The notes beneath the pieces are model-generated. The model made no database searches and was not told the DNA's origin. It was given only the letters and a program-made list of their open reading frames with translations. From Rhabdothermincola salaria (GTDB lineage: Bacteria; Actinomycetota; Acidimicrobiia; Acidimicrobiales; Acidimicrobilacustridaceae), in the NCBI RefSeq assembly GCF_021246445.1, contig NZ_JAJQXW010000001.1:310001-374000 (forward strand): 64,000 nucleotides of DNA. Direction: 5' to 3'. A program made the translations under genes and the position numbers. Shown here piece after piece: positions 1 to 64,000 of this stretch (position 1 is its first letter; every line of letters starts with the position of its first letter).

Positions 1-667
1 GCCCGATGGCCTTGGCCATCCGGGCGGCCACGGCCGAGAACTTGGGGTCGTCGACCCCCGCCAGCACCAGGACGGGCATCGAGAGGCGCGGCAGGTCGTC
101 CCACAGCGGTTCCTGGGTCCCGGTGCCGGCGAGGCGCAGGCTGGACGCCAGGCCCTCGGCGGTGTTGGCCAGTCGTGCTCCGAGGTGTGCCGTCTCCGGT
201 CGGAGTCCCGCGAAGAGCGGCTGGGCCAGCCACTCGTCGAGGAAGGTCGCCACGCCCACGTCCTCGATGTGGTCGGCCAACTCGTCGTCGGCCCGCCGGC
301 GCTGCGCCCGCTCCGTCTCGTCGACGATGCCGGCGGTGGCGCCGATGAGGACCAGCCGCTCGACCAGCTCGGGGGCCTGCAGGGCGAGGTGGAGCGCGAG
401 CCGTCCTCCCATCGAGTAGCCGAGGTAGGTGGCTCGACCTCCGGCCTCGCCCAGGAGGCGGGCGCCCGCCACGAGGTCGGCTCGGATGTCGACGGCGCGT
501 CCGTGCCCGGGGGCATCCACGGCGACGACGTCCAGCTCACGGGCGAGGTCGTCGGCGAACGGTGACCAGCAACGGCTCGTCTGGGTGAAGCCGTGGACCA
601 GCACCAGCCGAGGGGCACCGTCGGGACCTCCGAGGTGGTCGACGGGCAGCGAGGCAGGGTCGGACAC
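1..667 (-). CDS. menH: MenH-like alpha/beta hydrolase (3' end outside the window)
   Basis: This is probably 2-succinyl-6-hydroxy-2,4-cyclohexadiene-1-carboxylate synthase, which removes pyruvate from the MenD product in menaquinone synthesis. Translating the minus strand gives 222 residues with an oxyanion-type HGFTQ at 25-29, the nucleophile elbow GYSMGG (Ser85) and a likely acid Asp in GVDDPKF near 206. The catalytic His would lie beyond the window edge. The GTG start at 667 is fixed by a TACAGT hexamer seven bases upstream. The divergent neighbour is menD, which supports MenH over other hydrolases of this fold. The fold and motifs are seen; the exact substrate is inferred from context. Confidence 0.8.
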   Translation of the reverse strand, partial: MSDPASLPVDHLGGPDGAPRLVLVHGFTQTSRCWSPFADDLARELDVVAVDAPGHGRAVDIRADLVAGARLLGEAGGRATYLGYSMGGRLALHLALQAPELVERLVLIGATAGIVDETERAQRRRADDELADHIEDVGVATFLDEWLAQPLFAGLRPETAHLGARLANTAEGLASSLRLAGTGTQEPLWDDLPRLSMPVLVLAGVDDPKFSAVAARMAKAIG

Positions 668-674
668 GCGGGCG

Positions 675-680
675 ACTGTA
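675..680 (-). promoter_or_regulatory. -10 hexamer of menH
   Basis: TACAGT on the minus strand ends seven bases before the menH GTG, so the transcript would start at or next to the start codon. Confidence 0.5.
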
Positions 681-735
681 CGCGCCGCCACCACGAGGGC
701 CCCGGCCGACGCCGAGTGGGGCCCGGCCCGCCCCG

Positions 736-741
736 TAGGCT
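736..741 (+). promoter_or_regulatory. -10 hexamer of menD
   Basis: TAGGCT ends seven bases before the menD GTG at 749. There is no Shine-Dalgarno sequence, consistent with a leaderless mRNA. Confidence 0.55.
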
Positions 742-748
742 GCTCGCC

Positions 749-2509
749 GTGACCGACGACGGGCGAGGAGCTGGCGCCACGACCGCCCAGCCGGGTGGAG
801 AGGGCGAGACCGGCGACCTCAACGCCACCTTCTGCGCGGCGTTCGTCGACGAGTTGGTGCGCAGTGGGGTCACCGATGCCGTGGTGTGCCCGGGCTCGCG
901 GTCCACGCCCATGGCCCTGGCCATCGACGGCGACGAGCGCCTCCGGGTCCACGTCCACCACGACGAGCGATCGGCCGCGTTCCTCGCGCTGGGGCTGGGT
1001 CGGGCCACGGGTCGGCCTGCGCCCGTGCTCACCACCAGCGGCACCGCCGCCGTCGAGCTGCACCCGGCAGTCGTCGAGGCCGACCTCGACCGGGTGCCTC
1101 TGCTGGTGCTCACCGCCGATCGCCCTCCCGAGAAGCGTGACGTCGGCGCCGCCCAGACCATCGACCAGACACACCTCTACGGGCGGTCCGTGCGGTGGTT
1201 CGCCGACCCGGGACCGCCGTCGTGGGAGGCCGCGGACTCCTGGCGGAGCCTGGCGTCCCGGGCCGTGCTCGAGGCCGGCCGACCCCACCCCGGGCCGGTG
1301 CAGGTCAACCTGCCCTTTCGCGAGCCGCTGGTCGGCCGGCCCGGGCCGCTCCCTCCGGGCCGCGACAGCGGCCGCCCCTGGCACCGGATGGCCGCACCGT
1401 CGCCGGCTTCCGGCGACCAGGCCGGCGCCACGCGAGAGGCGCTCGCCGGGGCCGAACGGGGCGTCATCGTGGCGGGCGGCGACATCGACGACCCCGACGC
1501 CGTGTTGGCCCTGGCCGACGCCTGGGGCTGGCCGGTGCTGGCCGATCCCCGCAGCGGGTGCCGCACCGGGCACCGGGCGGCGATCGCCCACGCCGACGCC
1601 CTGCTGCGCAGCGCGGCGGTGGGCGACGAGGTCGACGCCGTGGTGCGCCTCGGATCCGTCCCGGCCTCGAAGGTCCAGGCCCAGTGGCTGGCCCGACTCG
1701 ACGTGCCCCAGGTGGTCGTGGACCGCGACGGCGCCTGGTTCGACCCCGACCGGACGGCCGGGCTCCTCGTGCCGGCGGCCCCCGGCGCCTGGGCCCGCGC
1801 CATGCTCGCGCTCGGCTCGCGGTCGACGAGCCCGGGGTGGGGTCAGCGGTGGCGCCGGGCCGACGACGCCGTCGAGGCCGTCCTCGTCGACGCGCTCGAC
1901 GGCGATGGGTCCCTCACCGAACCCGGCACCGCCCGGGTGGTCGCGGGGTCGCTGCCGGCGGGCGGCGCGCTGGTGGTGTCGTCGTCGATGCCGGTGCGCG
2001 ACCTCGAGTGGTTCGCCGGTCCGATCCCCGGGGTGGCGGTCCACGCCAACCGGGGAGCCAACGGCATCGACGGCGTGGTCTCCACCGCGGTCGGGGTGGC
2101 CCTGGCCGGAGCCCCGACGGCGCTGCTCATCGGCGACATCGCCCTGCTGCACGACACCAACGGGCTGCTGGGTGCCGCCCGGCGCGACATCGACCTCTGC
2201 GTGGTCGTCGTCGACAACGGCGGCGGCGGCATCTTCTCGTTCCTGCCACAGGCCTCCGCCGTGGCCCCCGAGCGCTTCGAGGCCCTCTTCGCCACCCCCC
2301 ACGGCGTCGACCTGGCCGCCCTGGTCCGGGCGCACGGGATCCCCGCCACCACGATCGACCGCGTCGCCGAGCTGGGACCGGCGGTGGCGGGTGCGGTGGC
2401 CCAGGGTGGCGTGCACGTGGTGCTCGTGACCACCGACCGGGCGGCCAACGTGGAGCTCCACGACCACCTGCACCGCCTCACCGCCGACGCGATCAGCGAC
2501 CTCCCTTAG
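749..2509 (+). CDS. menD: 2-succinyl-5-enolpyruvyl-6-hydroxy-3-cyclohexene-1-carboxylate synthase
   Basis: MenD is a thiamine-diphosphate enzyme that joins isochorismate and 2-oxoglutarate in menaquinone synthesis. The 586-residue protein has the family N-terminal block CPGSRSTP (47-54) followed by HDERSAA with the conserved Glu73. The C-terminal ThDP domain contains GDIALLHDTNGLL and a VVDNGGGGIF block. Length matches the family. The open frame extends further upstream, but GTG at 749 is chosen because a TAGGCT hexamer sits seven bases before it and homology begins at about residue 25. It is divergent from menH and convergent with menF and menG, so most menaquinone steps cluster here. Confidence 0.95.
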   Translation: MTDDGRGAGATTAQPGGEGETGDLNATFCAAFVDELVRSGVTDAVVCPGSRSTPMALAIDGDERLRVHVHHDERSAAFLALGLGRATGRPAPVLTTSGTAAVELHPAVVEADLDRVPLLVLTADRPPEKRDVGAAQTIDQTHLYGRSVRWFADPGPPSWEAADSWRSLASRAVLEAGRPHPGPVQVNLPFREPLVGRPGPLPPGRDSGRPWHRMAAPSPASGDQAGATREALAGAERGVIVAGGDIDDPDAVLALADAWGWPVLADPRSGCRTGHRAAIAHADALLRSAAVGDEVDAVVRLGSVPASKVQAQWLARLDVPQVVVDRDGAWFDPDRTAGLLVPAAPGAWARAMLALGSRSTSPGWGQRWRRADDAVEAVLVDALDGDGSLTEPGTARVVAGSLPAGGALVVSSSMPVRDLEWFAGPIPGVAVHANRGANGIDGVVSTAVGVALAGAPTALLIGDIALLHDTNGLLGAARRDIDLCVVVVDNGGGGIFSFLPQASAVAPERFEALFATPHGVDLAALVRAHGIPATTIDRVAELGPAVAGAVAQGGVHVVLVTTDRAANVELHDHLHRLTADAISDLP

Positions 2510-2584
2510 GGCCCTGACCACCAACCTCTGCGGCGTCTCGTCGGCCAGTGGCACCGCTCGCGGCGTCCTCGTCCTCGCAGTTGG

Positions 2585-2615
2585 GCAAGGCAGGTACTTC
2601 GTCCTGCGTCCTTGC
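2585..2615. terminator. Hairpin between convergent menD and menF
   Basis: GCAAGG/CCTTGC form an outer stem with an inner CAGG/CCTG stem, an eight-base loop and a three-base bulge. No T-run follows on either strand. Its place between convergent genes suggests a bidirectional terminator. Confidence 0.4.
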
Positions 2616-2643
2616 GAGCGACGCCCCTGACTCGACGACCCAC

Positions 2644-2659
2644 CCACGAACGTTCGTGG
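2644..2659. promoter_or_regulatory. 16-bp perfect palindrome
   Basis: CCACGAACGTTCGTGG is perfectly self-complementary and lies nine bases beyond the menF stop codon. It could be a protein-binding site or a small cruciform. No function is assigned. Confidence 0.3.
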
Positions 2660-2667
2660 ACAGAGCC

Positions 2668-3978
2668 CTAGGGTCGCACGACAGCCGAGAGGAGGGCCTG
2701 CAGCTTGGCCCGGGTCTCGGCCAGCTCTGCCGCAGGATCGGAGTCGGCCACCACGCCGACTCCCGCGTAGAGGCGGGCGGTGGTGCCGTGCAGCTCGGCC
2801 GATCGGATGCCCACCGCCCAGGTGCCGTTGCCCGCGGCGTCGACCCAACCGACCGGGCCGGCGTAGCGGCCCCGGTCGAGGTCCTCCAGCTCGGCGATCA
2901 GGTCGAGGGCCACGTCGCGCGGGCTGCCGCCGACGGCCGGCGTCGGGTGCAGGGCCCCGACGAGCTCGAGGACCGATGCGGGAGGACTCGAGAGGCGACC
3001 CTCGAGTCGGGTGGCCAGGTGCTGGACGTTGGCCATCGCCACGATCTGGGGCTCGGCCTCCTCGTCGAGGTAGCTGCACCACGGCAGGAGCGTGTCGTGC
3101 ACCATGTCGATGGTGTGGCGGTGCTCGTCGCGCGTGTTGGTCGAGGCCAGCAGGCCGGCGGCCAGGCGGGCGTCGGCGCTCGGGTCGCCGCTGCGGGGGG
3201 CGGTGCCCGCCATCGGGTGGGCCAGGACCCGGTCACCGGCCCGGGCGACCAGGAGCTCGGGTGTCGCCCCGACGAACCCCTCCACGGAGAACAGGTGGCT
3301 GGTGGGATAGCTGCGGCGCAGCTGACCGAGCAGGACGCTCGCCCGCAGCGGACGGTCGGTGCTCACCTCGACCGCCCGGGCCAGCACCACCTTGCGGGCC
3401 ACGCCGGCGCGCAGGCGGGTGGTGGCCTCGGCGACGGTGTCGCACCACTCGGCCGGAGCCACGGTGGCCCGCAGGGTGTAGGACCCGGGGCCCTCGTCGG
3501 CTCGGCTCGACCCTGCATCGCGCCCGAAGCCAGTGCCGGTGGCGAGCCCCCGGGCCAGGACGGCGTCGACCTCCTCGGTCGAGCAGGCGTCGTCGGGCGG
3601 GGTGACGGTGGTGACCCATCGGGTGCCGTCGTCGGCCCGACCGACGGTGATCCGGGGGACGACCAGGGCTCCCGGGCGGGTCGGCTCGAAGGGCAGGGCC
3701 CCGATGGCCACCGGTCCCGAACCGGCATGATGGACGGGATCGTCGTGGGTGATCGCACCCAAGGCCTCGGTGACGGCGCCGGCGTCGTCGGCGCCTCCCG
3801 TGCGGGGCACCCGGATGCGGGCGGCGACGCCCACGCCGGCCACGCCCACCCGGTCACGGACGAACACGACACCGTCGTCGGCGGCGACCGCGATCAGGTC
3901 CGGGTCGACGTCGAGGAGGCGGGTGCGGGCCACCAGCCCCGCGGTCGGGCCGGAGCGGACCCCGGGACCGGTCGGCAC
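2668..3978 (-). CDS. menF: Isochorismate synthase
   Basis: This chorismate-binding enzyme converts chorismate to isochorismate, the first menaquinone step. The 436-residue protein has the family C-terminal domain: ARKVVLARAVEV, FVGATPELLVAR, the PMAGTAPR block, EHRHTIDMV, the HPTPAVGGSPR motif typical of isochorismate rather than anthranilate synthases, and YAGPVGWVDAAGNG. GTG at 3978 is chosen because it lies two bases after the menG stop and gives a normal length; further upstream the frame runs inside menG. It is co-directional with menG and probably co-transcribed. The alternative, salicylate synthase, is less likely given menD and menG alongside. Confidence 0.9.
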   Translation of the reverse strand: MPTGPGVRSGPTAGLVARTRLLDVDPDLIAVAADDGVVFVRDRVGVAGVGVAARIRVPRTGGADDAGAVTEALGAITHDDPVHHAGSGPVAIGALPFEPTRPGALVVPRITVGRADDGTRWVTTVTPPDDACSTEEVDAVLARGLATGTGFGRDAGSSRADEGPGSYTLRATVAPAEWCDTVAEATTRLRAGVARKVVLARAVEVSTDRPLRASVLLGQLRRSYPTSHLFSVEGFVGATPELLVARAGDRVLAHPMAGTAPRSGDPSADARLAAGLLASTNTRDEHRHTIDMVHDTLLPWCSYLDEEAEPQIVAMANVQHLATRLEGRLSSPPASVLELVGALHPTPAVGGSPRDVALDLIAELEDLDRGRYAGPVGWVDAAGNGTWAVGIRSAELHGTTARLYAGVGVVADSDPAAELAETRAKLQALLSAVVRP

Positions 3979-3980
3979 GG

Positions 3981-4691
3981 TCAGCGCCCGGGGTGGCGAC
4001 GGGTGGCGGTGACCAACTGGGAGATCCCGGTCGAGAGCAGCTCGCGACGCACGTCGACGAACCCGGTGTCCTCGAGCCAGCCGAGCATCACGCCGGGGTC
4101 GGGCAGGTAGGCGACGGACTTGGGGAGATAGCGGTACGCGCCCGGATCGGACAGCAGGCCGCCGATGCGGGGCACGACCTTGCCGAAGTACACGCCGTGG
4201 CCCCACCGCAGGACGGGGTTGGGAGGTTCGGCCACCTCGAGCAGGGCGATGCGCCCGCCGGGCCGGACGACCCGCGCCAGCTCGACGAAGAAGGCCTGCA
4301 GCTCGACCAGGTTGCGCAGCGCGAAGCCACAGGTGATCCCGTCGAGGGCTCCGTCGGGGACGGGCAGGCGCACGATGTCGGCCTGGGCGAGCGGTGCTCC
4401 CGTGCGGGCCGCGGCCAACATCCCGAACGAGAGGTCGAACCCGATGGGGCGCAGGCCCTGGCGGTCGAGCTCACGGCAGAAGTCGCCGGTGCCGCAGGCC
4501 AGGTCGGCGACGGTGGAACCGGCGCCGAGCCCGAGGGTTCGCACGGTTCGCTTGCGCCAGGCCACGTCCATGCGGAACGTCATGACCCGGTTCACCAGGT
4601 CGTAGCGGGGGGCGATGGCGTCGAACATCGACCGCACCGCCGCCCGCTTCTCGTCGCCTTCGGGGAGTCGTTCCGGATCGATGTCCACCAC
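3981..4691 (-). CDS. menG: Demethylmenaquinone methyltransferase
   Basis: UbiE/MenG-family SAM-dependent methyltransferase for the last step of menaquinone synthesis. The 236 residues include the family block RYDLVNRVMTF near the N-terminus, the SAM-binding LACGTGDF, and the C-terminal YRYLPKSVAYLPDP typical of UbiE/MenG. GTG at 4691 follows a TAGGCT hexamer on the minus strand by seven bases, so a leaderless start is preferred over the upstream in-frame codons. It lies directly ahead of menF with a two-base gap. Confidence 0.92.
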   Translation of the reverse strand: MVDIDPERLPEGDEKRAAVRSMFDAIAPRYDLVNRVMTFRMDVAWRKRTVRTLGLGAGSTVADLACGTGDFCRELDRQGLRPIGFDLSFGMLAAARTGAPLAQADIVRLPVPDGALDGITCGFALRNLVELQAFFVELARVVRPGGRIALLEVAEPPNPVLRWGHGVYFGKVVPRIGGLLSDPGAYRYLPKSVAYLPDPGVMLGWLEDTGFVDVRRELLSTGISQLVTATRRHPGR

Positions 4692-4698
4692 GCCGTGG

Positions 4699-4704
4699 AG
4701 CCTA
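4699..4704 (-). promoter_or_regulatory. -10 hexamer of menG-menF
   Basis: TAGGCT on the minus strand ends seven bases before the menG GTG. It is identical to the menD hexamer. Confidence 0.55.
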
Positions 4705-4854
4705 CGGCTGTCGGACCCGCGGCCCTCAGTCCACGCCGGGTGCGGGCGGTGCGGGCGGTGCTGCTGTCCGCCCACCGCCCACTGCCGTAGCTGTCGGGAT
4801 AGGGCGCTGGGGGGTGACGCCCTCTCCTGACAGGGTCGCAGAGGGGGGAGTGCG

Positions 4855-6228
4855 TCAGAGGTCGGCGACGAGGTCGTTCGGGCGGGGTGGGAAGAGCACG
4901 TCCATCACCGCGGTGTGGTGGCCGAGCTGGACGTCGTCGACCCGGGCCGCCAGCCCGGAGGCACCCCAGCGGCCCAGCACGAGAGCCGGGAACCAGTCCG
5001 GGGCCACGCCGACCTGGCCGCTGTCGAACGGGTCGGGATCCGCCGGGCAGGACTCCAGGGTGGTCACGCGCCCATCGGACCACGCCAGCCGGATCGCCCG
5101 CTCGTACAGCGAGATCACCACCTCACCGCGGTCGCCGGCCAGGTGCGAGGTGGCCAGGCGGCGCGACAGGACCGGTTCGAGGGTGCGCAACAGGCCCAGT
5201 TCGTCGGGGGTGCGCCCGTAGATGCCGCTCGGTTCGTCGCGGGGGTGCCCGGTGACGGCGAGGACGCGGGCCCAGGCCGACCCCGGCCGGTCGGCGGTGA
5301 GGATCTCGACCGGACGACCGAGGACGGCGCCGGCCAGGTGGTCGGCCGCCTGTCGCACCCGGGCCAGCAGCTGGAGCCCCACGTCGGCGTCGGGCACTGG
5401 GCCGGGGAGCAGGTGCACCTGGGCCTCGTCGACGTAGACCTGGACGCGCAGCCAGCCGACGATGGTGCCGGCCCGCTCGGCCACGACGAGGGCCTCCCAC
5501 ACCTCGGGCTCGCCGAGGCCCAACCCCGGCGCGTCCGGTGCCGCGGACGTCGACGTCCGTGAGAGCCATCGCCGCCACACGTCGTCGTCGCGTTCGACGA
5601 CGAGACCGTGGTCGTCTCGTCGGACGTCCAGCGCGACGAGCGCGGCGATGTCGTCGGTTCGGGCCGGCCGGATGGTCAGCACCGACGGGTCCGGTGCGAG
5701 CAGGGTGGTCGGTTCCACCACCACGAGCGGCGGGTAGTCGATGGCGTATCCGTATCCGAGCTTGCGGTAGTAGTACGGGATCCCGCCGATCACCTGGAGC
5801 TGCTCGCCGAGCTCGGCGGCCCGGGCGTGGTGGCGGGCGAACAGGGCCCGCACCAGCCCTCGTCCCCGCACCGAGGGATCGGTGACCACGAACTCGATCT
5901 GGCTGCCCGGAATGGTGGCACCGTCGAGGCGGAACCGGTGGGGGATCCGGCAGCACGCCCCGACGACGGTGCTGGAGGCGCCGGGGCCCTCGTCGGCCAC
6001 GACCAGCCATTCCACCGACGATCCCGGCTCGAAGACCGAGGCCACGGCCGATGCGTCCTGCACACCGAACGCCGCTTCGTTCAGGGCGATGACCCCGTCG
6101 CGGTCCTCGGACCGGGCGGCCCGCAGCACCAGCCCGCCCTCGAGCGCCGAGGGGGCGCTCGGTGCGGAGGAGGCTCCACCGGTGCCGCTCGATGGGGCCG
6201 CCGTGTGGGGGGCGTCGGGTCCGGACAC
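4855..6228 (-). CDS. Eis-like GNAT N-acetyltransferase
   Basis: The 457-residue protein has the three-part Eis layout: an N-terminal GNAT domain (about 45-175) with the acetyl-CoA motif VVTDPSVRGRGLVRALF and a GIPYYYRKLGYGYAI block, a second degenerate GNAT-like middle domain, and a C-terminal SCP2-like region ending near WFPALVLGRWG. Eis proteins acetylate amines, including aminoglycosides and protein lysines; the substrate here cannot be read from sequence. GTG at 6228 is preferred because the TACGGT hexamer lies eight bases upstream. The gene is divergent from the M50 protease and its -10 overlaps that of the protease. Confidence 0.8.
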   Translation of the reverse strand: MSGPDAPHTAAPSSGTGGASSAPSAPSALEGGLVLRAARSEDRDGVIALNEAAFGVQDASAVASVFEPGSSVEWLVVADEGPGASSTVVGACCRIPHRFRLDGATIPGSQIEFVVTDPSVRGRGLVRALFARHHARAAELGEQLQVIGGIPYYYRKLGYGYAIDYPPLVVVEPTTLLAPDPSVLTIRPARTDDIAALVALDVRRDDHGLVVERDDDVWRRWLSRTSTSAAPDAPGLGLGEPEVWEALVVAERAGTIVGWLRVQVYVDEAQVHLLPGPVPDADVGLQLLARVRQAADHLAGAVLGRPVEILTADRPGSAWARVLAVTGHPRDEPSGIYGRTPDELGLLRTLEPVLSRRLATSHLAGDRGEVVISLYERAIRLAWSDGRVTTLESCPADPDPFDSGQVGVAPDWFPALVLGRWGASGLAARVDDVQLGHHTAVMDVLFPPRPNDLVADL

Positions 6229-6236
6229 GTCGCCGG

Positions 6237-6246
6237 ACCGTAGCCT
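6237..6246. promoter_or_regulatory. Overlapping divergent -10 elements sharing one TA
   Basis: TACGGT on the minus strand (6242 to 6237) serves the Eis-like gene with eight bases to its GTG. TAGCCT on the plus strand (6241-6246) serves the protease with six bases to its GTG. The two hexamers share the central TA, so the two polymerases could not bind at once. Confidence 0.6.
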
Positions 6247-6252
6247 GGGTGG

Positions 6253-7374
6253 GTGCTCAAGGCCCCGGAGGTTCGCGTCGCAGGGATCCCCGTGCGCTTC
6301 GAGCCCGTGTTCTTCGTGGTGATCCTGCTGCTCGGACTGGGCCAGGAGCCGCGCTTCCTCATCAGTTGGGTGGTCATCGCCACCATCTCGATCCTGGTGC
6401 ACGAGATGGGTCATGCCGTGGCCTTCCGGGCGTACGGTCTCAGCCCGCGGGTCGTGCTGCACGGCATGGGCGGCCTGACGACAGGCGAAGGCGCGCTGGG
6501 GCCGTCCGCTCGCATCGTCACCAGCCTGGCCGGGCCCTTGTCGGCCCTGGTGCTGCTGGGCCTCCCTGCGGTGGTGATGGCCGGGGCGGGCGTGGTCTCG
6601 CCGGGCGACGCCCGTACCGTCCTCGACCAGGTCGTGTGGATCAACGTGGGGTGGTCGGTGCTCAATCTGGTCCCCGTCCTCCCGCTCGACGGCGGCCAGG
6701 TCTTCCTCGCGGTGTGCGACCTCGTCACCAAGGGTCGCGGTCGTCGAGTCGCCGAGATCGTCTCCGTGGCGGTCGCCGCCGCCATCGCCGTGTGGGCCTA
6801 CAGCCGGGGGTTCCTGTTCGGGGCGTTGCTGGCGGGCGGCCTCGGGGCACTGAACCTCAGCCAGCTCCGCAAGGTGCGCCAGGACGAGCTGCTCGACGAG
6901 CTCTCCGCCGCTCACCGCTTCCTGCTCGAGGGCCGCCCGGCCGACGCCGACACGGTGCTGTCGCGGGTGGGTTCGTCTCGTCCCACCGGTGAGGCGCGCC
7001 GGTGGTGGCACGAGCTCACCGCATGGAGCGACGTGTTCCAGGGCCGACCAACCCCGCCGACCCCGTCGACGCGACCGGGGCCGGCGGCCGATGACCGGCC
7101 CTCGGCCTCGCTGTCGGCGGCGCAGGCTCTTCTGGGCGCCGATCCGGACGGGGGCGTGGCCCTGGCCGCGTGGGCGCTGGCCCACGACGACCCGGCGCTG
7201 CCCAAGAGCCTCCTGGCGGTGGCGGTCGCGTCGGCCGGCGTGGCCGGACCGGTCGCCTCCGAGCTGGTGCTGCTGGGTGAGCCCGGGTGGGCCGGAGCCG
7301 CCCTCCTACGCGACCTTCTCGGGCACCTCGGCCACACCGCCGCGGCCGACGAGGTGGCTGCCGTCCTCGCTTGA
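6253..7374 (+). CDS. M50-family (site-2-protease-like) membrane metalloprotease
   Basis: An intramembrane zinc protease of the M50 family. Hydrophobic helices start at residue 18. The zinc motif HEMGH is at 50-54 and the second motif NLVPVLPLDGG supplies Asp146, so the active site is complete. The C-terminal half (from about 200) is a soluble helical region with no recognised domain. M50 proteases of this compact class cleave membrane-bound regulators or signal remnants; no substrate or anti-sigma partner is visible nearby. The GTG start is set by TAGCCT six bases upstream. Confidence 0.85.
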   Translation: MLKAPEVRVAGIPVRFEPVFFVVILLLGLGQEPRFLISWVVIATISILVHEMGHAVAFRAYGLSPRVVLHGMGGLTTGEGALGPSARIVTSLAGPLSALVLLGLPAVVMAGAGVVSPGDARTVLDQVVWINVGWSVLNLVPVLPLDGGQVFLAVCDLVTKGRGRRVAEIVSVAVAAAIAVWAYSRGFLFGALLAGGLGALNLSQLRKVRQDELLDELSAAHRFLLEGRPADADTVLSRVGSSRPTGEARRWWHELTAWSDVFQGRPTPPTPSTRPGPAADDRPSASLSAAQALLGADPDGGVALAAWALAHDDPALPKSLLAVAVASAGVAGPVASELVLLGEPGWAGAALLRDLLGHLGHTAAADEVAAVLA

Positions 7375-7404
7375 CCGGCCGGTCAAGGCCAGAGGGTGCT
7401 GTGC

Positions 7405-7410
7405 CACACT
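7405..7410 (+). promoter_or_regulatory. Probable -10 hexamer of the acyl-CoA dehydrogenase
   Basis: CACACT ends six bases before the ATG at 7417. It is a weaker match (CA for TA) at the spacing seen for many genes here. Confidence 0.35.
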
Positions 7411-7416
7411 CCGCCC

Positions 7417-8643
7417 ATGGCGATCGACTTCTCCTTCCCGCCCGAGATCGACGAGGTCCGCGACCGGGTCCGTCGCTTCCTCGACGAGGTCGTGCGGCCG
7501 ATCGAGGTGGCCGCGGCCGACGAGGACTGGGACCGCGAGCGCTGGATCGGCGCCATCGTCGAGATGCGCGCCGCGGCCAAGGAGTGGGGCCTCTGGCTGC
7601 CGCACATGCCGGCCGAGTGGGGTGGCATGGGCCTCGGCCACGTGGCCATGGCGGCGGTGTCGGCCGAGGCGGCCAAGACCCGGATGGGTCCCTTCGCCCT
7701 CAACGCCCAGGCCCCCGACGAGGGCAACATGCACACCCTCTTGCACTGGGCCACCGACGACCAGAAGCAGCGCTACCTCGCGCCGCTGTGCGAGGGACGG
7801 GCCCGCTCGTGCTTCGCCATGACCGAACCCGAGGTCGCCGGGTCCGACCCCACCCTCATCCAGACCCACGCCTACCCCGACGGCGACGAGTGGGTGATCA
7901 ACGGCCACAAGTGGTTCATCTCCGGTGCCCGCGGCGCCAAGTTCGCCATCCTCATCGCCCGCACGGAGGACGACCCCGAGCTCCCGCAGGCGGCCAACTC
8001 CGCCTTCCTGGTCGACATCCCCACCGACGGCTGGGAGGTCGTACGCGACATCGAGACGATGTCGGGCAGCCACAACCACTGCGAGATCCGCATCACCGAC
8101 CTGCGCGTGCACCGCGACCAGATGTTGGGCGGTCGGGGCCAGGGGCACCTGCTCGGCCAGGCCCGTCTCGGGCCGGCCCGTCTGGCCCACTGCATGCGCT
8201 GGATCGGCCAGGCCGAGGTGGCCCTCGACATGATGGTCGACCGCTCCCTCGACCGCTACGCCCACGGCTCGCTGCTGGCCGAGAAGCAGGGCATCCAGTG
8301 GATGATCGCCGACTCCGCCATGGAGCTCTACCAGGCCAAGCTCATGGTCCTGCACGCCGCCTACCTCATCGACGGCGGGATGGACTTCACCTCCGAGGTC
8401 TCGATGGCCAAGCACTTCGTGGCCAACGCCCTCAACCGCATCGTCGACCGGGCCATCCAGGTCCACGGCGCCCTCGGCTACTCCACCGACACGCCGCTGG
8501 CCCACATGGCCCAACAGGCCCGCTGGGCCCGCTTCGCCGACGGCGCCGACGAGGTCCACCAGATGCGCATCGCCCAGCGCACCATCGCCGCCTACACCGA
8601 CCACGGAACCACCAAGGCGGCCACCGGCAAGCTCCCGCTGTGA
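7417..8643 (+). CDS. Acyl-CoA dehydrogenase
   Basis: FAD-dependent acyl-CoA dehydrogenase (408 residues) for alpha-beta oxidation of an acyl-CoA. Visible family blocks are CFAMTEPEVAGSDPT (substrate/FAD contact), VINGHKWFISGA, and the C-terminal QVHGALGYSTDTPLAHM. The protein resembles the longer bacterial FadE-type group with an N-terminal SFPPEIDEVRDRVRRF block. ATG at 7417 is chosen because it sits six bases after CACACT. The stop codon TGA falls inside the first copy of a repeat that fills the following intergenic region. Substrate chain length is not determinable. Confidence 0.88.
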   Translation: MAIDFSFPPEIDEVRDRVRRFLDEVVRPIEVAAADEDWDRERWIGAIVEMRAAAKEWGLWLPHMPAEWGGMGLGHVAMAAVSAEAAKTRMGPFALNAQAPDEGNMHTLLHWATDDQKQRYLAPLCEGRARSCFAMTEPEVAGSDPTLIQTHAYPDGDEWVINGHKWFISGARGAKFAILIARTEDDPELPQAANSAFLVDIPTDGWEVVRDIETMSGSHNHCEIRITDLRVHRDQMLGGRGQGHLLGQARLGPARLAHCMRWIGQAEVALDMMVDRSLDRYAHGSLLAEKQGIQWMIADSAMELYQAKLMVLHAAYLIDGGMDFTSEVSMAKHFVANALNRIVDRAIQVHGALGYSTDTPLAHMAQQARWARFADGADEVHQMRIAQRTIAAYTDHGTTKAATGKLPL

Positions 8644-8965
8644 CATTCAGCTTCGGTCGGCAAGCCGTGACATTCAGCTCCGGTCGGCAAGCCTCCCTGC
8701 GCCGGCTTCGCCGAAACGCAGACGTTGTCTGAGGCTCAGTCGCTGGCGCTCCTTCGCCTGTCGCCACCCCGTGAGCTGTCAGGTGGACGATGGGAGCGTT
8801 CGCCTCACCGCCTTCGCCGAAACGCGGGACCGTTCTGAGGCTCCGTCGCTGGCGCTCCTCCGCCTCTTGCGAGTCGGCTACCGCGTGCCGTGGGGTGGGT
8901 GATGGGAGCGCCAGCGACCCGTTCGCACCGCGTCCCGAGGAGCTCGCGACGAGGGAAGCGTCGTG
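8640..8965. repeat. Modular intergenic repeat, locus 1
   Basis: The non-coding stretch after the acyl-CoA dehydrogenase begins with two tandem 27-bp copies (8640-8666 and 8667-8693, one mismatch); the gene's stop codon lies in copy one. It continues into a GC-rich module with CGCCGGCTTCGCCGAAACGC and then a 14-bp inverted repeat: GTCGCTGGCGCTCC at 8739-8752 and again at 8845-8858, with its complement at 8905-8918 and a 46-base loop. The same modules recur at 22445-22935. No gene is supported here. Confidence 0.8.
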
Positions 8966-8980
8966 CTCCTCGTCTCGAAG

Positions 8981-10651
8981 TCACGGCGCCGATGTGGACC
9001 GCGTGGGACTGGCGCCCGGCGTTCGTGGTCGGATGGTGGCGATGACGTAGGTGTGGTGGTCGACGTGGACGGGACTGAGCGTGACTTCGGCGACGATGGT
9101 GGTGCCGTCGCGGTGCCGGCCGTGGAGCTCTCTGTTGCTCATCGGCCGGATGGTCGGCTCCTCCAGGTAGCGCTGGCGGTGTTCGGCGTGGCGGGTCCGG
9201 AGGTCTTCGGGCACGAGTCTGTCGATGGGGGTGCCGATGAGCTCACTCCGGCTGTACCCGAACAACGTCTCGATGCGTTGGTTGGCGAGCACGATGGTGC
9301 CGACGGTGTCGGTGACGATCAGCGCATCGGGCGTGGCCTCGATGAGCTGCCAGATGAGGTCGTCGGAGAGGGGCAGCTGCCCGATCGGGACGGATGCGGG
9401 GCCAGAGCGGGTCGTGGGGTCGAGCACGCCCAGGACCGGTCGGAAGGCGAGCACCGCGACGTCGTCGCGGAGCCGTGGGAGAGGGCCAGCGAGGCCGACC
9501 AAGTGGTCGGCGAGCTCGCTGGGGTCATTGGTGACGGCGTTGGCCGCGGCCCGACGGAGGCGTTCGATCTCGTCGGTGACGATCGTGCCTGGCCTCTCGA
9601 CGAGTCCATCGCTGTAGAGCACGACGGTGTCGCCGGGCTGGAGGTCGCTGCGCTGCGCCGGGTAGGTGGCGTGTGGGATGGCGCCCAGGGGCGGGCCTGG
9701 CTGGATCGTGCACAGGGCTGCGTGGTTGTTGGGCCCGACCACGATGGGCGGAGGATGCCCAGCGGAGGTGACGACAGTGCCCTGGGGACCCATCTCGATG
9801 CAGCAGCAGGTCGCGAAGCCATCCCGGTCCAGGGCGAGGTCGTTGAGCCGGGCCAGGGCGATCGTGGCCGGGAGACCCTCGAGCAGGTGGCTGTGCAGGA
9901 CGGTGCGGAACTGGGTCATCTGGACGGCGGCCTCGATCCCGTGGCCGGCGACATCGCCGAGCACGAGCACGGTGCGCTGGTCGTGTGTGTGGACGATGTC
10001 GTACCAGTCGCCACCGACCTGGCTGCCGTCGCCGGCGGGTGCGTAGCGAGTGGCGGCCTCACCACTGTCTCCGGGTTGGACCTCCGGGAGCAGACGCCGC
10101 TGCAAGAGGACTCCGGCTTTGCGGGCATGCTCGCTGCTCTGCGATCGGCGCAATGCGCCCGTCCCGACGGCGATGAGCAAGTCGAGGGCGCCCACGCGCT
10201 GAGGACCGAGGTACTCGTGGGGAGCGAACCGCACCCAGAACGTCACCACCACCTGGCCATCGAGCGCGGCACTGGCCGTAGTGCAGATCGGCGAGCCGTG
10301 TGCATCGCGGCTGCAACGCAACGATCCTCGGCGACGCCATGGCGCGGGGAGCTCGGCGGCGTTCGGGACGCGCCCGTGGGAGGCGACGAGCTGCCAGTCG
10401 GCGCCGCCGGGGGTCCCGAACCACACCGCGCTCGCCGTCGCCCCGAGCGCGCGGTGGCAGCTGGTCACGAGCACCGACCCGACCGTCGCGACGTCGGCGT
10501 CGGCGGTGCCGAGCTCGCCCACCGCCGAAACCACCCCGGCCCAATCGACGTCGCTGGAACGCATCAGTGCCGCACGGACGTAGGCCAGCACCCGGAGGGC
10601 GCCGCGGTGGTGAGACGAGGCTCCTCGATGCCTCCCGGCACCGTCCTCCAT
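8981..10651 (-). CDS. SpoIIE-type serine phosphatase with GAF-like and C-terminal PAS domains
   Basis: A 556-residue signalling protein. An N-terminal GAF-like region (about 35-175) is followed by a PP2C/SpoIIE phosphatase domain (about 190-405) with YAPAGDGSQVGGDWYDI, LVLGDVAGHGIEAA, TSAGHPPPIVV and DDVAVLAFRP, which supply the metal-binding Asp residues. A PAS domain (about 425-545) with LIEATPDALIVTDTVGTIVLAN and FGYSRSELIG is at the C-terminus, the reverse of the usual sensor-first order. It probably controls a sigma-factor antagonist system; no anti-sigma partner is adjacent. The start is uncertain: ATG at 10651 or a codon near residue 30. Confidence 0.85.
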   Translation of the reverse strand: MEDGAGRHRGASSHHRGALRVLAYVRAALMRSSDVDWAGVVSAVGELGTADADVATVGSVLVTSCHRALGATASAVWFGTPGGADWQLVASHGRVPNAAELPAPWRRRGSLRCSRDAHGSPICTTASAALDGQVVVTFWVRFAPHEYLGPQRVGALDLLIAVGTGALRRSQSSEHARKAGVLLQRRLLPEVQPGDSGEAATRYAPAGDGSQVGGDWYDIVHTHDQRTVLVLGDVAGHGIEAAVQMTQFRTVLHSHLLEGLPATIALARLNDLALDRDGFATCCCIEMGPQGTVVTSAGHPPPIVVGPNNHAALCTIQPGPPLGAIPHATYPAQRSDLQPGDTVVLYSDGLVERPGTIVTDEIERLRRAAANAVTNDPSELADHLVGLAGPLPRLRDDVAVLAFRPVLGVLDPTTRSGPASVPIGQLPLSDDLIWQLIEATPDALIVTDTVGTIVLANQRIETLFGYSRSELIGTPIDRLVPEDLRTRHAEHRQRYLEEPTIRPMSNRELHGRHRDGTTIVAEVTLSPVHVDHHTYVIATIRPRTPGASPTRSTSAP

Positions 10652-10898
10652 GTCGGCGCGAGAAACGCGGTCGTCTCAGCGGACCGAAGCTCCTGACCCA
10701 CCATCTCTCCCCCCACGGAGGCCCTTGCCGATGCCGCCCCGTCCCGAGACGCCAGTCCTCATGGCTCCGGAATCAGTGAATCACGCCACGAACCGGCCCG
10801 CGCAGAGGCATGCGCCCCTTTCCATCCGGCATTGTCCTCGGGTCCGGCCCCAACGCGACCTGAGCGTCCCCTGACGCCGCTCTGGTCGGGCGCCGGCG

Positions 10899-12533
10899 CT
10901 ACGTGGCGGCGGTCTCCTTGGCCCAGCGGTAGTCGGCCTTGCCGGCCGGTGAGCGCATCACCTGGTCGACGAAGACGATGTCCTTGGGCACCTTGTAGCG
11001 GGCCACGTGGCGCTCGCATTCCTCGAGGAGGTCGGCCATCGAGACCGTGAACCCCTCGCGCAGCTGCACCACGGCCACCACCTCGCTGCCCCAGCGCTCG
11101 CTCGGTCGGCCGGTGACGACGACGTCGTAGACCGCCGGGTGGTGGGCGAGGGCGGCCTCGACCTCCTCGGCGAAGATCTTCTCGCCGCCCGAGTTGATGG
11201 TGACCGAGTCGCGGCCCTGGAGGTCGAGCAGGCCGTCGGCGGTGAAGCGGGCCCGGTCGCCCGGGACGGAGTAGCGCACGCCGTCGATGACGGGGAAGGT
11301 CTTGGCCGTCTTGGCCTCGTCGCCGAGGTAGCCGAGGGGCACCCGACCCTTCTGGGCCAGCCATCCCGACTCCTCGTCGTCGGGGGCGAGCACGGTGGAG
11401 AGGTCCTCGGAGACGATGGCCATGCCCGTGCCGGGAGTGAAGGTGCCGGTGCTGACCTGCGCCCCGGCGCCGGTGACCTGGCTGGCCTGCTGGCCGGTCT
11501 CGGACGAGCCGAGACCGTCCATGATGGCCATGGCGGGAAGCGCCTCGAGGAAGGCGGTCTTCACCGGGGCGGACAGGGCGGCCCCGCCCGAGACCAACAG
11601 GATCATCGAGGACAGGTCGTAGTCGTTGCGCTGGAGCTCGTCGAGCAACGGCCGGCCGAAGGCGTCGCCGACGATCAGCATGATGTTGACCTTCTCGGCC
11701 TCGATGGTGGCCCACACGTCGGCCGCGTCGAGGCTGGTGGTGTTGTGGGGCAGGACCACGGTGTTGCCGCCGCCCAGGGCGTTGAACGCCAGCCAGTGGG
11801 CGGCACCGTGCATGAACGGGGCGGCGGGCAGGACCCGGGCGCCGCCGTTCACGGCGTTGGCGATCACCGCGTCCATGTCGACCCACTCCTCACCGGTGGC
11901 CAGCTCCCGACCCCCGAGGGCGGCCGGGTAGATGTCGCCCTGGCGCCACAGCACGCCCTTGGGCATGCCCGTGGTGCCCCCCGTGTAGAGGATGTAGAGG
12001 TCGTCCGGGGAGGGCTGCACCGGAGGCGGTTCGGGAGAGGATGCGGCCAGGGCGTCCTCGTACCAGACGGCGTCGGGGAGCAGCTCGTGGTCGCTGCCGT
12101 CGGGCACCTGCAACAGCACCTGCAGCTCGGGCAGGTCGGCCCGCACCGCCTCGAGCGTCGGCGCGAACGACGAGTGGTACACGATGCCCCGCGCCCCGGA
12201 GTCGGCCAGCAGGTAGCGCAGCTCCTCGGCGACGTAGCGGTAGTTGACGTTGAACGGCGCCACCCGAGCGCAGTAGGCGCCCAACATGCCTTCGAGGTAC
12301 TCGGGCCCGTTGTGCAGGTACAGCGCCAGGTGGTCCTGGCCCGACTCCCAGCCCGAGAGCTCGGCGCGGTCGCGGTGGGCCCCCATGCCGTGGTCGTGCA
12401 ACACGTTGCCGAGCCGGTTGGCCCGGGCGACGAAGTCGGCGTAGGTGAGCCGCGTCTCTCGGTGCACGATCGCGTCACGGTCCGGCACCGCCGCCGCGAC
12501 TGCCCGCACCACACCAGCCAGGTCGAAGTCCAC
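10899..12533 (-). CDS. Acyl-CoA synthetase (AMP-binding, FadD-like)
   Basis: ANL-superfamily ligase of 544 residues that activates a carboxylic acid to its CoA thioester through an acyl-AMP. The P-loop-like YTGGTTGMPKG, the aromatic/substrate region PAAPFMHGAAHW, the YSVPGDRARFTADG adenylate motif and the C-terminal catalytic lysine region SPAGKADYRWAKE are all visible. GTG at 12533 is preferred over an ATG 13 codons upstream because a G-rich Shine-Dalgarno (GGGGGGA) lies just ahead of it and family proteins begin at this point. It is co-directional with the MaoC-like gene. The substrate is unknown. Confidence 0.87.
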   Translation of the reverse strand: MDFDLAGVVRAVAAAVPDRDAIVHRETRLTYADFVARANRLGNVLHDHGMGAHRDRAELSGWESGQDHLALYLHNGPEYLEGMLGAYCARVAPFNVNYRYVAEELRYLLADSGARGIVYHSSFAPTLEAVRADLPELQVLLQVPDGSDHELLPDAVWYEDALAASSPEPPPVQPSPDDLYILYTGGTTGMPKGVLWRQGDIYPAALGGRELATGEEWVDMDAVIANAVNGGARVLPAAPFMHGAAHWLAFNALGGGNTVVLPHNTTSLDAADVWATIEAEKVNIMLIVGDAFGRPLLDELQRNDYDLSSMILLVSGGAALSAPVKTAFLEALPAMAIMDGLGSSETGQQASQVTGAGAQVSTGTFTPGTGMAIVSEDLSTVLAPDDEESGWLAQKGRVPLGYLGDEAKTAKTFPVIDGVRYSVPGDRARFTADGLLDLQGRDSVTINSGGEKIFAEEVEAALAHHPAVYDVVVTGRPSERWGSEVVAVVQLREGFTVSMADLLEECERHVARYKVPKDIVFVDQVMRSPAGKADYRWAKETAAT

Positions 12534-12636
12534 GTTCCCCCCAGTCGTACCGAGCTCGACGGTGGCATCCACCGTCGGCCGGTCGTTCGTCGTCGTTCCC
12601 TGCCCTGCAGTCTGGCCGGGGCCGGGTGGGTGTCGC

Positions 12637-13095
12637 CTACTCGAAGTAGCGGTAGATGACCTCGGCCACGCACGCCGGCTTGGGAGCGTCGACGACCTGG
12701 TAGGTGAAGGTCATGGTGACCTGGGCGCCGTTGTTGGGCAGCTCCTCGAGGGCGGTGAGCTCGGCGCCGAGGCGCAGCTTGGACCCGACGGGCACCGGCG
12801 ACGGGAAGCGCACCTTGCCCATCCCGTAGTTGACGGCCATCGACATGCCCTCGACGCGCACGATGGTCGGCAGCAGGGCGGGGCCCAGCGAGACGGTCAG
12901 GTAGCCGTGGGCGATGGGCCCGCCGAAGGGCCCGTCCTTGGCCCTCTCTGGGTCGACGTGGATCCACTGGTGGTCGCCGGTGGCGTCGGCGAAGGTGTTG
13001 ACCCGTTCCTGGGTGATCTCCATCTCGTCGCTGTAGCCGAGGTGCTGGCCGACCAGTTCCTTCAGCCCGGCGATGCCGGTCACGGTGGTAGTCAT
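12637..13095 (-). CDS. MaoC-like (R)-hydratase
   Basis: A 152-residue hot-dog-fold hydratase. The active-site block FADATGDHQWIHVDPERA followed by GPFGGPIAHGYLT carries the Asp/His pair of R-specific enoyl-CoA hydratases. ATG at 13095 is the only start that precedes this homology directly. Its position upstream of an acyl-CoA synthetase on the same strand suggests a shared role in fatty-acid or sterol side-chain breakdown. Confidence 0.85.
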   Translation of the reverse strand: MTTTVTGIAGLKELVGQHLGYSDEMEITQERVNTFADATGDHQWIHVDPERAKDGPFGGPIAHGYLTVSLGPALLPTIVRVEGMSMAVNYGMGKVRFPSPVPVGSKLRLGAELTALEELPNNGAQVTMTFTYQVVDAPKPACVAEVIYRYFE

Positions 13096-13226
13096 GGTCT
13101 GATCATGGCCCCTCCGCGCCGGTCGCGCCGAATGTGGGACGTGCCGGGTCGGCGGGGCCGATCCATCGGTGTCGCCTGCATCGACCGTCTCGGGCCACCC
13201 AGCGGCCGCGGCCCGGGCAGGGGTTC

Positions 13227-13586
13227 CTACGTGAACCAGATGCGCTGGTAGCTGCGGCTCATCGGGTGGACGAGCAGCGCGAACAGCGCCACCGGGAACG
13301 CGAGGGCGAGCAGCACGCCGAGGCCGAAGATCGATCCGAGGCCGTCGCCCGCCACGAGCAGGAGGATGAGGGCGAGGCGGGCTCCGGCAGCGATGACCGC
13401 CGTCCAGTACCCCCACTTCTGCTCGTTGGCGATGCCGAAGCCACCGACGGCGAAGGCGATGGCGAAGAGGATGCCGAGGCCCCCGATGCCGCCCAGCAGC
13501 GAGAACACGGCGCTGATGTAGAGCAGGAAGACCGCGATCTGGAGGGTCTGGGGCTGCCCGGGGTTGGTCCACCGGCGGGTTTCCAT
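13227..13586 (-). CDS. Small integral membrane protein, function unknown
   Basis: A 119-residue protein with about four hydrophobic helices (roughly 16-37, 40-50, 58-78, 84-105) and a short polar start rich in Arg/Gln. It contains NEQKWGYWTAVIAAG, a block often seen in small uncharacterised actinobacterial membrane proteins. ATG at 13586 is chosen, with GAGGTG immediately before it and CATACT further upstream; a GTG one codon earlier is possible. It ends 131 bases before the MaoC-like gene. No function is assigned. Confidence 0.65.
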   Translation of the reverse strand: METRRWTNPGQPQTLQIAVFLLYISAVFSLLGGIGGLGILFAIAFAVGGFGIANEQKWGYWTAVIAAGARLALILLLVAGDGLGSIFGLGVLLALAFPVALFALLVHPMSRSYQRIWFT

Positions 13587-13590
13587 CACC

Positions 13591-14667
13591 TCAGTATGGC
13601 GGGGGGTCGGCCGGTTGCATGCGTCGCGGCCCGAGCTGGACGGGCGTGGCGGTGTGGTTGGCCCGCAGCTGGCCGCACGCGGCGTCGATGTCGTTGCCCC
13701 GGTTGGCCCGGACGGTGGCGTTGACCCCGAGGTCCCGCAGCAGGTCGCGGAAGGCGGTCACCCGAGGCATCGGTGTGCCGGTGGTGGGCCACCCCGGTGT
13801 GGCGTTGAGCGGGATCAGGTTCACGTGGGCCCGCAACGGGCGGGCGAACGCGGCCAGCTCCTCGGCGTCGGTGGCCCGGTCGTTGACGCCGTCGATGAGC
13901 GCCCACTCGAACGAGAGGCGGCGGTTCTTGGCCTCGAGGTACTCGGCGCAGGCGTCGCGCAGGGTGGCGAGCGGGTAGCGGCGGTTGATGGGGACGAGCT
14001 CGTCGCGAAGGAGGTCGTTGGCGGCGTGGAGGGACACGGCGAGGTTGACCGGGAGGGCCTCGCCTGCGAGGCGGCGGATCCCGGGCACGATGCCGACGGT
14101 GGAGAGGGTCAGGTGGCGGGCGCCCATGCCCAGGTCGTCGTGGATGCGGGTGACGGCGGCCCAGGTGCGGTCGTAGTTGGCGAGGGGTTCGCCCATCCCC
14201 ATGAACACCACGTTGGACAGGCGCCGCGGCGGCGAGGAGTCCTCGGCCCGGCGCGCCGCGGCCACGACCTGCTCGACGATCTCACCGACGCCGAGGTTGC
14301 GCTCGAACCCGGCCTGCCCGGTGGCGCAGAACCCACAGCCCATGGCGCACCCGGCCTGGGTGCTCACGCACACCGTGGAGCGGTCGGGGTAGTGCATGAG
14401 GACGGTCTCGATGGTGGCGCCGTCGTGGAGCTCCCAGAGCCATTTCACGGTCTGGCCGTCATCGGCCGTGGATTCGGCCACGGGGACGAGGGCCGGCGGC
14501 AGGTCGCGGTCGAGGCGGGCCCGCAGGGACTTGGGGAGGCTGGTGAGCTCGGCGGGGGAGCGATGCTGCTCGTAGAGCCCTTGCCAGACCTGGTCGACGC
14601 GGAAGCGCGGCTCGCCGGAGAGCAGCCCCGCCAGCGTCGGGCGGTCGACGTCGTAGCGGGTCGGCAC
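13591..14667 (-). CDS. rlmN: 23S rRNA (A2503-C2)/tRNA (A37-C2) methyltransferase, radical SAM
   Basis: RlmN methylates C2 of A2503 in 23S rRNA and of A37 in some tRNAs by radical chemistry. The 358-residue protein has the radical-SAM cluster motif C107-x3-C111-x2-C114 (GCAMGCGFC), GMGEPLANYD, LAVSLHA and the second catalytic Cys331 in DIDAACGQL, so it looks complete. The GTG start at 14667 follows TAGCCT by six bases. The TAG of that hexamer is also the stop codon of the upstream mshD-like gene. Confidence 0.95.
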   Translation of the reverse strand: MPTRYDVDRPTLAGLLSGEPRFRVDQVWQGLYEQHRSPAELTSLPKSLRARLDRDLPPALVPVAESTADDGQTVKWLWELHDGATIETVLMHYPDRSTVCVSTQAGCAMGCGFCATGQAGFERNLGVGEIVEQVVAAARRAEDSSPPRRLSNVVFMGMGEPLANYDRTWAAVTRIHDDLGMGARHLTLSTVGIVPGIRRLAGEALPVNLAVSLHAANDLLRDELVPINRRYPLATLRDACAEYLEAKNRRLSFEWALIDGVNDRATDAEELAAFARPLRAHVNLIPLNATPGWPTTGTPMPRVTAFRDLLRDLGVNATVRANRGNDIDAACGQLRANHTATPVQLGPRRMQPADPPPY

Positions 14668-14673
14668 CCGATC

Positions 14674-14679
14674 AGGCTA
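14674..14679 (-). promoter_or_regulatory. -10 hexamer of rlmN nested on the mshD-like stop codon
   Basis: TAGCCT ends six bases before the rlmN GTG. Its first three bases are the TAG stop of the gene upstream. Confidence 0.5.
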
Positions 14680-15291
14680 CTGACCGGGGTCGGCAGGTCC
14701 CCACCAGCGGTGGGCGCTGTGCTCGGTGAAGCCCAGGTCCTCGTAGAGGCGACGGGCGGGCACGTTGTCGGCCTCGACGTGGAGCATGCCGTGGTGCAGG
14801 CCCCGGGCGGCGAGGTGCTGGAGGCCGGCGAGGGTGAGCGCCCGTCCGAGCCCGAGGCCGTGGAAGGCGGGATCGACGGCGATGACGTAGATCTCCCCCA
14901 GTGCCGGGTCGTGGTCGCTGGCGGGGTGGACCTTGGTCCAACAGAACCCGGCGAGGCGGCCGTCGCGTTCGTGGAGCAGGAACCCGTCGGCATCGAACCA
15001 GGGCTCGGCCTCGCGGTCCCGGAGCTCGGTCGCGGTCCAGCCGCTCTGGTCGGGGTGCCAGGCGAACGCGCGGTTGTTGACCTCGAGGAAGGCGTCGTCG
15101 TCGACACCGGGCCGGAAGGAGCGGAGATCGAGGGGCTCGGGGTCGGCGGCGGGGAGGGGACAGCGCAGCTGGAGGACCTCGCGGGTGAGCACCAGGCCGG
15201 CCTCGTGGGCCAGACGGTCGTGCTCCGCGTCGGCGGGATCGGCCTCGAGGGCGACCAGGGTGCCGTCGGGGTCTCGTGTCGCTCGTTCCAC
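14677..15291 (-). CDS. MshD-like acetyltransferase lacking most of the first GNAT domain
   Basis: The 204 residues match the second half of mycothiol synthase MshD, which acetylates the cysteine amine of Cys-GlcN-Ins: DAFLEVNNRAFAWHPDQSGW, the WFDADGFLLHE block, FCWTKVHP, the acetyl-CoA loop VDPAFHGLGLGRAL, and VEADNVPARRLYEDLGF. Full MshD is about 300 residues with two GNAT domains; here only about 40 residues precede the second domain. The GTG start at 15291 is supported by TAGGGT seven bases upstream, so the short form seems genuine rather than a mis-called start. Activity in mycothiol synthesis is therefore uncertain. Confidence 0.72.
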   Translation of the reverse strand: MERATRDPDGTLVALEADPADAEHDRLAHEAGLVLTREVLQLRCPLPAADPEPLDLRSFRPGVDDDAFLEVNNRAFAWHPDQSGWTATELRDREAEPWFDADGFLLHERDGRLAGFCWTKVHPASDHDPALGEIYVIAVDPAFHGLGLGRALTLAGLQHLAARGLHHGMLHVEADNVPARRLYEDLGFTEHSAHRWWGPADPGQ

Positions 15292-15298
15292 GGCGCCG

Positions 15299-15304
15299 AC
15301 CCTA
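15299..15304 (-). promoter_or_regulatory. -10 hexamer of the mshD-like gene
   Basis: TAGGGT ends seven bases before GTG 15291. It fixes the short start of this gene. Confidence 0.5.
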
Positions 15305-15350
15305 CTGATCGCGCCCGGCCGCTCCGTCCGGCACCGGGGGCGTGGCGCCG

Positions 15351-15356
15351 TAGCCT
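15351..15356 (+). promoter_or_regulatory. -10 hexamer of nth
   Basis: TAGCCT ends eight bases before the nth ATG at 15365. Confidence 0.5.
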
Positions 15357-15364
15357 CACGGACG

Positions 15365-16012
15365 ATGGCACGTCCCCGAACGCCCAAGGGCCGAGCTCGC
15401 GAAGTGCTTCGGCGACTCAGCGATGAGTATCCGGACGCCCGGTGCGAGCTCGACCACCGCAATGCCTACGAGCTGTTGGCGGCCACGATCCTGTCGGCGC
15501 AGTGCACAGACGCCCGGGTCAACATGGTCACCCCGGCGCTCTTCGCCCGCTTCCCCACTCCCGAGGACCTGGCGGTCGCCGACCCGGAGGTGGTCGAAGA
15601 GCTCGTGCACTCCACCGGCTTCTACAAGAACAAGACTCGCAGCCTCATCGGGATGGCGCAGGCGCTGGTCGAGCGCCACGGCGGGGAGGTGCCGGGGGCC
15701 ATGCCCGACCTGGTGAAGGTCCCGGGGGTGGGGCGCAAGACGGCGAACGTGGTGCGCAGCGTCGCCCTCGACCTGCCGGGACTCCCCGTCGACACCCACG
15801 TGCTGCGCCTGTCGGCTCGGCTGGGGCTCACGACCGAGACCGACCCGGTGAAGGTCGAGCGCGTGCTCGACCCCATGGTCCCGGCTCGGGAGCGGGGTCG
15901 CTTCAGCCTCCTGTTGATCCTTCACGGCCGCCGGGTCTGCCCGGCGCGCCGACCGAAGTGCGACGTGTGCGTCCTGGCCGACATCTGTCCGTCCGCCGGG
16001 CTGGGTGTCTGA
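15365..16012 (+). CDS. nth: Endonuclease III
   Basis: A base-excision repair DNA glycosylase/AP lyase for oxidised pyrimidines. The 215-residue protein has the helix-hairpin-helix VPGVGRKTANVV with catalytic Lys125, catalytic Asp143 in PVDTHV, and a C-terminal iron-sulfur loop with Cys192, 199, 202 and 208 in the family C-x6-C-x2-C-x5-C spacing. All key residues are present. ATG 15365 is leaderless. A short stem (GGTC/GACC) followed by TTTTTT at about 16033-16056 may end its transcript. Confidence 0.95.
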   Translation: MARPRTPKGRAREVLRRLSDEYPDARCELDHRNAYELLAATILSAQCTDARVNMVTPALFARFPTPEDLAVADPEVVEELVHSTGFYKNKTRSLIGMAQALVERHGGEVPGAMPDLVKVPGVGRKTANVVRSVALDLPGLPVDTHVLRLSARLGLTTETDPVKVERVLDPMVPARERGRFSLLLILHGRRVCPARRPKCDVCVLADICPSAGLGV

Positions 16013-16131
16013 CGGTGCCGGCGGTGCGGGCCAGGTCTCTCGACCGGTTTTTTCTTCCGCCCGTTTCCCCTGCTCAGGGGCGTCCGGTCGGGTCGTCGGG
16101 CGGGGCTGGGCGCGACTTTTCCGGCCCTGGC

Positions 16132-16161
16132 CTGACAGGTGGCGATCTGAGGGGCTATCGT
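16132..16161 (+). promoter_or_regulatory. Promoter of the small-RNA candidate
   Basis: A -35-like CTGACA (16132-16137) and a -10 TATCGT (16156-16161) are separated by 18 bases. The predicted start is near 16168. It is the clearest two-element promoter in the window. Confidence 0.6.
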
Positions 16162-16167
16162 CATCCC

Positions 16168-16266
16168 TGTCAGGTTCCCGCCACCTGACATCCGGCGACA
16201 CATATTGGGATCCGCCGCCCAGTGTCGCCTGCCGACGCCCCCTTCGAGGGGCGTCGGCCTCTTTTT
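16168..16266 (+). ncRNA. Candidate three-hairpin small RNA
   Basis: About 99 bases between nth and the next gene fold into three consecutive stems. Stem 1: TGTCAGGT/ACCTGACA (16168-16175 with 16183-16190), loop TCCCGCC. Stem 2: GGCGACAC/GTGTCGCC (16194-16201 with 16222-16229), with an inner TGGG/CCCA pairing and a C-rich loop. Stem 3 is an 11-bp terminator followed by TCTTTTT. A two-element promoter precedes it, and the following gene has its own -10, so the RNA stands alone. The C-rich loops recall the actinobacterial 6C RNA, but I cannot confirm membership. Confidence 0.65.
16231..16266 (+). terminator. Intrinsic terminator with U-tract
   Basis: An 11-bp perfect stem (16231-16241 with 16248-16258), loop CTTCGA, then TCTTTTT at 16260-16266. 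It is the strongest canonical terminator in the window. Confidence 0.85.
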
Positions 16267-16324
16267 GCCCACCCGCACGGTGCTTCTCCGGGCCGGCCCG
16301 GGAGGCAGCGCCCCCGGCGTCCTC

Positions 16325-16330
16325 CATACT
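16325..16330 (+). promoter_or_regulatory. Probable -10 hexamer of the small coiled-coil gene
   Basis: CATACT ends six bases before GTG 16337. Confidence 0.4.
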
Positions 16331-16336
16331 CCTGGG

Positions 16337-16531
16337 GTGGACTCCGAGCGTGCGCAGCTGTCATCGGCCAGGACGACCCTCGACGATCTCGTGGCCAAGG
16401 TGGCCGACATCGCCGAGGGCATGCACAACCAGGGCCAGGATGCCGTCGCCCACGACCTGTTCGAGGTCGAGCGGGCCCTGCGGATGGCCCAGCGGCGGCT
16501 CGACGCGGTGACCAGACGGATGCGGCGCTGA
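16337..16531 (+). CDS. Small helical protein, function unknown
   Basis: A 64-residue protein, almost wholly helical and charged, with heptad-like Leu/Val/Ala spacing (DDLVAKVADIAEGM and DLFEVERALRMAQRRLD) and a basic tail ending in RRMRR. The GTG start follows CATACT by six bases, and the protein ends 52 bases before hisD. I do not recognise a family. The basic end could bind nucleic acid, but that is only a guess. It is supported as a gene by its own -10 and the fit between the two neighbours. Confidence 0.6.
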   Translation: MDSERAQLSSARTTLDDLVAKVADIAEGMHNQGQDAVAHDLFEVERALRMAQRRLDAVTRRMRR

Positions 16532-16569
16532 TCGGCGCAACCCCTGCCGGGGCCGAGTGCGGGGCCGGG

Positions 16570-16575
16570 TAGCGT
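16570..16575 (+). promoter_or_regulatory. -10 hexamer of the hisD operon
   Basis: TAGCGT ends eight bases before the hisD GTG at 16584. It is likely the main promoter for hisDCBHA. Confidence 0.5.
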
Positions 16576-16583
16576 TCGTCGTC

Positions 16584-17900
16584 GTGTTGAACCGACTCGA
16601 CCTGCGTGGCCGTCGCGGCGATCTGACCGCCGACCTGCCCCGCCCCGATCCGGGGGGCGAGGGGCCCGTCGCCGCGGTGCGGGCCATCGTCGCCGACGTG
16701 GCGGAGCGAGGCGACACCGCCGTTCGGGAGTACACCGAGCGCTTCGACGGGGTCGTCCTCGACGACCTGCGGGTGGACCCCTCCGAGGTCGCCGCCGCCA
16801 TCGACGCGGCACCCGCGGAGCTGGTCGCCGCCCTCACCGAGGCCCGCGATGCCGTGCAGGCCTTCCACGAGACCCAGCTCCTCGAACCCCATGTCTTCCG
16901 CCGCCGGGGCGTCACGGTCGAGGGCCGGTCCGTTCCCGTCGATCGGGCCGGCTGCTACGTCCCCGGAGGGCGGGGCTCGTACCCCTCGTCGGTGCTGATG
17001 ACCGCCGTTCCCGCCCGCGTCGCCGGCGTCCCCGAGGTCGTGCTGTGCGTCCCCCCCGACCGCAGCACCGGCAAGGTCGCCACCTCCACCCTCGCCGCTG
17101 CTGCCCTGGCCGGTGTCGACGAGGTGTACGCCATCGGCGGGGCCCAGGCGGTCGCCGCCATGGCCCACGGCACCGAGTCCATCCGCGGGGTCGACGTCAT
17201 CGCCGGCCCCGGCAACGTCTACGTGGCGCTGGCCAAGCGGGAGGTCGCCGGGCAGGTCGGCGTCCCCATGGCCTTCGCCGGGCCGTCGGAGATCGTGGTC
17301 GTCGCCGATGCCACCGCCCCGGCGGACTTCGTGGCCGTCGACCTCATGGTGCAGGCCGAGCACGGGCCCGACGGGCTGGCGTGGCTGGTCACCTGGGACG
17401 AGGCCGTCGCCGATGCCGTCGACGCGGCCCTCACCCGTCTGGTCGCCGAGGCGCCTCGCCAGGCCGAGATCAGCGCCACCTTCGCGTCCGGTGGGTTCTG
17501 CGCGCTCGTCGACGGCCCCGACGACGCGCTGGCCGTGGTCAACCACGTGGCGCCGGAGCACCTGCAGCTCATGACCGGTGACCCCGACTCGCTGGTCCCC
17601 GGGGTGCGTCATGCCGGCGCCGTGTTCTGCGGGCCGCTCGCTCCGGCGTCCATCGGCGACTACGTCGCCGGTCCCAGCCACGTGCTGCCCACGTTCGGCA
17701 CGGCCCGTTACGGCAGCGCCCTCACGGTCAGCGACTTCACCAAGCAGGTCCATGTGGTGCACGTCGACGCCGAGGGCTTCGCCACGGCCGCGCCGGTCGT
17801 CGCCGCCATCGCCGATGCCGAGGGCTTCGCCACCCACGCCGAGTCGGTGCGGTTGCGCCAACGGGCGCTCGATGCCGACGTCGAGGCGGGCACCACGTGA
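16584..17900 (+). CDS. hisD: Histidinol dehydrogenase
   Basis: Catalyses the two-step NAD-dependent oxidation of L-histidinol to L-histidine, the last step of the pathway. The 438-residue protein has GCYVPGGRGSYPSSVLMTAVPA, DEVYAIGGAQAVAAMAHGT, the VIAGPGNVYVALAK block, AEHGPDG and VNHVAPEHLQL, with the zinc and catalytic His residues in place. GTG 16584 follows TAGCGT by eight bases. The stop overlaps the hisC start (GTGA), implying coupled translation. Confidence 0.96.
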   Translation: MLNRLDLRGRRGDLTADLPRPDPGGEGPVAAVRAIVADVAERGDTAVREYTERFDGVVLDDLRVDPSEVAAAIDAAPAELVAALTEARDAVQAFHETQLLEPHVFRRRGVTVEGRSVPVDRAGCYVPGGRGSYPSSVLMTAVPARVAGVPEVVLCVPPDRSTGKVATSTLAAAALAGVDEVYAIGGAQAVAAMAHGTESIRGVDVIAGPGNVYVALAKREVAGQVGVPMAFAGPSEIVVVADATAPADFVAVDLMVQAEHGPDGLAWLVTWDEAVADAVDAALTRLVAEAPRQAEISATFASGGFCALVDGPDDALAVVNHVAPEHLQLMTGDPDSLVPGVRHAGAVFCGPLAPASIGDYVAGPSHVLPTFGTARYGSALTVSDFTKQVHVVHVDAEGFATAAPVVAAIADAEGFATHAESVRLRQRALDADVEAGTT

Positions 17901-18961
17901 TCCGACCTCGCGACGACGTCGCCCTCATGGAGGGGTACCACTCCCCGCAGCTCGACGTGCGCGTCCGGCTCAACACCAACGAGTCACCCGAACCCAGCCC
18001 CTCGGCCTGGGTCGACGAGGTGGCCGAGGCCGCCCGACGCGTCCAGTGGCACCGCTACCCCGACCGCGGCGCCGTCGAGCTGCGCCGGGCCATCGGGGCG
18101 TTGCACGGCGTCGGGCCGGAGCAGGTCTTCGTGGCCAACGGCTCCAACGAGGTCCTCCAGACGCTGCTGCTCACCTACGGTGGCCCCGGTCGCACGGCGG
18201 CCACGTGGGAGCCGACCTACGCCCTGCACGCCCACATCGCCCGCATCACCGGCACCGCGGTGGCCCAGGGCGAACGAGCCGCCGACTTCTCGATCGACAC
18301 CGACGAGGTCTTGCGCGTCGTCGAGGAGGCCAGGCCGTCGCTCGCGTTCCTGTGCTCGCCCAACAACCCCACGGGCATGGTCGACGACGCCGCCACCGTG
18401 GCCGCCACTCTCGAGCTCGTCGCCGGCGTCGACGGGTTGCTGGTGGTCGACGAGGCCTACGGTCAGTTCGCCCCGTGGTCGGCGCTGTCGCTCGTCGGCG
18501 ACGAGGTGCCGCTCGTGGTCACCCGCACCTTCTCCAAGACCTGGTCGATGGCTGCGGCCCGGCTGGGCTATCTGGTGGGGCCCGAGTGGGTGGTCGCCGA
18601 ACTCGACAAGGTCGTGCTGCCCTACCACCTCGACGCGCTCAAGCAGGCCGCCGGTGTGCTGGCGCTGCACCACGAGGCCGAGATGGACGCACGGGTCGCC
18701 CGGCTGGTCGAGGAGCGCGGCCGCCTGGTCGCGGCGCTCGGCGAGCTGCCGGTCGACGTGTGGCCCTCGGGTGCCAACTTCGTGCTGTTCCGGCCCCGCC
18801 ACCTGGGCGGCCGTGAGGTCTGGCAGCGCCTGGTCGACCGCTCCGTCCTGGTGCGCGACTGCTCGTCGTGGCCCCGCCTCGACGGCTGCCTGCGCGTCAC
18901 CATCGGCACCCCCGACGAAGACGACGCCTTCATCCGAGCCCTCCAGGAGATCCTCACATGA
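17897..18961 (+). CDS. hisC: Histidinol-phosphate aminotransferase
   Basis: PLP-dependent aminotransferase (354 residues) making histidinol phosphate from imidazole acetol phosphate. Visible are the RLNTNESPEPSP substrate block, the ANGSNEVLQTLLLTY cofactor region, SPNNPTGM, VDEAYGQF and the PLP lysine in TRTFSKTWSMAAARLGY. It shares four bases with hisD upstream (GTGA) and four with hisB downstream (ATGA), so it sits firmly in the operon. Confidence 0.95.
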   Translation: MIRPRDDVALMEGYHSPQLDVRVRLNTNESPEPSPSAWVDEVAEAARRVQWHRYPDRGAVELRRAIGALHGVGPEQVFVANGSNEVLQTLLLTYGGPGRTAATWEPTYALHAHIARITGTAVAQGERAADFSIDTDEVLRVVEEARPSLAFLCSPNNPTGMVDDAATVAATLELVAGVDGLLVVDEAYGQFAPWSALSLVGDEVPLVVTRTFSKTWSMAAARLGYLVGPEWVVAELDKVVLPYHLDALKQAAGVLALHHEAEMDARVARLVEERGRLVAALGELPVDVWPSGANFVLFRPRHLGGREVWQRLVDRSVLVRDCSSWPRLDGCLRVTIGTPDEDDAFIRALQEILT

Positions 18962-19572
18962 GCGCCGAACGCACCGACGACGGCCGACGGGCGGCCACCG
19001 TGGCCCGCACGACCTCCGAGACCGACATCGCCATCGAGCTCGACCTCGACGGCGGCACCCGGGTCGAGACCTCCACCGGCATCCCGTTCTTCGATCACAT
19101 GCTCAACCAGCTCGGCCGCCACGGGGGCTTCGACCTGGTGGTGCGCGCCACCGGCGACCTCGAGATCGATGCCCACCACACCGTGGAGGACGTCGGCATC
19201 GCACTCGGCGAGGTGTTCCGCGCCGCGTGGGGCGACAAGGCCGGTGTGCGCCGCTTCGCGTCGGTCCGCGTGCCCCTCGACGAGGCGCTCGTCGACGTGG
19301 CCCTCGACCTGTCGGGGCGGCCCTACCTGCACTACGAGGTCGAGTTCCCCGGCCAGCAGATCCTCGGCGACCCGCCCTTCGACCCCCAGCTGGTCGAGGA
19401 GTTCTGGCGGGCGTTCGTGGTGTCCTCGGCCATCACCTTGCACGTCACCTCGATCCGAGGGGTCAACACCCACCACCTGATCGAGGCCACCTTCAAGGGC
19501 GTGGCCCGGGCGTTGCGCGACGCCGTGCGGGTCGAGGGCAGCGGCGTGCCGTCCACCAAGGGCACCTTGTGA
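18958..19572 (+). CDS. hisB: Imidazoleglycerol-phosphate dehydratase
   Basis: Manganese enzyme that dehydrates imidazole glycerol phosphate. The 204 residues carry the family metal motifs FFDHMLNQLGRHGGFDL, DAHHTVEDVGIALGE, RPYLHYEVEF and NTHHLIEATFKGVARALR. It is the monofunctional form, with no phosphatase domain. ATG 18958 overlaps the hisC stop by four bases, and its own stop overlaps the hisH GTG. Confidence 0.96.
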   Translation: MSAERTDDGRRAATVARTTSETDIAIELDLDGGTRVETSTGIPFFDHMLNQLGRHGGFDLVVRATGDLEIDAHHTVEDVGIALGEVFRAAWGDKAGVRRFASVRVPLDEALVDVALDLSGRPYLHYEVEFPGQQILGDPPFDPQLVEEFWRAFVVSSAITLHVTSIRGVNTHHLIEATFKGVARALRDAVRVEGSGVPSTKGTL

Positions 19573-20231
19573 ACGCAACGGGTGGGCGACCGCTCGTCGC
19601 CGTCCTCGACTACGGCATCGGCAACCTGCGCTCGGCCCAGAAGGCCCTCGAACGGGTCGGTGCCGACGCCCGCCTCACCGCCGATCCCGGGCTCGTGGCC
19701 GACGCCGACGCCGTCGTCCTACCCGGAGTCGGTGCCTTCGGCGCCTGCATGACCGCCCTGCACGCCACCGGCCTCGACGAGGTCGCCGTGCGCGCCGCCG
19801 GCAGCGGTCGTCCGTTCCTGGGCATCTGCGTGGGCATGCAGCTGCTGTACGAAGGTTCCGATGAGTCGCCCGCGGTACCCGGGCTCGGCGTGCTGCCCGG
19901 CACGCTGCGCCGCCTCCCCGACGGGGTCAAGCGTCCCCAGATGCAGTGGAACACCCTCGACGTGCGTGGCCCCTCCGCCATGTTCGCCCCCCTCACCGAC
20001 CCCATCTGGATGTACTTCGTGCACTCCTACGCCGCCCCCGCCGATGCGCCCGGGGTCGTCGCCACCTGCGACTACGGAGGGCCGGTCGCCGCGGCCGTCG
20101 AGCTCGACGACGTCTGGGCCACCCAGTTCCACCCCGAGAAGTCCGGCACCACCGGGCTCGAGCTGCTCGCCGGGTTCGTCCGCACCGCGGCGGCCGCCAC
20201 CGGTGCGACCACCGACACCGAGGTGCCCTGA
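19569..20231 (+). CDS. hisH: Imidazole glycerol phosphate synthase, glutaminase subunit
   Basis: Class I glutamine amidotransferase that supplies ammonia to HisF. The 220 residues contain VLDYGIGNLRSAQKAL at the start, the nucleophile Cys87 in GICVGMQLLYEGS, and the His-Glu pair in TQFHPEKSG near 193-195. GTG 19569 overlaps the hisB stop (GTGA). Its stop shares one base with the hisA ATG. Partner hisF lies further downstream after a methyltransferase. Confidence 0.95.
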   Translation: MNATGGRPLVAVLDYGIGNLRSAQKALERVGADARLTADPGLVADADAVVLPGVGAFGACMTALHATGLDEVAVRAAGSGRPFLGICVGMQLLYEGSDESPAVPGLGVLPGTLRRLPDGVKRPQMQWNTLDVRGPSAMFAPLTDPIWMYFVHSYAAPADAPGVVATCDYGGPVAAAVELDDVWATQFHPEKSGTTGLELLAGFVRTAAAATGATTDTEVP

Positions 20232-20950
20232 TGGACCTGTATCCCGCCATCGACCTCCGTGGGGGCAAGTGCGTCCGGCTCTACCAGGGCGACTACGGAC
20301 GCGAGACCGTCTACGGCGACGATCCCGTGGCCCAGGCCCAGGCGTTCGCCGCGGCCGGGGCCCCCTGGATCCACGTCGTCGACCTCGACGGCGCCCGCAC
20401 TGGCGAGGGCGCCAACCGGGAGGCGATCGCCCGCATCGCCCAGCACGTCGACGTGCCCGTGCAGACCGGAGGGGGCATCCGCGACGAAGCCGCCGCCGAG
20501 GCCCTCTTCGAGGCGGGGGTGAGCCGCATCGTGATCGGCACCGCTGCGCTCGAGCAGCCGGAGCTGGTCCGCTCGCTCGCGGCGCGCTTCTCGGTGGCCG
20601 TCGGCCTCGACGCCCGGGGGCGAGAGGTGGCCGTGCGCGGTTGGGAAGAGGGCTCGGGGCGCGACCTGCTCGAGGTCGCCGGCGAGTTCGCCGACGCCGG
20701 CGTGGCCGCGCTGATCGTCACCGAGATCGGCCGCGACGGCACCCTGGCCGGCCCCGACCTCTCGGGGCTGGCCGAGGTGCTCGAGGCCAGCCCGCTGCCG
20801 GTGATCGCGTCGGGCGGCGTCGGCACCCTCGACGACCTGGTGGCCCTCGCCGGGTTGCAGGTGGGCGATCGACGCCTGCACGGAGCCATCGTGGGGCGAG
20901 CGATCTACGAGGGCGCCTTCAGCGTCACCGACGCCCTCGCCGTGCTCTGA
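20231..20950 (+). CDS. hisA: Phosphoribosyl isomerase A
   Basis: TIM-barrel isomerase of ProFAR in histidine synthesis (239 residues). Key blocks are LYPAIDLRGGKCVRLYQGDYG with the catalytic Asp8, VDLDGARTGEGAN, the phosphate loop TGGGIRD, VGLDARGREVAVRGWEE and EIGRDGTLAGPDL. In many actinobacteria this enzyme (PriA) also does the TrpF reaction. Here a separate trpF is present at 30339, so a single role is more likely. ATG overlaps the hisH stop. Confidence 0.93.
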   Translation: MDLYPAIDLRGGKCVRLYQGDYGRETVYGDDPVAQAQAFAAAGAPWIHVVDLDGARTGEGANREAIARIAQHVDVPVQTGGGIRDEAAAEALFEAGVSRIVIGTAALEQPELVRSLAARFSVAVGLDARGREVAVRGWEEGSGRDLLEVAGEFADAGVAALIVTEIGRDGTLAGPDLSGLAEVLEASPLPVIASGGVGTLDDLVALAGLQVGDRRLHGAIVGRAIYEGAFSVTDALAVL

Positions 20951-20994
20951 ACCCGGCCATGCGCCCGGGGGGAGTGGCACCGGCGGCGGCTGTT

Positions 20995-21000
20995 TACACT
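20995..21000 (+). promoter_or_regulatory. -10 hexamer of the methyltransferase-hisF pair
   Basis: TACACT ends six bases before ATG 21007. It gives hisF a promoter separate from hisDCBHA. Confidence 0.5.
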
Positions 21001-21006
21001 CCCCGG

Positions 21007-21675
21007 ATGGACGCCGACGCCTGGAACGCCCGCTACGACACCGCCGAACTGGTGTGGTCGGGTGAGCCGAACCAGTTCCTGCCCCCGGAGATCGCCGACC
21101 TCGAACCCGGCACCGCACTCGACCTGGCCTGCGGCGAGGGGCGCAACGCCATCTGGCTGGCCACCCAGGGCTGGACCGTCACCGGCGTCGACTTCTCCTC
21201 GGTCGGTGTGGCCAAGGCTCGACGCCTGGCCGGCGAGCGGGGGGTGGAGGTCGACTTCCAGATCGGCGATGCCACCGAGTTCGAGCCGCCCGAACAGGGC
21301 TACGACCTGGTCATCGTGTTCTACCTGCAGCTCCCCGCCGACGAGCGCCGGGCGGCGGTGGCCAACGCTGTGCGCTCCCTCGCCCCGGGGGGCCACTTCG
21401 TGTACGTCGCCCACGACCTGTTGAACCTCTCCGAGGGCTACGGAGGCCCCGACGACGCCGTCGTGTTGGCCACCGCCGAGGGCATCGTCGACGACATGGC
21501 CTCCGCCAGCCTCGAGTACGGCCTCGAGCTCGACGTCGAGCGCGCCGAACGGGTCGACCGGCCGGTGCCCACCCCCGACGGCGAGCGCATCGCCATCGAC
21601 ACCCTCGTGCGGGCCCGGCGGCTGGACACCATCAGCGTCGCCGACCTCGGTCCGATCGGCGAGGACGTGGGGTGA
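21007..21675 (+). CDS. Class I SAM-dependent methyltransferase inside the his cluster
   Basis: A 222-residue methyltransferase with the SAM-binding motif [35 protein letters not shown] and the acidic [11 protein letters not shown]. It resembles tellurite-resistance/TehB-like and UbiE-like small methyltransferases. The acceptor is unknown. It has its own TACACT six bases before ATG and its stop overlaps the hisF GTG, so hisF depends on this transcript. It is not a known histidine enzyme; its position may reflect coupling of methylation to the pathway or simple insertion. Confidence 0.8.
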
Positions 21676-22448
21676 GGACCGCCCGCGTCATCCCCTGCCT
21701 CGACGTCGACGCCGGGCGGGTCGTGAAGGGCGTGAACTTCGTCGGCCTGCGCGACGCCGGCGACCCGGTCGAGCTGGCCGCCCGCTACGACGCCGAAGGC
21801 GCCGACGAGCTGGTCTTCCTCGACATCACGGCGTCATCGGACCAGCGAGAGACCATCGTCGACGTGGTGCGCCGCACCGCCGAAGAGGTGTTCATCCCCT
21901 TCACCATCGGTGGTGGCATCCGCAGCGTGGACGACGCCCGACGCCTCCTGCGCGCCGGCGCCGACAAGGTCTCGGTCAACACCGCGGCCGTCGACCGCCC
22001 CGAGCTGGTCTCGGAGATCGCGGCCGAGTTCGGCAACCAGTGCGTGGTCGTCGCCATCGACGCCCGTCGTCGCCGCACCGACGACGGCCAGCCCGCCGAG
22101 AGCTGGGAGGTCTTCACCCACGGCGGGCGCACCCCCACCGGTATCGACGCCGTCGAGTGGGCCCGCCGGGCCGCCACGCTCGGCGCCGGCGAGATCCTGC
22201 TCACCTCCATGGACCGCGACGGCACCCGTGACGGCTTCGACACCGCGCTCACCAGCGCGGTGGCCGACGCCGTCGACGTGCCCGTCATCGCCTCCGGCGG
22301 TGTCGGTCGCCTCGACCACCTCGTCGAGGGCGTCACCGCCGGCCATGCCGACGCCGTGCTGGCGGCATCGATCTTCCACTTCGGCGAGCACACCGTCCAC
22401 GAGGCCAAGGCCCACATGCTCGCCGCCGGCGTCACCGTCCGGCCGTGA
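21672..22448 (+). CDS. hisF: Imidazole glycerol phosphate synthase, cyclase subunit
   Basis: TIM-barrel cyclase (258 residues) that uses ammonia from His[21 protein letters not shown] carries the catalytic Asp, with [15 protein letters not shown], the phosphate loop [27 protein letters not shown] and [13 protein letters not shown] also present. GTG 21672 overlaps the upstream stop (GTGA). The hisF stop codon TGA lies at the edge of a repeat module, as at the acyl-CoA dehydrogenase 14 kb away. Confidence 0.95.
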
Positions 22449-22935
22449 TGCTTTGCTCAGCTCGGCAAGCCTCGCCGAGCCGGCTTCGCCGAAGCGCGTG
22501 GGCTGTCTGAGCCTCCTTGCTGCGCGGCGTCGGCTGTTGCAGGTCGTGACATCTTGCTCCGGTCGGCAAGCCTCCCTTCGCCGGCTTCGCCGAAACGCGA
22601 GAGCTTTCTGAGCCTTCGTCGCTGGCGCTCCTTCGGCTCTTGCGAGTCGGCTGAGAAGCTCAGTCCGGTGGGCGATGGGAGCGCCAGCGACCCGCCCACA
22701 CCGCGTCCCGACGAGCTTGCGAGGAGGGCGCCATGGACACGGTTCTGGTGCGGGACAGGACCCGCCGGGACCCCGAGGACCCGACAGGTGGGCGATGGGA
22801 GCGCCAGCGACCCGCCCACACCGCGTCCCGACGAGCTCGCGAGGAGGGCGCCATGACACTCAGCTCCGGTCGGGAAGCCTCCCTTCGCCGAAGCGCGTGG
22901 GCGTGTTGAGGCTCCTCCCTGCGGTCGTCGCCTGG
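22445..22935. repeat. Modular intergenic repeat array, locus 2
   Basis: Related modules begin at 22445 (over the hisF stop), 22546 and 22853. Two 69-bp copies, 22667-22735 and 22787-22855, differ at one base and are 120 bp apart. GTCGCTGGCGCTCC at 22618-22631 is complementary to 22678-22691 with a 46-base loop, the same spacing as at 8.9 kb. A third module at 22739-22786 recurs at 23099-23144. Open frames here merely run through the repeats and repeat their own peptides, so no gene is called. The rest of the gap (22936-23152) holds no other recognised feature. Confidence 0.85.
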
Positions 22936-23098
22936 CCCTCCCGGTGACAAGGGGTTCCGGTGGGTGGCCCGGACCACGGTTCTGACGCGCGCACAGGAGC
23001 GAGTGCGGCTCGGCGGCCGCGGCCTGCGACCGACGAAGGGTTCGTCAGCCGCCGCCCGAGCTCGACGAAGCCGCCGCTCTGAGCGACTGAGCACGTCA

Positions 23099-23144
23099 GG
23101 TTCTGGTCCGGGACAGGACCCGCCGGGACGCCGAGGAGGCGGGA
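23099..23144. repeat. Second copy of the third repeat module
   Basis: About 46 bases starting GGTTCTGGT and containing GGACAGGACCCGCCGGGA closely match 22741-22786, with a few differences. It lies just past the stop of the minus-strand hydrolase. Confidence 0.7.
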
Positions 23145-23152
23145 ACTCGCGA

Positions 23153-23809
23153 TCAGAGAGAAGCGATGAAGTCGATGACGAGGCGGGCGGCCTTGTCGGT
23201 GCGGCCGACGAGGAAGTGGTCGGCGCCGGGCACGACCTCGAGGGTGGTGTTCACCCAGTCGGCCGTGGCCTCGGCGGCCGAGGCGGGGGAGCGGAACTCG
23301 TCGTGCTCGGGGACGATGATCAGCTTGGGGCGCGGGTCGTGGCCCACCACGTCGTAGTCGGCTGCGGGTCGGAACCGCAGCGGCGGGGCGATCACCACCC
23401 ATCCGGCGAGGCGCTCGTCGGTGACCCCGAGTGACACATCGGCCCCGAACGACCAGCCGCACACCACCAACGGTCGCAGGGGGGTGGCCGCGGCGAGGGC
23501 GTCGATGGCGGCGACCACGTCGAGGGCCTCGGCCTCACCGTGGCCGTGCTCGCCTTCGCTGGCGCCCACGCCCCGGAAGTTGAAGCGCAACGCGGCCAGC
23601 CCGCTCCGGGGGAGGGCACGGAAGAGCTCGCCGGTGACCAGCGAAGTCATGGAACCGCCGTGGAGGGGGTGGGGGTGGGCCAGCACCACCGAGCCCGTCA
23701 CGGGCGGGTGGCCCTCGGCCGGTTCGCCAGGGAGGGCGAGCTCGGCTTCGAGGGACAGACCGTCGCTGGTCGTGCAGGTGAGGGAGCGGATCTCGGTGTC
23801 GTCGGCCAC
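23153..23809 (-). CDS. Alpha/beta hydrolase (dienelactone-hydrolase-like)
   Basis: A 218-residue hydrolase. SVVLAHPHPLHGGSM forms the oxyanion region, RFNFRGVGASEGEHG is typical of the YfhR/serine-aminopeptidase-like small hydrolases, VVCGWSFGADVSLG is the nucleophile elbow, and the acid and base fall in PEHDEF and GADHFLVGR. The triad is complete. GTG 23809 is chosen over a longer frame because TACCGT lies eight bases upstream. It is divergent from the GroES-like gene and shares its palindromic -10. The substrate is unknown. Confidence 0.78.
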   Translation of the reverse strand: MADDTEIRSLTCTTSDGLSLEAELALPGEPAEGHPPVTGSVVLAHPHPLHGGSMTSLVTGELFRALPRSGLAALRFNFRGVGASEGEHGHGEAEALDVVAAIDALAAATPLRPLVVCGWSFGADVSLGVTDERLAGWVVIAPPLRFRPAADYDVVGHDPRPKLIIVPEHDEFRSPASAAEATADWVNTTLEVVPGADHFLVGRTDKAARLVIDFIASL

Positions 23810-23817
23810 GGCTGCAG

Positions 23818-23827
23818 ACGGTACCGT
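23818..23827. promoter_or_regulatory. Palindromic divergent -10 (ACGGTACCGT)
   Basis: The 10-bp palindrome gives TACCGT on both strands, sharing the central TA. On the plus strand seven bases separate it from GTG 23835; on the minus strand eight bases separate it from GTG 23809. Confidence 0.6.
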
Positions 23828-23834
23828 CGACGAG

Positions 23835-24203
23835 GTGACCCCTCCGAGCCACGACCTGGCCCCCGACGACGCACCGGTGCGGGCCGTCGACAAGTTGCCC
23901 ATCCAGATGATGAACGACCGGATCCTGGTCAAGATGGGCGGCAACGAGGGCGAGCGCCGTTCCACCGGCGGCATCCTCATCCCGGCCACCGCCCAGATGG
24001 GCAAGCGCCTGGTGTGGGCCGAGTGCGTGGCCGCCGGTCCCAACGTCCGGTCCATGCAACCGGGCGACCAGGTCCTGTTCAACCCCGAGGACCGCTACGA
24101 GGTCGAGGTCCGCGGCGACGACTACATCATCCTGCGGGAGCGGGACGTGCACGCGGTGGCGGCCAAGCGCCTCGAGGAGGGCAGCACCGGTCTCTACCTG
24201 TGA
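23835..24203 (+). CDS. GroES-like (Cpn10) protein, no GroEL beside it
   Basis: A 122-residue Cpn10-fold protein. The N-terminal 25 residues are an acidic extension. The core has IQMMNDRILVKMGGNEGERRS, TGGILIPATAQMGKRLVWA, GDQVLFNPEDRYEVEV and DDYIILRERDVHAV. The mobile loop (EGERRSTGGILIP) resembles the GroES loop that contacts GroEL. The sequence is more divergent than a housekeeping GroES, and no groEL lies in the window, so it may be a paralogue. GTG 23835 is leaderless from the shared palindromic -10. Confidence 0.78.
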   Translation: MTPPSHDLAPDDAPVRAVDKLPIQMMNDRILVKMGGNEGERRSTGGILIPATAQMGKRLVWAECVAAGPNVRSMQPGDQVLFNPEDRYEVEVRGDDYIILRERDVHAVAAKRLEEGSTGLYL

Positions 24204-24238
24204 GCGCAATGCGTTCGTGGGGGCTCCGGTGGCCCCGG

Positions 24239-24244
24239 TAGCGT
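24239..24244 (+). promoter_or_regulatory. -10 hexamer of hisI-trpE
   Basis: TAGCGT ends seven bases before the hisI ATG at 24252. Confidence 0.5.
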
Positions 24245-24251
24245 GGCGGGC

Positions 24252-24635
24252 ATGCCCGCCTCCATCCCCATCGACGCCACCGAGGACCAGCTCGCGGCGG
24301 TGACGTACAACAGCGATGGGCTCGTGCCGGCCATCGTCCAGGAAGAGGGCACCGGGCAGGTGTTGATGATGGCCTGGATGAACGAGGAGTCGTTGCGCAA
24401 GACCCTCGAGACCGGCCGCACCTGGTTCTGGAGCCGGTCGCGCCAGGAGTACTGGTGCAAGGGCGAGACCTCCGGCGACCGCCAGTACGTGCGCTCGGCG
24501 GCCTACGACTGCGACGGCGACACGTTGCTGTTCGTGGTCGAGCAGGAGGGCAAGGGCGCCTGCCACACCGGCAACTACTCCTGCTTCTACCGGCCCTTCG
24601 GTCCCGAGGGCGACACCGGCCACGCCGGGCGCTGA
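24252..24635 (+). CDS. hisI: Phosphoribosyl-AMP cyclohydrolase
   Basis: Zinc enzyme (127 residues) that opens the adenine ring of PR-AMP. Visible are [52 protein letters not shown] and the zinc cysteines in [13 protein letters not shown]. It is the monofunctional cyclohydrolase, without a HisE domain. ATG 24252 follows TAGCGT by seven bases; a GTG three codons earlier would overlap the hexamer. Only four bases separate it from trpE, linking histidine and tryptophan genes in one transcript. Confidence 0.95.
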
Positions 24636-24639
24636 GCGC

Positions 24640-26160
24640 GTGATCCGGCCCTCGCGGGAGGACTTCCACGCCCTCGCGGCCGAGCACACGGTGGTGCCGG
24701 TGTGGCGCGAGCTGTTGGCCGACCTCATCACCCCGGTCGCCGCGTTCGCCCGCCTCTGCGGCGACGACGAACCAGGCTTCCTGCTCGAATCGGTCGAGGG
24801 TGGCGACCGGTGGGGACGCTGGTCGTTCGTGGGGCGCAATCCGCTGGCCACCATCGTCTCGGCCGGTGGCGAGCTGCGCGTCGAGGGCGACCTGCCCGCC
24901 GACCTGCCCACCACGGACGGCGTGCTGGCCGCGGTCGAGTGGCTCCTCGAGCGCTACCGCTCGCCCACCCTCGACGAGCTCCCGCCCCTGCACGGGGGCC
25001 TCATGGGATACCTCGGCTACGACGTGGTGCGCGAGGTCGAGCGGCTGCCCGACGTGCCCGAGGACGTCACCGGGTACCCCGACGCGGTGCTGTCGGTCAT
25101 CGGCCAGCTCGCCGCGTTCGATCACTTCCGCCAGCGGGTCACCCTCATCGAGAACGTCCTGGTGGCTCCGGGCACCTCTCCCGACGAGCTCGATCGCCTC
25201 TACGACGCCGCCCTGGGTCGGCTCGACCAGCTGGCTGCCGACGGCGCCCGCCCGCTCGACGAGCCCCTCCTCGAGCCCCCTCCGCTCGACGAGCCCCTCC
25301 CCGAGGTCGAGTCGTCGGTCTCGCCGGATATCTACGCCGGCGCGGTCGAGGCGGCCAAGGAGCACATCCTCGCCGGCGACATCTTCCAGGTGGTGCTGTC
25401 GCAGCGCTTCTCGTTCGACCTCGAGGCCGACCCGTTCGACTTCTACCGGGTGCTCCGCCAGGTGAACCCCAGCCCCTACATGTACTTCGTGCGCACGGCC
25501 GAGGTGTCCCTGGCCGGGTCGTCCCCGGAGCCCATGGTGAAGCTGGTCGACGGTCGGGTGATCTCGCGGCCCATCGCCGGCACCCGCCGTCGGGGCCGCA
25601 CCGAGGAGGAGGACCGGCGCCTCGGGGCCGAGCTGCGCGAGCACCCCAAGGAGGTCGCCGAGCACGTCATGCTCGTCGACCTGGCCCGCAACGACGTGGG
25701 TCGCGTGGTGCGCTTCGGTAGCGAGCAGGTCGACGAGATGATGGTGCTCGAGCGCTACAGCCACGTGATGCACCTCACCTCGCAGGTGTCGGGTGAGCTC
25801 GCCGACGGTCGCACCCCGATCGACGTGCTGCGGGCCACGCTTCCCGCCGGCACCGTGTCGGGTGCCCCCAAGGTGCGGGCCATGGAGATCATCGACGCCC
25901 TCGAGCCGATCAAGCGGGGTCCCTATGCGGGGGTGGTGGGCTACATCGACTTCTCCGGCACCATCGACACGGCTCTGGCCATCCGGACGCTGATGGTCGG
26001 CCCGGACGGTCGGGCCCACGTCCAGTCCGGGGCCGGCATCGTGGCCGACAGCGTGCCCGCCCACGAGGACCTCGAGTGCCACAACAAGGCCGGCGGCCTG
26101 CTGGCCGCCGTCCCCGGCGCCCGTCGTCTCACGGCCACCCGCCGAGCCGCCCGCCGCTGA
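24640..26160 (+). CDS. trpE: Anthranilate synthase component I
   Basis: Converts chorismate to anthranilate with glutamine-derived ammonia (506 residues). The N-terminal domain holds the feedback-site-like LLESVEGGDRWGRWSFVG. The C-terminal chorismate domain contains FQVVLSQRF, NPSPYMYFVR, SSPEPMVKLVDG, RPIAGTRRRG, HVMLVDLARNDVGRV, AGTVSGAPKVRAMEII, RGPYAGVVGYIDFSG and GAGIVADSVP. No trpG follows directly. It starts four bases after hisI. No leader peptide with tandem Trp codons was found, so attenuation is not supported. Confidence 0.95.
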   Translation: MIRPSREDFHALAAEHTVVPVWRELLADLITPVAAFARLCGDDEPGFLLESVEGGDRWGRWSFVGRNPLATIVSAGGELRVEGDLPADLPTTDGVLAAVEWLLERYRSPTLDELPPLHGGLMGYLGYDVVREVERLPDVPEDVTGYPDAVLSVIGQLAAFDHFRQRVTLIENVLVAPGTSPDELDRLYDAALGRLDQLAADGARPLDEPLLEPPPLDEPLPEVESSVSPDIYAGAVEAAKEHILAGDIFQVVLSQRFSFDLEADPFDFYRVLRQVNPSPYMYFVRTAEVSLAGSSPEPMVKLVDGRVISRPIAGTRRRGRTEEEDRRLGAELREHPKEVAEHVMLVDLARNDVGRVVRFGSEQVDEMMVLERYSHVMHLTSQVSGELADGRTPIDVLRATLPAGTVSGAPKVRAMEIIDALEPIKRGPYAGVVGYIDFSGTIDTALAIRTLMVGPDGRAHVQSGAGIVADSVPAHEDLECHNKAGGLLAAVPGARRLTATRRAARR

Positions 26161-26208
26161 GCGACACCGATCCGGTGCCGCACCCGTCGGGATCGGCGGC
26201 GGCGCTGG

Positions 26209-26214
26209 CACACT
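26209..26214 (+). promoter_or_regulatory. Probable -10 hexamer of ygfZ
   Basis: CACACT ends six bases before ATG 26221. Confidence 0.4.
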
Positions 26215-26220
26215 TCGACC

Positions 26221-27162
26221 ATGGACTCCGCCACCCTGACCGATGTGATCGACGGGTTCGAGGCGCTCTGCGGGACGGGAGGATCGGCTCCCGACACCCG
26301 GGAGCTGGTCACGATGACCGGCCCCGAGGCGGGGCGCTACCTCCAGGGCCAGCTCAGCCAGGACGTCGTCGTGCTGGCGGTGGGCGCCTCCGCCTGGTCG
26401 TTGCTGTTGCAGCCCACGGGCAAGGTCGACGCCTGGCTGCGGGTGCACCGCACCGGCGACGAGGAGTACGCCCTCGACGTGGACCTTGGTTGGGGCGAGG
26501 CGGTGATCGCACGTCTGCGCCGGTTCCTGTTGCGCACCAAGGCCGAGATCGGCGAGGTCGAGGTCCGAGAGGTGCTGTCGGTGCGCCACGAGGCCACGCT
26601 GGTGCAGATCGGGGCGGAGCCTCCCGGCGGGGCCGAGGGACGCCTGGCCGGTGTCGTCGCCGGCCCGTCGGTGGCCGGGGTCGACTGGATCCTCCCCGCC
26701 GGGGACGCAGCCGCGGAGGAGGCCACGGTGCCGGCCGCCGCGCTCGAGCGCTACCGCGTGGCCCACGCCGTGCCCCGCATGGGCGCCGAGCTCACGGACG
26801 CCACCATCCCCGGCGAGGCCGGGCAGTGGTTGGTGCAGGCCTCGGTCGACTTCGCCAAGGGCTGCTACACCGGACAGGAGCTGGTGGCCCGCATCGACAG
26901 CCGGGGCAACACGGTGCCGCGGCCGGTGCGCCTGCTGCGCATCGACCAGCCCGAGGCCATGCCCGTGCCCGGAGCGGCCATCCTCCACGACGGCGCCGAG
27001 GTGGGGCGTGTCACCAGTGCCGTGCCAGCCCTGGGCGAGGGTCACCCGGCGCTGGTGCTGGCCCCGGTCGGCCGCGCCGTCGCCGTCGGCACGCAGGTCA
27101 CGGTGGAGCTCGACGGCAGTGCCGTGCCGGCCACGCTGGTCGACCCGCCGATGCGGCCCTGA
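26221..27162 (+). CDS. ygfZ: YgfZ/GcvT-like folate-binding protein
   Basis: YgfZ proteins bind tetrahydrofolate and help maintain iron-sulfur enzymes. The 313-residue protein has the GcvT-like fold and the YgfZ signature FAKGCYTGQELVARIDSRG with its conserved Cys near 220. The N-terminal part contains GRYLQGQLSQDVVVL and LLLQPTGKVDAWLRV. ATG 26221 follows CACACT by six bases. It lies within the dispersed trp cluster but has no known tryptophan role. Confidence 0.88.
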   Translation: MDSATLTDVIDGFEALCGTGGSAPDTRELVTMTGPEAGRYLQGQLSQDVVVLAVGASAWSLLLQPTGKVDAWLRVHRTGDEEYALDVDLGWGEAVIARLRRFLLRTKAEIGEVEVREVLSVRHEATLVQIGAEPPGGAEGRLAGVVAGPSVAGVDWILPAGDAAAEEATVPAAALERYRVAHAVPRMGAELTDATIPGEAGQWLVQASVDFAKGCYTGQELVARIDSRGNTVPRPVRLLRIDQPEAMPVPGAAILHDGAEVGRVTSAVPALGEGHPALVLAPVGRAVAVGTQVTVELDGSAVPATLVDPPMRP

Positions 27163-27169
27163 GCGCTCG

Positions 27170-27175
27170 TAGGCT
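27170..27175 (+). promoter_or_regulatory. -10 hexamer of the J-domain gene
   Basis: TAGGCT ends six bases before GTG 27182. Confidence 0.5.
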
Positions 27176-27181
27176 CGACGG

Positions 27182-27730
27182 GTGGCCGACGAACTGACGC
27201 ACTACGACGTCCTCGATGTCGATGCCACCGCGTCGGCTTCCGAGATCCGTCGGTCCTACCTGGCGCTGGCCCGCGACCACCACCCCGACTTCCACACCGC
27301 CCTCGACGACCACGCCCGGGCGGCCAACGAGCGGGAGATGCAGCGCATCAACGAGGCCTGGTCGGTGCTCAGCGACGAGCAACGGCGTCGGGCCTACGAC
27401 GACGAGCTGCGGCGCCGGCACCGCCGCGAGCGCACGCCGGGCGCGCCCAGTCGCGACTTCGTGCCCTTCGACGAAGGCGACGACACCGACTACGCCGCCG
27501 CCCTCGACGACGAACCGGTCGGGGAGGGGGCCCGGGTCTCCCAGCGCCTGCAGGTGCTGCCCGTCATCGCCGCCGCCGTCGGCGTGATGGTGGTCTTCGT
27601 CGGCCTGGCGGTGCAGTCCGACCTGCTCGCCGCGTGGGGGGCCATCGTGGCCGTCCTCGGCGTGGGGGCGTTCATCGCCACCCCCGTGGTGGCGGTGATG
27701 CGCAGCTACCGCTCCGACCGCGACGCCTGA
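27182..27730 (+). CDS. Membrane-anchored J-domain protein
   Basis: A 182-residue protein. An N-terminal J domain (about 6-75) carries the DnaK-stimulating HPD in ARDHHPDFH and the helix-IV RINEAWSVLSDEQRRRAYDD. A charged linker follows, then two hydrophobic helices (about 122-142 and 146-170) and a basic end. There is no zinc-finger or substrate domain, so this is a class III co-chaperone that would recruit DnaK to the inner membrane. Client unknown. The GTG start is leaderless from TAGGCT. Confidence 0.82.
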   Translation: MADELTHYDVLDVDATASASEIRRSYLALARDHHPDFHTALDDHARAANEREMQRINEAWSVLSDEQRRRAYDDELRRRHRRERTPGAPSRDFVPFDEGDDTDYAAALDDEPVGEGARVSQRLQVLPVIAAAVGVMVVFVGLAVQSDLLAAWGAIVAVLGVGAFIATPVVAVMRSYRSDRDA

Positions 27731-27766
27731 CCGGGAAGGCGGTCCGCCGGGCCCGGCCCGGTTCTG

Positions 27767-27772
27767 TAGGGT
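27767..27772 (+). promoter_or_regulatory. -10 hexamer of the monooxygenase-fold gene and trpC
   Basis: TAGGGT ends eight bases before ATG 27781. Confidence 0.5.
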
Positions 27773-27780
27773 GCCGGGCC

Positions 27781-28095
27781 ATGGCACAGACCTCGCTGTT
27801 CGTGAAGATGGTGGCCCTGCCCGACAAGCGCGACGAGATGCTCGCCGCCCTCGAGGGCATGTTGCCCCAGGTGGCCCAGGAAGAGGGCACGCTCGTGTAC
27901 TCGTTCCACCTCGACGCCGGCGACGAGAACACGATCTGGATCTTCGAGCTCTACTCCGACGGTGACGCCCTCGCCCTGCACGGGGGCAGCGATGCCATGA
28001 AGAGCTGCTTCGAGGCCCTCGGTCCGCTCTTCGCCGAGCCGCCGATGATGGTGATGGCCACGCCCACGGCCGAGGCCAAGGGCCTTCCCAGCTGA
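27781..28095 (+). CDS. Antibiotic-biosynthesis-monooxygenase-fold protein
   Basis: A 104-residue dimeric alpha/beta-barrel (ABM/YgiN-like) protein: KMVALPDKRDEMLAALEGML, EEGTLVYSFHLD, NTIWIFELYSDGDAL and HGGSDAMKSCFEAL. Family members act as quinol monooxygenases or ligand binders without cofactors; which applies here is not visible. ATG 27781 is leaderless from TAGGGT. Its stop TGA overlaps the probable CTG start of trpC, so trpC translation is likely coupled to it. Confidence 0.75.
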   Translation: MAQTSLFVKMVALPDKRDEMLAALEGMLPQVAQEEGTLVYSFHLDAGDENTIWIFELYSDGDALALHGGSDAMKSCFEALGPLFAEPPMMVMATPTAEAKGLPS

Positions 28096-28883
28096 AGACC
28101 TACCTCGACGGCATCCTCGCCGCCCACCGGGCGGCGGCCGGCGACGACGAGCGTCGTCTCGACGACCTGATCGAGCGCGCCTCGGGGCGGGAAGCGGTGC
28201 GTGGTCTGCGTCGGTCGCTGGTGTCGGTGGCCGAAGGCGGCGACGTGGCCGTCATCGCCGAGGTGAAGCGGCGGTCGCCGTCGAAGGGGCCGCTCGCGCC
28301 CGATCTCGATCCTGTGGCCCTGGCCCGTGACTACGAGGCCGGCGGGGCGGCGGCCATGTCGGTGCTCACCGACGTGGAGTTCTTCGGTGGTTCGTCCGAC
28401 GACCTCGCCGCCGCCCGCTCCGCCGGCGCGCTGCCGGTGCTGCGCAAGGACTTCACCGTCGACGCCCGCGACGTGGTCGATGCCCGGCTGATGGGCGCCG
28501 ACTGCGTGCTGTTGATCGCCGCCGCCCTCGACCAGCCCGAGCTGGTCGACTTCATGGCCCTGGCGCGCCAGGTGGGGCTCGACGCCCTGGTGGAGATCCA
28601 CGACGAGGGCGAGCTCGAACGGGCCGTCGATGCCGGGGCCGACCTCATCGGGGTCAACCAACGCGATCTGGTCACCTTCGCGGTCGACACCGATCGAGCG
28701 GTGCGCATGGCGCCGCAGATGCCCGCCGGCGTGGTGCGGGTGGCCGAGAGCGGCATCACCGGTCCCGCCGACGCCGCCGTGCTGGCCGAGGCCGGCTACC
28801 ACGCCGTCCTGGTGGGGGAGTCGTTGGTGACGTCGGGCGACCCCCGAGGTGCCACGGCCGCCCTCCGCGTCGCTCGTCGCTGA
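28092..28883 (+). CDS. trpC: Indole-3-glycerol phosphate synthase, probable CTG start
   Basis: Closes the indole ring of CdRP. From CTG 28092 the product has 263 residues, the family length, and starts [14 protein letters not shown], which aligns with the first helix of TrpC proteins. Catalytic blocks are [50 protein letters not shown] and [16 protein letters not shown] overlaps the upstream TGA by three bases (CTGA), like the GTGA/ATGA junctions elsewhere. The first conventional start, GTG 28197, would remove 35 conserved residues. No ATG, GTG or TTG lies in frame for at least 50 bases upstream of CTG. Confidence 0.85.
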
Positions 28884-28933
28884 CCCGACCGGCGGGGGTC
28901 GAAGGGCTCTGGGTCCGCCCTCGGGTGCGGTTC

Positions 28934-28939
28934 TACACT
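28934..28939 (+). promoter_or_regulatory. -10 hexamer of trpB2
   Basis: TACACT lies 30 bases before ATG 28970, leaving a short leader with the Shine-Dalgarno GGGGAG. This gene thus differs from the leaderless majority. Confidence 0.45.
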
Positions 28940-28969
28940 CCGCGGGTCCGGCCACTCAGGGGAGTTCCG

Positions 28970-30223
28970 ATGCCTCGTTTCAACCTGCCCGAGTCCCAGC
29001 TGCCCACGGCGTGGTTCAACTTGCTGCCTCGCCTGCCCGAGCCGCTCGAGCCGCCCTTGCACCCGGCGACGCGTCAGCCGGTGGGTCCCGACGACCTGGC
29101 CCCGCTGTTCCCCATGGCGCTCATCGAACAGGAGATGTCGGCGCAGCCCTGGATCGACATCCCCGGCGAGGTGCTCGACATCCTCAAGCTGTGGCGTCCC
29201 ACGCCGTTGGTGCGGGCCACCCGCCTCGAGGCCGCCCTCGGCACCCCGGCGCGCATCTACTTCAAGGACGAGTCGGTCTCACCGGCCGGGTCGCACAAGC
29301 CCAACAGCGCCGTACCGCAGGCCTGGTACAACAAGGCCGAGGGCATCACCCGGCTGGCCACCGAGACCGGTGCCGGCCAGTGGGGCTCGTCGCTGGCCTT
29401 CGCCACCACCCAGTTCGGCATCGAGTGCAAGGTGTACATGGTCCGGGCCTCGTACAACCAGAAGCCGTACCGCAAGTCGATGATGGAGGTCTGGGGGGCC
29501 GAGGTCGTGCCGTCGCCGGTCGACGAGCCCGACAGCCCTGGTTCGCTGGGGGCGGCCATCTCCGACGCCGTGCGCGACACGGTGAGCCGGGAGGACACGC
29601 ACTACGCGCTCGGCTCGGTGCTCAACCACGTGTGCCTGCACCAGACGGTCATCGGCCTGGAGGCCAAGGACCAGCTGGCGGCGGCGGGCGAGGAGCGCCC
29701 CGACGTCATCCTGGCGTCCTGCGGCGGCGGCTCGAACTTCGCCGGCATCGCCTTCCCCTTCGTGGAGGAAGACGGCGTGCGCCTCGTGGCCGTCGAACCG
29801 GCCTCGTGCCCCACCCTCACCGAGGGCAGCTTCGACTACGACTTCGGCGACGTGGCCGGCATGACCCCGCTGATGCGCATGTACACGCTGGGCCACGACT
29901 TCATGCCGCCGTCCATCCACGCCGGCGGGCTGCGCTACCACGGCGACTCACCGATCGTCTCGCGCCTGGTGCGAGACGGCCGGGTGGAGGCGGTCGCCTA
30001 CCCCCAGGGGAAGGTCTTCGAGGCGGCCATCCAGTTCGCCAACGCCGAAGGCAAGATCCCGGCGCCCGAGACCGCCCACGCCATCCGGGGCGCCATCGAC
30101 GAGGCCCTGGCCGCCAAGGAGACCGGTGAGGAGAAGGTCATCCTGTTCAACTACAGCGGCCACGGCCACCTCGATCTGGCCGCCTACGACGACTACCTCA
30201 ACGGGCGCCTGATCGACGGTTGA
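28970..30223 (+). CDS. trpB2: Tryptophan synthase beta-like protein, TrpB2 type
   Basis: A 417-residue PLP enzyme of the TrpB2 subfamily, longer at the N-terminus than TrpB1 ([20 protein letters not shown]). The PLP lysine is in [11 protein letters not shown], the catalytic Glu in [11 protein letters not shown], and the phosphate loop is [11 protein letters not shown]. TrpB2 proteins use indole and serine and bind TrpA weakly or not at all; they are thought to salvage indole or act with another partner. Here trpB2 lies in the same cluster as trpB and trpA. ATG 28970 has a Shine-Dalgarno (GGGGAG). Confidence 0.92.
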
Positions 30224-30323
30224 CCCCCGCTCCGGGTCGGAGCGGCCGCTCGGGACCGCACCCGGCCCGCCGTCCGCCACGGACCGTTCGGAATCCACCC
30301 GCCCCACCACGGGAGCGCAGGGG

Positions 30324-30329
30324 TACCGT
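30324..30329 (+). promoter_or_regulatory. -10 hexamer of trpF
   Basis: TACCGT ends nine bases before ATG 30339. Confidence 0.45.
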
Positions 30330-30338
30330 TTCGCCCAC

Positions 30339-31004
30339 ATGTTCGTGAAGATCTGTGGGATCACCAACGAGGCCGACGCCCTGATGGCGGTGGCCATGGG
30401 CGCCGATGCGCTCGGGTTCGTCTTCGCGCCCTCCTCTCGTCGGGTGGGGCCCGACGACGTGCGCGACATCGTCCGCCACGTGCCCGACGAGGTCCTCACC
30501 GTCGGGGTCTTCCGCGACGAGTCGGCCCAGCGCATCGTCGAGCTCGTCACCTCCACCGGCCTCGGCGGCGTGCAGCTGCACGGCCGCGAGTCCCCGGGCG
30601 AGGCGACCTGGATCAAGGCCCGGGTGCCGTTCGTGGTGCAGGCCTTCGCCGCCGGCGACCCCCGTCTCGAACGGGTCGACGACTACGACGTCGACGCCGT
30701 CCTCCTCGACGCCGCCGTGCCGGGGTCGGGCACCACGTTCGACTGGTCGCTGGTGGGCGACCTGCCCCGTCGCCGCCGGGTGCTGCTGGCCGGTGGGCTC
30801 GACCCGGAGAACGTCGCCGAGGCCATCCGCGCCGTGGATCCCTGGGGGGTCGACGTGTCCAGCGGGGTGGAGCGTGGTCCCGGGCTCAAGGACGTGCGTC
30901 GGGTGCGGCGCTTCATCGCCGAGGCCCGCGCCGCCGGCGACGGGCCCGGTACCGAGCCATCCGTCGACCCACCGGGGATCTTCGACGAGGCGTCTCCCAC
31001 CTGA
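30339..31004 (+). CDS. trpF: Phosphoribosylanthranilate isomerase
   Basis: TIM-barrel isomerase (221 residues). Catalytic Cys5 is in VKICGIT and the general acid Asp in VLLDAAVPGSGTTFDW. GFVFAPSSRR, GVQLHGRE and GVDVSSGVERGPGLKD are family blocks. Its presence means hisA need not be the bifunctional PriA common in actinobacteria. The last 25 residues are an unstructured Pro/Gly-rich extension. The start is supported by TACCGT nine bases upstream. Confidence 0.94.
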   Translation: MFVKICGITNEADALMAVAMGADALGFVFAPSSRRVGPDDVRDIVRHVPDEVLTVGVFRDESAQRIVELVTSTGLGGVQLHGRESPGEATWIKARVPFVVQAFAAGDPRLERVDDYDVDAVLLDAAVPGSGTTFDWSLVGDLPRRRRVLLAGGLDPENVAEAIRAVDPWGVDVSSGVERGPGLKDVRRVRRFIAEARAAGDGPGTEPSVDPPGIFDEASPT

Positions 31005-31052
31005 CCGTCGGCCGAGTGCCTTTCCGGGTTCTCGCCCGCACCCGGTGGGACC

Positions 31053-31058
31053 TAACCT
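31053..31058 (+). promoter_or_regulatory. Candidate -10 hexamer of trpBA
   Basis: TAACCT lies 57 bases before the trpB ATG, implying a leader of about 50 bases. GAGGTG near 31099 may serve as ribosome site, though its spacing is long. Confidence 0.35.
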
Positions 31059-31115
31059 CGCCCGATCGGCTCCGTCGCCGGCATCGTCTTCCCCCACCCG
31101 AGGTGCAGATCCCCC

Positions 31116-32273
31116 ATGGCCCTATCCGAGCCCTCCGCCAGCGGTCGATTCGGCGAGTTCGGTGGGCGCTTCGTCCCCGAGACCCTCGTGCCCGCGTGCG
31201 AGGAGCTGGAGCGGTCCTTCCGGTCGGCGTGGGGTGATGCGGAGTTCCGCGGCGACCTCGACCAGCTGCTGTCGGAGTACGCCGGTCGTCCGTCGCCGCT
31301 CACCGAGTGCCACCGCCTCTCCGAGGAGCTCGGCGTGCGGGTCCTGCTCAAGCGCGAGGACCTGAACCACACCGGCAGCCACAAGATCAACAACGTCCTC
31401 GGTCAGGCGCTCCTGGCCCGGCGCATGGGCAAGCAGCGGCTCGTGGCCGAGACCGGCGCCGGCCAGCACGGCGTGGCCACGGCCACCGCGGCGGCGCTGA
31501 TGGGCATGGAGTGCATGGTGTACATGGGCGAGGTCGACATGGAGCGACAGGCCCTCAACGTCTTCCGGATGCGCCTGCTCGGCGCCGAGGTGGTGCCGGC
31601 CATGTCCGGCAGCCGCACCCTCAAGGACGCGGTGAACGAGGCCATGCGCGACTGGGTGGCCACCGTCGAGCACACCCACTACTGCCTGGGGTCGGTCATG
31701 GGTCCGCACCCCTATCCGTGGATGGTCCGCGAGTTCCACACCGTCATCGGCACCGAGGCCCGCGCCCAGTGCGCCGCGCTGCTCGACGGCGGTGTGCCCG
31801 ACGTGGTCACCGCCTGCGTCGGGGGCGGGTCGAACGCCATCGGCATCTTCTCGGGCTTCGCCGACACCGACGCCGAGCTCGTCGGGGTGGAGCCCGCCGG
31901 TGGCGCGGCGGTCGGTCGGGGTGTGCCGGGCGTCGTGCACGGCATGAAGAGCTACCTCATGCAGGACGAGTTCGGTCAGGTCCAGGAGGCGCACTCCATC
32001 TCGGCCGGCCTCGACTACCCGGGCGTCGGCCCCGAGCACTCCCACCTCTCGGCCATCGGTCGCGCCCGCTACGAGCAGGTCACCGACGCCGAGGTCATCG
32101 ACGCCTTCCAGCTGCTCAGCCGCACGGAGGGCATCATCCCCGCCCTCGAGCCGGCGCACGCCCTGGCCTGGATCAGCCGAGACCGGCACGCCCTGGCCGG
32201 TCGCACCGTGCTGTTGAACCTCTCCGGTCGCGGCGACAAGGACGTCGCCCAGATGATGGAGATCCTCGGGTGA
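31116..32273 (+). CDS. trpB: Tryptophan synthase beta chain
   Basis: Canonical TrpB1 of 385 residues that joins indole and serine. [15 protein letters not shown] opens the protein, the PLP lysine is Lys90 in HTGSHKINN, the catalytic Glu112 is in AETGAGQHG, and the phosphate loop is [24 protein letters not shown] is also present. Its stop overlaps the trpA GTG (GTGA), as expected for the alpha-beta complex. Confidence 0.97.
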
Positions 32274-33145
32274 CGACCACCGACTCGGCCCGACCTGTCC
32301 CCGCGCCCACCGACGGCGCGTCCGAGCCCGGCGCGGTGCCCGCCGCCCCTGGCGAACCCGGTGCCCTCGAAGCGTCGCTGCGAGCGGCCCGCAGCACCGG
32401 CCGCAAGCTGCTCGTCCCCTACGTCACCGGTGGCCTCGGCGACGACTGGCCCGAGGTGGTGCGCGCCGTGGCCGACGCCGGGGCCGACGCCATCGAGATC
32501 GGCATCCCCTTCTCCGACCCGGTGATGGACGGCCCGGTGATCCAGCAGGCCAGCGAGCTGGCCCTGCGCGCCGGAGCCACGCCCGTGACCGTGCTCGACG
32601 CGCTGCGCACCGTCGACGCCGGCGTCCCCCTGGCGGTCATGACCTACTACAACGTGGCCTTCCACATGGGCCACGAGCGCTTCGCGGCCGCCGTGGCGGG
32701 GGCGGGGGTGGCCGCCGCCATCCTGCCCGACCTGCCCCTCGAGGAGGCCGGTCCGTGGGCGGCCGCCGCCGACGCCCACGGGGTGGAGACGGTGATGCTG
32801 GCCGCCCCCACCGCCCCCGACGATCGCCTGCCGCGCATCGTGGCCCGGGCCCGGGGTTTCGTCTACGCCGTGGGCCTGCTCGGCGTCACCGGCGAACGCG
32901 ACACGCTCGCGGCGTCGTCTCTGGCCATCGCGGCGCGGGTCAAGGCGGTCACCGACAAGCCGGTGCTGGTCGGGGTCGGCGTCTCCAACGCCGCCCAGGC
33001 GGTCGAGGTGAGCGAGGTCGCCGACGGCGTCGTCATCGGCTCCGCGCTGATGCGGCGGGTGCTCGAAGGGGAAGGCCCCACCGGTGCCGGGGCCTTCATC
33101 GCCGAGGTGCGTCGGGCCCTCGACGGCGAGAGCCGCGGCGCGTGA
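32270..33145 (+). CDS. trpA: Tryptophan synthase alpha chain
   Basis: Releases indole from indole glycerol phosphate. The 291-residue protein has a 35-residue low-complexity Pro/Ala N-terminal extension before the TIM barrel. The catalytic Glu is in [18 protein letters not shown], with the Asp in the same block; [21 protein letters not shown] and [11 protein letters not shown] follow. GTG 32270 overlaps the trpB stop. Its own stop overlaps the GTG of the following esterase. Confidence 0.95.
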
Positions 33146-34326
33146 ACCCCGCTCCTGCGACCGTGCGTCACGCGGCGCGCCTCGTCGGCGTGGTGCTGGT
33201 GGCCCTGCTCGGGGTCGTCGCCGTCGCCGTCGGTGGCGGCCCGGGGGCCGGTGTGGCCGGGGCCGGGCTCATCGACTCCTCCGACGCCACCGCGCCCACC
33301 TCCACCGACGCCTACGAGGTCCAGACCGACGTCACCTACGACTCGACCGGCCTGAAGCTCGACGCCTACCTGCCCCGCGACGGCCGCACCGACCGGCCGG
33401 CGCTGGTGATGGTGCACGGCGGTGGCTGGGAGGGCGGCGACAAGGACGCCTACGGGGAGCTGGCCGAGAAGGCCGCCACCGATCAGGGCTGGGCCGTGTT
33501 CTCCGTCAACTACCGCCTCGACGACAGCGATCCCACCGCCTGGCCCGACGAGGTCGAGGACGTCAACACCGCCGTGCGCTTCGTCGCCGACAACGCCCAG
33601 CGCTTCGGCATCGACCCCTCTCAGATGATGCTCATGGGTGGGTCGGCGGGGGCCAACCTGTCGGCCCTGGTGGGCTCGCTGGGCCCCGACCGCGTGTTCA
33701 TCACCGGTTCGCCGGACCCCTCCACCATCTCGGTGGCGTCGCCCGCGCGCATCCGCGCCGTGGCCCTCTGGTCGCCTCCCGTCGACCTGGCGCCCCTGGT
33801 GCCGCCCGACGGCGGTGGTGCCCCCGCGGAGTGCGACGGTGATCCGGCCTGCGACTACATCTGGTCGAGCCCGGTCATCGAGAAGTACCTGAACTGCACG
33901 CCGAACCAGTGCCCGGAGACCTACCGCGACGCGTCCCCGACCAACTGGGTCACCTCGGACACACCACCGACCTACGTGGTGAACTCCAAGCAGGAGGTCG
34001 TTCCGCTCGACCAGGTCGAGGCGTACGTGTCGAAGCTGGCCGACGCCGGGGTCACCCACGACTTCCTCGAGCTCGACGGTGACCGCCACTCGATCCAGTA
34101 CAGCGACGACGCCTGGGGTCCGACGGCCGCGTTCCTCACCGCCCAGTTGGGTGCCGGCGGCGACTCGTCGGGTGACGACGCCACCACGACCAGCGCCGGT
34201 GCGGTCGAGAGCGCGTCGGCCCCGGCGGCCGACGACGGTTCCTCGTTCCCGTGGATCGCGGTGGTCGCCGTCGTGGTCGTGCTGGGCGCCGGCACCGCCG
34301 CCATCGTGGCGGTCCGTCGCCGCTGA
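33142..34326 (+). CDS. Exported, C-terminally anchored alpha/beta hydrolase (esterase/lipase)
   Basis: A 394-residue hydrolase of the BD-FAE/HSL-like group. An N-terminal hydrophobic segment (about 13-33) looks like a signal peptide. The catalytic domain has VMVHGGGWEGGDK (oxyanion), MLMGGSAGANLSALV (Ser nucleophile) and GDRHSIQYS (His). Near the C-terminus an Ala/Ser/Asp-rich linker leads to a membrane helix (about 367-389) and a VRRR stop, so the enzyme would sit outside the membrane, held at both ends or only at the C-terminus. Four cysteines (CDGDPAC, NCTPNQC) may form disulfides. GTG overlaps the trpA stop, yet no link to tryptophan is known. Confidence 0.8.
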   Translation: MNPAPATVRHAARLVGVVLVALLGVVAVAVGGGPGAGVAGAGLIDSSDATAPTSTDAYEVQTDVTYDSTGLKLDAYLPRDGRTDRPALVMVHGGGWEGGDKDAYGELAEKAATDQGWAVFSVNYRLDDSDPTAWPDEVEDVNTAVRFVADNAQRFGIDPSQMMLMGGSAGANLSALVGSLGPDRVFITGSPDPSTISVASPARIRAVALWSPPVDLAPLVPPDGGGAPAECDGDPACDYIWSSPVIEKYLNCTPNQCPETYRDASPTNWVTSDTPPTYVVNSKQEVVPLDQVEAYVSKLADAGVTHDFLELDGDRHSIQYSDDAWGPTAAFLTAQLGAGGDSSGDDATTTSAGAVESASAPAADDGSSFPWIAVVAVVVVLGAGTAAIVAVRRR

Positions 34327-34350
34327 CCTCGCCCGGTCGGCTGGGCGAGG
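34327..34350. terminator. Hairpin between convergent esterase and acyl-CoA dehydrogenase
   Basis: CCTCGCCC/GGGCGAGG form an 8-bp stem with loop GGTCGGCT directly after the esterase stop and before the convergent gene. No T-run. Confidence 0.55.
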
Positions 34351-34356
34351 CGAGGG

Positions 34357-35502
34357 TCAGCCCAGCCCGAGGCTGCGGGCGATGATCATCCGCTGGATCT
34401 CGCTGGTGCCCTCGCCGATCTCGAGGATCTTGGCGTCACGGTAGAAGCGGGCCACCGGCGTCTCGTCGATGAACCCGTACCCGCCGAAGACCTGGGTGGC
34501 GATGCGGGTGGCGGTGACGGCGGCCTCGGAGCTCTGCAGCTTGGCGATGGCGGCCTCGCGGGCGAAGGGCCGGCCCTGGTCGCGGCGCCACGCCGCCCGG
34601 TAGGTGAGCAACCGGGCGGTGTCGGCCATCACCGCCAGGTCGGCGATGGGGAAGGCCACCCCCTGGTTGGCCCCGATGGGGCGGCCGAACGCCTGGCGCT
34701 GCTGGGCGTAGGCGGTGGCGTGCTCCAGGCAGGCCTGCACCACGCCGGTGGCCAGCGCGGCGATCGCCACACGGCCCTCGTCGAGGATCTCGAGGAACTG
34801 GCGGAACCCCCGGCCCCGTTCCCCGAGGAGGTTCTCGGCCGGCACCCGGCAGTCGGCGAACGCCAGCCCGTGGGTGTCCGAGGCGTGCCACCCCATCTTG
34901 CGGTACGCCGGTTGCACCTCGAAGCCCGGGGTGCCCGACGGGACGATGACGGCGCTGATCTCGTCGGCTCCGGTGCGGGCGGTGACGGTGACCAGCGCCG
35001 TCATCTCGCTGCCCGAGTTGGTGATGAAGGCCTTCTCGCCGTTGATCACCCACTCGCCGGTGGTGTCGTCGAGGCGGGCTGTGGTGCGGGTGCGCCCGGC
35101 GTCGGAGCCGGCGTCGGGCTCGGTGAGCCCGAACCCCCCGAGGGTGCGCCCGGCGCAGAGGTCCGGGAGCCAGCGCTGCTTCTGGTCCTCGGTGCCGTAG
35201 CGGAAGATGGGGTTGGCGCCCAGGCCCACCCCGGCCTCGAGCGTGATGGCGAGGGACTGGTCGACCCGGGCGATCTCCTCGATGGCCACGCACAAGGTGG
35301 TGAGGTCGCCGCCGCCCCCGCCGTAGGCCTCGGGGAAGGGGATGCCGAACAGGCCCAGGTCGCCCATGGCCCGCACGGTGTCCACGGGGAAGACGTGGTC
35401 GCGATCCCATTCCTCGGCGTGGGGGGCGATCTCGGCCTCGGCGAAGTCCCGCACCACGGAGCGGAACTGCTCGTGGTCCTCGGACAGCTCGAAGCTCGAC
35501 AT
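34357..35502 (-). CDS. Acyl-CoA dehydrogenase
   Basis: A 381-residue acyl-CoA dehydrogenase of the short/medium-chain type. Visible are GGFGLTEPDAGSDAGRTRTTA, VINGEKAFITNSG, GWHASDTHGLAFADCRVP, RQAFGRPIGANQGVAFPIADLA and the catalytic-Glu region FGGYGFIDETPVARFYRDAKILEIGEGTS, so the base position is conserved. ATG 35502 is leaderless, with TACCCT six bases upstream. It stands alone between two hairpin/promoter boundaries. Confidence 0.93.
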   Translation of the reverse strand: MSSFELSEDHEQFRSVVRDFAEAEIAPHAEEWDRDHVFPVDTVRAMGDLGLFGIPFPEAYGGGGGDLTTLCVAIEEIARVDQSLAITLEAGVGLGANPIFRYGTEDQKQRWLPDLCAGRTLGGFGLTEPDAGSDAGRTRTTARLDDTTGEWVINGEKAFITNSGSEMTALVTVTARTGADEISAVIVPSGTPGFEVQPAYRKMGWHASDTHGLAFADCRVPAENLLGERGRGFRQFLEILDEGRVAIAALATGVVQACLEHATAYAQQRQAFGRPIGANQGVAFPIADLAVMADTARLLTYRAAWRRDQGRPFAREAAIAKLQSSEAAVTATRIATQVFGGYGFIDETPVARFYRDAKILEIGEGTSEIQRMIIARSLGLG

Positions 35503-35508
35503 GCGGCG

Positions 35509-35514
35509 AGGGTA
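35509..35514 (-). promoter_or_regulatory. -10 hexamer of the acyl-CoA dehydrogenase
   Basis: TACCCT ends six bases before ATG 35502. Confidence 0.5.
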
Positions 35515-35568
35515 GTGACTGGTGGCACGCGGCGGGGTGGTGGCGTGGGGGCCGGCGCGGCTCGGCGG

Positions 35569-35603
35569 TAGCGTCGAGCGGTGCGCGACGGGAGGACCAG
35601 CCG
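35569..35603 (+). promoter_or_regulatory. Globin promoter and leader with an eight-codon upstream frame
   Basis: TAGCGT (35569-35574) ends six bases before a GTG at 35581 that opens an eight-codon frame. Its TGA overlaps the globin GTG at 35604 (GTGA). The leader also carries GGGAGGA, a good Shine-Dalgarno for the globin. Confidence 0.4.
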
Positions 35604-36017
35604 GTGACCAGCGACGAGCAGCTCCTCTTCGAGAGGGTCGACGGGGAGGCGTTCTTCGTGCGTCTGGTCGATCGCTTCTACGCCGGCGTGGTCGCCGACC
35701 CCGTCCTGGCCCCGCTGTACCCGCCCGACGACATCGAGGGGGCCAAGGCCCGCCTGGCCGGGTTCCTCGTGCAGTTCTGGGGTGGGCCGACCACCTACAG
35801 CGACCAGCGGGGCCATCCCCGGCTGCGCATGCGCCACGCCCCGTTCGTGATCGGCGAGGCCGAACGCGAGGCCTGGTTCCGTCACATGGCCACCGCCGTG
35901 GGTGCCGCGGCCGACGCCGGCGAGCTCTCCGCGGACGACGAGGCCCGTATGCTCTCGTACTTCCATCGTGCCGCCGAGCACATGGTCAACGCCCCCGGCG
36001 CTGGATCGGGGACCTGA
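35604..36017 (+). CDS. glbO: Group II truncated hemoglobin (GlbO-like)
   Basis: A 137-residue 2-on-2 globin of the trHbO class, which binds oxygen and helps detoxify NO or peroxides. Family features are FYAGVVADPVLAPLYPPDD, the Trp-containing FWGGPTTYSDQRGHP, and the proximal heme His78 in LRMRHAPF. GTG 35604 is chosen for its Shine-Dalgarno (GGGAGGA) and for the start of homology. HU follows 120 bases later with its own ribosome site. Confidence 0.9.
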   Translation: MTSDEQLLFERVDGEAFFVRLVDRFYAGVVADPVLAPLYPPDDIEGAKARLAGFLVQFWGGPTTYSDQRGHPRLRMRHAPFVIGEAEREAWFRHMATAVGAAADAGELSADDEARMLSYFHRAAEHMVNAPGAGSGT

Positions 36018-36126
36018 AATCCACCCGCGGTGCGCCCAGAGCCGCCATGCTGTCCCGGAGTGGATGAGCCTCATCCGCCCCGTCACCGCCCGCCAGGGAC
36101 GTCACCCCCGCCCCGTCCGGGCCAAC

Positions 36127-36133
36127 AGGAGGA
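36127..36133 (+). promoter_or_regulatory. Strong Shine-Dalgarno of HU
   Basis: AGGAGGA lies four bases before ATG 36138. It is the best ribosome site in the window and suits a very abundant protein. Confidence 0.7.
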
Positions 36134-36137
36134 TCCA

Positions 36138-36419
36138 ATGACCAAGTCCGAGCTCATCTCCGAGATCGCCGAGCGCAGCGGGCTCGCCAAGTCCGACGTC
36201 GAGAAGTGCATGAAGGAGTTCGAGGGCGTCGTCCACGAGGTCGTCGCCAAGGGTGAGGAGAAGCTCACCATGCCGGGCTTCCTCTCCTTCGAGCAGACCA
36301 TGCGCTCCGCCCGCACCGGCCGCAACCCCCAGACCGGCGAGACCATCCAGGTCCCGGCCTCCAAGGCCGTCAAGGTCACCGCCGGCTCCAAGCTCAAGGC
36401 CTCCGCCAAGGGCGCCTGA
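36138..36419 (+). CDS. hup: HU-family DNA-binding protein
   Basis: Nucleoid-associated protein of 93 residues. MTKSELISEIAERSGLAKSD, LPGFLSFEQ-type core (MPGFLSFEQTM), and the DNA-binding arm RTGRNPQTGETIQVPASKA are diagnostic. Unlike mycobacterial or streptomycete HupB/HupS there is no long Lys/Ala-rich tail, so this is the short bacterial form. A consensus Shine-Dalgarno precedes ATG. A strong hairpin terminator follows 50 bases downstream. Confidence 0.95.
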   Translation: MTKSELISEIAERSGLAKSDVEKCMKEFEGVVHEVVAKGEEKLTMPGFLSFEQTMRSARTGRNPQTGETIQVPASKAVKVTAGSKLKASAKGA

Positions 36420-36469
36420 GCCTCACCGGCGGCGGGGGCGACTCCGTCGCCCACCCACGAATCGCGGAT

Positions 36470-36502
36470 GTCAGGGGAGCGCCCCACCGGCGCTCCCCTG
36501 AC
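36470..36502 (+). terminator. 12-bp hairpin terminator of HU without U-tract
   Basis: GTCAGGGGAGCG/CGCTCCCCTGAC pair perfectly around a nine-base loop. CGCGTCC follows in place of a T-run. Confidence 0.65.
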
Positions 36503-36527
36503 CGCGTCCGGCGTCGCTGCGGGGCGG

Positions 36528-36533
36528 TAGATT
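36528..36533 (+). promoter_or_regulatory. -10 hexamer of bcp-fabZ
   Basis: TAGATT ends eight bases before ATG 36542. Confidence 0.5.
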
Positions 36534-36541
36534 CGGCGGCC

Positions 36542-37002
<461 letters not shown>

Positions 37003-37006
<4 letters not shown>

Positions 37007-37425
37007 GCCCGCTGGCGGCGCCCGACGAGGTGCTCCCGCATCGGCCGCCCTTCCTCTTCCTCGACGAGGTCGTCCGCCTCGAGGTGGGGGCGTCCGCCGA
37101 GGGGCGCTGGCACCTCACCGGCGACGAGGACTTCTTCGGAGGGCACTTCCCGGGCCGCCCCACCCTGCCCGGCGTGTTGATGCTCGAAGCGATCGCCCAG
37201 CTCGGCGCCTACGCGGTGCTGTGCGACGAGGCCTACGCCGGCAAGCTCCCGTTGTTCGGCGGGGTCGACAAGGCGCGCTTCCGACGCCAGGTGGTGCCCG
37301 GCGATACCCTCACCCTCGAGATCGAGCTCGGCCGCATGTCCGCTCGGGCCGGCAAGGGGCACGGGCGGGCCCACGTGGCGGGCGAGACGGCCTGCGAGGC
37401 CGATCTGCTGTTCGTGTTCGCCTGA
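37003..37425 (+). CDS. fabZ: FabZ-like 3-hydroxyacyl-ACP dehydratase
   Basis: A 140-residue hot-dog-fold dehydratase. [14 protein letters not shown] opens the fold; His48 and Glu62 in [18 protein letters not shown] are the catalytic pair. It lies apart from the main fatty-acid cluster on the other strand but supplies its missing dehydration step. GTG 37003 overlaps the bcp stop (GTGA). Confidence 0.9.
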
Positions 37426-37438
37426 GGGGGAGACCATC

Positions 37439-37921
37439 GTGGCCACAGCCGTTCTGGAGACGATCGTCGGGCCCCTGACCGTGGAAGCCGGGGCCGCGGG
37501 GTTGCGCCGCATCGAGTTCGGTGCCTGGCCGCCGCCGCCCGACGACGAGGTGTCAGCGCGGGCCACCGCGGTGCTCGAGCAGGCCTGCTCCGAGCTCGAC
37601 GAGTACTTCGCCGGGTCGCGCACCAGCTTCGACGTCGCCATCGACTGGGCGCGGGCCACGTCGGGCTTCCGCTCCCGGGTCCTGCACGAGCTGGCCCTGG
37701 TGCCCTTCGGCGAGGTCGTCAGCTACGCGGAGCTCGCCGGCCGCGCCGGCAACCCCAACGCCGCCCGGGCGGTGGGGTCGGCCATGGCCACCAACCCGTG
37801 GCCCATCGTGGTGCCGTGCCACCGGGTGGTGCGCAGCGGCGGTGCGCTCGGTCAGTACGGCGGGGGCCCGGACGTCAAGGCCCGCCTCCTCGCCCTCGAG
37901 GGCCTGACCCTCCCCGCCTGA
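37439..37921 (+). CDS. ogt: Methylated-DNA--protein-cysteine methyltransferase
   Basis: Suicide repair protein for O6-alkylguanine. The 160 residues contain [21 protein letters not shown] (the recognition helix region), [14 protein letters not shown] and the acceptor Cys127 in VVPCHRVV. The N-terminal domain is short. GTG 37439 has GGGGGAGA just upstream. It is co-directional with fabZ, 13 bases apart. Confidence 0.94.
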
Positions 37922-37937
37922 CGGGAGGTTCCGCATC

Positions 37938-37958
37938 CCCCGCCTCGTCGGGGCGGGG
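37938..37958. terminator. Hairpin between convergent ogt and fabF
   Basis: CCCCGCC/GGCGGGG form a 7-bp stem with a seven-base loop in the 93-base gap. No T-run. Confidence 0.4.
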
Positions 37959-38014
37959 TCCGCGATCGGCGCCCGCGCCCCGACCCGCGGCCGTGGTCGG
38001 TGGGGGAGGGTGCG

Positions 38015-39193
38015 TCAGTCGGTCGGCGGGCCGATGACGATGCAGCCGTTGTGGCCGCCGAAGCCGAAGCTGTTCGACAGCGTGGGGGCCGGCTCCCAGG
38101 GGCGGGCCTCGCCGACGACGAGATCGATGGGGGCCATGTCCGGGTCCGGGGTGGTGTACCCCGCGGTGGGCGGGATGAGGCCCTTGCCCATGGAGAGGAT
38201 GGTGGCGACGGCCTCGAGCGCGCCGGCGGCACCGAGGGAGTGGCCGGTGACGCCCTTGATGGACGTGACCGCGGGGCCGGGAGCACCGAAGACCTTGCCG
38301 ATGGCGTCGGCCTCGGCGGCGTCGTTGAGCGGCGTGGAGGTGCCGTGGGCGTTCACCTGGCCGACCTGGTCGGGGGTGATGCCGGCGTCGGCGAGGGCCA
38401 TCTCCATGCAGGCGATGGCGCCCACCCCGCCGGGCGAGGGCGCGGTGATGTGGTGGGCGTCGGCGTTGGAGGCGGCACCCATGATCTCGCCCAGGATGGT
38501 GGCGCCGCGGCTGCGGGCCGCCTCCCACTCCTCGAGCACCAGCACCCCTGCACCCTCGGCCAGCACGAAGCCGTCGCGGTCCTTGTCGAAGGGGCGCGAC
38601 GTGTAGCTGCCCGACATGGCGGTCATGTTGGTGAAGCCGGCGATGCAGGTCGGGGTCATGGTGGACTCCGACGAGCCGGTGATGACAGCGTCGCAGCGGC
38701 CCGACGTGATGAGCCGGTAGGCGTTGCCGATGGACTGGGTGCCGGCCGCGCAGGCCGTGCAGGTGGTCTCGCACGGGCCCTGCCAGCCGTAGCGCATGGA
38801 GACGGCGGCCGAGGCGGCGTTGGCCATGAGCATGGGCACCATGAACGGGCTGACCCGTCGGGCCCCCTTGTGCTCGTTGACGAGCACCTGCTCCTCGAGG
38901 GTGGTGAGCCCGCCGATGCCGGTGCCGATCCAGCTGCCCTTGCGCATGGGGTCGCCGCCGATGTCACCGGCCTGGGCCAGGGCCTCGGCGGCGGCGGCCA
39001 GGGCGAACTGGGCGAAGCGGTCGGTGCGACGGGCCTCCTTCGGGTTGTCGAAGTAGGGCGCCGGATCGAAGTCCTCGATGCGGCGCAGGCCCTCCGGGGG
39101 CTCGGACAGCAGCCCGTCCCAGAAGGCCTCGACGCCGATGCCACAGGGGCTCACGACGCCGATCCCGGTGACGGCGACCCGTCGCTCCGCCAT
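38015..39193 (-). CDS. fabF: 3-oxoacyl-ACP synthase II
   Basis: Chain-elongating ketosynthase (392 residues). The nucleophile Cys148 is in TACAAGTQSIGNAYR, the two His are in NAHGTSTPLND and KGVTGHSLGAAGALEA, and SFGFGGHNGCI closes the fold. ATG 39193 shares one base with the acpP stop (TGATG). It is the last gene of the fabD-fabH-fabG-acpP-fabF cluster. Confidence 0.96.
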   Translation of the reverse strand: MAERRVAVTGIGVVSPCGIGVEAFWDGLLSEPPEGLRRIEDFDPAPYFDNPKEARRTDRFAQFALAAAAEALAQAGDIGGDPMRKGSWIGTGIGGLTTLEEQVLVNEHKGARRVSPFMVPMLMANAASAAVSMRYGWQGPCETTCTACAAGTQSIGNAYRLITSGRCDAVITGSSESTMTPTCIAGFTNMTAMSGSYTSRPFDKDRDGFVLAEGAGVLVLEEWEAARSRGATILGEIMGAASNADAHHITAPSPGGVGAIACMEMALADAGITPDQVGQVNAHGTSTPLNDAAEADAIGKVFGAPGPAVTSIKGVTGHSLGAAGALEAVATILSMGKGLIPPTAGYTTPDPDMAPIDLVVGEARPWEPAPTLSNSFGFGGHNGCIVIGPPTD

Positions 39194-39429
39194 CACTGCT
39201 TGGAGGTGATCAGTTCGAACGCCTGCCCGACGGTGTCGACGCCTTCCAGCTCCGACTCGTCGACGGACACGTCGAACTCCTCTTCGAGGGCCATGACCAG
39301 CTCGACGAGGTCGAGGCTGTCGGCGTCGAGGTCGTCACCGAACTTGGCGTCCATGGTGACCTGCTCGGGCGTCACGCCCAGCAGCTCCACGGCGCACTTC
39401 TTGAACCGCTCGAAGGGATCGTCGCTCAC
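39193..39429 (-). CDS. acpP: Acyl carrier protein
   Basis: A 78-residue acidic carrier of fatty-acid intermediates. Ser38 in DLDADSLDLVELVM is the phosphopantetheine site. GTG 39429 has the Shine-Dalgarno AAGGAG on the minus strand. It starts 79 bases after fabG and overlaps fabF by one base. Confidence 0.96.
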   Translation of the reverse strand: MSDDPFERFKKCAVELLGVTPEQVTMDAKFGDDLDADSLDLVELVMALEEEFDVSVDESELEGVDTVGQAFELITSKQ

Positions 39430-39508
39430 TGTTGCTCCTTGGTGGTGAAGAGCCCAACGGTAGTCGGGCGAGGGCTGGGGAAAAGGGTGGTCGGGGGTGG
39501 GCCCGGGG

Positions 39509-40228
39509 TCAGGTGGCGCCCATGCCGAGGCCGCCGTCGACGGGGACGACGGCACCGGTGATGTAGCCCGCCTGGTCGGAGGCGAGGAAGGCCACCGCGG
39601 CGGCCACCTCCTCGGGTTCGGCCATGCGGCCGAGGGGTACGGCGGCTTCGATGGCGGCTCGGGTGTCGTCGGCCACAGCGGCGAACATGTCGGTGGCGAC
39701 GGGGCCGGGCGCGACCACGTTGACCGTGATCGACCGGGAGGCGAACTCACGGGCCAGCGAGCGGGCCAGGCCCACCAGGCCGGCCTTGGACGCCGCGTAG
39801 TTGGCCTGGCCGGCTTGGCCGGTGCTGCCCACCACGGACCCGACGAAGACGATGCGCCCGAAACGGGCCCGCATCATCTTGGCCACGGCCCGCTTGGCCA
39901 CCCGGAAGCCGCCGACCAGGTTGGCGTCGAGCACACCGCTGAAGTCGTCCTCGTTCATGCGCAGCACGAGCATGTCGGCGGTGACCCCGGCGTTGGACAC
40001 CAGGATCTCGACCGGTCCCCACTCCTGCTCGATGCGGGAGAAGGCGGCGTCGACGGCCTCCGCGTCGGTGACGTCGCAGGCGACGCACAGCCAGTCGGCG
40101 GGGACGTCGTCGGGGGGTGCGGAACGGTAGGTGACGGCGACGCGATGGCCGGCGTCGGCCAGGGCCTGGGCGCAGGACCGACCGATGCCCCGGTTGCCGC
40201 CGGTGACGAGGGCGACCCGGCCGCTCAC
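39509..40228 (-). CDS. fabG: 3-oxoacyl-ACP reductase
   Basis: NADPH-dependent short-chain dehydrogenase of 239 residues. The cofactor loop is GGNRGIGRS, NNAG-equivalent SNAGV, catalytic Ser131, Tyr144 and Lys148 lie in VGSVVGSTGQAGQANYAASKAG (positions 129-150), and the C-terminus ends in GYITGAVVPVDGGLGM. GTG 40228 overlaps the fabH stop by four bases. Position in the fab cluster supports FabG over other SDRs. Confidence 0.94.
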   Translation of the reverse strand: MSGRVALVTGGNRGIGRSCAQALADAGHRVAVTYRSAPPDDVPADWLCVACDVTDAEAVDAAFSRIEQEWGPVEILVSNAGVTADMLVLRMNEDDFSGVLDANLVGGFRVAKRAVAKMMRARFGRIVFVGSVVGSTGQAGQANYAASKAGLVGLARSLAREFASRSITVNVVAPGPVATDMFAAVADDTRAAIEAAVPLGRMAEPEEVAAAVAFLASDQAGYITGAVVPVDGGLGMGAT

Positions 40229-41223
40229 GAGGTGGCTCCTGACGAGCGCAGGGCGTCGACGTCGGGCCAGCGCACCACGGCGGAGGCCCAGCTCATGCCG
40301 GCACCGAAGCCGACGAGCAGCACCAGGTCGCCAGGGGCGACCCGACCGGCGTCGAGGGCGTCGACCAGGGCCAGGGGGATGGACGCCGAGGAGGTGTTGC
40401 CGGTGGCGTGCAGCACGGTGGCCAGCCGGTCGGAGCCGATGCCGAGGCGGTTGCAGGCGGCGTCGATGATGCGGATGTTGGCCTGGTGGGGGACCACCAG
40501 GGCGAGGTCGTCGGCGGTGGCGCCGGCGGCGGCGAGCGAGGCGTTGGCGGAGCGCACCATCACGGTGACCGCCTGGCGGAACACCTCCTTGCCGTTCATC
40601 TGCATGACCCCGCCGATGGGGGCGTCGAGCAGCGAGCGCAGCGAGCCGTCGGAACCGAGGTCGAAGCCGAGCAGCTGCCCGTCGTCGTCGGTGGCCTCGA
40701 CCACCACGGCCCCGGCGCCGTCGCCGAAGAGGATGGCGGTGTTGCGGTCCTCCATGTCGGTGACTCGGCTCATGGTCTCGGCGCCGATGATGAGCACCCG
40801 CTGCAGGCCCATGGCGATGAGGCCGTGGGCGTGCACGAGGGCGTAGACGAACCCGGAGCAGGCGGCGTTGAGGTCGCTGGCGCCGCCGCGGATGCCGAGG
40901 GCGTCCTCGACCTCGGAGGCCGTGGAGGGGATCTGGTAGTCGGGGGTGGTGGTGGCGAGCAGGAGGTAGTCGATGTCGTCGCCGGTGAGGCCGGCGGCGT
41001 CGAGCGCGGCGCGACCGGCCTCGGTGGCCAGCGACGCCGTGCTGCCGCCGTGGCGACGCTCCTTGATGCCGGTGCGCTCGGTGATCCACGCGTCGGTGGT
41101 GTCGAGGCGGGCCTCGAAGTCGGCGTTGGTGACGACGTTGTCGGGGAGGGCCGTGCCCCACGAGACGATGGCCGCGCCACGGGTGCCGGGTGCCGGCCGG
41201 GTGCCGGTGGGGGTGTCGCTCAC
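40225..41223 (-). CDS. fabH: 3-oxoacyl-ACP synthase III
   Basis: Starter ketosynthase (332 residues) that condenses an acyl-CoA with malonyl-ACP. Cys122 in DLNAACSGFVYAL, the His in VVPHQANIRI and the Asn in HATGNTSSASIP make the Cys-His-Asn triad. The first 17 residues are an unaligned extension. GTG overlaps the fabD stop (GTGA). Confidence 0.95.
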   Translation of the reverse strand: MSDTPTGTRPAPGTRGAAIVSWGTALPDNVVTNADFEARLDTTDAWITERTGIKERRHGGSTASLATEAGRAALDAAGLTGDDIDYLLLATTTPDYQIPSTASEVEDALGIRGGASDLNAACSGFVYALVHAHGLIAMGLQRVLIIGAETMSRVTDMEDRNTAILFGDGAGAVVVEATDDDGQLLGFDLGSDGSLRSLLDAPIGGVMQMNGKEVFRQAVTVMVRSANASLAAAGATADDLALVVPHQANIRIIDAACNRLGIGSDRLATVLHATGNTSSASIPLALVDALDAGRVAPGDLVLLVGFGAGMSWASAVVRWPDVDALRSSGATS

Positions 41224-42395
41224 GAGGTGCGCAACCAGGCGATGGGTTGGCTGACCGAGACCCGTTCGCCGTCCACGGCGAGCATGCCCATGACGGTGCC
41301 GGCGAACGGGGAGCGGACCTCTTGGTCGCCGACCAGCCCGAGCACGCTGCCGGGGGTGACCTCGGTGCCGGCATCGACGTCGGCGGCGGGGGCGAACACC
41401 CCGGCGGCGGGGCTCACCACGACGCGCTCGGTGGCGAAGAGGTGCTCGCCCTCGTGCACGCCGGCGCTGGCGGCCGACGGGGTGGCCAGGGTGGCGAGCA
41501 GCTTGTCGAGGTCGTCGGGGACCGACACCGACAGCGTGGTGGCCCCGCTGACGGTGCGCTTGGCCATCCCGGTGAGCACGTTGCCGGGGCCGAGCTCCAC
41601 GAACACGGTGGCGCCGGCGTCGGCGAGGTGGTGCAGGCTCTGGCGCCAGCGCACCGGGCTGCAGAGCTGGGCGCCGAGGAGGCCGGGCCACTCGTCGCCG
41701 TCGCCGTGGGCGAGGGCGTCGACGTTGGCGTAGACGGGCACGTCGGGGGCCCGCAGCTCGGCGGCGCCGACGGCCTTGCGCAGCCGCTCGCGCGCCGGGG
41801 CCATGAACGGGGTGTGGAAGGCGCCGCTGACCGCCATGGGCATGACCTTCTTGGCGCCCATGGCCTTGGCCACGTCGGCGGCCTCAGCGACGGCGTCGGG
41901 GCTGCCGGCCACCACCACCTGGCCGGGGGCGTTGTAGTTGGCCACCCAGACGTCGCCGTCGACGCGGGCGCAGGCGATCTCGACGTCGCCGTCGTCGAGC
42001 CCCAGCACCGCGGCCATGGTGCCCGTCTGGGTGGTGGCCGCCTCGAGCATGGCCTCGCCCCGTTCGGCGACGAGGCGCACCCCGTCGTCGAGGGAGAGGG
42101 CGCCGCTGGCCACCAGGGCGGTGTACTCGCCGAGGCTGTGGCCGGCGGTGGCGGCCGGTTCGACGCCGACGCGCTCGACGGCGTCGAGGACGACCAGGCT
42201 GGTGAGGAAGGTGGCCAGCTGGGCGTTGTGGGTGGCCTTGAGCTCGTCGGCGTCGGCCTCGAGCAGCAGGCGGGCCAGGTCGCGCTCGGCGACCGACGAG
42301 GCCTCGTCGACGAGCTCCCAGGAGGGGTGGTCCCGCCAGGCCTCGCCCATGCCGGGCTTCTGAGAGCCCTGCCCAGGGAAGGTGAACACGATCAT
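41220..42395 (-). CDS. fabD: Malonyl-CoA:ACP transacylase fused to a biotinyl/lipoyl-like domain
   Basis: FabD loads malonate onto ACP. Residues 1-305 are a complete transacylase: FTFPGQGSQKPGM, Ser87 in GHSLGEYTAL, His194 in SGAFHTPFM, and FVELGPGNVLTGMAKR. The frame continues to residue 391 with a second domain (about 314-391) that has the two-lobed barrel-sandwich pattern of biotin/lipoyl carriers: VVVSPAAGVFAPA, GTEVTPGSVLGLVGD, VRSPFAGTVMGMLAVDGERV, QPIAWL. At the turn where carriers have Met-Lys-Met, this protein has VGDQEV, so no modifiable Lys is there. Normal FabD is about 300 residues. ATG 42395 is chosen at the start of homology. Confidence 0.9.
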   Translation of the reverse strand: MIVFTFPGQGSQKPGMGEAWRDHPSWELVDEASSVAERDLARLLLEADADELKATHNAQLATFLTSLVVLDAVERVGVEPAATAGHSLGEYTALVASGALSLDDGVRLVAERGEAMLEAATTQTGTMAAVLGLDDGDVEIACARVDGDVWVANYNAPGQVVVAGSPDAVAEAADVAKAMGAKKVMPMAVSGAFHTPFMAPARERLRKAVGAAELRAPDVPVYANVDALAHGDGDEWPGLLGAQLCSPVRWRQSLHHLADAGATVFVELGPGNVLTGMAKRTVSGATTLSVSVPDDLDKLLATLATPSAASAGVHEGEHLFATERVVVSPAAGVFAPAADVDAGTEVTPGSVLGLVGDQEVRSPFAGTVMGMLAVDGERVSVSQPIAWLRTS

Positions 42396-42486
42396 CGGGT
42401 GGCCGGCACCTCCGGGAGTAGGGGGACGGCGCCGGGTGTGCACCGGCGCCGGGAACAGCTGTGACCCGCGAGGGTCGGGAGAGGTT

Positions 42487-42639
42487 TCACGTGGATCCGT
42501 ACCGTTCGTGGAACTCGGCGAGGTTGCGGGCCATCGCCCGGCTGCGGGTGCGGCTCACCCAGCCCGCGCCGAGCGCCACGGCGACGACCAGCACGAGGGC
42601 GCGCGGGGGTCGGTGGCGTCGTCGGGTGGGGTGAGCCAT
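42487..42639 (-). CDS. Possible small membrane protein downstream of tRNA-Leu
   Basis: A 50-residue frame begins three bases past the tRNA 3' end. It has a basic start (HPTRRRHRPPR), one hydrophobic helix (about 15-27) and a polar tail ending HERYGST. No ribosome site or -10 is visible and no family is recognised. It may be chance. Confidence 0.25.
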   Translation of the reverse strand: MAHPTRRRHRPPRALVLVVAVALGAGWVSRTRSRAMARNLAEFHERYGST

Positions 42640-42642
42640 GGG

Positions 42643-42726
42643 TGCGGCGGGAGGGATTCGAACCCTCAAGCCCTTGCGGGCAGCGGGGTTTGAGCCCGCC
42701 CTGTATGCCGGTTCCAGCACCGCCGC
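42643..42726 (-). tRNA. tRNA-Leu (anticodon CAA)
   Basis: On the minus strand the acceptor stem GCGGCGG pairs with CCGCCGC, with discriminator A. The anticodon arm GCGGG-CTCAAAC-CCCGC gives CAA, which reads UUG. A long variable arm (class II) and the T-arm GAGGGTTCGAATCCCTC follow. The CCA end is not encoded; the gene is followed by CCC. Length is 84 bases. Confidence 0.95.
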
Positions 42727-42746
42727 GTGCGATGAGGAGCAGGCCT

Positions 42747-42752
42747 ACGGTA
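42747..42752 (-). promoter_or_regulatory. Probable -10 hexamer of tRNA-Leu
   Basis: TACCGT on the minus strand lies 20 bases before the mature tRNA 5' end, leaving a short 5' leader for RNase P. Confidence 0.4.
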
Positions 42753-42796
42753 GCGCTCGCCGGACCGTGGTCCGGCTTACCGGGGGGTAACCGTCC

Positions 42797-42802
42797 TACA
42801 CT
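42797..42802 (+). promoter_or_regulatory. -10 hexamer of the coiled-coil gene
   Basis: TACACT ends eight bases before ATG 42811 and five before the GTG one codon earlier. Confidence 0.5.
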
Positions 42803-42810
42803 CCCGGGTG

Positions 42811-43104
42811 ATGAGCAGGGCCATGGTCGAACGGCGTCTCACCGACGTCAGCACGCAACTCAAGGAGTTGCGGCGCGAGCTGGCCGTCACCGACGAGCAG
42901 CTGGCCCAGTTGTCCGACGAGGCCGAGGACGCTCGCCTGCGCTCGCTGGTGTCGGAGACCCCGCTCGCCGAGCGCGAGCACCGCGAGGCCTCCCGCCACG
43001 CCGAGGCCATGCAGCGCCACCGCGGCGAGGTCATGGGCGACATCGTCCGCCTCGAGGCGCTCCAGGACGAGCTGCTCGACAAGCTGCTCGACACGTCGGC
43101 CTGA
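42811..43104 (+). CDS. Coiled-coil protein, function unknown
   Basis: A 97-residue, highly charged all-helical protein with heptad-like repeats throughout (ERRLTDVSTQLKELRRELAV, DEQLAQLSDEAEDARL, LEALQDELLDKLLD). I do not recognise a named family. It lies upstream of pdtaR and polA, on the same strand, with its own -10 (TACACT). Start may be ATG 42811 or GTG 42808. The coil suggests dimerisation or a structural partner role. Confidence 0.75.
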   Translation: MSRAMVERRLTDVSTQLKELRRELAVTDEQLAQLSDEAEDARLRSLVSETPLAEREHREASRHAEAMQRHRGEVMGDIVRLEALQDELLDKLLDTSA

Positions 43105-43158
43105 CGCCGGCGGTCGCGTCGCCGACGGGTGCCCGTCGAGCGGGCGCGATCGGTCTTG

Positions 43159-43164
43159 TACGCT
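43159..43164 (+). promoter_or_regulatory. -10 hexamer of pdtaR
   Basis: TACGCT ends seven bases before GTG 43172. Confidence 0.5.
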
Positions 43165-43171
43165 CGGCGAC

Positions 43172-43756
43172 GTGCCGACCCGTGTCGTGATCGCCGAGGA
43201 CGAGGCCATCATCCGCCTCGACCTGAAGGAGACCCTCCTCGAGGAGGGCTACGAGGTCGTGGGCGAGACCGGACGGGGCGACGAGGCCGTCGAGTTGGTC
43301 AAGGCCCATGCTCCGGACATCGCCATCCTCGACATCAAGATGCCGGGCCTCGACGGGCTGTCCGCGGCCCGCGAGATCGCCGGTGAGCGCCGGGCCGCGG
43401 TGCTCATCCTCACCGCCTTCAGCCAGCGCGACCTCATCGAGCAGGCCCGCGACGCCGGGGCGCTGGCCTACCTGGTCAAGCCGTTCCAGCGCAGCGAGCT
43501 GATCCCCGCCATCGAGCTGGCCATCGGCCGGTTCCAGGAGATGAAGGCGCTGGCCGACCAGGCCCAGAACCTCGAGGACCAGCTCGAGACGCGCAAGATC
43601 GTCGACCGCGCCAAGGGCCAGCTCATGGACGGCCACGCCATGTCCGAGGGCGACGCCTTCTCGTTCATCCAGCGCACGGCCATGCGCGAGCGCCTCACCA
43701 TGAAGCTGGTGAGCGAGCGGATCATCGCCGGCGAGCTCGTCCCGCCGGCGTCGTGA
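43172..43756 (+). CDS. pdtaR: Response regulator with ANTAR RNA-binding output domain
   Basis: A 194-residue regulator. The receiver domain (about 4-120) has Glu-Asp (EDEAIIRLD), phospho-acceptor Asp54 in AILDIKMPG, a Thr/Ser in LTAFSQ and Lys in LVKPFQRSEL. The C-terminal ANTAR domain (about 128-188) has RKIVDRAKGQLMDGHAMSEGDAFSFIQ, typical of binding paired hairpins to block termination. It matches mycobacterial PdtaR, and its neighbour polA is also conserved in M. tuberculosis. The partner kinase PdtaS is not in the window. GTG start is leaderless. Confidence 0.92.
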   Translation: MPTRVVIAEDEAIIRLDLKETLLEEGYEVVGETGRGDEAVELVKAHAPDIAILDIKMPGLDGLSAAREIAGERRAAVLILTAFSQRDLIEQARDAGALAYLVKPFQRSELIPAIELAIGRFQEMKALADQAQNLEDQLETRKIVDRAKGQLMDGHAMSEGDAFSFIQRTAMRERLTMKLVSERIIAGELVPPAS

Positions 43757-43793
43757 CCCCGGCCCGTCGGCTCGCACGGGGGGATCGACCCCG

Positions 43794-46490
43794 ATGAGCA
43801 AGCTGATGCTCATCGACGGCAACTCGTTGGCCTACCGGGCCTTCTTCGCCCTGCCCACCGATCTGGCCACCGCGTCGGGCCAGGTCACCAACGCGGTGTT
43901 CGGGTTCACGTCGATGCTGGTCAACCTGATCCGCGACCACGAGCCCGACCACCTGGCCGTGGCCTTCGACCGACCCGAGCCGACCTTCCGCCACGAGGCG
44001 CTCGACACCTACAAGGCCAACCGCGAAGAGGCTCCCGACATCCTGCGCCAGCAGCTCGGCCTGGTCCGCCAGGTGGTGGAGGTGCTGCACATCCCCGTGC
44101 TGGAGCTGGCCGGCTACGAGGCCGACGACATCATCGCCACCCTCGCCACCGCCGGGCGCGACCGAGGCGACGACGTCCTCGTGGTCACCGGCGACCGCGA
44201 CAGCTACCAGCTCGTCGAGGACCCGCACGTCAAGGTCCTCTACAACAAGCGCGGCGTCTCCGACTACGCCCTCTACGACGAAGCCGGCATCGCCGAGCGC
44301 ACCGGGGTGCATCCTTCCAAGTACCTCGAGTACGCCGCGTTGCGGGGCGATCCCTCCGACAACCTGCCGGGCGTGCCGGGGGTGGGGGAGAAGACGGCGG
44401 CCAAGCTGATCAACAACCACGGCGACCTCGACGGCATCTTCGCCCACCTCGAGGAGCAGACCCCGAAGCTGCGTCAGAACCTCGGCGAGCACGAGACCCA
44501 GGTGCGGGCCAACGCGGTGATCATGAAGCTGGTGCGCGACGCCCCGGTCGACGTCGATCCCGATCAGCTGGTCCTGGGCGACTACGACCTCGACGAGGTC
44601 CGCGAGCTGTTCGACTTCCTCGAGTTCCGCACCCTCTACGACCGTCTGCTCGAAGCGCTCGCCGCTCTCACCGGCGACGACTCGGTGGTGAGCACCGGGT
44701 CCGGGCTCGACGTGCTCGAGGCCGAACGACGCGACCTCGACGACCCTGCTGCCGCCGTCGGTGTGCTCGAGGCGCTGGCCGCCGGGGAAGGCCCGTTGGC
44801 GGTGGCGGCCACGTGGGTGGGCACCGAGGGGCGCTCGGCGCTCGAGGGCCTGGCCGTCGTCACCGATCCCGAGACGGCCGACGTGGCGTGGCTGCCCGCC
44901 GCGGTGCTGAGCCAGGCCGATGTGCACACCGCGCTCGCCGCGCTGCTGGGCGACGGCGGCCGACCGTTGGTGGCCCACGGCGCCAAGGCGCTGATGCGCA
45001 GCCTCGACGAGCTCGACGTCGACGTGCGCACCCTCGCCCTCGACACCATGATCGCCGCCTACCTGCTCGACCCGGCCGAGGCCCGCTACGCCCTCGAGGA
45101 GCTCCTCGAGCGCTACGCCGAGCTGCGCCTCCCCGACGAGGGCGACGTGGCCGAGGGCCAGCTCGACTTCGGCGGCGAGGCCGGGCCCGACGGCCAGAAG
45201 GCGGCCCGCCACGCCCTCGCCGTGCACCGCCTGGTCGAGCCCCTCCAGGCGGCCCTCGACGCCCGGGGACTGCGCACCCTCCACGACGACGTCGAGACGC
45301 CGCTGGTGCGGGTGTTGGCCCGCATGGAGATCGTGGGGGTGGGGATCGACCGCCAGGAGCTCCAGCGTCTGAGCGACGAGCTCGTGGCCGAGTGCGATCG
45401 TCTGCGCGCCCAGATCTGCGAGGACGCCGGCGAGGAGTTCAACGTCAACTCCACCGTCAAGCTGCGCGAGGTCCTCTTCGACCGGCTCGGCCTCACCCCC
45501 CAGAAGAAGACCAAGACCGGCTACTCCACCGACGCCGCGTCGCTCGAGAAGCTCAAGGGCCAGCACCCCATCGTCGAGCACCTCCTCTCCTACCGCGAGG
45601 TCGAGAAGCTGCGGTCCACCTACGGCGAGGCCCTGCTGGCCGAGGTCGCCGACGACGGCCGCATCCACGCCACGTTCAACCAGACCGTGGCCCGCACCGG
45701 ACGGCTCAGCTCCGACGCGCCCAACCTGCACAACATCCCGGTGCGCACCGAGATCGGCCGGGCGTTCCGCCGGGCGTTCGTGCCCGCCCCCGGCCACCAG
45801 CTGCTGGTGGCCGACTACAACCAGATCGAGCTGCGCTGCATCGCCCACCTCGCCGAGGACCCGGGCCTCATCGAGGCCTTCGAGACCGAACAGGACATCC
45901 ACACCACCACCGCGGCGCGGGTGTTCGGCGTGGAGCCCGGCGAGGTCACCCTCGAGCAGCGCTCCAAGGCCAAGATGGTCAGCTACGGGTTGGCCTACGG
46001 CATGGAGGCCTACGGGCTGGGGCAGCGCCTGGGCATCCCCACCGGTGAGGCCCAGACCATCCTCGACGCCTACTTCGTGGCCTTCCCCGCGGTGCACGAC
46101 TACATGGACCGCACGGTGGCCGAGGCTCGCGAGCGGGGCTACACCGAGACCCTGTTCGGTCGGCGCCGCCAGATCCCCGAGCTGTCGTCGGGCAACTTCC
46201 GCATCCGCCAGGCCGGCGAGCGCCAGGCCATGAACGCCGGCATCCAGGGCCTGGCGGCCGACATCTTCAAGGTGGCCCTGGTCCGCCTCGACCGGGCCCT
46301 CGAGGACGCCGGCACCACCAGCCGGCTCATCCTGCAGGTCCACGACGAGGTGATCTGCGAGGTCACCCCCGACGAGCTCGACGCGGTCACCGGGCTCGTC
46401 CTCGACGCCATGTCCGGGGCCTTCGCCCTGCGCGTGCCGCTGGCCGTGAACCTGGCGGTGGGGGACTCGTGGGCCGACGCCAAGGGTTGA
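43794..46490 (+). CDS. polA: DNA polymerase I
   Basis: An 898-residue repair/Okazaki polymerase. The N-terminal 5'-nuclease (1-290) has LMLIDGNSLAYRAFFALP, AGYEADDIIATL, VTGDRDSYQLV and GVPGVGEKTAAKL. The middle 3'-exonuclease fold (about 310-480) lacks the acidic DxE pair (TWVGTEG appears instead), so proofreading is probably absent, as in other actinobacterial Pol I. The polymerase domain carries motif A DYNQIELRC, motif B RSKAKMVSYGLAYGMEAYG and motif C QVHDEVICEV. ATG 43794 has GGGGGGAT upstream. A terminator was not seen. Confidence 0.96.
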   Translation: MSKLMLIDGNSLAYRAFFALPTDLATASGQVTNAVFGFTSMLVNLIRDHEPDHLAVAFDRPEPTFRHEALDTYKANREEAPDILRQQLGLVRQVVEVLHIPVLELAGYEADDIIATLATAGRDRGDDVLVVTGDRDSYQLVEDPHVKVLYNKRGVSDYALYDEAGIAERTGVHPSKYLEYAALRGDPSDNLPGVPGVGEKTAAKLINNHGDLDGIFAHLEEQTPKLRQNLGEHETQVRANAVIMKLVRDAPVDVDPDQLVLGDYDLDEVRELFDFLEFRTLYDRLLEALAALTGDDSVVSTGSGLDVLEAERRDLDDPAAAVGVLEALAAGEGPLAVAATWVGTEGRSALEGLAVVTDPETADVAWLPAAVLSQADVHTALAALLGDGGRPLVAHGAKALMRSLDELDVDVRTLALDTMIAAYLLDPAEARYALEELLERYAELRLPDEGDVAEGQLDFGGEAGPDGQKAARHALAVHRLVEPLQAALDARGLRTLHDDVETPLVRVLARMEIVGVGIDRQELQRLSDELVAECDRLRAQICEDAGEEFNVNSTVKLREVLFDRLGLTPQKKTKTGYSTDAASLEKLKGQHPIVEHLLSYREVEKLRSTYGEALLAEVADDGRIHATFNQTVARTGRLSSDAPNLHNIPVRTEIGRAFRRAFVPAPGHQLLVADYNQIELRCIAHLAEDPGLIEAFETEQDIHTTTAARVFGVEPGEVTLEQRSKAKMVSYGLAYGMEAYGLGQRLGIPTGEAQTILDAYFVAFPAVHDYMDRTVAEARERGYTETLFGRRRQIPELSSGNFRIRQAGERQAMNAGIQGLAADIFKVALVRLDRALEDAGTTSRLILQVHDEVICEVTPDELDAVTGLVLDAMSGAFALRVPLAVNLAVGDSWADAKG

Positions 46491-46503
46491 GGAGGCTTCG
46501 CCG

Positions 46504-47343
46504 GTGAGCGACCACGGTTCCCGTCCCGACGACCCGGTCCACTGGTTCGAGTCCGTCGCCGACCACCTCGGCGAGGCCTACCTGCGGTACTCCTTCACCA
46601 AGGGCACCGAGAACGAGGTGGCGTTCCTGGTCGACGAGCTCGGGCTGGGTCCCGGGCACCGGGTGCTCGACGTGGGCTGCGGCCCGGGCCGTCACGCCCA
46701 CGCCCTGGGTCGGCGGGGCATCGAGGTGGTGGGCGTCGACATCGCCCGGCGTTTCGTCGACCTCGCCCGTCGCGACGCCCCCGACGGGGTGACCTTCGAG
46801 CGCATGGACGCCCGTGCCCTCTCCTTCGACGGCGAGTTCGATGCCGTCATCTCGCTGTGCCAGGGCGCGTTCGGGCTGTCCGGGGGTGGTCCCATGGCGG
46901 CGCCGTTGGCCGACGTCTCGGCCGGCCGGGTGGCGGGGGTGGCCCCGATGGCCGGGCCCGGAGCGCGCGCCGGCGACCCCGACGCCGCCGTCCTCGACGG
47001 CATGGCCCGGGCGCTGAAGCCCGGTGGTCGCCTGGCCGTGTCGGCCTTCTCGGCCTACTTCCAGGTGCGCTTCCTCGAGCACACCGACCGCTTCGACGCC
47101 GCCTCCGGGGTGAACCACGAGGTCACCAGCGTGCGCTCGCCGAGCGGCGAGGAGGTGACCACCGATCTGTGGACCACCTGCTTCACGCCGCGCGAGCTGC
47201 GCCTGCTGGCGGTGCGATCGGGCCTTCTGGTGCGCGACCTCTGGTCGGTCACCCCCGGTGAGTACGCCCGGCGCGACCCGGACCTCGACCACCCCGAGTT
47301 CCTCATGGTCGCCATCCGCCCCTCCGCGCCGACGTCCGCCTGA
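46504..47343 (+). CDS. Class I SAM-dependent methyltransferase
   Basis: A 279-residue methyltransferase with LDVGCGPGRHAHALGRRG (SAM motif I), VVGVDIARRFVDLARR and ERMDARALSFDGEFDAVISLC. It has a Gly/Ala-rich insertion around residues 125-160 and a C-terminal substrate region ending EFLMVAIRPS. Acceptor unknown; the fold resembles UbiE/cyclopropane-type small-molecule methyltransferases. It starts 13 bases after polA and may share its transcript. Confidence 0.8.
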   Translation: MSDHGSRPDDPVHWFESVADHLGEAYLRYSFTKGTENEVAFLVDELGLGPGHRVLDVGCGPGRHAHALGRRGIEVVGVDIARRFVDLARRDAPDGVTFERMDARALSFDGEFDAVISLCQGAFGLSGGGPMAAPLADVSAGRVAGVAPMAGPGARAGDPDAAVLDGMARALKPGGRLAVSAFSAYFQVRFLEHTDRFDAASGVNHEVTSVRSPSGEEVTTDLWTTCFTPRELRLLAVRSGLLVRDLWSVTPGEYARRDPDLDHPEFLMVAIRPSAPTSA

Positions 47344-47403
47344 GAGCCCACGGGCCGGAAGGGCCGGATCGTCCCCGGATGGGGCGGGACGAGGCCGCGG
47401 TGC

Positions 47404-47409
47404 TACCCT
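47404..47409 (+). promoter_or_regulatory. Candidate -10 hexamer of rpsA
   Basis: TACCCT lies about 88 bases before the TTG start, giving an untranslated leader, in contrast to the leaderless genes nearby. Confidence 0.4.
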
Positions 47410-47497
47410 TTCAGCCCGTCGTGCGCGCCCGCGCACGCCCGGCCCACCGGTGCTCCGCCGAGGGCCGTTCCCCGACGTTTCCGAAGCGAGTCTCACC

Positions 47498-48982
47498 TTG
47501 TCCGAGCAGGCCGACGCCGGCATCCCCGCCGACGACACCCCCGAGTCCTCCGCAGCAACCGCCACCATGACCGCCGAGGCACCCTCGGGCATGGGGAGCT
47601 TCGACGAACAGGGCCAGTACGTGCCCCGCCAGGTGGTCGCCGACGACCTCGAGGGCGTCTCGCTCGACGATGCGTACACCCAGTCGATGGTCCAGGTCGA
47701 GGACGGCCAGATCGTCGAGGGCACCGTGGTCAAGGTCGACCGCGACGAGGTCCTGCTCGACATCGGCTACAAGTCCGAGGGCGTCATCCCCTCGCGTGAG
47801 CTGTCGATCCGCAACGACGTCGACCCCGCCGAGATCGTCGCCCTGGGCGACGAGATCGAAGCCCTCGTCCTGCAGAAGGAGGACAAGGAGGGTCGCCTCG
47901 TCCTGTCCAAGAAGCGGGCCCAGTACGAGCGGGCCTGGGGCACGATCGAGAAGATCAAGGAAGAAGAAGGCGTCGTCAGCGGCCCGGTCATCGAGGTCGT
48001 CAAGGGCGGCCTCATCCTCGACATCGGCCTGCGCGGCTTCCTGCCGGCGTCGCTGGTCGAGCTGCGCCGGGTCCGCGACCTCGCCCCCTACGTGGGGCGC
48101 ACGCTCGAGGCCAAGATCATCGAGCTCGACAAGAATCGCAACAACGTGGTGCTCTCCCGCCGAGCCTGGCTCGAGGAGACGCAGAAGGAGCAGCGCGAGG
48201 ACTTCCTCGCCAACCTCAAGCCCGGCGAGGTCCGTCGCGGCACGGTGTCGTCGGTCGTGAACTTCGGCGCCTTCGTCGACCTCGGCGGCATGGACGGCCT
48301 GGTGCACGTCTCCGAGCTGTCCTGGAAGCACGTCGACCACCCCGGTTCGGTGGTGGCCGTCGGCGACGAGATCGACGTGCAGGTGCTCGAGGTCGACCTG
48401 TCCCGCGAGCGCATCAGCCTGTCGCTCAAGGCCACCCAGCAGGACCCGTGGCAGGAGTTCGCCTCCAACCACCAGGTCGGCGAGCTGGTCTACGGCCGGG
48501 TCACCAAGCTGGTGCCGTTCGGTGCGTTCGTGCAGGTGGGCGACGGCATCGAGGGCCTGGTGCACATCTCGGAGATGTCGGCGCACCACGTCGACCTCCC
48601 GGAGCAGGTCGTCACCCCCGGCGAGGAGCTGTGGGTCAAGATCATCGACCTGGACCTGCAGCGTCGTCGCATCAGCCTGTCGATCAAGCAGGCCGCCGAG
48701 GGCGGCATCGTGGCCGCCGAGTACCAGGAGCACTTCGGCGAGCACGCCTACGACGAAGAGGGCAACTACATCGGCTTCACCGGTGAGACCGAGTCGAGCG
48801 AGGGCCAGGAGGCCTGGGCCGAGTACTACGCCGAGCACGGCGTCGACGCCGAGGCCCCCGAGGTCGACCCCGCCGCACCCGCGGCCCCCGAGGCCGAGGC
48901 CCCGCCGGCCGCGGCCCCCGAGGCGGCCGCCCCGGAGGCTGCGGAGGCCGCCGAGCCCGAGCCCCCGGCCGAAGAGGCCTGA
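47498..48982 (+). CDS. rpsA: 30S ribosomal protein S1
   Basis: A 494-residue S1 with four S1 RNA-binding repeats: GQIVEGTVVKVDRDEVLLDIG, VVSGPVIEVVKGGLILDIG, GEVRRGTVSSVVNFGAFVDLGG and GELVYGRVTKLVPFGAFVQVG, each beginning near residues 70, 160, 245 and 330. The C-terminal 60 residues are an Ala/Pro/Glu tail. TTG 47498 is proposed because it begins a conserved acidic lead-in; ATG 47567 is the alternative. A 15-bp hairpin follows the gene. Confidence 0.9.
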   Translation: MSEQADAGIPADDTPESSAATATMTAEAPSGMGSFDEQGQYVPRQVVADDLEGVSLDDAYTQSMVQVEDGQIVEGTVVKVDRDEVLLDIGYKSEGVIPSRELSIRNDVDPAEIVALGDEIEALVLQKEDKEGRLVLSKKRAQYERAWGTIEKIKEEEGVVSGPVIEVVKGGLILDIGLRGFLPASLVELRRVRDLAPYVGRTLEAKIIELDKNRNNVVLSRRAWLEETQKEQREDFLANLKPGEVRRGTVSSVVNFGAFVDLGGMDGLVHVSELSWKHVDHPGSVVAVGDEIDVQVLEVDLSRERISLSLKATQQDPWQEFASNHQVGELVYGRVTKLVPFGAFVQVGDGIEGLVHISEMSAHHVDLPEQVVTPGEELWVKIIDLDLQRRRISLSIKQAAEGGIVAAEYQEHFGEHAYDEEGNYIGFTGETESSEGQEAWAEYYAEHGVDAEAPEVDPAAPAAPEAEAPPAAAPEAAAPEAAEAAEPEPPAEEA

Positions 48983-49032
48983 TCGGCGCCTCCCTGCGCT
49001 GCGGCTCGGGGAGGTGTCCACCACCAACTGTT

Positions 49033-49069
49033 GCGACGATGGCGGCGTCCACCGCGCCGCCATCGTCGC
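49033..49069 (+). terminator. 15-bp hairpin terminator after rpsA, no U-tract
   Basis: A perfect 15-bp stem (49033-49047 with 49055-49069) and seven-base loop lie 50 bases past rpsA. A second weaker stem is at 48987-49016. GTCGG follows, not a T-run. Confidence 0.65.
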
Positions 49070-49152
49070 GTCGGTCCGCATCCCGGCCGCGCCGGTCGGG
49101 GTGCACCGGGGCCGCAAAAAGAATGTGGTCGACCGCTAAGCCCGGTGGCCCG

Positions 49153-49177
49153 ACGCGCCGAAAGAGGAGAGGCGTGT
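49153..49177 (+). promoter_or_regulatory. Hairpin presenting GAGGAG in its loop, upstream of cpaB
   Basis: ACGCGCC/GGCGTGT (one G-T pair) enclose an 11-base purine loop containing AAAGAGGAG. A GTG at 49173 opens a frame that overlaps the cpaB start in another frame. The rest of the 300-base gap before cpaB shows only the rpsA terminator. Confidence 0.3.
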
Positions 49178-49282
49178 TCGGCCGATGGCCGTCTGCGCCC
49201 ATGTTGTTTGCCATGATGGTCGCTGGTCCCCCAGGCCCCGGCGACTGGTTCCAGCCCTGGATGCATCGAGAAGAGGACGTAC

Positions 49283-50101
49283 GTGAGCTCGCGGAGAACC
49301 CTGATCCTCATCGGCGCCATCGTGTTGGGCGTCGTCGCCGCGTTGTTGTTGTTCAACTACGTCCGAGGCATCGAGGATCGCGCCAACGACAACGCCCGGC
49401 GCGTCGACGTCTACGTGGCCGATCGCGACATCGCCCGAGGGGTGCCCGGTGAGACGGCCACCGCCGACGGGAGCATCGGTCAGTCCCAGATCCCCCAGGA
49501 GTTCCGTCCGGCCAGCGCGGTGACCACCACCGACGAGCTGCAGGGCAAGGTGGCGCTGTTCGACATCCCGGCCAGCTCGGTCATCGTGCGGGGCATGTTC
49601 GTCGACCCGGCCCAGACCCAGATCAGCTTCCGGGCCCGTCTGCGCAACCCCGAGCACGTGGCCGTGTCCGTCTCCACCGACCAGGTGCGCGGTGTGGCCG
49701 GCTTCCTCGTCCCCGGCGACGAGGTCAACCTGATGGTCTTCTCCGACGTGCCGGCGAGCGAGGACCCCAACGCCGCCAGCAGCGCCATCCAGCAGGCGGG
49801 CCGCTACCTGTACCAGAAGGTGCAGATCCTGGCCGTGGGCGAGTCCACCATCCTGGCTCCGGGTGAGGAGACCGACGCCGCGGCCACCCCTGCGGCCAAC
49901 TCGGGCATCATCACCTTCAACGTGCCGGCCGATGCCGCCCAGTGGATCGCGGCCGCTCAGCAGGGCGGCGGGTTCTACATGACGCTCGTGGCCCCGGATT
50001 ACACCCCGCAGCCGTTGCCGGCCCCCGACCTGGCCGGCCCGCTGCCCGGCGAGGACCCCGCCGTGTTGACCCCGTACGGCCCCCAAGGCAACCAGGAGTA
50101 G
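49283..50101 (+). CDS. cpaB: Flp pilus assembly protein CpaB/RcpC
   Basis: A 272-residue periplasm-side protein of the Tad secretion system. One membrane helix (about 7-27) is followed by a SAF domain (about 40-110; VYVADRDIARGVPGE, FDIPASSVIVRGMF) and the RcpC-type beta region (VAVSVSTDQVRGVAGFLVPGDEVNLMVF). The C-terminus is Pro-rich. GTG 49283 has GAGGA upstream. It is the first gene of the pilus operon. Confidence 0.88.
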   Translation: MSSRRTLILIGAIVLGVVAALLLFNYVRGIEDRANDNARRVDVYVADRDIARGVPGETATADGSIGQSQIPQEFRPASAVTTTDELQGKVALFDIPASSVIVRGMFVDPAQTQISFRARLRNPEHVAVSVSTDQVRGVAGFLVPGDEVNLMVFSDVPASEDPNAASSAIQQAGRYLYQKVQILAVGESTILAPGEETDAAATPAANSGIITFNVPADAAQWIAAAQQGGGFYMTLVAPDYTPQPLPAPDLAGPLPGEDPAVLTPYGPQGNQE

Positions 50102-50112
50102 GTGAGACGTAG

Positions 50113-51351
50113 GTGACCAGCCCGTTCTCCGGATCGTCCGGTGATGGATTTCCCGACCTCCCCCCGACCGCCGGCGACGGCGGTGGTGGGGAGGCGCGGG
50201 TCGCGGTGGCGGTGGTCGACGACGACCAGGCCACCCGGTCGCGCATGGCGATGCAGCTCGGCAACGGCACGGCCGCCTTTGCCAGCATCGGGGAGCTGGC
50301 GGCGTCGCTGACGGGTGCGCCCGTGGTGGTGGTGCTGGGGCCGTCGCTGGCCACCAGCTCGGACCTCTCGACCACCGAGCAGCTGCTGGCCGCCCGGCGG
50401 GAGGTGGGCGCCATCATGGTGACCGACGAGCTGTCCACCGACACGCTCCAGCGGGCCCTGCGGGCCGGCGTCAAGGACGTGCTGCAGGCCCCGGTCGACT
50501 CCAACCAGTTCGACGAGGCCATCGGCCGGGTGGCGGCCACCTTGCGGCCGGCACCGGCGACGGCCCCGCCCATGGTCGTCGAGGGCGAGGCTCCCGGCGA
50601 GCTCGGTCGGGTCATCATGGTGTTCTCCACCAAGGGCGGCTCGGGCAAGTCGGTCATCGCCTCCAACCTGGCCGTGCTCCTGGCCGAGCGCAGCGAGAAG
50701 CCGGTCGTGCTGGTCGACGCCGACCTGCAGTTCGGCGACGTGGCCGTGATGCTCAAGCTCACGCCCCAGCACACCATCGTCGACGCCGTCGGCTCGCTCG
50801 ACCGCCTCGACGACACCCTGCTCAAGGAGCTCCTCGCCACCCACGAGCCCGAAGGGCTCTGGGTCCTCCCGGCCCCGCTCGAGCCGGCGTTCGCCGACCA
50901 GATCGGCGCCGCCGAGATGGTGCGCATCGTCGAGCAGCTGCGCAGCTTCGCCGGTCACGTGGTCATCGACACCCCGGCGTACTTCAACGACGTCGTGCTC
51001 GGGCTCATCGAGATCAGCGACGACGTGCTGTTGGTGGCGGGCATGGACATCCCCAACATCAAGAACGTCAAGATCGGCCTGCAGACCCTCCGGCTGCTCA
51101 ACACCCCGATGGAGAAGCTGCGCCTGATCCTGAACCGGGCCAACTCCAAGGTCCGCCTCGACGCCTCGGAGGTCGAGCGCACCCTCGGCGTGCAGGCCGA
51201 TGCCCTCATCCCCAGCGACATCGTGGTGCCGCAGTCGGTGAACCGGGGCGAGCCCGTGGTCCACGTGGCCCCCAAGTCGTCGGTCGCCAAGTCGTTCAAC
51301 GAGTTGGCCGACCTCTTCCTCCCTGCGCCGGCCAAGAAGCGCCGGCGGTGA
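50113..51351 (+). CDS. cpaE: Pilus-assembly ATPase CpaE/TadZ
   Basis: A 412-residue MinD/ParA-like protein that positions the Tad machine at the pole. The N-terminal half (about 30-145) is a receiver-like domain (VAVVDDDQATRS), without a clear phospho-Asp switch. The ATPase half has the deviant Walker A STKGGSGKSVIASNLA (about 172-187), VLVDADLQFGDVAVML and VIDTPAYFNDV. Basic C-terminus KKRRR. It is co-directional with cpaB and tadA. Confidence 0.9.
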   Translation: MTSPFSGSSGDGFPDLPPTAGDGGGGEARVAVAVVDDDQATRSRMAMQLGNGTAAFASIGELAASLTGAPVVVVLGPSLATSSDLSTTEQLLAARREVGAIMVTDELSTDTLQRALRAGVKDVLQAPVDSNQFDEAIGRVAATLRPAPATAPPMVVEGEAPGELGRVIMVFSTKGGSGKSVIASNLAVLLAERSEKPVVLVDADLQFGDVAVMLKLTPQHTIVDAVGSLDRLDDTLLKELLATHEPEGLWVLPAPLEPAFADQIGAAEMVRIVEQLRSFAGHVVIDTPAYFNDVVLGLIEISDDVLLVAGMDIPNIKNVKIGLQTLRLLNTPMEKLRLILNRANSKVRLDASEVERTLGVQADALIPSDIVVPQSVNRGEPVVHVAPKSSVAKSFNELADLFLPAPAKKRRR

Positions 51352-51398
51352 CCTTGCCCCCCGACGAGACCCTTCGAGAGCACTGAGGTAGCCCGCGG

Positions 51399-52754
51399 AT
51401 GTCCCTCTACAAGCGTCTCCACGATGTGCAGGGTGCCCCGGAAGCCGGGGCACCCCGTCGCGACCCGATCCTCGACGACCTGCGCCAGCGGATCCACCAC
51501 CACCTGATCGAAGAGCTCGGCCCGATCATCTACGACAAGCGCTTGTCCGAGGACGACCTGCGCAAGCGGGTGAACGAACAGCTGCACGTGGCCCTGGCCG
51601 CCGAGCGGGCCCCGCTGTCGGCCGCCGACAAGGCCCAGCTCATCCAGGACGTCTCCGACGACATCCTCGGCTACGGCCCGATCGATCGCCTCCTGAGGGA
51701 GGACGACATCTCCGAGGTCATGGTCAACGGCCCCGAGCAGGTCTACGTCGAGCGCAACGGCAAGCTCGAGAAGTCCACGGCCAACTTCGTCGACGACGTC
51801 CACCTGCGGCGCATCATCGACAAGATCGTCGGCGAGATCGGCCGGCGCATCGACGAGGCCAACCCGCTCTGCGATGCCCGTCTGCCCGACGGCTCGCGCG
51901 TCAACGCCGTCATCCACCCCCTCGCCATCGGCGGGCCCTTCCTCACGATCCGGAAGTTCGCCAAAGAGAAGCTCCAGATCGACGACCTCATCCGCTTCGG
52001 CACCCTCAACGCCCATTCGGCCCGCTTCCTGCAGGCCTGCGTGGTGGGTCGGCTCAACGTCATGGTCTCCGGGGGCACCGGCACCGGCAAGACCACCACC
52101 CTCAACGTGCTGTCATCGTTCATCCCCGAGGGCGAGCGCATCGTCACCGTGGAGGACGCCAAGGAGCTCCAGCTCCACCAGGACCACGTCCTCGCCCTCG
52201 AGGCCCGGCCGGCCAACATCGAGGGGCGGGGCGAGATCACCATTCGCGACCTGGTGAAGAACTGCCTGCGGATGCGCCCCGACCGCATCGTGGTGGGGGA
52301 GTGCCGCTCCGGTGAGGCCCTCGACATGCTCCAGGCCATGAACACCGGCCACGACGGGTCGCTCACGACGGTGCACTCCAACAGCCCGCGCGACACCCTG
52401 GCCCGCCTCGAGACCCTGGTGCTCATGGCCGGCTTCGATCTGCCGGTGCGGGCCATCCGCGAGCAGATGGCGGCGGCGCTCGACGTCATCGTGCACCTCA
52501 GCCGGCTCCGCGACGGCACCCGTCGCATCACCCACATCACCGAGGTGCAGGGCATGGAGGGCGATGTCATCACCCTCCAGGACATCTTCTTGTTCGACTA
52601 CGGGATGGGCGTCGACGAGCACGGCCGCTTCAAGGGGCACCTCAAGGCCACCGGCGTGCGACCCAAGTTCGCCGAGAAGCTGTCCGACATGGGCATCCGC
52701 CTCGGCCAGGAAGTCTTCCAGCCCGAGGGCTTCGCTCGCCGGGCCTCGGGCTGA
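51399..52754 (+). CDS. tadA: Pilus-assembly secretion ATPase CpaF/TadA
   Basis: Hexameric ATPase (451 residues) powering Flp pilus export. Walker A GGTGTGKTTTLN (about 224-235), the Asp box VTVEDAKELQLHQ, Walker B region RMRPDRIVVGECRSGEALDMLQAMNTGHDGS (about 290-320) and the His box TTVHSNSPRDTLARL are all present. The N-terminal domain (LIEELGPIIYDKRLSEDDL) is typical of CpaF. Confidence 0.95.
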   Translation: MSLYKRLHDVQGAPEAGAPRRDPILDDLRQRIHHHLIEELGPIIYDKRLSEDDLRKRVNEQLHVALAAERAPLSAADKAQLIQDVSDDILGYGPIDRLLREDDISEVMVNGPEQVYVERNGKLEKSTANFVDDVHLRRIIDKIVGEIGRRIDEANPLCDARLPDGSRVNAVIHPLAIGGPFLTIRKFAKEKLQIDDLIRFGTLNAHSARFLQACVVGRLNVMVSGGTGTGKTTTLNVLSSFIPEGERIVTVEDAKELQLHQDHVLALEARPANIEGRGEITIRDLVKNCLRMRPDRIVVGECRSGEALDMLQAMNTGHDGSLTTVHSNSPRDTLARLETLVLMAGFDLPVRAIREQMAAALDVIVHLSRLRDGTRRITHITEVQGMEGDVITLQDIFLFDYGMGVDEHGRFKGHLKATGVRPKFAEKLSDMGIRLGQEVFQPEGFARRASG

Positions 52755-52764
52755 CGGAGCTGAC

Positions 52765-54792
52765 ATGACCGCCACCCCGACGACCCCGGCATCCACAGGG
52801 CGCCGCGCCCGGAGCGCCCGGCCCGTCGCCGTCGCGGCCGTGTTCGTTGTGCTGCTCCTGGCCCTGGCCGCGGTGGTCGTCGGTGGCCCCGTCGGAGCCC
52901 AGGACACCGGCTCGTTGGTCCTGCGCCAGGTCGACACGTCCGAGCCGGCCGACTCCAGGCTGCAGTTCGTCTACACGGGCCCGGCCTCCGAGGTCGAGGA
53001 CGCCCGCCTGGTGGGCAACGGCGACCAGATCTCGTCGGCGCCGCCACGGGCCCTGCCCGGGTCCACCCCCATCGCCACCGCCCTGGTCTTCGACACGTCG
53101 ACCGCCATGGACGAGTCGGGTGCGCTGGTGGCGGCCAAGGACGCGGCCAAGGAGTGGGTCGAGGATCGCAGCGGTGCCGCCGCGGCCAACCAGGTCTTCG
53201 CGGTGTACGCGGCCAGCGACACCGGCATCCAGATCCAGGGCTTCACCTCTGACACCGAGCGCCTGGTGGCCGCCATCGACCGGGTCGCTCCCGCGGCCGC
53301 CACCGAGGACCAGGGCCTGTCGGCGATGTGGTCGGCGGTCGGCCAGGCCGCCTCGGCCCTCGATGCCCGCAACGCCGAGCAGCCGAACCTGGTGGTGATG
53401 ACGGGCACCACCGACAACGCCACTCCGTCCGCCGAGCGCCCCGCCGCTCGGGGCGACGTCACGTCGTCGGGGGCCACCGTCTTCGCCGCCGAGTACCTCA
53501 ACGCGGGGCTCGACCCGGCCGCCGTCGACTCCCTGGTGGCCACCAACGGCGGGCTGGTGCTCCGCTCCGACAGCGGCCCCGACTTCGGCGAGCTCGTCGA
53601 GGAGATCGCCACCGCCATCACCGAGCAGCAGTACGAGATGGTCTACGACGCCGGCGTCGATCCGGGCACGGTGGTCGACCTCACCCTCGAGGTCGGTGGT
53701 CAGAGCGCCACCGCATCGGTGGTCACCGGTTCGTCGGTGCAGGGCGAGGTCGCCCTCAACCCCGAGATCATCGAGTCCTCCGGTGGCGTCTCGGCCCTGC
53801 AGGGCAACCTGGGGCTGATCGCACTGGTGCTGGTGGGTCTGCTGGCCGCCGGGTTGTTCGCCTTCGCCATCTTCTCGCTGTTCGTCCGCGAGGACCGCCT
53901 GGCCCAGGTGCTGCAGCCCTACGACGACGCCATGACCACCTCGGCGCTCGGCGACGGGGCTGACGACGACGCCGACACCTCGCTGGCCCGCACCGCCATC
54001 GTGCAGCGGGCCGTGCAGATCACCGAGCAGGTGGCCACCGATCGGGGGCTGCTGGTCAAGGTCGAGAACGCGCTCGAGCGGGCCAACCTCCCGCTGCGCG
54101 CCGGCGAGGGCCTCTTCTTCTACGCCGCCGGCGTGGTGTTGCTCACCATCCTCGCCTTCGTGGTGGGCGGCAGCCTCATCCTCGGCCTCATCGTCGGGCT
54201 GTTCGCCGCCATCGTCCCCCCGGCGGTGGTGAACTTCCTTGCCGCCCGGCGGCGCAAGCAGTTCATGGCCCTGCTGCCCGACACGCTCTCGCTGCTGTCG
54301 GGCACCCTGCGGGCGGGCTATTCGCTGATGCAGGGCGTGGAGGCCGTGTCCCAGGAGGTGGCCGAGCCCATGGGCACCGAGCTGCGCCGGGTGGTCACCG
54401 AGGCCCGCCTCGGCCGTCCGCTCGAGGAGGCCCTCGACTACACCGCCGTGCGCATGGCCTCGCCGGACTTCGCCTGGGCCGTCATGGCCATCCGCATCCA
54501 GCGCGAGGTCGGTGGCAACCTCTCCGAGCTGCTCATGACGGTGGCCGACACCATGGTCCAGCGCGAGCGTCTCCGCCGCGACGTGTCCGCCCTCACCGCC
54601 GAGGGGCGGGTCAGCGCCTTCGTCCTCGGGGCCCTGCCCATCGGTCTCGGAGCGGTCATGTTCGTGCTCAACCCGGACTACACCAACAAGCTCATCACCG
54701 AGGGACTGGGCAACCTGATGCTCGCCGTCGGGGTGGTGTCGATGCTCATCGGCTTCGCCTGGATGAAGAAGATCATCGACATCGAGATCTGA
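52765..54792 (+). CDS. tadB: Secreted VWA-like domain fused to TadB
   Basis: A 675-residue fusion. Residues 1-46 are a signal peptide/anchor ending VGAQ. Residues about 85-300 form a von Willebrand factor A-like domain with VFDTSTAMDESG at the metal site, where the third residue is Ala instead of the consensus Ser (DxSxS), and VVMTGTTDNATP. A membrane helix (about 350-372) leads into TadB proper (about 430-675): four hydrophobic helices and the GspF-type block LLPDTLSLLSGTLRAGYSLMQG. TadB is normally about 300 residues and has no VWA. The VWA part would lie outside the membrane. Confidence 0.88.
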   Translation: MTATPTTPASTGRRARSARPVAVAAVFVVLLLALAAVVVGGPVGAQDTGSLVLRQVDTSEPADSRLQFVYTGPASEVEDARLVGNGDQISSAPPRALPGSTPIATALVFDTSTAMDESGALVAAKDAAKEWVEDRSGAAAANQVFAVYAASDTGIQIQGFTSDTERLVAAIDRVAPAAATEDQGLSAMWSAVGQAASALDARNAEQPNLVVMTGTTDNATPSAERPAARGDVTSSGATVFAAEYLNAGLDPAAVDSLVATNGGLVLRSDSGPDFGELVEEIATAITEQQYEMVYDAGVDPGTVVDLTLEVGGQSATASVVTGSSVQGEVALNPEIIESSGGVSALQGNLGLIALVLVGLLAAGLFAFAIFSLFVREDRLAQVLQPYDDAMTTSALGDGADDDADTSLARTAIVQRAVQITEQVATDRGLLVKVENALERANLPLRAGEGLFFYAAGVVLLTILAFVVGGSLILGLIVGLFAAIVPPAVVNFLAARRRKQFMALLPDTLSLLSGTLRAGYSLMQGVEAVSQEVAEPMGTELRRVVTEARLGRPLEEALDYTAVRMASPDFAWAVMAIRIQREVGGNLSELLMTVADTMVQRERLRRDVSALTAEGRVSAFVLGALPIGLGAVMFVLNPDYTNKLITEGLGNLMLAVGVVSMLIGFAWMKKIIDIEI

Positions 54793-54803
54793 GGAAAGCT
54801 GCC

Positions 54804-55730
54804 ATGGCGCTCATCATCGGACTCGCCCTCGTGGCCCTGGTCATCGCCCTGGTGGTGTGGGCCCTGGGCAGCCAGGCCGACGAGAAGGCGGTGGTGCGGT
54901 CCTCGCTGCGCCAGCTCGAGGGCTACGAGGTCGAGAACGTCCGCGACCAGGAGCTGCTGGTGCCGCTGCGCGACCGGGCCATCGCCCCGGTGCTCACCGG
55001 CCTCAGCGACCTCGGGCGCCGCTTCACCCCCGCCGGCTACGTCGACACGGTCCGCCGCAAGTTCGTATCGGCCGGCAACCCGTCGGCCGAGGCAGTGGAT
55101 CGGTTCCTCGCCATCCGGGTGCTCACCGTCGCGCTCGTGCCGTTCGCCTTCATCCTGGTCTTCGTCCTCAACCCCCTCGGGTTCGAGGGGTTGATGCAGC
55201 TCGGGGCGTTCGCCCTGCTGGCCTTCGCCCTCGTGGCCGGGCCCGACGCCGTGCTCAACCGTCGGGTCGAGGAACGGGCCAACGAGCTGCAGCGCAAGCT
55301 CCCCGACATCCTCGACCTGCTCACCATCTCCGTGGAGGCCGGCCTCGGGTTCGAGCAGGCCCTCGACCGCACCATCGCCGCCGTACCGGGGGCGCTCTCC
55401 GACGAGTTCGCCCGCATGCTGGGCGAGGTGCGCGCCGGCGCCAGCCGGGCCGACGCCATGCGGTCCATGGAGCAGCGCACCGACGTGCCCGAGGTGCGCT
55501 CGTTCGTGCTGGCCATCCTGCAGGCCGACACCTTCGGTGTCTCCATCGGCCGGGTGCTGCGGGCCCAGGCCGACGAGATGCGCATCAAGCGCCGCCAGGC
55601 GGCCCAGGAGCGGGCCCAGAAGGCACCCGTGAAGATGATGATCCCCATGGTGTTCTGCATCTTCCCGGCTCTGTTCGTCGTCGTCATCGGCCCCGCCATC
55701 ATCAACATCCGTGAAGGCTTCGGAGGCTGA
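54804..55730 (+). CDS. tadC: Pilus-assembly inner-membrane protein TadC
   Basis: A 308-residue GspF-type platform protein paired with TadB. Helices lie at about 1-20, 110-130, 135-150 and 280-300. The cytoplasmic block RKLPDILDLLTISVEAGLGFEQALDRTI and EVRAGASRADAMRSMEQR match TadC. It starts 11 bases after the tadB fusion. Confidence 0.92.
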   Translation: MALIIGLALVALVIALVVWALGSQADEKAVVRSSLRQLEGYEVENVRDQELLVPLRDRAIAPVLTGLSDLGRRFTPAGYVDTVRRKFVSAGNPSAEAVDRFLAIRVLTVALVPFAFILVFVLNPLGFEGLMQLGAFALLAFALVAGPDAVLNRRVEERANELQRKLPDILDLLTISVEAGLGFEQALDRTIAAVPGALSDEFARMLGEVRAGASRADAMRSMEQRTDVPEVRSFVLAILQADTFGVSIGRVLRAQADEMRIKRRQAAQERAQKAPVKMMIPMVFCIFPALFVVVIGPAIINIREGFGG

Positions 55731-57171
55731 GGCCGTCGCCACCCGGGCCTCGGCGACGGCTCCGGGATGGCTCCGGGCCCCCGCGCTCAGCACGCTCGTC
55801 GGGGGGATCCTCGTCCTGTGGGGCGTGTACCTGGGCATGGCCCGGATCAGCGACAACAGCTTCCTCACCCACCTGGCCACGGGCCGGCTGATCCTCGACA
55901 CCGGGTCCATCCCCCGGTCGGACCCGTACTCGTTCTCCGCCGCCGGCGAGCCGTGGGTGGTGCAGAGCTGGCTGGCCTCGATCGTCTACGCCGGTGTCGA
56001 ACGCCTCGGCGGCATCGACGGGGTCCGGTTGCTCACCGCCGCCCTCATGGCCCTGCTCATGGGCATCATCTGGGCCCTCACGCGACCGGCCGACGGTCTG
56101 GTCGTCCGCTTCGCGGTGGCCGCCTCGGCCGCCGCCGTGGGGGCGGTGGCCTGGTCGCCTCGGCCGCTGCTCTTCGGCTTGGTGCTGTTGGGGCTCACTC
56201 TCCTGGCCGTGGAGCGGCGCTGGCCGGCGCCTGTCCTCGTCCCGGTCTTCTGGCTGTGGGTGAACACGCACGGTTCGTTCCCGCTCGGGTTGGCGCTCCT
56301 GGCCGTGCTGGCCCTGGGCTCCCACCTCGACGGACGTGAGCCCCGTGTCGAGCTCCGCGCTCTGCTGTGGGCTGGTGTCGGCACCCTGCTCGGTGCCGTC
56401 AATCCTCTGGGCCTGTCCCTGCTCACCTTCCCCCTGCGGGCGCTCGAGCAGCGCGACGTCTTCGGCTACGTGGTGGAGTGGCAGCCACCTGACTTCTCGG
56501 GGACCCTGGGGCGGCTCTTCCTGTTGCAGCTGGCCATTGCTGTCGCCGCCCTGGTCCGCCGTCCCAGCTGGCGGGTGGCCCTGCCGCTGGTCGCCTTCGG
56601 GGCGATGGGCTTCGTGGCCTCGCGCAACATCGCGGTGGCCTCGATCGTGCTCCTGCCGGGGATGGCCGCGGGCCTGGCCGGGCTGGGCGGGCTGAAGGGT
56701 CGCGAGCGGGGTCGGGGCACCGTCATCGGTGGGGCGGTTCTGCTGGCCATCGGCGTCCTTGTCGTCGTGGGAGGCCTGGCTCGGCCGGCCTACGACCTGA
56801 GTCGGTTCCCGGTGGACGCAGTGGCGTGGACGGAAAAGGAAGGGCTGCTCGGGCCCGAGCAGCGTCGAATGGCGCCGGACACCGCCGGGAACTACCTGGA
56901 GCTGGTGCTCGGTCCCGAGGCAGCTGTGTTCGTCGATGATCGGGTCGACATGTACCCCAGCGGGATCATCGAGGACGCGGTGGCGCTGAAGGGCAGCGGC
57001 GTCGGGGGTCTCGCCATCGTCGAGCGGTGGCACCCCGATGTCGTGATCTGGCCCCGCGCTGCTGCCTTGTCCGAGGCCCTGCTGGCGAATTCGGCATGGG
57101 CGCTGGGCTACAGCGACGATGAATGGCTGGTGTTCACCCCGGCCGATGGCGACAGTTCGTCGCTGGGTTGA
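55711..57171 (+). CDS. Multi-pass membrane protein in the Tad locus, GT-C-like
   Basis: A 486-residue protein with about ten to eleven hydrophobic helices and an extracytoplasmic C-terminal part. The first loop ISDNSFLTHLATGRLILDTG and IPRSDPYSFSAAGEPWVVQSWLA resembles membrane glycosyltransferases of the GT-C class, in which acidic residues of loop 1 bind a lipid-linked sugar; here Asp48 and Asp71 are candidates. A role in decorating pilin is a guess. GTG 55711 overlaps tadC by 20 bases; a later start is possible. A 12-bp hairpin ends the operon. Confidence 0.6.
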   Translation: MKASEAEAVATRASATAPGWLRAPALSTLVGGILVLWGVYLGMARISDNSFLTHLATGRLILDTGSIPRSDPYSFSAAGEPWVVQSWLASIVYAGVERLGGIDGVRLLTAALMALLMGIIWALTRPADGLVVRFAVAASAAAVGAVAWSPRPLLFGLVLLGLTLLAVERRWPAPVLVPVFWLWVNTHGSFPLGLALLAVLALGSHLDGREPRVELRALLWAGVGTLLGAVNPLGLSLLTFPLRALEQRDVFGYVVEWQPPDFSGTLGRLFLLQLAIAVAALVRRPSWRVALPLVAFGAMGFVASRNIAVASIVLLPGMAAGLAGLGGLKGRERGRGTVIGGAVLLAIGVLVVVGGLARPAYDLSRFPVDAVAWTEKEGLLGPEQRRMAPDTAGNYLELVLGPEAAVFVDDRVDMYPSGIIEDAVALKGSGVGGLAIVERWHPDVVIWPRAAALSEALLANSAWALGYSDDEWLVFTPADGDSSSLG

Positions 57172-57180
57172 GCAACGCGA

Positions 57181-57214
57181 CGAGGGGCGGGACCCCGGAG
57201 GATCCCGCCCCTCG
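57181..57214. terminator. 12-bp hairpin between the Tad operon and flp2
   Basis: CGAGGGGCGGGA/TCCCGCCCCTCG pair perfectly with a ten-base loop, between the plus-strand Tad operon and the convergent pilin. It can work in both directions; no T-run follows. Confidence 0.65.
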
Positions 57215-57230
57215 ACGACTAGGGATGCGG

Positions 57231-57401
57231 TCAGAGAGCGCTGCTGACGGAGCTGCCGGAACGGTCCAGGCTGTCGTACAGGCTGTCACCGAGGAAGATC
57301 AGCGCCGTGACGCACACCAGGGCGATGAGGGCGAGGAGGAGTGCGTACTCGACGAGGCTGGCACCCTCGTCGCCCTCGCGGAGCTCGTCTCCGTGGGGCA
57401 T
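57231..57401 (-). CDS. flp2: Flp pilin, second copy
   Basis: A 56-residue prepilin. The leader ends at Gly13-Ala14 and the mature part begins SLVEYALLLALIALVCVTAL, with Glu18-Tyr19 as the conserved Flp pair. ATG 57401. It is downstream of the first pilin, separated by a strong hairpin, so its mRNA level is likely lower. The prepilin peptidase (TadV/CpaA) is not in the window. Confidence 0.9.
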   Translation of the reverse strand: MPHGDELREGDEGASLVEYALLLALIALVCVTALIFLGDSLYDSLDRSGSSVSSAL

Positions 57402-57438
57402 CGGACCTCGCTTGGTGGTCAGGTGACCGGAAATGCGA

Positions 57439-57469
57439 ACGAGCGGGACGGTGGAACCGTCCCGCTCGT
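57439..57469 (-). terminator. 14-bp hairpin between the two pilin genes
   Basis: ACGAGCGGGACGGT and its complement pair perfectly around a GGA loop, midway between flp1 and flp2. It could be a partial terminator or a barrier to 3' exonucleases. Confidence 0.6.
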
Positions 57470-57487
57470 CAGCCGAAGTGGCAGGTG

Positions 57488-57679
57488 TCAGGCGCCCTGG
57501 ATCTCGGAGCCGACCTCGTTGAACTGATCGCTCGCCGAGTCGCCGATGAAGCTGATGGCGATGATGCACACCACGGCGATGAGGGCGACGAGAAGGGCGT
57601 ACTCGACGAGCGAGGCGCCACGGTCGGACTTGGTGCGGGCCTGGAGCCAGGCGCTGATGAAGTCGTAGGAGGTCATCAT
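57488..57679 (-). CDS. flp1: Flp pilin, first copy
   Basis: A 63-residue major-pilin candidate. Leader MMTSYDFISAWLQARTKSD, cleavage region RGASLVEYALL with Glu26-Tyr27, a membrane helix to about 45 and a polar tail GDSASDQFNEVGSEIQ. GGGAGAA upstream serves as ribosome site. It is first in the two-gene pilin operon, convergent with the Tad operon. Confidence 0.92.
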   Translation of the reverse strand: MMTSYDFISAWLQARTKSDRGASLVEYALLVALIAVVCIIAISFIGDSASDQFNEVGSEIQGA

Positions 57680-57805
57680 GTTCGGGGGTTCTCCCTGTGC
57701 TGGTGCTGTCGGAAGGCCCGGAGCACCGGACCCGTTGTCGTTGCGACAGGAGAAGTATCGGCGCAGGGGCAGCGGACTTTATGGGCAATCCGGCCCTTTC
57801 CCCTG

Positions 57806-57824
57806 AAAAAGACCTCCAGAGGCC
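57806..57824 (-). terminator. Weak intrinsic terminator after the response regulator
   Basis: On the minus strand GGCCT/AGGTC (one wobble) with loop CTGG is followed by TTTTTC. It lies past the regulator stop in an AT-richer stretch that must also hold the flp1 promoter. Confidence 0.4.
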
Positions 57825-57888
57825 GAAATGAGCCATTTGACCTAGTCGGTCGCCGGAGACCCGTTGCTCAGCGGGCGCCCACACCCCT

Positions 57889-58545
57889 TCAGTCGAGGTG
57901 CACGATGCCCATGCGCACGGCCTGCAGCACGGCCTGGGTGCGGTCGCGCGCGTCGAGCTTCTGGTAGATCGAGGCCAGGTGGTTCTTCACCGTCTTCTGG
58001 CTGATGTAGAGCTGCTCGGCCACCTCGGGGGTGGAGCACCCGTCGGCGATGAGCTGGAGGACCTCTTCCTCCCGCCGGGTGATGATGCGCTCCTCCTCGG
58101 CGGCGCCGAACGACGGGTCGCTGTCGAGGCGGCGCACCTCGTCGAGCATCGACGCCGCCAGCTGCGGTGACAGGGCGGTCTCCCCGCTCACCGCCAGGCG
58201 CACGGCGGTGGCGATCTCGGTGGTGGAGCAGTCCTTGACCAGGTAGCCCGAGGCCCCGGCCCGGATGGCGGCGGCCAGTACCTCCTGGTCGGCGTGCATG
58301 GTGAGCATCACCACCCGGGTGGAGGGCAGGCTGCCCCGGATCTGGCGGGTGGCCTCCACGCCGTCCATCTCCGGCATGGTGACGTCCATCAGGATCACGT
58401 CGGGGCGCAGCTCGTCGGCCATGCGCACGGCCTCTTCGCCGTTGCCGGCCTCGCCGACCACGTCGAAGCCCTGCTCGAGCATGGATCGCCGCAGGCCTTC
58501 GCGCAGCATGCGGTGGTCGTCGGCCAGCATCAAGCGGATCGTCAC
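57889..58545 (-). CDS. NarL/FixJ-family response regulator
   Basis: A 218-residue regulator. Receiver domain with LADDHRMLREGL, phospho-acceptor Asp54 in VILMDVTMPEMDG, Thr in VVMLTMH and Lys in LVKDCS. The LuxR-type HTH (about 150-212) contains ITRREEEVLQLIADGCSTPEVAEQL and VKNHLASIYQKLDARDRTQAV. GTG 58545 starts 56 bases after the kinase stop. It lies next to the pilin genes and may control them; that is inference. Confidence 0.92.
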   Translation of the reverse strand: MTIRLMLADDHRMLREGLRRSMLEQGFDVVGEAGNGEEAVRMADELRPDVILMDVTMPEMDGVEATRQIRGSLPSTRVVMLTMHADQEVLAAAIRAGASGYLVKDCSTTEIATAVRLAVSGETALSPQLAASMLDEVRRLDSDPSFGAAEEERIITRREEEVLQLIADGCSTPEVAEQLYISQKTVKNHLASIYQKLDARDRTQAVLQAVRMGIVHLD

Positions 58546-58601
58546 GTGGGGTCCTCCGTCGCCTCGTCCCCTGCCGGGGCGGCCCCCTGAGGAGGGCGAG
58601 A

Positions 58602-60398
58602 TCAGCCTAGGACGCCGGACGCGGCCGTGGAGCGAGCGGCGGCACTGCTGCCGTTGCCGTTGCCGTTGGCCCGCAGGAGGCTGCAGCGGACGCGAGTGCC
58701 CTTGCCCTCCTCGCTGGCCACCTCGAGGGTGGCGCCGATGCTGGAGGCCCGCTCCCGCATGCCCATGAGGCCGTAGGAGTCGAGCCGTCCCGCCTTGCCG
58801 ATGGGGAAGCCCTTGCCGTCGTCGGTGACCTCGAGGGCGGCCGCCTCGCCGTTGCAACGCCACAGCACCCGCACCCGGGATGCGCCGGAGTGGCGCTCGA
58901 CGTTGGTGAGCGCCTCCTGGGCGATGCGCCACATCTCGCGCTCCTGCAGCAGGGGCAGTCGGGCGTCGCGGTCGCAGTGCAGCTCGACGACCAGGTCGCT
59001 GCGCTCGCGCACGCGGGTGGCGTAGGTCTCGAGGGTGTCGGCCATGCCCTGGGTGTCGGTGACGTCGGTGCGCAGGTCGTAGAGGGTGTCGCGCACCTCG
59101 CGGATGACGCCACGCACGTCGTTGCGCAACTGGTCGAGCGACGCCCCCACGTCGGCGCCCTCGGCCTGGGCGGCCACGATGCGGTCGAGCTCGAAGGCCA
59201 GGTAGGCCAACGACTGGCCGATGCGGTCGTGGAGGTCGCGGGCGATGCGGGTGCGCTCTTCGTCGGCGCCGACCGTGCGCAGCCGGTTGAACCAGCGGGC
59301 GTTGTCGATGGCCAGGGCGACCGGCTCCACGAAGCCCCGCAGCAGCTCCACGTCGCGCTCGGTGAAGTGGCCCTCCTGGCCGTCCTCGATGACGAGCAGG
59401 CCGATCACCGAGCCCCGCGCCGCCAGCACGGCGTAGATGCCAGAGGCCGAGCGGGGCGCCAGGCCGGTCCAGCTCGAGCCGTTGAGGCTGGGCACCGACA
59501 GCAGGCTCTTCTCGGCCACCGCCTTCTTGGCCGGGGTGGGGAGGTCGGAGAGCTGGAGGCGGGCGGGGAGGGGCCGTCCTCCTTCGCGGCGCAGCACTTC
59601 CCAGTGGCCGTCGGTGTCGTCGAGGCCCAGGATGGCCAGTGTGTCGAACTCGAAGAGGCCCCGGAGGCGGGTGACCGAGGTCTGCAGCACGTCGTCGAGG
59701 TCGAGCGAGGCGGGAAGGGTCTGGGTGACGCGGTGCAGGCTGTAGAGCAGGGCGTTGGCGTCGGAGAGCTGGCCCAGGCGGTCGAGGGCCAGCTCGTGCT
59801 GGCGGTCGGCCTCACCGGAGATGCGCCGGGCGTAGCCGGAGATGACGCCCACGAGGAGCAGCACGAGCGTCCACTGGGCGGACTGGACGATGCGGTCGTT
59901 GGCCTGGTCCTCGATGAGGAAGGGCAGGCTGACGACGAGCGTGGTGGCGATGGCCACGCGGATGGCGAAGGCGAAGCCCCGGGCGAAGCCGGCGACGGCG
60001 GTGGCGCTCAGCAGCGACAGGATGAAAGGGCTCTCCCAGTACCCGGTGGTGATGACGCACAACGAGAAGAGGACGACCTCGGCCAACACGGCCACCAGGC
60101 TGCGCACGTCGCCCAGGTAGCGGATGGGCCGGAACGTGCGCACGATCGTGTAGGTGAGCAGGACGCTGCACCAGATGGCGGTGCGGGCGGGCGCGGCGTC
60201 GTAGTCCTGGGTGGCGAGGGCGACCGAGGCGATGGCCACCCCCCAGCGGATGGCCAGGATGGCGGGGTTGAACGCCGCGACCCGGTCGACGCGCTGGGTG
60301 AGGCCGATCCCGTCGTCGCGGGTCGAGCCGTCATCGCTCTGGGAGAACTGCCGCACTCGCTGGCGCCAGGTCATGGTGTCCTCGTCGACGCTCACCAC
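58602..60398 (-). CDS. Membrane histidine kinase with GAF domain (NarL-system type)
   Basis: A 598-residue kinase. Five or six membrane helices (about 46-190), a GAF domain (about 225-370; FDTLAILGLDD, VIGLLVIEDG), a HisKA_3 dimerisation helix with phospho-acceptor His390 in RIARDLHDRIGQSLAYLAFEL, and an HATPase domain (about 475-580; NVERHSGASRV, VTDDGKGFP, GLMGMRERA). The C-terminus is a Gly/Asn/Ser/Ala tail. It is the partner of the downstream response regulator. GTG 60398 or ATG 60374 could be the start. Signal unknown. Confidence 0.9.
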   Translation of the reverse strand: MVSVDEDTMTWRQRVRQFSQSDDGSTRDDGIGLTQRVDRVAAFNPAILAIRWGVAIASVALATQDYDAAPARTAIWCSVLLTYTIVRTFRPIRYLGDVRSLVAVLAEVVLFSLCVITTGYWESPFILSLLSATAVAGFARGFAFAIRVAIATTLVVSLPFLIEDQANDRIVQSAQWTLVLLLVGVISGYARRISGEADRQHELALDRLGQLSDANALLYSLHRVTQTLPASLDLDDVLQTSVTRLRGLFEFDTLAILGLDDTDGHWEVLRREGGRPLPARLQLSDLPTPAKKAVAEKSLLSVPSLNGSSWTGLAPRSASGIYAVLAARGSVIGLLVIEDGQEGHFTERDVELLRGFVEPVALAIDNARWFNRLRTVGADEERTRIARDLHDRIGQSLAYLAFELDRIVAAQAEGADVGASLDQLRNDVRGVIREVRDTLYDLRTDVTDTQGMADTLETYATRVRERSDLVVELHCDRDARLPLLQEREMWRIAQEALTNVERHSGASRVRVLWRCNGEAAALEVTDDGKGFPIGKAGRLDSYGLMGMRERASSIGATLEVASEEGKGTRVRCSLLRANGNGNGSSAAARSTAASGVLG

Positions 60399-60478
60399 TC
60401 AGTTGTCGGTCGCTGGCCGCGAACCTTGAACCTCGAGACGCGTCGAAGCTCCAGGAATCCCGTGCCCGGCGCCGATGG

Positions 60479-60484
60479 TACCGT
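60479..60484 (+). promoter_or_regulatory. -10 hexamer of coaE
   Basis: TACCGT ends six bases before GTG 60491. Confidence 0.5.
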
Positions 60485-60490
60485 CGCCGC

Positions 60491-61111
60491 GTGCTGCGCA
60501 TCGGGCTGACAGGGGGCATCGGATCAGGCAAGTCGACCGTGTCGGCGGGCCTGGCCGAGCGGGGGGCGGTGGTCATCGACGCCGACGCCGTGGTCAAGGA
60601 GCTCCAGGCCCCGGGCCAACCGGTGCTGGCCGCCATGGTCGAGCGCTTCGGCCCCGGCATCCTGCTCGCCGACGGCAGCCTCGACCGCCAGGCCGTGGCC
60701 GACGTGGTCTTCACCGACGCCGAGGCCCTGGCCGACCTCAACGCCATCGTGCACCCGGCGGTGGGAGCCGAGATCATGCGGCGCATCGAGGCCGAGGAGG
60801 GCACCGACCACGTGGTGGTCCTCGACGTGCCCTTGTTGGTGGAGAACGAGGCCTTCGAGGTGGCGGCCGTCGTGGTGGTCGACACCGACCCCGAGATCGC
60901 CGTGCAGCGCCTCGTCGAGCACCGGGGGTTCACCGAGGACGACGCCCGGGCCCGGATCTCGCGCCAGGCGTCGCGCGAGCAGCGCCTGGCCCGAGCGGAC
61001 TTCGTGATCCCCAACGACGGCGATCGGGCCGCACTGGACGCCCACGTCGAGCGCTGCTGGGCGTGGATCCAGGAGCTCCACGCCGGCCAGGCACCCGACG
61101 CGGCGGGCTGA
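60491..61111 (+). CDS. coaE: Dephospho-CoA kinase
   Basis: Last step of coenzyme A synthesis (206 residues). P-loop LTGGIGSGKSTV (5-16), the IDADAVVKELQAPGQPVL substrate block, DVPLLVENEAFE and RISRQASREQRLARADFVI with the CoA-binding Arg residues are present. Mycobacterial CoaE has a long C-terminal extra domain; this one ends at the core. GTG is leaderless. Confidence 0.95.
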   Translation: MLRIGLTGGIGSGKSTVSAGLAERGAVVIDADAVVKELQAPGQPVLAAMVERFGPGILLADGSLDRQAVADVVFTDAEALADLNAIVHPAVGAEIMRRIEAEEGTDHVVVLDVPLLVENEAFEVAAVVVVDTDPEIAVQRLVEHRGFTEDDARARISRQASREQRLARADFVIPNDGDRAALDAHVERCWAWIQELHAGQAPDAAG

Positions 61112-61120
61112 CCGACCAGA

Positions 61121-62521
61121 TCAGAGCCCGAGGCGGCGGCTGAGGTCGCTCTGCAGGCGCCGGTCGGGATCGACCCGGTCGCGCACGGCGCGCCACTCGT
61201 CGAGGCGGGGGTACATGGTGTCGAGCAGGTCGGGGGCCATGCGGGCGTCCTTGGCCAGGTAGATGCGCCCACCGGCGGCCGCCACCTCGCGGTCGAGGCG
61301 GTCGAGCAGCGGGCCCAGGCCGGGCACCCCGGCGGGGATGTCGAGGGCCAAGGTCCAGCCCTCGGTGGGGAACGACAGCGGCCCGGGGTCGCCGGGCCCG
61401 AAGCGCTTGAGCACGGCGAGGAACGAGGTGCAGCGGGCGGCGCTGAGGTCGCCGACGATGCGGCGCAGCACGTCGTCGGTGCCCGGCGGGATGACGAACT
61501 GCCACTGCACGAAGCCGGCGGGGCCGTAGAGGCGGTTCCAGCCGCCGACCATGTCGAGGGGGTGGAAGAAGGCAGGGATGGACTGCAGCTCGTCGCGGCG
61601 GCGAACGGGGGCCTTGCGGAACCACAGCTCGTTGAACGCCTTCACCGAGAGCCGGTTGAGCAGCCCCGAGGGGACGACGGGCGGAGCGGAGGCCAGCACG
61701 CCGGCCCGGTAGTCGAAGGGCCAGGATGCCCCGCCCTCGGTGGCTTCGTCAGCAGTGGCGAAGCGGCCGCGTGTGAGCACGGAGCGACCGAGCGAGCGGC
61801 CCGAGGCCATGAGGTCGATCCAGGCCACGGAGTAGTCGTAGGCGTGGTCACCGGTGGCCATGAGGCCCATGACGGCGTCGAGGTCGGGGGCGCGGTCGGT
61901 GTCGACGAGGAGCTGGCTCGACCCGATGCGGGGGCAGGCGAAGGTGGCGTCGACGATCACGCCGGTGAGCCCCATGCCGCCGGCGGTGGCCCAGAACAGC
62001 TCGGGGTCCCGGTCGGGGCCGATCTCGACCACCTCGCCGTCGGGGAGCTGCAGGCGCATCGACACCACGTGGTCGCACCACGAGCCGGAGTGGTGGTGGT
62101 TCTTGCCGTGGATGTCGGCGGCGATGGCCCCGCCGACGGTCACGTAGCGGGTGCCGGGGGTGACGGGTACGAACAGGCCCTGGGGCACCAAGGCGTGCAG
62201 GAGCCGGTCGATGGACGTGCCGGCCTCGGCGGTGACCAGCACCCGGTCGGCGTCGGGGTCGGCGTCGTGGACCCAGAACCCGTCGACGTCGACGGTGTCG
62301 ACCACCCGCCCGCCGGCGTTCTGGGCGGCGTCGCCGTAGCTGCGACCCAGGCCCCGGGCGATGAGGCCACGCCGGTCGGTGGTGGGCAGCGCCCGGCGCA
62401 GCTCGGTGGTGGAGGTGGGGCGGCGCAGGTCGGCGGCGGAGGGTGCCGTGCGACCCCACCCGGTCAGCTCGGCCGGGTGACGGTGGGCCGGGGCGTTGGG
62501 TTCAGGAGGTGTAGACGGCAC
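61121..62521 (-). CDS. dprE1: Decaprenylphosphoryl-ribose oxidase DprE1
   Basis: FAD enzyme that oxidises C2' of decaprenylphosphoryl-ribose, making the arabinose donor of cell-wall arabinan together with DprE2. The 466 residues show RGLGRSYGDAAQN and GGAIAADIHGKNHHHSGSW (FAD site, active His), YGPAGFVQWQFVIP, LKRFGPGDPGPLSFP and RIYLAKDARM with the conserved Lys. In the block that reads GWNICVDFP in M. tuberculosis, this protein has GWTLALDIP, so the benzothiazinone-target Cys387 is replaced by Ala392. GTG 62521 overlaps ubiA by 20 bases. Confidence 0.92.
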   Translation of the reverse strand: MPSTPPEPNAPAHRHPAELTGWGRTAPSAADLRRPTSTTELRRALPTTDRRGLIARGLGRSYGDAAQNAGGRVVDTVDVDGFWVHDADPDADRVLVTAEAGTSIDRLLHALVPQGLFVPVTPGTRYVTVGGAIAADIHGKNHHHSGSWCDHVVSMRLQLPDGEVVEIGPDRDPELFWATAGGMGLTGVIVDATFACPRIGSSQLLVDTDRAPDLDAVMGLMATGDHAYDYSVAWIDLMASGRSLGRSVLTRGRFATADEATEGGASWPFDYRAGVLASAPPVVPSGLLNRLSVKAFNELWFRKAPVRRRDELQSIPAFFHPLDMVGGWNRLYGPAGFVQWQFVIPPGTDDVLRRIVGDLSAARCTSFLAVLKRFGPGDPGPLSFPTEGWTLALDIPAGVPGLGPLLDRLDREVAAAGGRIYLAKDARMAPDLLDTMYPRLDEWRAVRDRVDPDRRLQSDLSRRLGL

Positions 62522-63413
62522 AGCCGTAGATGATGGCCCACACCACGCCGGCACCGAGGACGATCCGGTCCGACAGGATGAGGACCTCCGGTTCGGCGCC
62601 CTTGCCCTGGTCCAGCAGCAGGGCGTAGCGCAGGATGGCCACCGCGAAGGGCACGATCGACACCTGGAACAGCACCGCCCCGTCCGGGTTGGTCTGCCCG
62701 GAGGTGAAGGCCCAGATGCAGTAGGCGATGAGCACCCCGCCGGAGAACACGGCGCGGAGGTAGTGCAGGAAGCTGGGCGTGTAGGCGCCGAGGGCGGGGC
62801 GGACGGCCACGGCGTCGTCGGCCAGGTCGAGGGACTCGCCGTGGCGCTTGCCGGTGACCATGAACAGCGCCCCGAACGAGGTGACGATGAAGAACCACTC
62901 CGAGATGGGCACGCCGACGGCGGCGGCGCCGCCCACGGCGCGCAGCACGAAGCCGGCGGAGATGGCCACGATGTCGAGGACGGGCTGCTCCTTGAGCCAG
63001 TAGGTGTAGGCGGTGGTCAGGCCCAGGTAGGCCACCAGCACCCACCCGAAGTCCGGTTCCAGCAGGAAGCCGCCCACCAGGGCGGCCACCAGCAGCACCG
63101 CCGCCAGCGCGTAGGCCAGTCCGGGGGAGACGACACCGGCGGCGATGGGCCGGTTGCGCTTGGTGGGGTGGAGGCGGTCGGCCTCCACGTCGGTGGCGTC
63201 GTTGACCAGGTAGGTGGCGCTGGCTGCTGCGCAGAAGCAGGCGAAGGCCCCGGCCGTGTGGAGGAGCACCTCGCCCTGGTCGATGACCCCGGCGGCCACC
63301 GGGGCCGCCACCACGAGCACGTTCTTGGCCCACTGCTTGGGGCGCAGGGAGCGGACGATGCCGGCGGCCAGCGACGGGCGCGGCGCGTCCGTGGGGCGGT
63401 CGGCGTGGGTCAT
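62502..63413 (-). CDS. ubiA: Decaprenyl-phosphate phosphoribosyltransferase (UbiA family)
   Basis: Integral membrane prenyltransferase-fold enzyme (303 residues) transferring phosphoribose from PRPP to decaprenyl phosphate, as Rv3806c does. The motif NDATDVEADRLHPTKRNRPIA (71-91) holds the metal-binding Asp72, Asp75 and Asp79. About nine helices follow. ATG 63413 starts one base after the dprE2 stop. Position between dprE1 and dprE2 supports this role over quinone prenylation. Confidence 0.9.
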   Translation of the reverse strand: MTHADRPTDAPRPSLAAGIVRSLRPKQWAKNVLVVAAPVAAGVIDQGEVLLHTAGAFACFCAAASATYLVNDATDVEADRLHPTKRNRPIAAGVVSPGLAYALAAVLLVAALVGGFLLEPDFGWVLVAYLGLTTAYTYWLKEQPVLDIVAISAGFVLRAVGGAAAVGVPISEWFFIVTSFGALFMVTGKRHGESLDLADDAVAVRPALGAYTPSFLHYLRAVFSGGVLIAYCIWAFTSGQTNPDGAVLFQVSIVPFAVAILRYALLLDQGKGAEPEVLILSDRIVLGAGVVWAIIYGCAVYTS

Positions 63414-63414
63414 C

Positions 63415-64000
63415 TCAGCGAGCGCTGACCTTGCGCCACAGGCCTCGGGGGAGGTGGCCGAGCACGAAGAACAGGTAGCGCAGCACCGGTGGGGCCCAGA
63501 TGACCTCTCGGCCCTTGGCCAGACCCTCGACGATGGCCTCGGCCACCTTCTCGGGGGTGGTGGAGAACGGCGCCGGGTCCATGCCCTCGGTCATCTTGGT
63601 GTGCACGAAGCCGGGTCGGACCACCACGGCGCGCGCCCCGGTGCCGATGAGGGCGTCGCCGAGGCCCTGGGTGAAGGCATCGAGGCCGGCCTTGGACGAC
63701 CCGTAGACGTAGTTGTCGCGTCGGGTCCGCACCCCGGCCACCGACGACAGCACCAGCAGGGTGCCGTGGCCCTGGCGACGGAGGCGCTCGGCCACGGCCA
63801 AACCGCTCGAGACGGCGCCGGTGTAGTTCACGGTCACGGCGTCGGCGGCGGCCACGGGGTCGGCGTCGAACGTGGTCTGGTCGCCGAGCACGCCGAAGGC
63901 CGAGATGACCAGGTCCAGGTCGCCGAAGCGGTCGAAGCAGTCGTCGACGACCCCTTGGTGCGACGCCGGATCGGTGGCGTCGAAGGCCACCGTCTCCACC
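63415..64000 (-). CDS. dprE2: Decaprenylphosphoryl-2-keto-ribose reductase DprE2 (5' end outside)
   Basis: Short-chain dehydrogenase that completes epimerisation to decaprenylphosphoryl-arabinose. At least 194 residues lie in the window; the N-terminal NAD-binding glycine loop is beyond the edge. Visible are DLVISAFGVLGDQ, the catalytic Ser-Tyr-Lys in LVLSSVAGVRTRRDNYVYGSSKAG, and VVRPGFVHTKMTEGM. The C-terminal hydrophobic segment (LRYLFFVLGHLP) is typical of DprE2. First gene of the dprE2-ubiA-dprE1 run as seen here. Confidence 0.88.
   Translation of the reverse strand, partial: VETVAFDATDPASHQGVVDDCFDRFGDLDLVISAFGVLGDQTTFDADPVAAADAVTVNYTGAVSSGLAVAERLRRQGHGTLLVLSSVAGVRTRRDNYVYGSSKAGLDAFTQGLGDALIGTGARAVVVRPGFVHTKMTEGMDPAPFSTTPEKVAEAIVEGLAKGREVIWAPPVLRYLFFVLGHLPRGLWRKVSAR

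Follow-up and report, generated by a model that had tools for sequence, protein, structure and literature searches.

A candidate small RNA family of the Acidimicrobiales with CCGCC loops and no counterpart in Rfam

The 64,000-nucleotide stretch of the Rhabdothermincola salaria genome analysed here (the window) most likely encodes, on its plus strand, a free-standing regulatory small RNA of an Acidimicrobiales family that is absent from Rfam. This RNA most likely acts in trans and meets its partners through its loops. Comparison among relatives points to two display hairpins with free stem sequences and near-invariant CCGCC loops, together with a -10-like box and an intrinsic terminator. The limits of the covariance model are 16166..16268, and the transcript is predicted to run from about 16167 to 16266, taking the -10 box as the guide to its 5' end and the T tract to its 3' end, which gives a likely length of about 100 nt. 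A sequence-only reading had proposed a free-standing three-hairpin RNA with its own promoter and terminator at this place, and the proposal is supported by covariation, by the conserved position of the -10 box and by two loci in which the RNA is inverted.

Upstream of the RNA on the same strand is an nth-like gene of the HhH-GPD base excision repair type (15365..16012; PF00730, E 4.6e-25). Downstream, also on the plus strand, are a small gene of 64 amino acids (16337..16531), whose product gave no family above the cut-off in the family search, and hisD, encoding histidinol dehydrogenase (16557..17900; PF00815, E 5.7e-143). The gene after hisD encodes a class I/II aminotransferase and is taken as hisC (PF00155, E 4.7e-55). 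The three uninterrupted perfect stems of 8, 8 and 11 bp described from the sequence were all recovered at those lengths, with arms at 16168-16175/16183-16190, 16194-16201/16222-16229 and 16231-16241/16248-16258. Hairpin 1 (16168..16190) pairs TGTCAGGT with ACCTGACA around the loop UCCCGCC (16176-16182). In hairpin 2 (16194..16229), the outer stem of GGCGACAC and GTGTCGCC encloses an additional inner stem of TGGG and CCCA, unlisted in the sequence-only reading, that leaves an eight-base loop, AUCCGCCG (16210-16217). The intrinsic terminator (16231..16266) combines the 11-bp stem and the loop CTTCGA with CTC and five T (16262-16266). Folding of a 159-nt stretch gave -77.8 kcal/mol (z = -5.0), and none of 200 dinucleotide shuffles folded as well.

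The stems were examined in two alignments. The first, A1, holds 40 distinct rows from 42 loci; it omits L029 and L047, which were missed by the motif search, although L029 is plainly a relative. The second, A2, holds 100 loci; the matching loci L108, L122, L125, L160, L162, L163 and L164 and the matching genomes G056, G171, G368, G516, G717 and G051 lie outside it. The two share eight loci, and their union is the set of 132 loci used below. In A1, double-sided changes occur at 18 of 30 pairs and 94.0% of cells are paired, as against 36-57% when partners are slid by one to three columns. In A2, which was aligned by the covariance model and is hence biased towards the model structure, changes on both sides affect every one of the 30 pairs (542 cells, compared with 122 in shuffles), the covariation score is 0.571 (0.179 when shuffled and 0.04-0.08 in slid versions), and the terminator helix is 98.4% paired. 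Entire stems of hairpin 1 are rewritten among relatives, from TGTCAGGT/ACCTGACA to TACCAGGT/ACCTGGTA or GCTGGGT/ACCCAGC. When RNAalifold was run on A1 with no imposed structure, it recovered helices 2 to 4 and gave hairpin 1 only as a three-pair helix with a covariation term of -1.7, in the authors' opinion because MAFFT misaligned six rows with shorter loops (L023-L027 and L043). The compensatory changes expected of a genuine RNA are thus present in both alignments, and on this comparative evidence the structure of the RNA is under selection.

The promoter proposed from the sequence consists of a -35-like hexamer, CTGACA (16132..16137), and, after 18 bases, a -10 box, TATCGT (16156..16161), of the form TANNNT. 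Four scans spanning the window gave no promoter-like match other than this pair (16132-16161; 1, 0, 0 and 0 matches), and shuffled scans gave 0.4, 0.2, 0.3 and 0.2, about 1.1 in total. By itself, the lone match is no better than chance, and it is conservation that carries the case. TANNNT lies 9-14 bases 5' of the start of the RNA model in 93 of the 132 loci, and across the set these six offsets hold it 96 times, compared with 15 for all 41 offsets between -60 and -20. The -35 element is only weakly conserved among relatives, with at least four of the six bases of TTGACA in 24 of the 93 loci, compared with 5 of them when control spacings were used. The 93 aligned promoters also have G at -4 and at -2 in 68% each, and their A+T content reaches 72% at -40 and 85% at -39 from the -10 box, compared with a G+C content of 72% and 66% in two sampled genomes. 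This patch rich in A and T, some 40 bases 5' of the -10 box, may be an UP element or a regulator site; in the window, the corresponding possible UP-like element is CTTTT (16116..16120, plus strand). Across 864 kb of the host genome (524 regions), no hexamers are more strongly over-represented upstream of genes than TAGGGT and TAGCGT, and the promoter of the RNA therefore looks like the ordinary type of the host. A TANNNT-like box is also seen about 8-12 bases before the ATG of hisG in many relatives (loci L282-L311). Together with the hexamer excess, this box suggests that many genes are probably leaderless.

At the other end of the RNA, the terminator had been described as the sole canonical U-tract terminator in the window. 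The four scans gave 10 terminator-like sites (3+0+2+5) versus about 8.8 in shuffles, and that of the RNA is the best of the ten, with a stem of 11 bp, where no other exceeds 8, and then five consecutive T. A second, weak candidate is found on the minus strand, in which a 5-bp stem is followed by TTTTT (57824-57811). The statement that no reading frame uses the region needs amendment, since mechanical open reading frames cross it on both strands. These frames are judged spurious because relatives vary by compensatory changes and by insertions and deletions that are not multiples of three, the loop-to-loop spacing among relatives ranging from 25 to 31.

The place of the RNA among its neighbours bears on whether it is an independent gene. 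An upstream nth in the same orientation is found at 100 of the 132 loci, and at 87 the order is nth, RNA, hisD, with all three on one strand. This arrangement, and a terminator ahead of a biosynthetic operon that recalls attenuation, would suit a hisD leader or attenuator acting in cis, or an RNA processed from the 3' end of nth. A cis-acting leader would always be upstream of, and co-directional with, hisD, but at two loci (L072 and L085) nth and hisD flank an RNA that alone is inverted, and at 51 an antiparallel small gene separates it from hisD; for these two reasons it is not a leader of hisD. In addition, the examined flank showed no nth at 30 loci and no hisD at 25, seven loci have none of nth, hisD and hisC, and the conserved -10-like box stands at the 5' end of the RNA itself. 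Both forms of this explanation were set aside on account of the inversions, the intervening antiparallel gene and the neighbours not found in the examined flanks, and they retain a very slight probability. At 55 loci the small gene beside the RNA is downstream on the opposite strand, and at 26 it shares the strand of the RNA. At the sequence level, the free-standing RNA is favoured by its -10-like box (93 of 132 loci), its paired terminator helix, the two inversions and the 51 separations.

Plain DNA comparison found the RNA in the host and in 32 of 36 family relatives (E < 1e-16). The other four genomes (G011, G013, G015 and G028) gave no RNA by this comparison; on closer search, G013 alone gave a match, and a weak one (E 0.09). 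A covariance model built from 40 sequences (R1, threshold E <= 0.01) scored 106.6 bits at the RNA of the window, whose sequence belongs to R1, and 18.3 bits at the runner-up within the window; no second copy was found in the host genome by the R1 search or by a search with a 14-mer of loop 2. Among 198 genomes of the host's order, R1 matched 107 and detected no copy in 91. It matched 35 of 198 genomes in a class sample, of which only G679 lies outside the order, and 23 of 396 in a phylum sample, all within the order; both samples mix members of the order with an unstated number of genomes from elsewhere, and strict search filters can lose weak matches. A second model, R2, built from 100 diverse copies, matched 36 of 198 and 23 of 396, a gain of a single genome, which belongs to the order. 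The RNA is present as one copy in 102 of the 107 genomes and gives two matches in five, namely two full-length copies in G064, G109, G143 and G177, and one full-length and one short copy in G052. An exact-pattern scan of 84,980 species genomes, which demands one loop and stem form and hence misses many copies, returned 23 stretches, in assemblies labelled Acidimicrobiia, Acidimicrobiales, Ilumatobacter, Ilumatobacteraceae, Microthrix or Microthrixaceae, or merely actinobacterium or Actinomycetes. Phage-borne copies were also considered and rejected: four viral contigs fit a loose pattern and none fits the model at an E of 0.1. Phage and plasmid collections gave no blastn match at an E of 1e-5.

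The loops are the most constant part of the RNA. In A2, the first base of loop 1 is constant in 69% and the rest in 92-97%, and the bases of loop 2 are constant in 79%, 86%, five times 99%, and 91%, while the stem columns have a mean constancy of 74%. Loop 1 reads UCCCGCC in 64 of the 100 loci, ACCCGCC in 15 and CCCGCC in 6, and loop 2 reads AUCCGCCG in 70 and UUCCGCCG in 6. CCGCC is found in both loops in all 40 rows of A1 and in 90 of the 100 rows of A2, with nine rows having it in loop 2 alone and one in loop 1 alone. As the loops are conserved on freely varying stems, they would be expected to meet a partner. In G052 (L047 and L165), the main copy is devoid of the loop-1 motif, and a second, short RNA (L165), a weak match to R1 (E 0.003), consists of hairpin 1 and the terminator only, without hairpin 2. 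The RNA of this genome looks split, which suggests that the loops may work independently, one by one.

The mechanism proposed on these grounds would begin with transcription from the -10-like box by the host's ordinary promoter type, with the transcript starting at the foot of hairpin 1. The loops would then be the working surface, forming kissing or antisense duplexes with GGCGGA or GGCGGG in a limited set of mRNAs. Pairing would need neither Hfq nor CsrA and either loop would be able to act, a scheme modelled on the C-rich loops of mycobacterial B11/6C. The action of 6C/B11 was reportedly found to be chaperone-independent in a 2019 study of M. tuberculosis. For 6C/B11, base-pairing through C-rich loops has been demonstrated: repression of a target leader that carries six G needs no more than one of the two B11 loops in M. 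abscessus (PMC10470900), and the seed in M. marinum is loop 3, which is C-rich (PMC12395582). Antisense action of the loops on a few mRNA targets stands, in the analysts' estimate, at a little under an even chance.

Target searches covered 864 kb of the host genome (524 upstream regions) and 800 kb of a second genome, G047 (445 regions). In the host regions, GGCGGGA, GGCGGAT and CGGCGGAT were not clearly enriched beyond trinucleotide composition; GGCGGGA occurs 7 times versus 7.1 expected, and CGGCGGA slightly exceeds expectation (16 versus 9.1, rank 717 of 8194). The corresponding counts in G047 are 9 versus 6.3 and 12 versus 8.2. Weakly in favour of pairing, the hexamer CGGCGG, within the loop 2 complement, is over-represented upstream of host genes (80 versus 51.8, rank 66 of 3080), and GGCGGG and GGCGGA are commoner before than after starts in the host. 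In G047, however, CGGCGG falls to rank 478 of 3491, and TCCGCC and CCCGCC, which are like the loop strand itself, stand above their complements. Sites in both members of orthologue pairs from the two genomes were found in 8 of 237 versus 4.3 expected, like several control motifs (7 versus 4.05 and 5 versus 2.7). The start signal GGAGG was counted within 20 bases before the starts of 99 and 160 genes in the two genomes, figures that are partly circular, as the rough gene finder, of the authors' own making, scored Shine-Dalgarno sequences for its approximate starts. The upstream-region and orthologue counts above rely on the starts of this finder as well. The loops do not match GGAGG in either genome, and broad anti-Shine-Dalgarno action was rejected on this ground and for the lack of clear enrichment of loop-complementary heptamers. 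As a single candidate target, hisG was also rejected, the site being kept in only 5 of 28 leaders (30 loci, of which two gave no start). Taken together, these counts suggest that the targets are few, or that the partner is a protein.

If the partner is a protein, the RNA would be a decoy or scaffold whose two CCGCC hairpins titrate an RNA-binding protein, in the style of CsrB/RsmZ with another protein and another motif. CsrB and RsmZ titrate CsrA, and they resemble the present RNA in the repeated loop motif on variable stems. Such a role would agree with the near-identical motif in two loops on free stem sequences, with the lack of clear target enrichment in the host and G047, with near-invariance across an order, which suits a conserved protein partner, and with the two full-length copies in four genomes. 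However, unlike in CsrB/RsmZ, there is no GGA in loop 1 (hairpin 2 has a GGGA at its inner stem), and CsrA, which is rare in Actinomycetota, was not found in the host and is absent from 29 of 31 genomes of the order, the exceptions being L240 (G039) and L241 (G017). Furthermore, no candidate protein for CCGCC hairpins was identified, and the RNA offers two sites only, below typical protein-decoy RNAs, which have more than two. The decoy or scaffold is accordingly rated as somewhat unlikely, behind antisense pairing of the loops. Hfq was found in none of the 31 genomes.

It is fairly probable that these data describe an order-wide regulatory RNA family with a CCGCC loop code, unlike both the C6 code of 6C and anti-Shine-Dalgarno loops, whose target in these Hfq-free and mostly CsrA-free bacteria is either a conserved GGCGG regulon of small size or an RNA-binding protein. 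The Acidimicrobiia are reported to be abundant in mine water, sludge, and fresh and marine water (PMC5962788). No regulatory RNA of this class, including Microthrix and Ilumatobacter, was found described in the open-licence literature searched. With its strong covariation, its single copy in nearly all matching genomes and its mostly kept neighbourhood, the family could be annotated at once. If the loop code is right, there would be two versions of the C-loop style of small RNA known from mycobacteria, differing in target sequence. The loops also show precisely which bases mutagenesis should address.

The assignment to a new family is supported by the absence of matches in Rfam. At the gathering score, Rfam 15 has no match in the window, and among the loci of 20 relatives chosen for diversity it recovers two tRNAs only, neither at the RNA. 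A weak hit to xerDC RNA was dismissed as chance (17.6 bits, cut-off 72.5). The sequence-only reading had also offered a divergent 6C RNA, and this part of it is not supported: RF01066 (6C; cut-off 47 bits) has no match at the locus even at an E of 10. Like 6C/B11, the RNA is free-standing, about 100 nt long and composed of hairpins with C-rich loops. In 6C, however, the loops are runs of six to eight C (PMC4046766), whereas here the two hairpin loops are UCCCGCC and AUCCGCCG, neither containing a run of about six C. The alphaproteobacterial ar14 RNA (RF02344) likewise has several hairpins presenting C-rich loops, but these read CUCCUCCC in the model consensus, and ar14 has no match at this locus.

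A common origin with 6C, either as a divergent 6C RNA or as a paralogue whose C6 loops became CCGCC, would account for the shared layout, in which display hairpins bearing C-rich loops are combined with a terminator, and for the presence, in the 6C-like stretch of a same-genus relative (L033), of GGGATCCCCCCTCCC, which resembles GGGATCCGCCGCCC here. Weak 6C matches, however, stand elsewhere in the genomes. The only one in the host (29.4 bits; G000:C1:1432900-1432969, L034) is 1.1 Mb away from the RNA. In 61 genomes, RF01066 gave 11 weak matches in 10, none over the cut-off and the best at 42.8 bits; by eye, nine of the 11 have hairpin loops with runs of at least five C, and L032 and L038 have none. 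A control search of 14 known genomes gave weak matches in two, Caulobacter and C. glutamicum, the latter of which has 6C, and over the cut-off in neither. The control rang weakly and never over the cut-off, so the weak matches may be real or chance. Of the 10 genomes that gave a weak 6C match, nine have the RNA of the window as well, and the two are thus separate genes, if those matches are real. A divergent 6C RNA or 6C paralogue is accordingly rated as quite improbable, although the two RNAs may yet share an origin, and a family of its own remains the preferred reading. The 6C-like stretches (L034, and L031, L033, L035-L037 and L039-L041) have two or three hairpins with C runs and score 23-43 bits, and they are possibly an unlisted Acidimicrobiia branch of 6C. 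Four of them (L036, L037, L039 and L040) also match the ar14 model, at 30.5-32.4 bits against a cut-off of 58.8.
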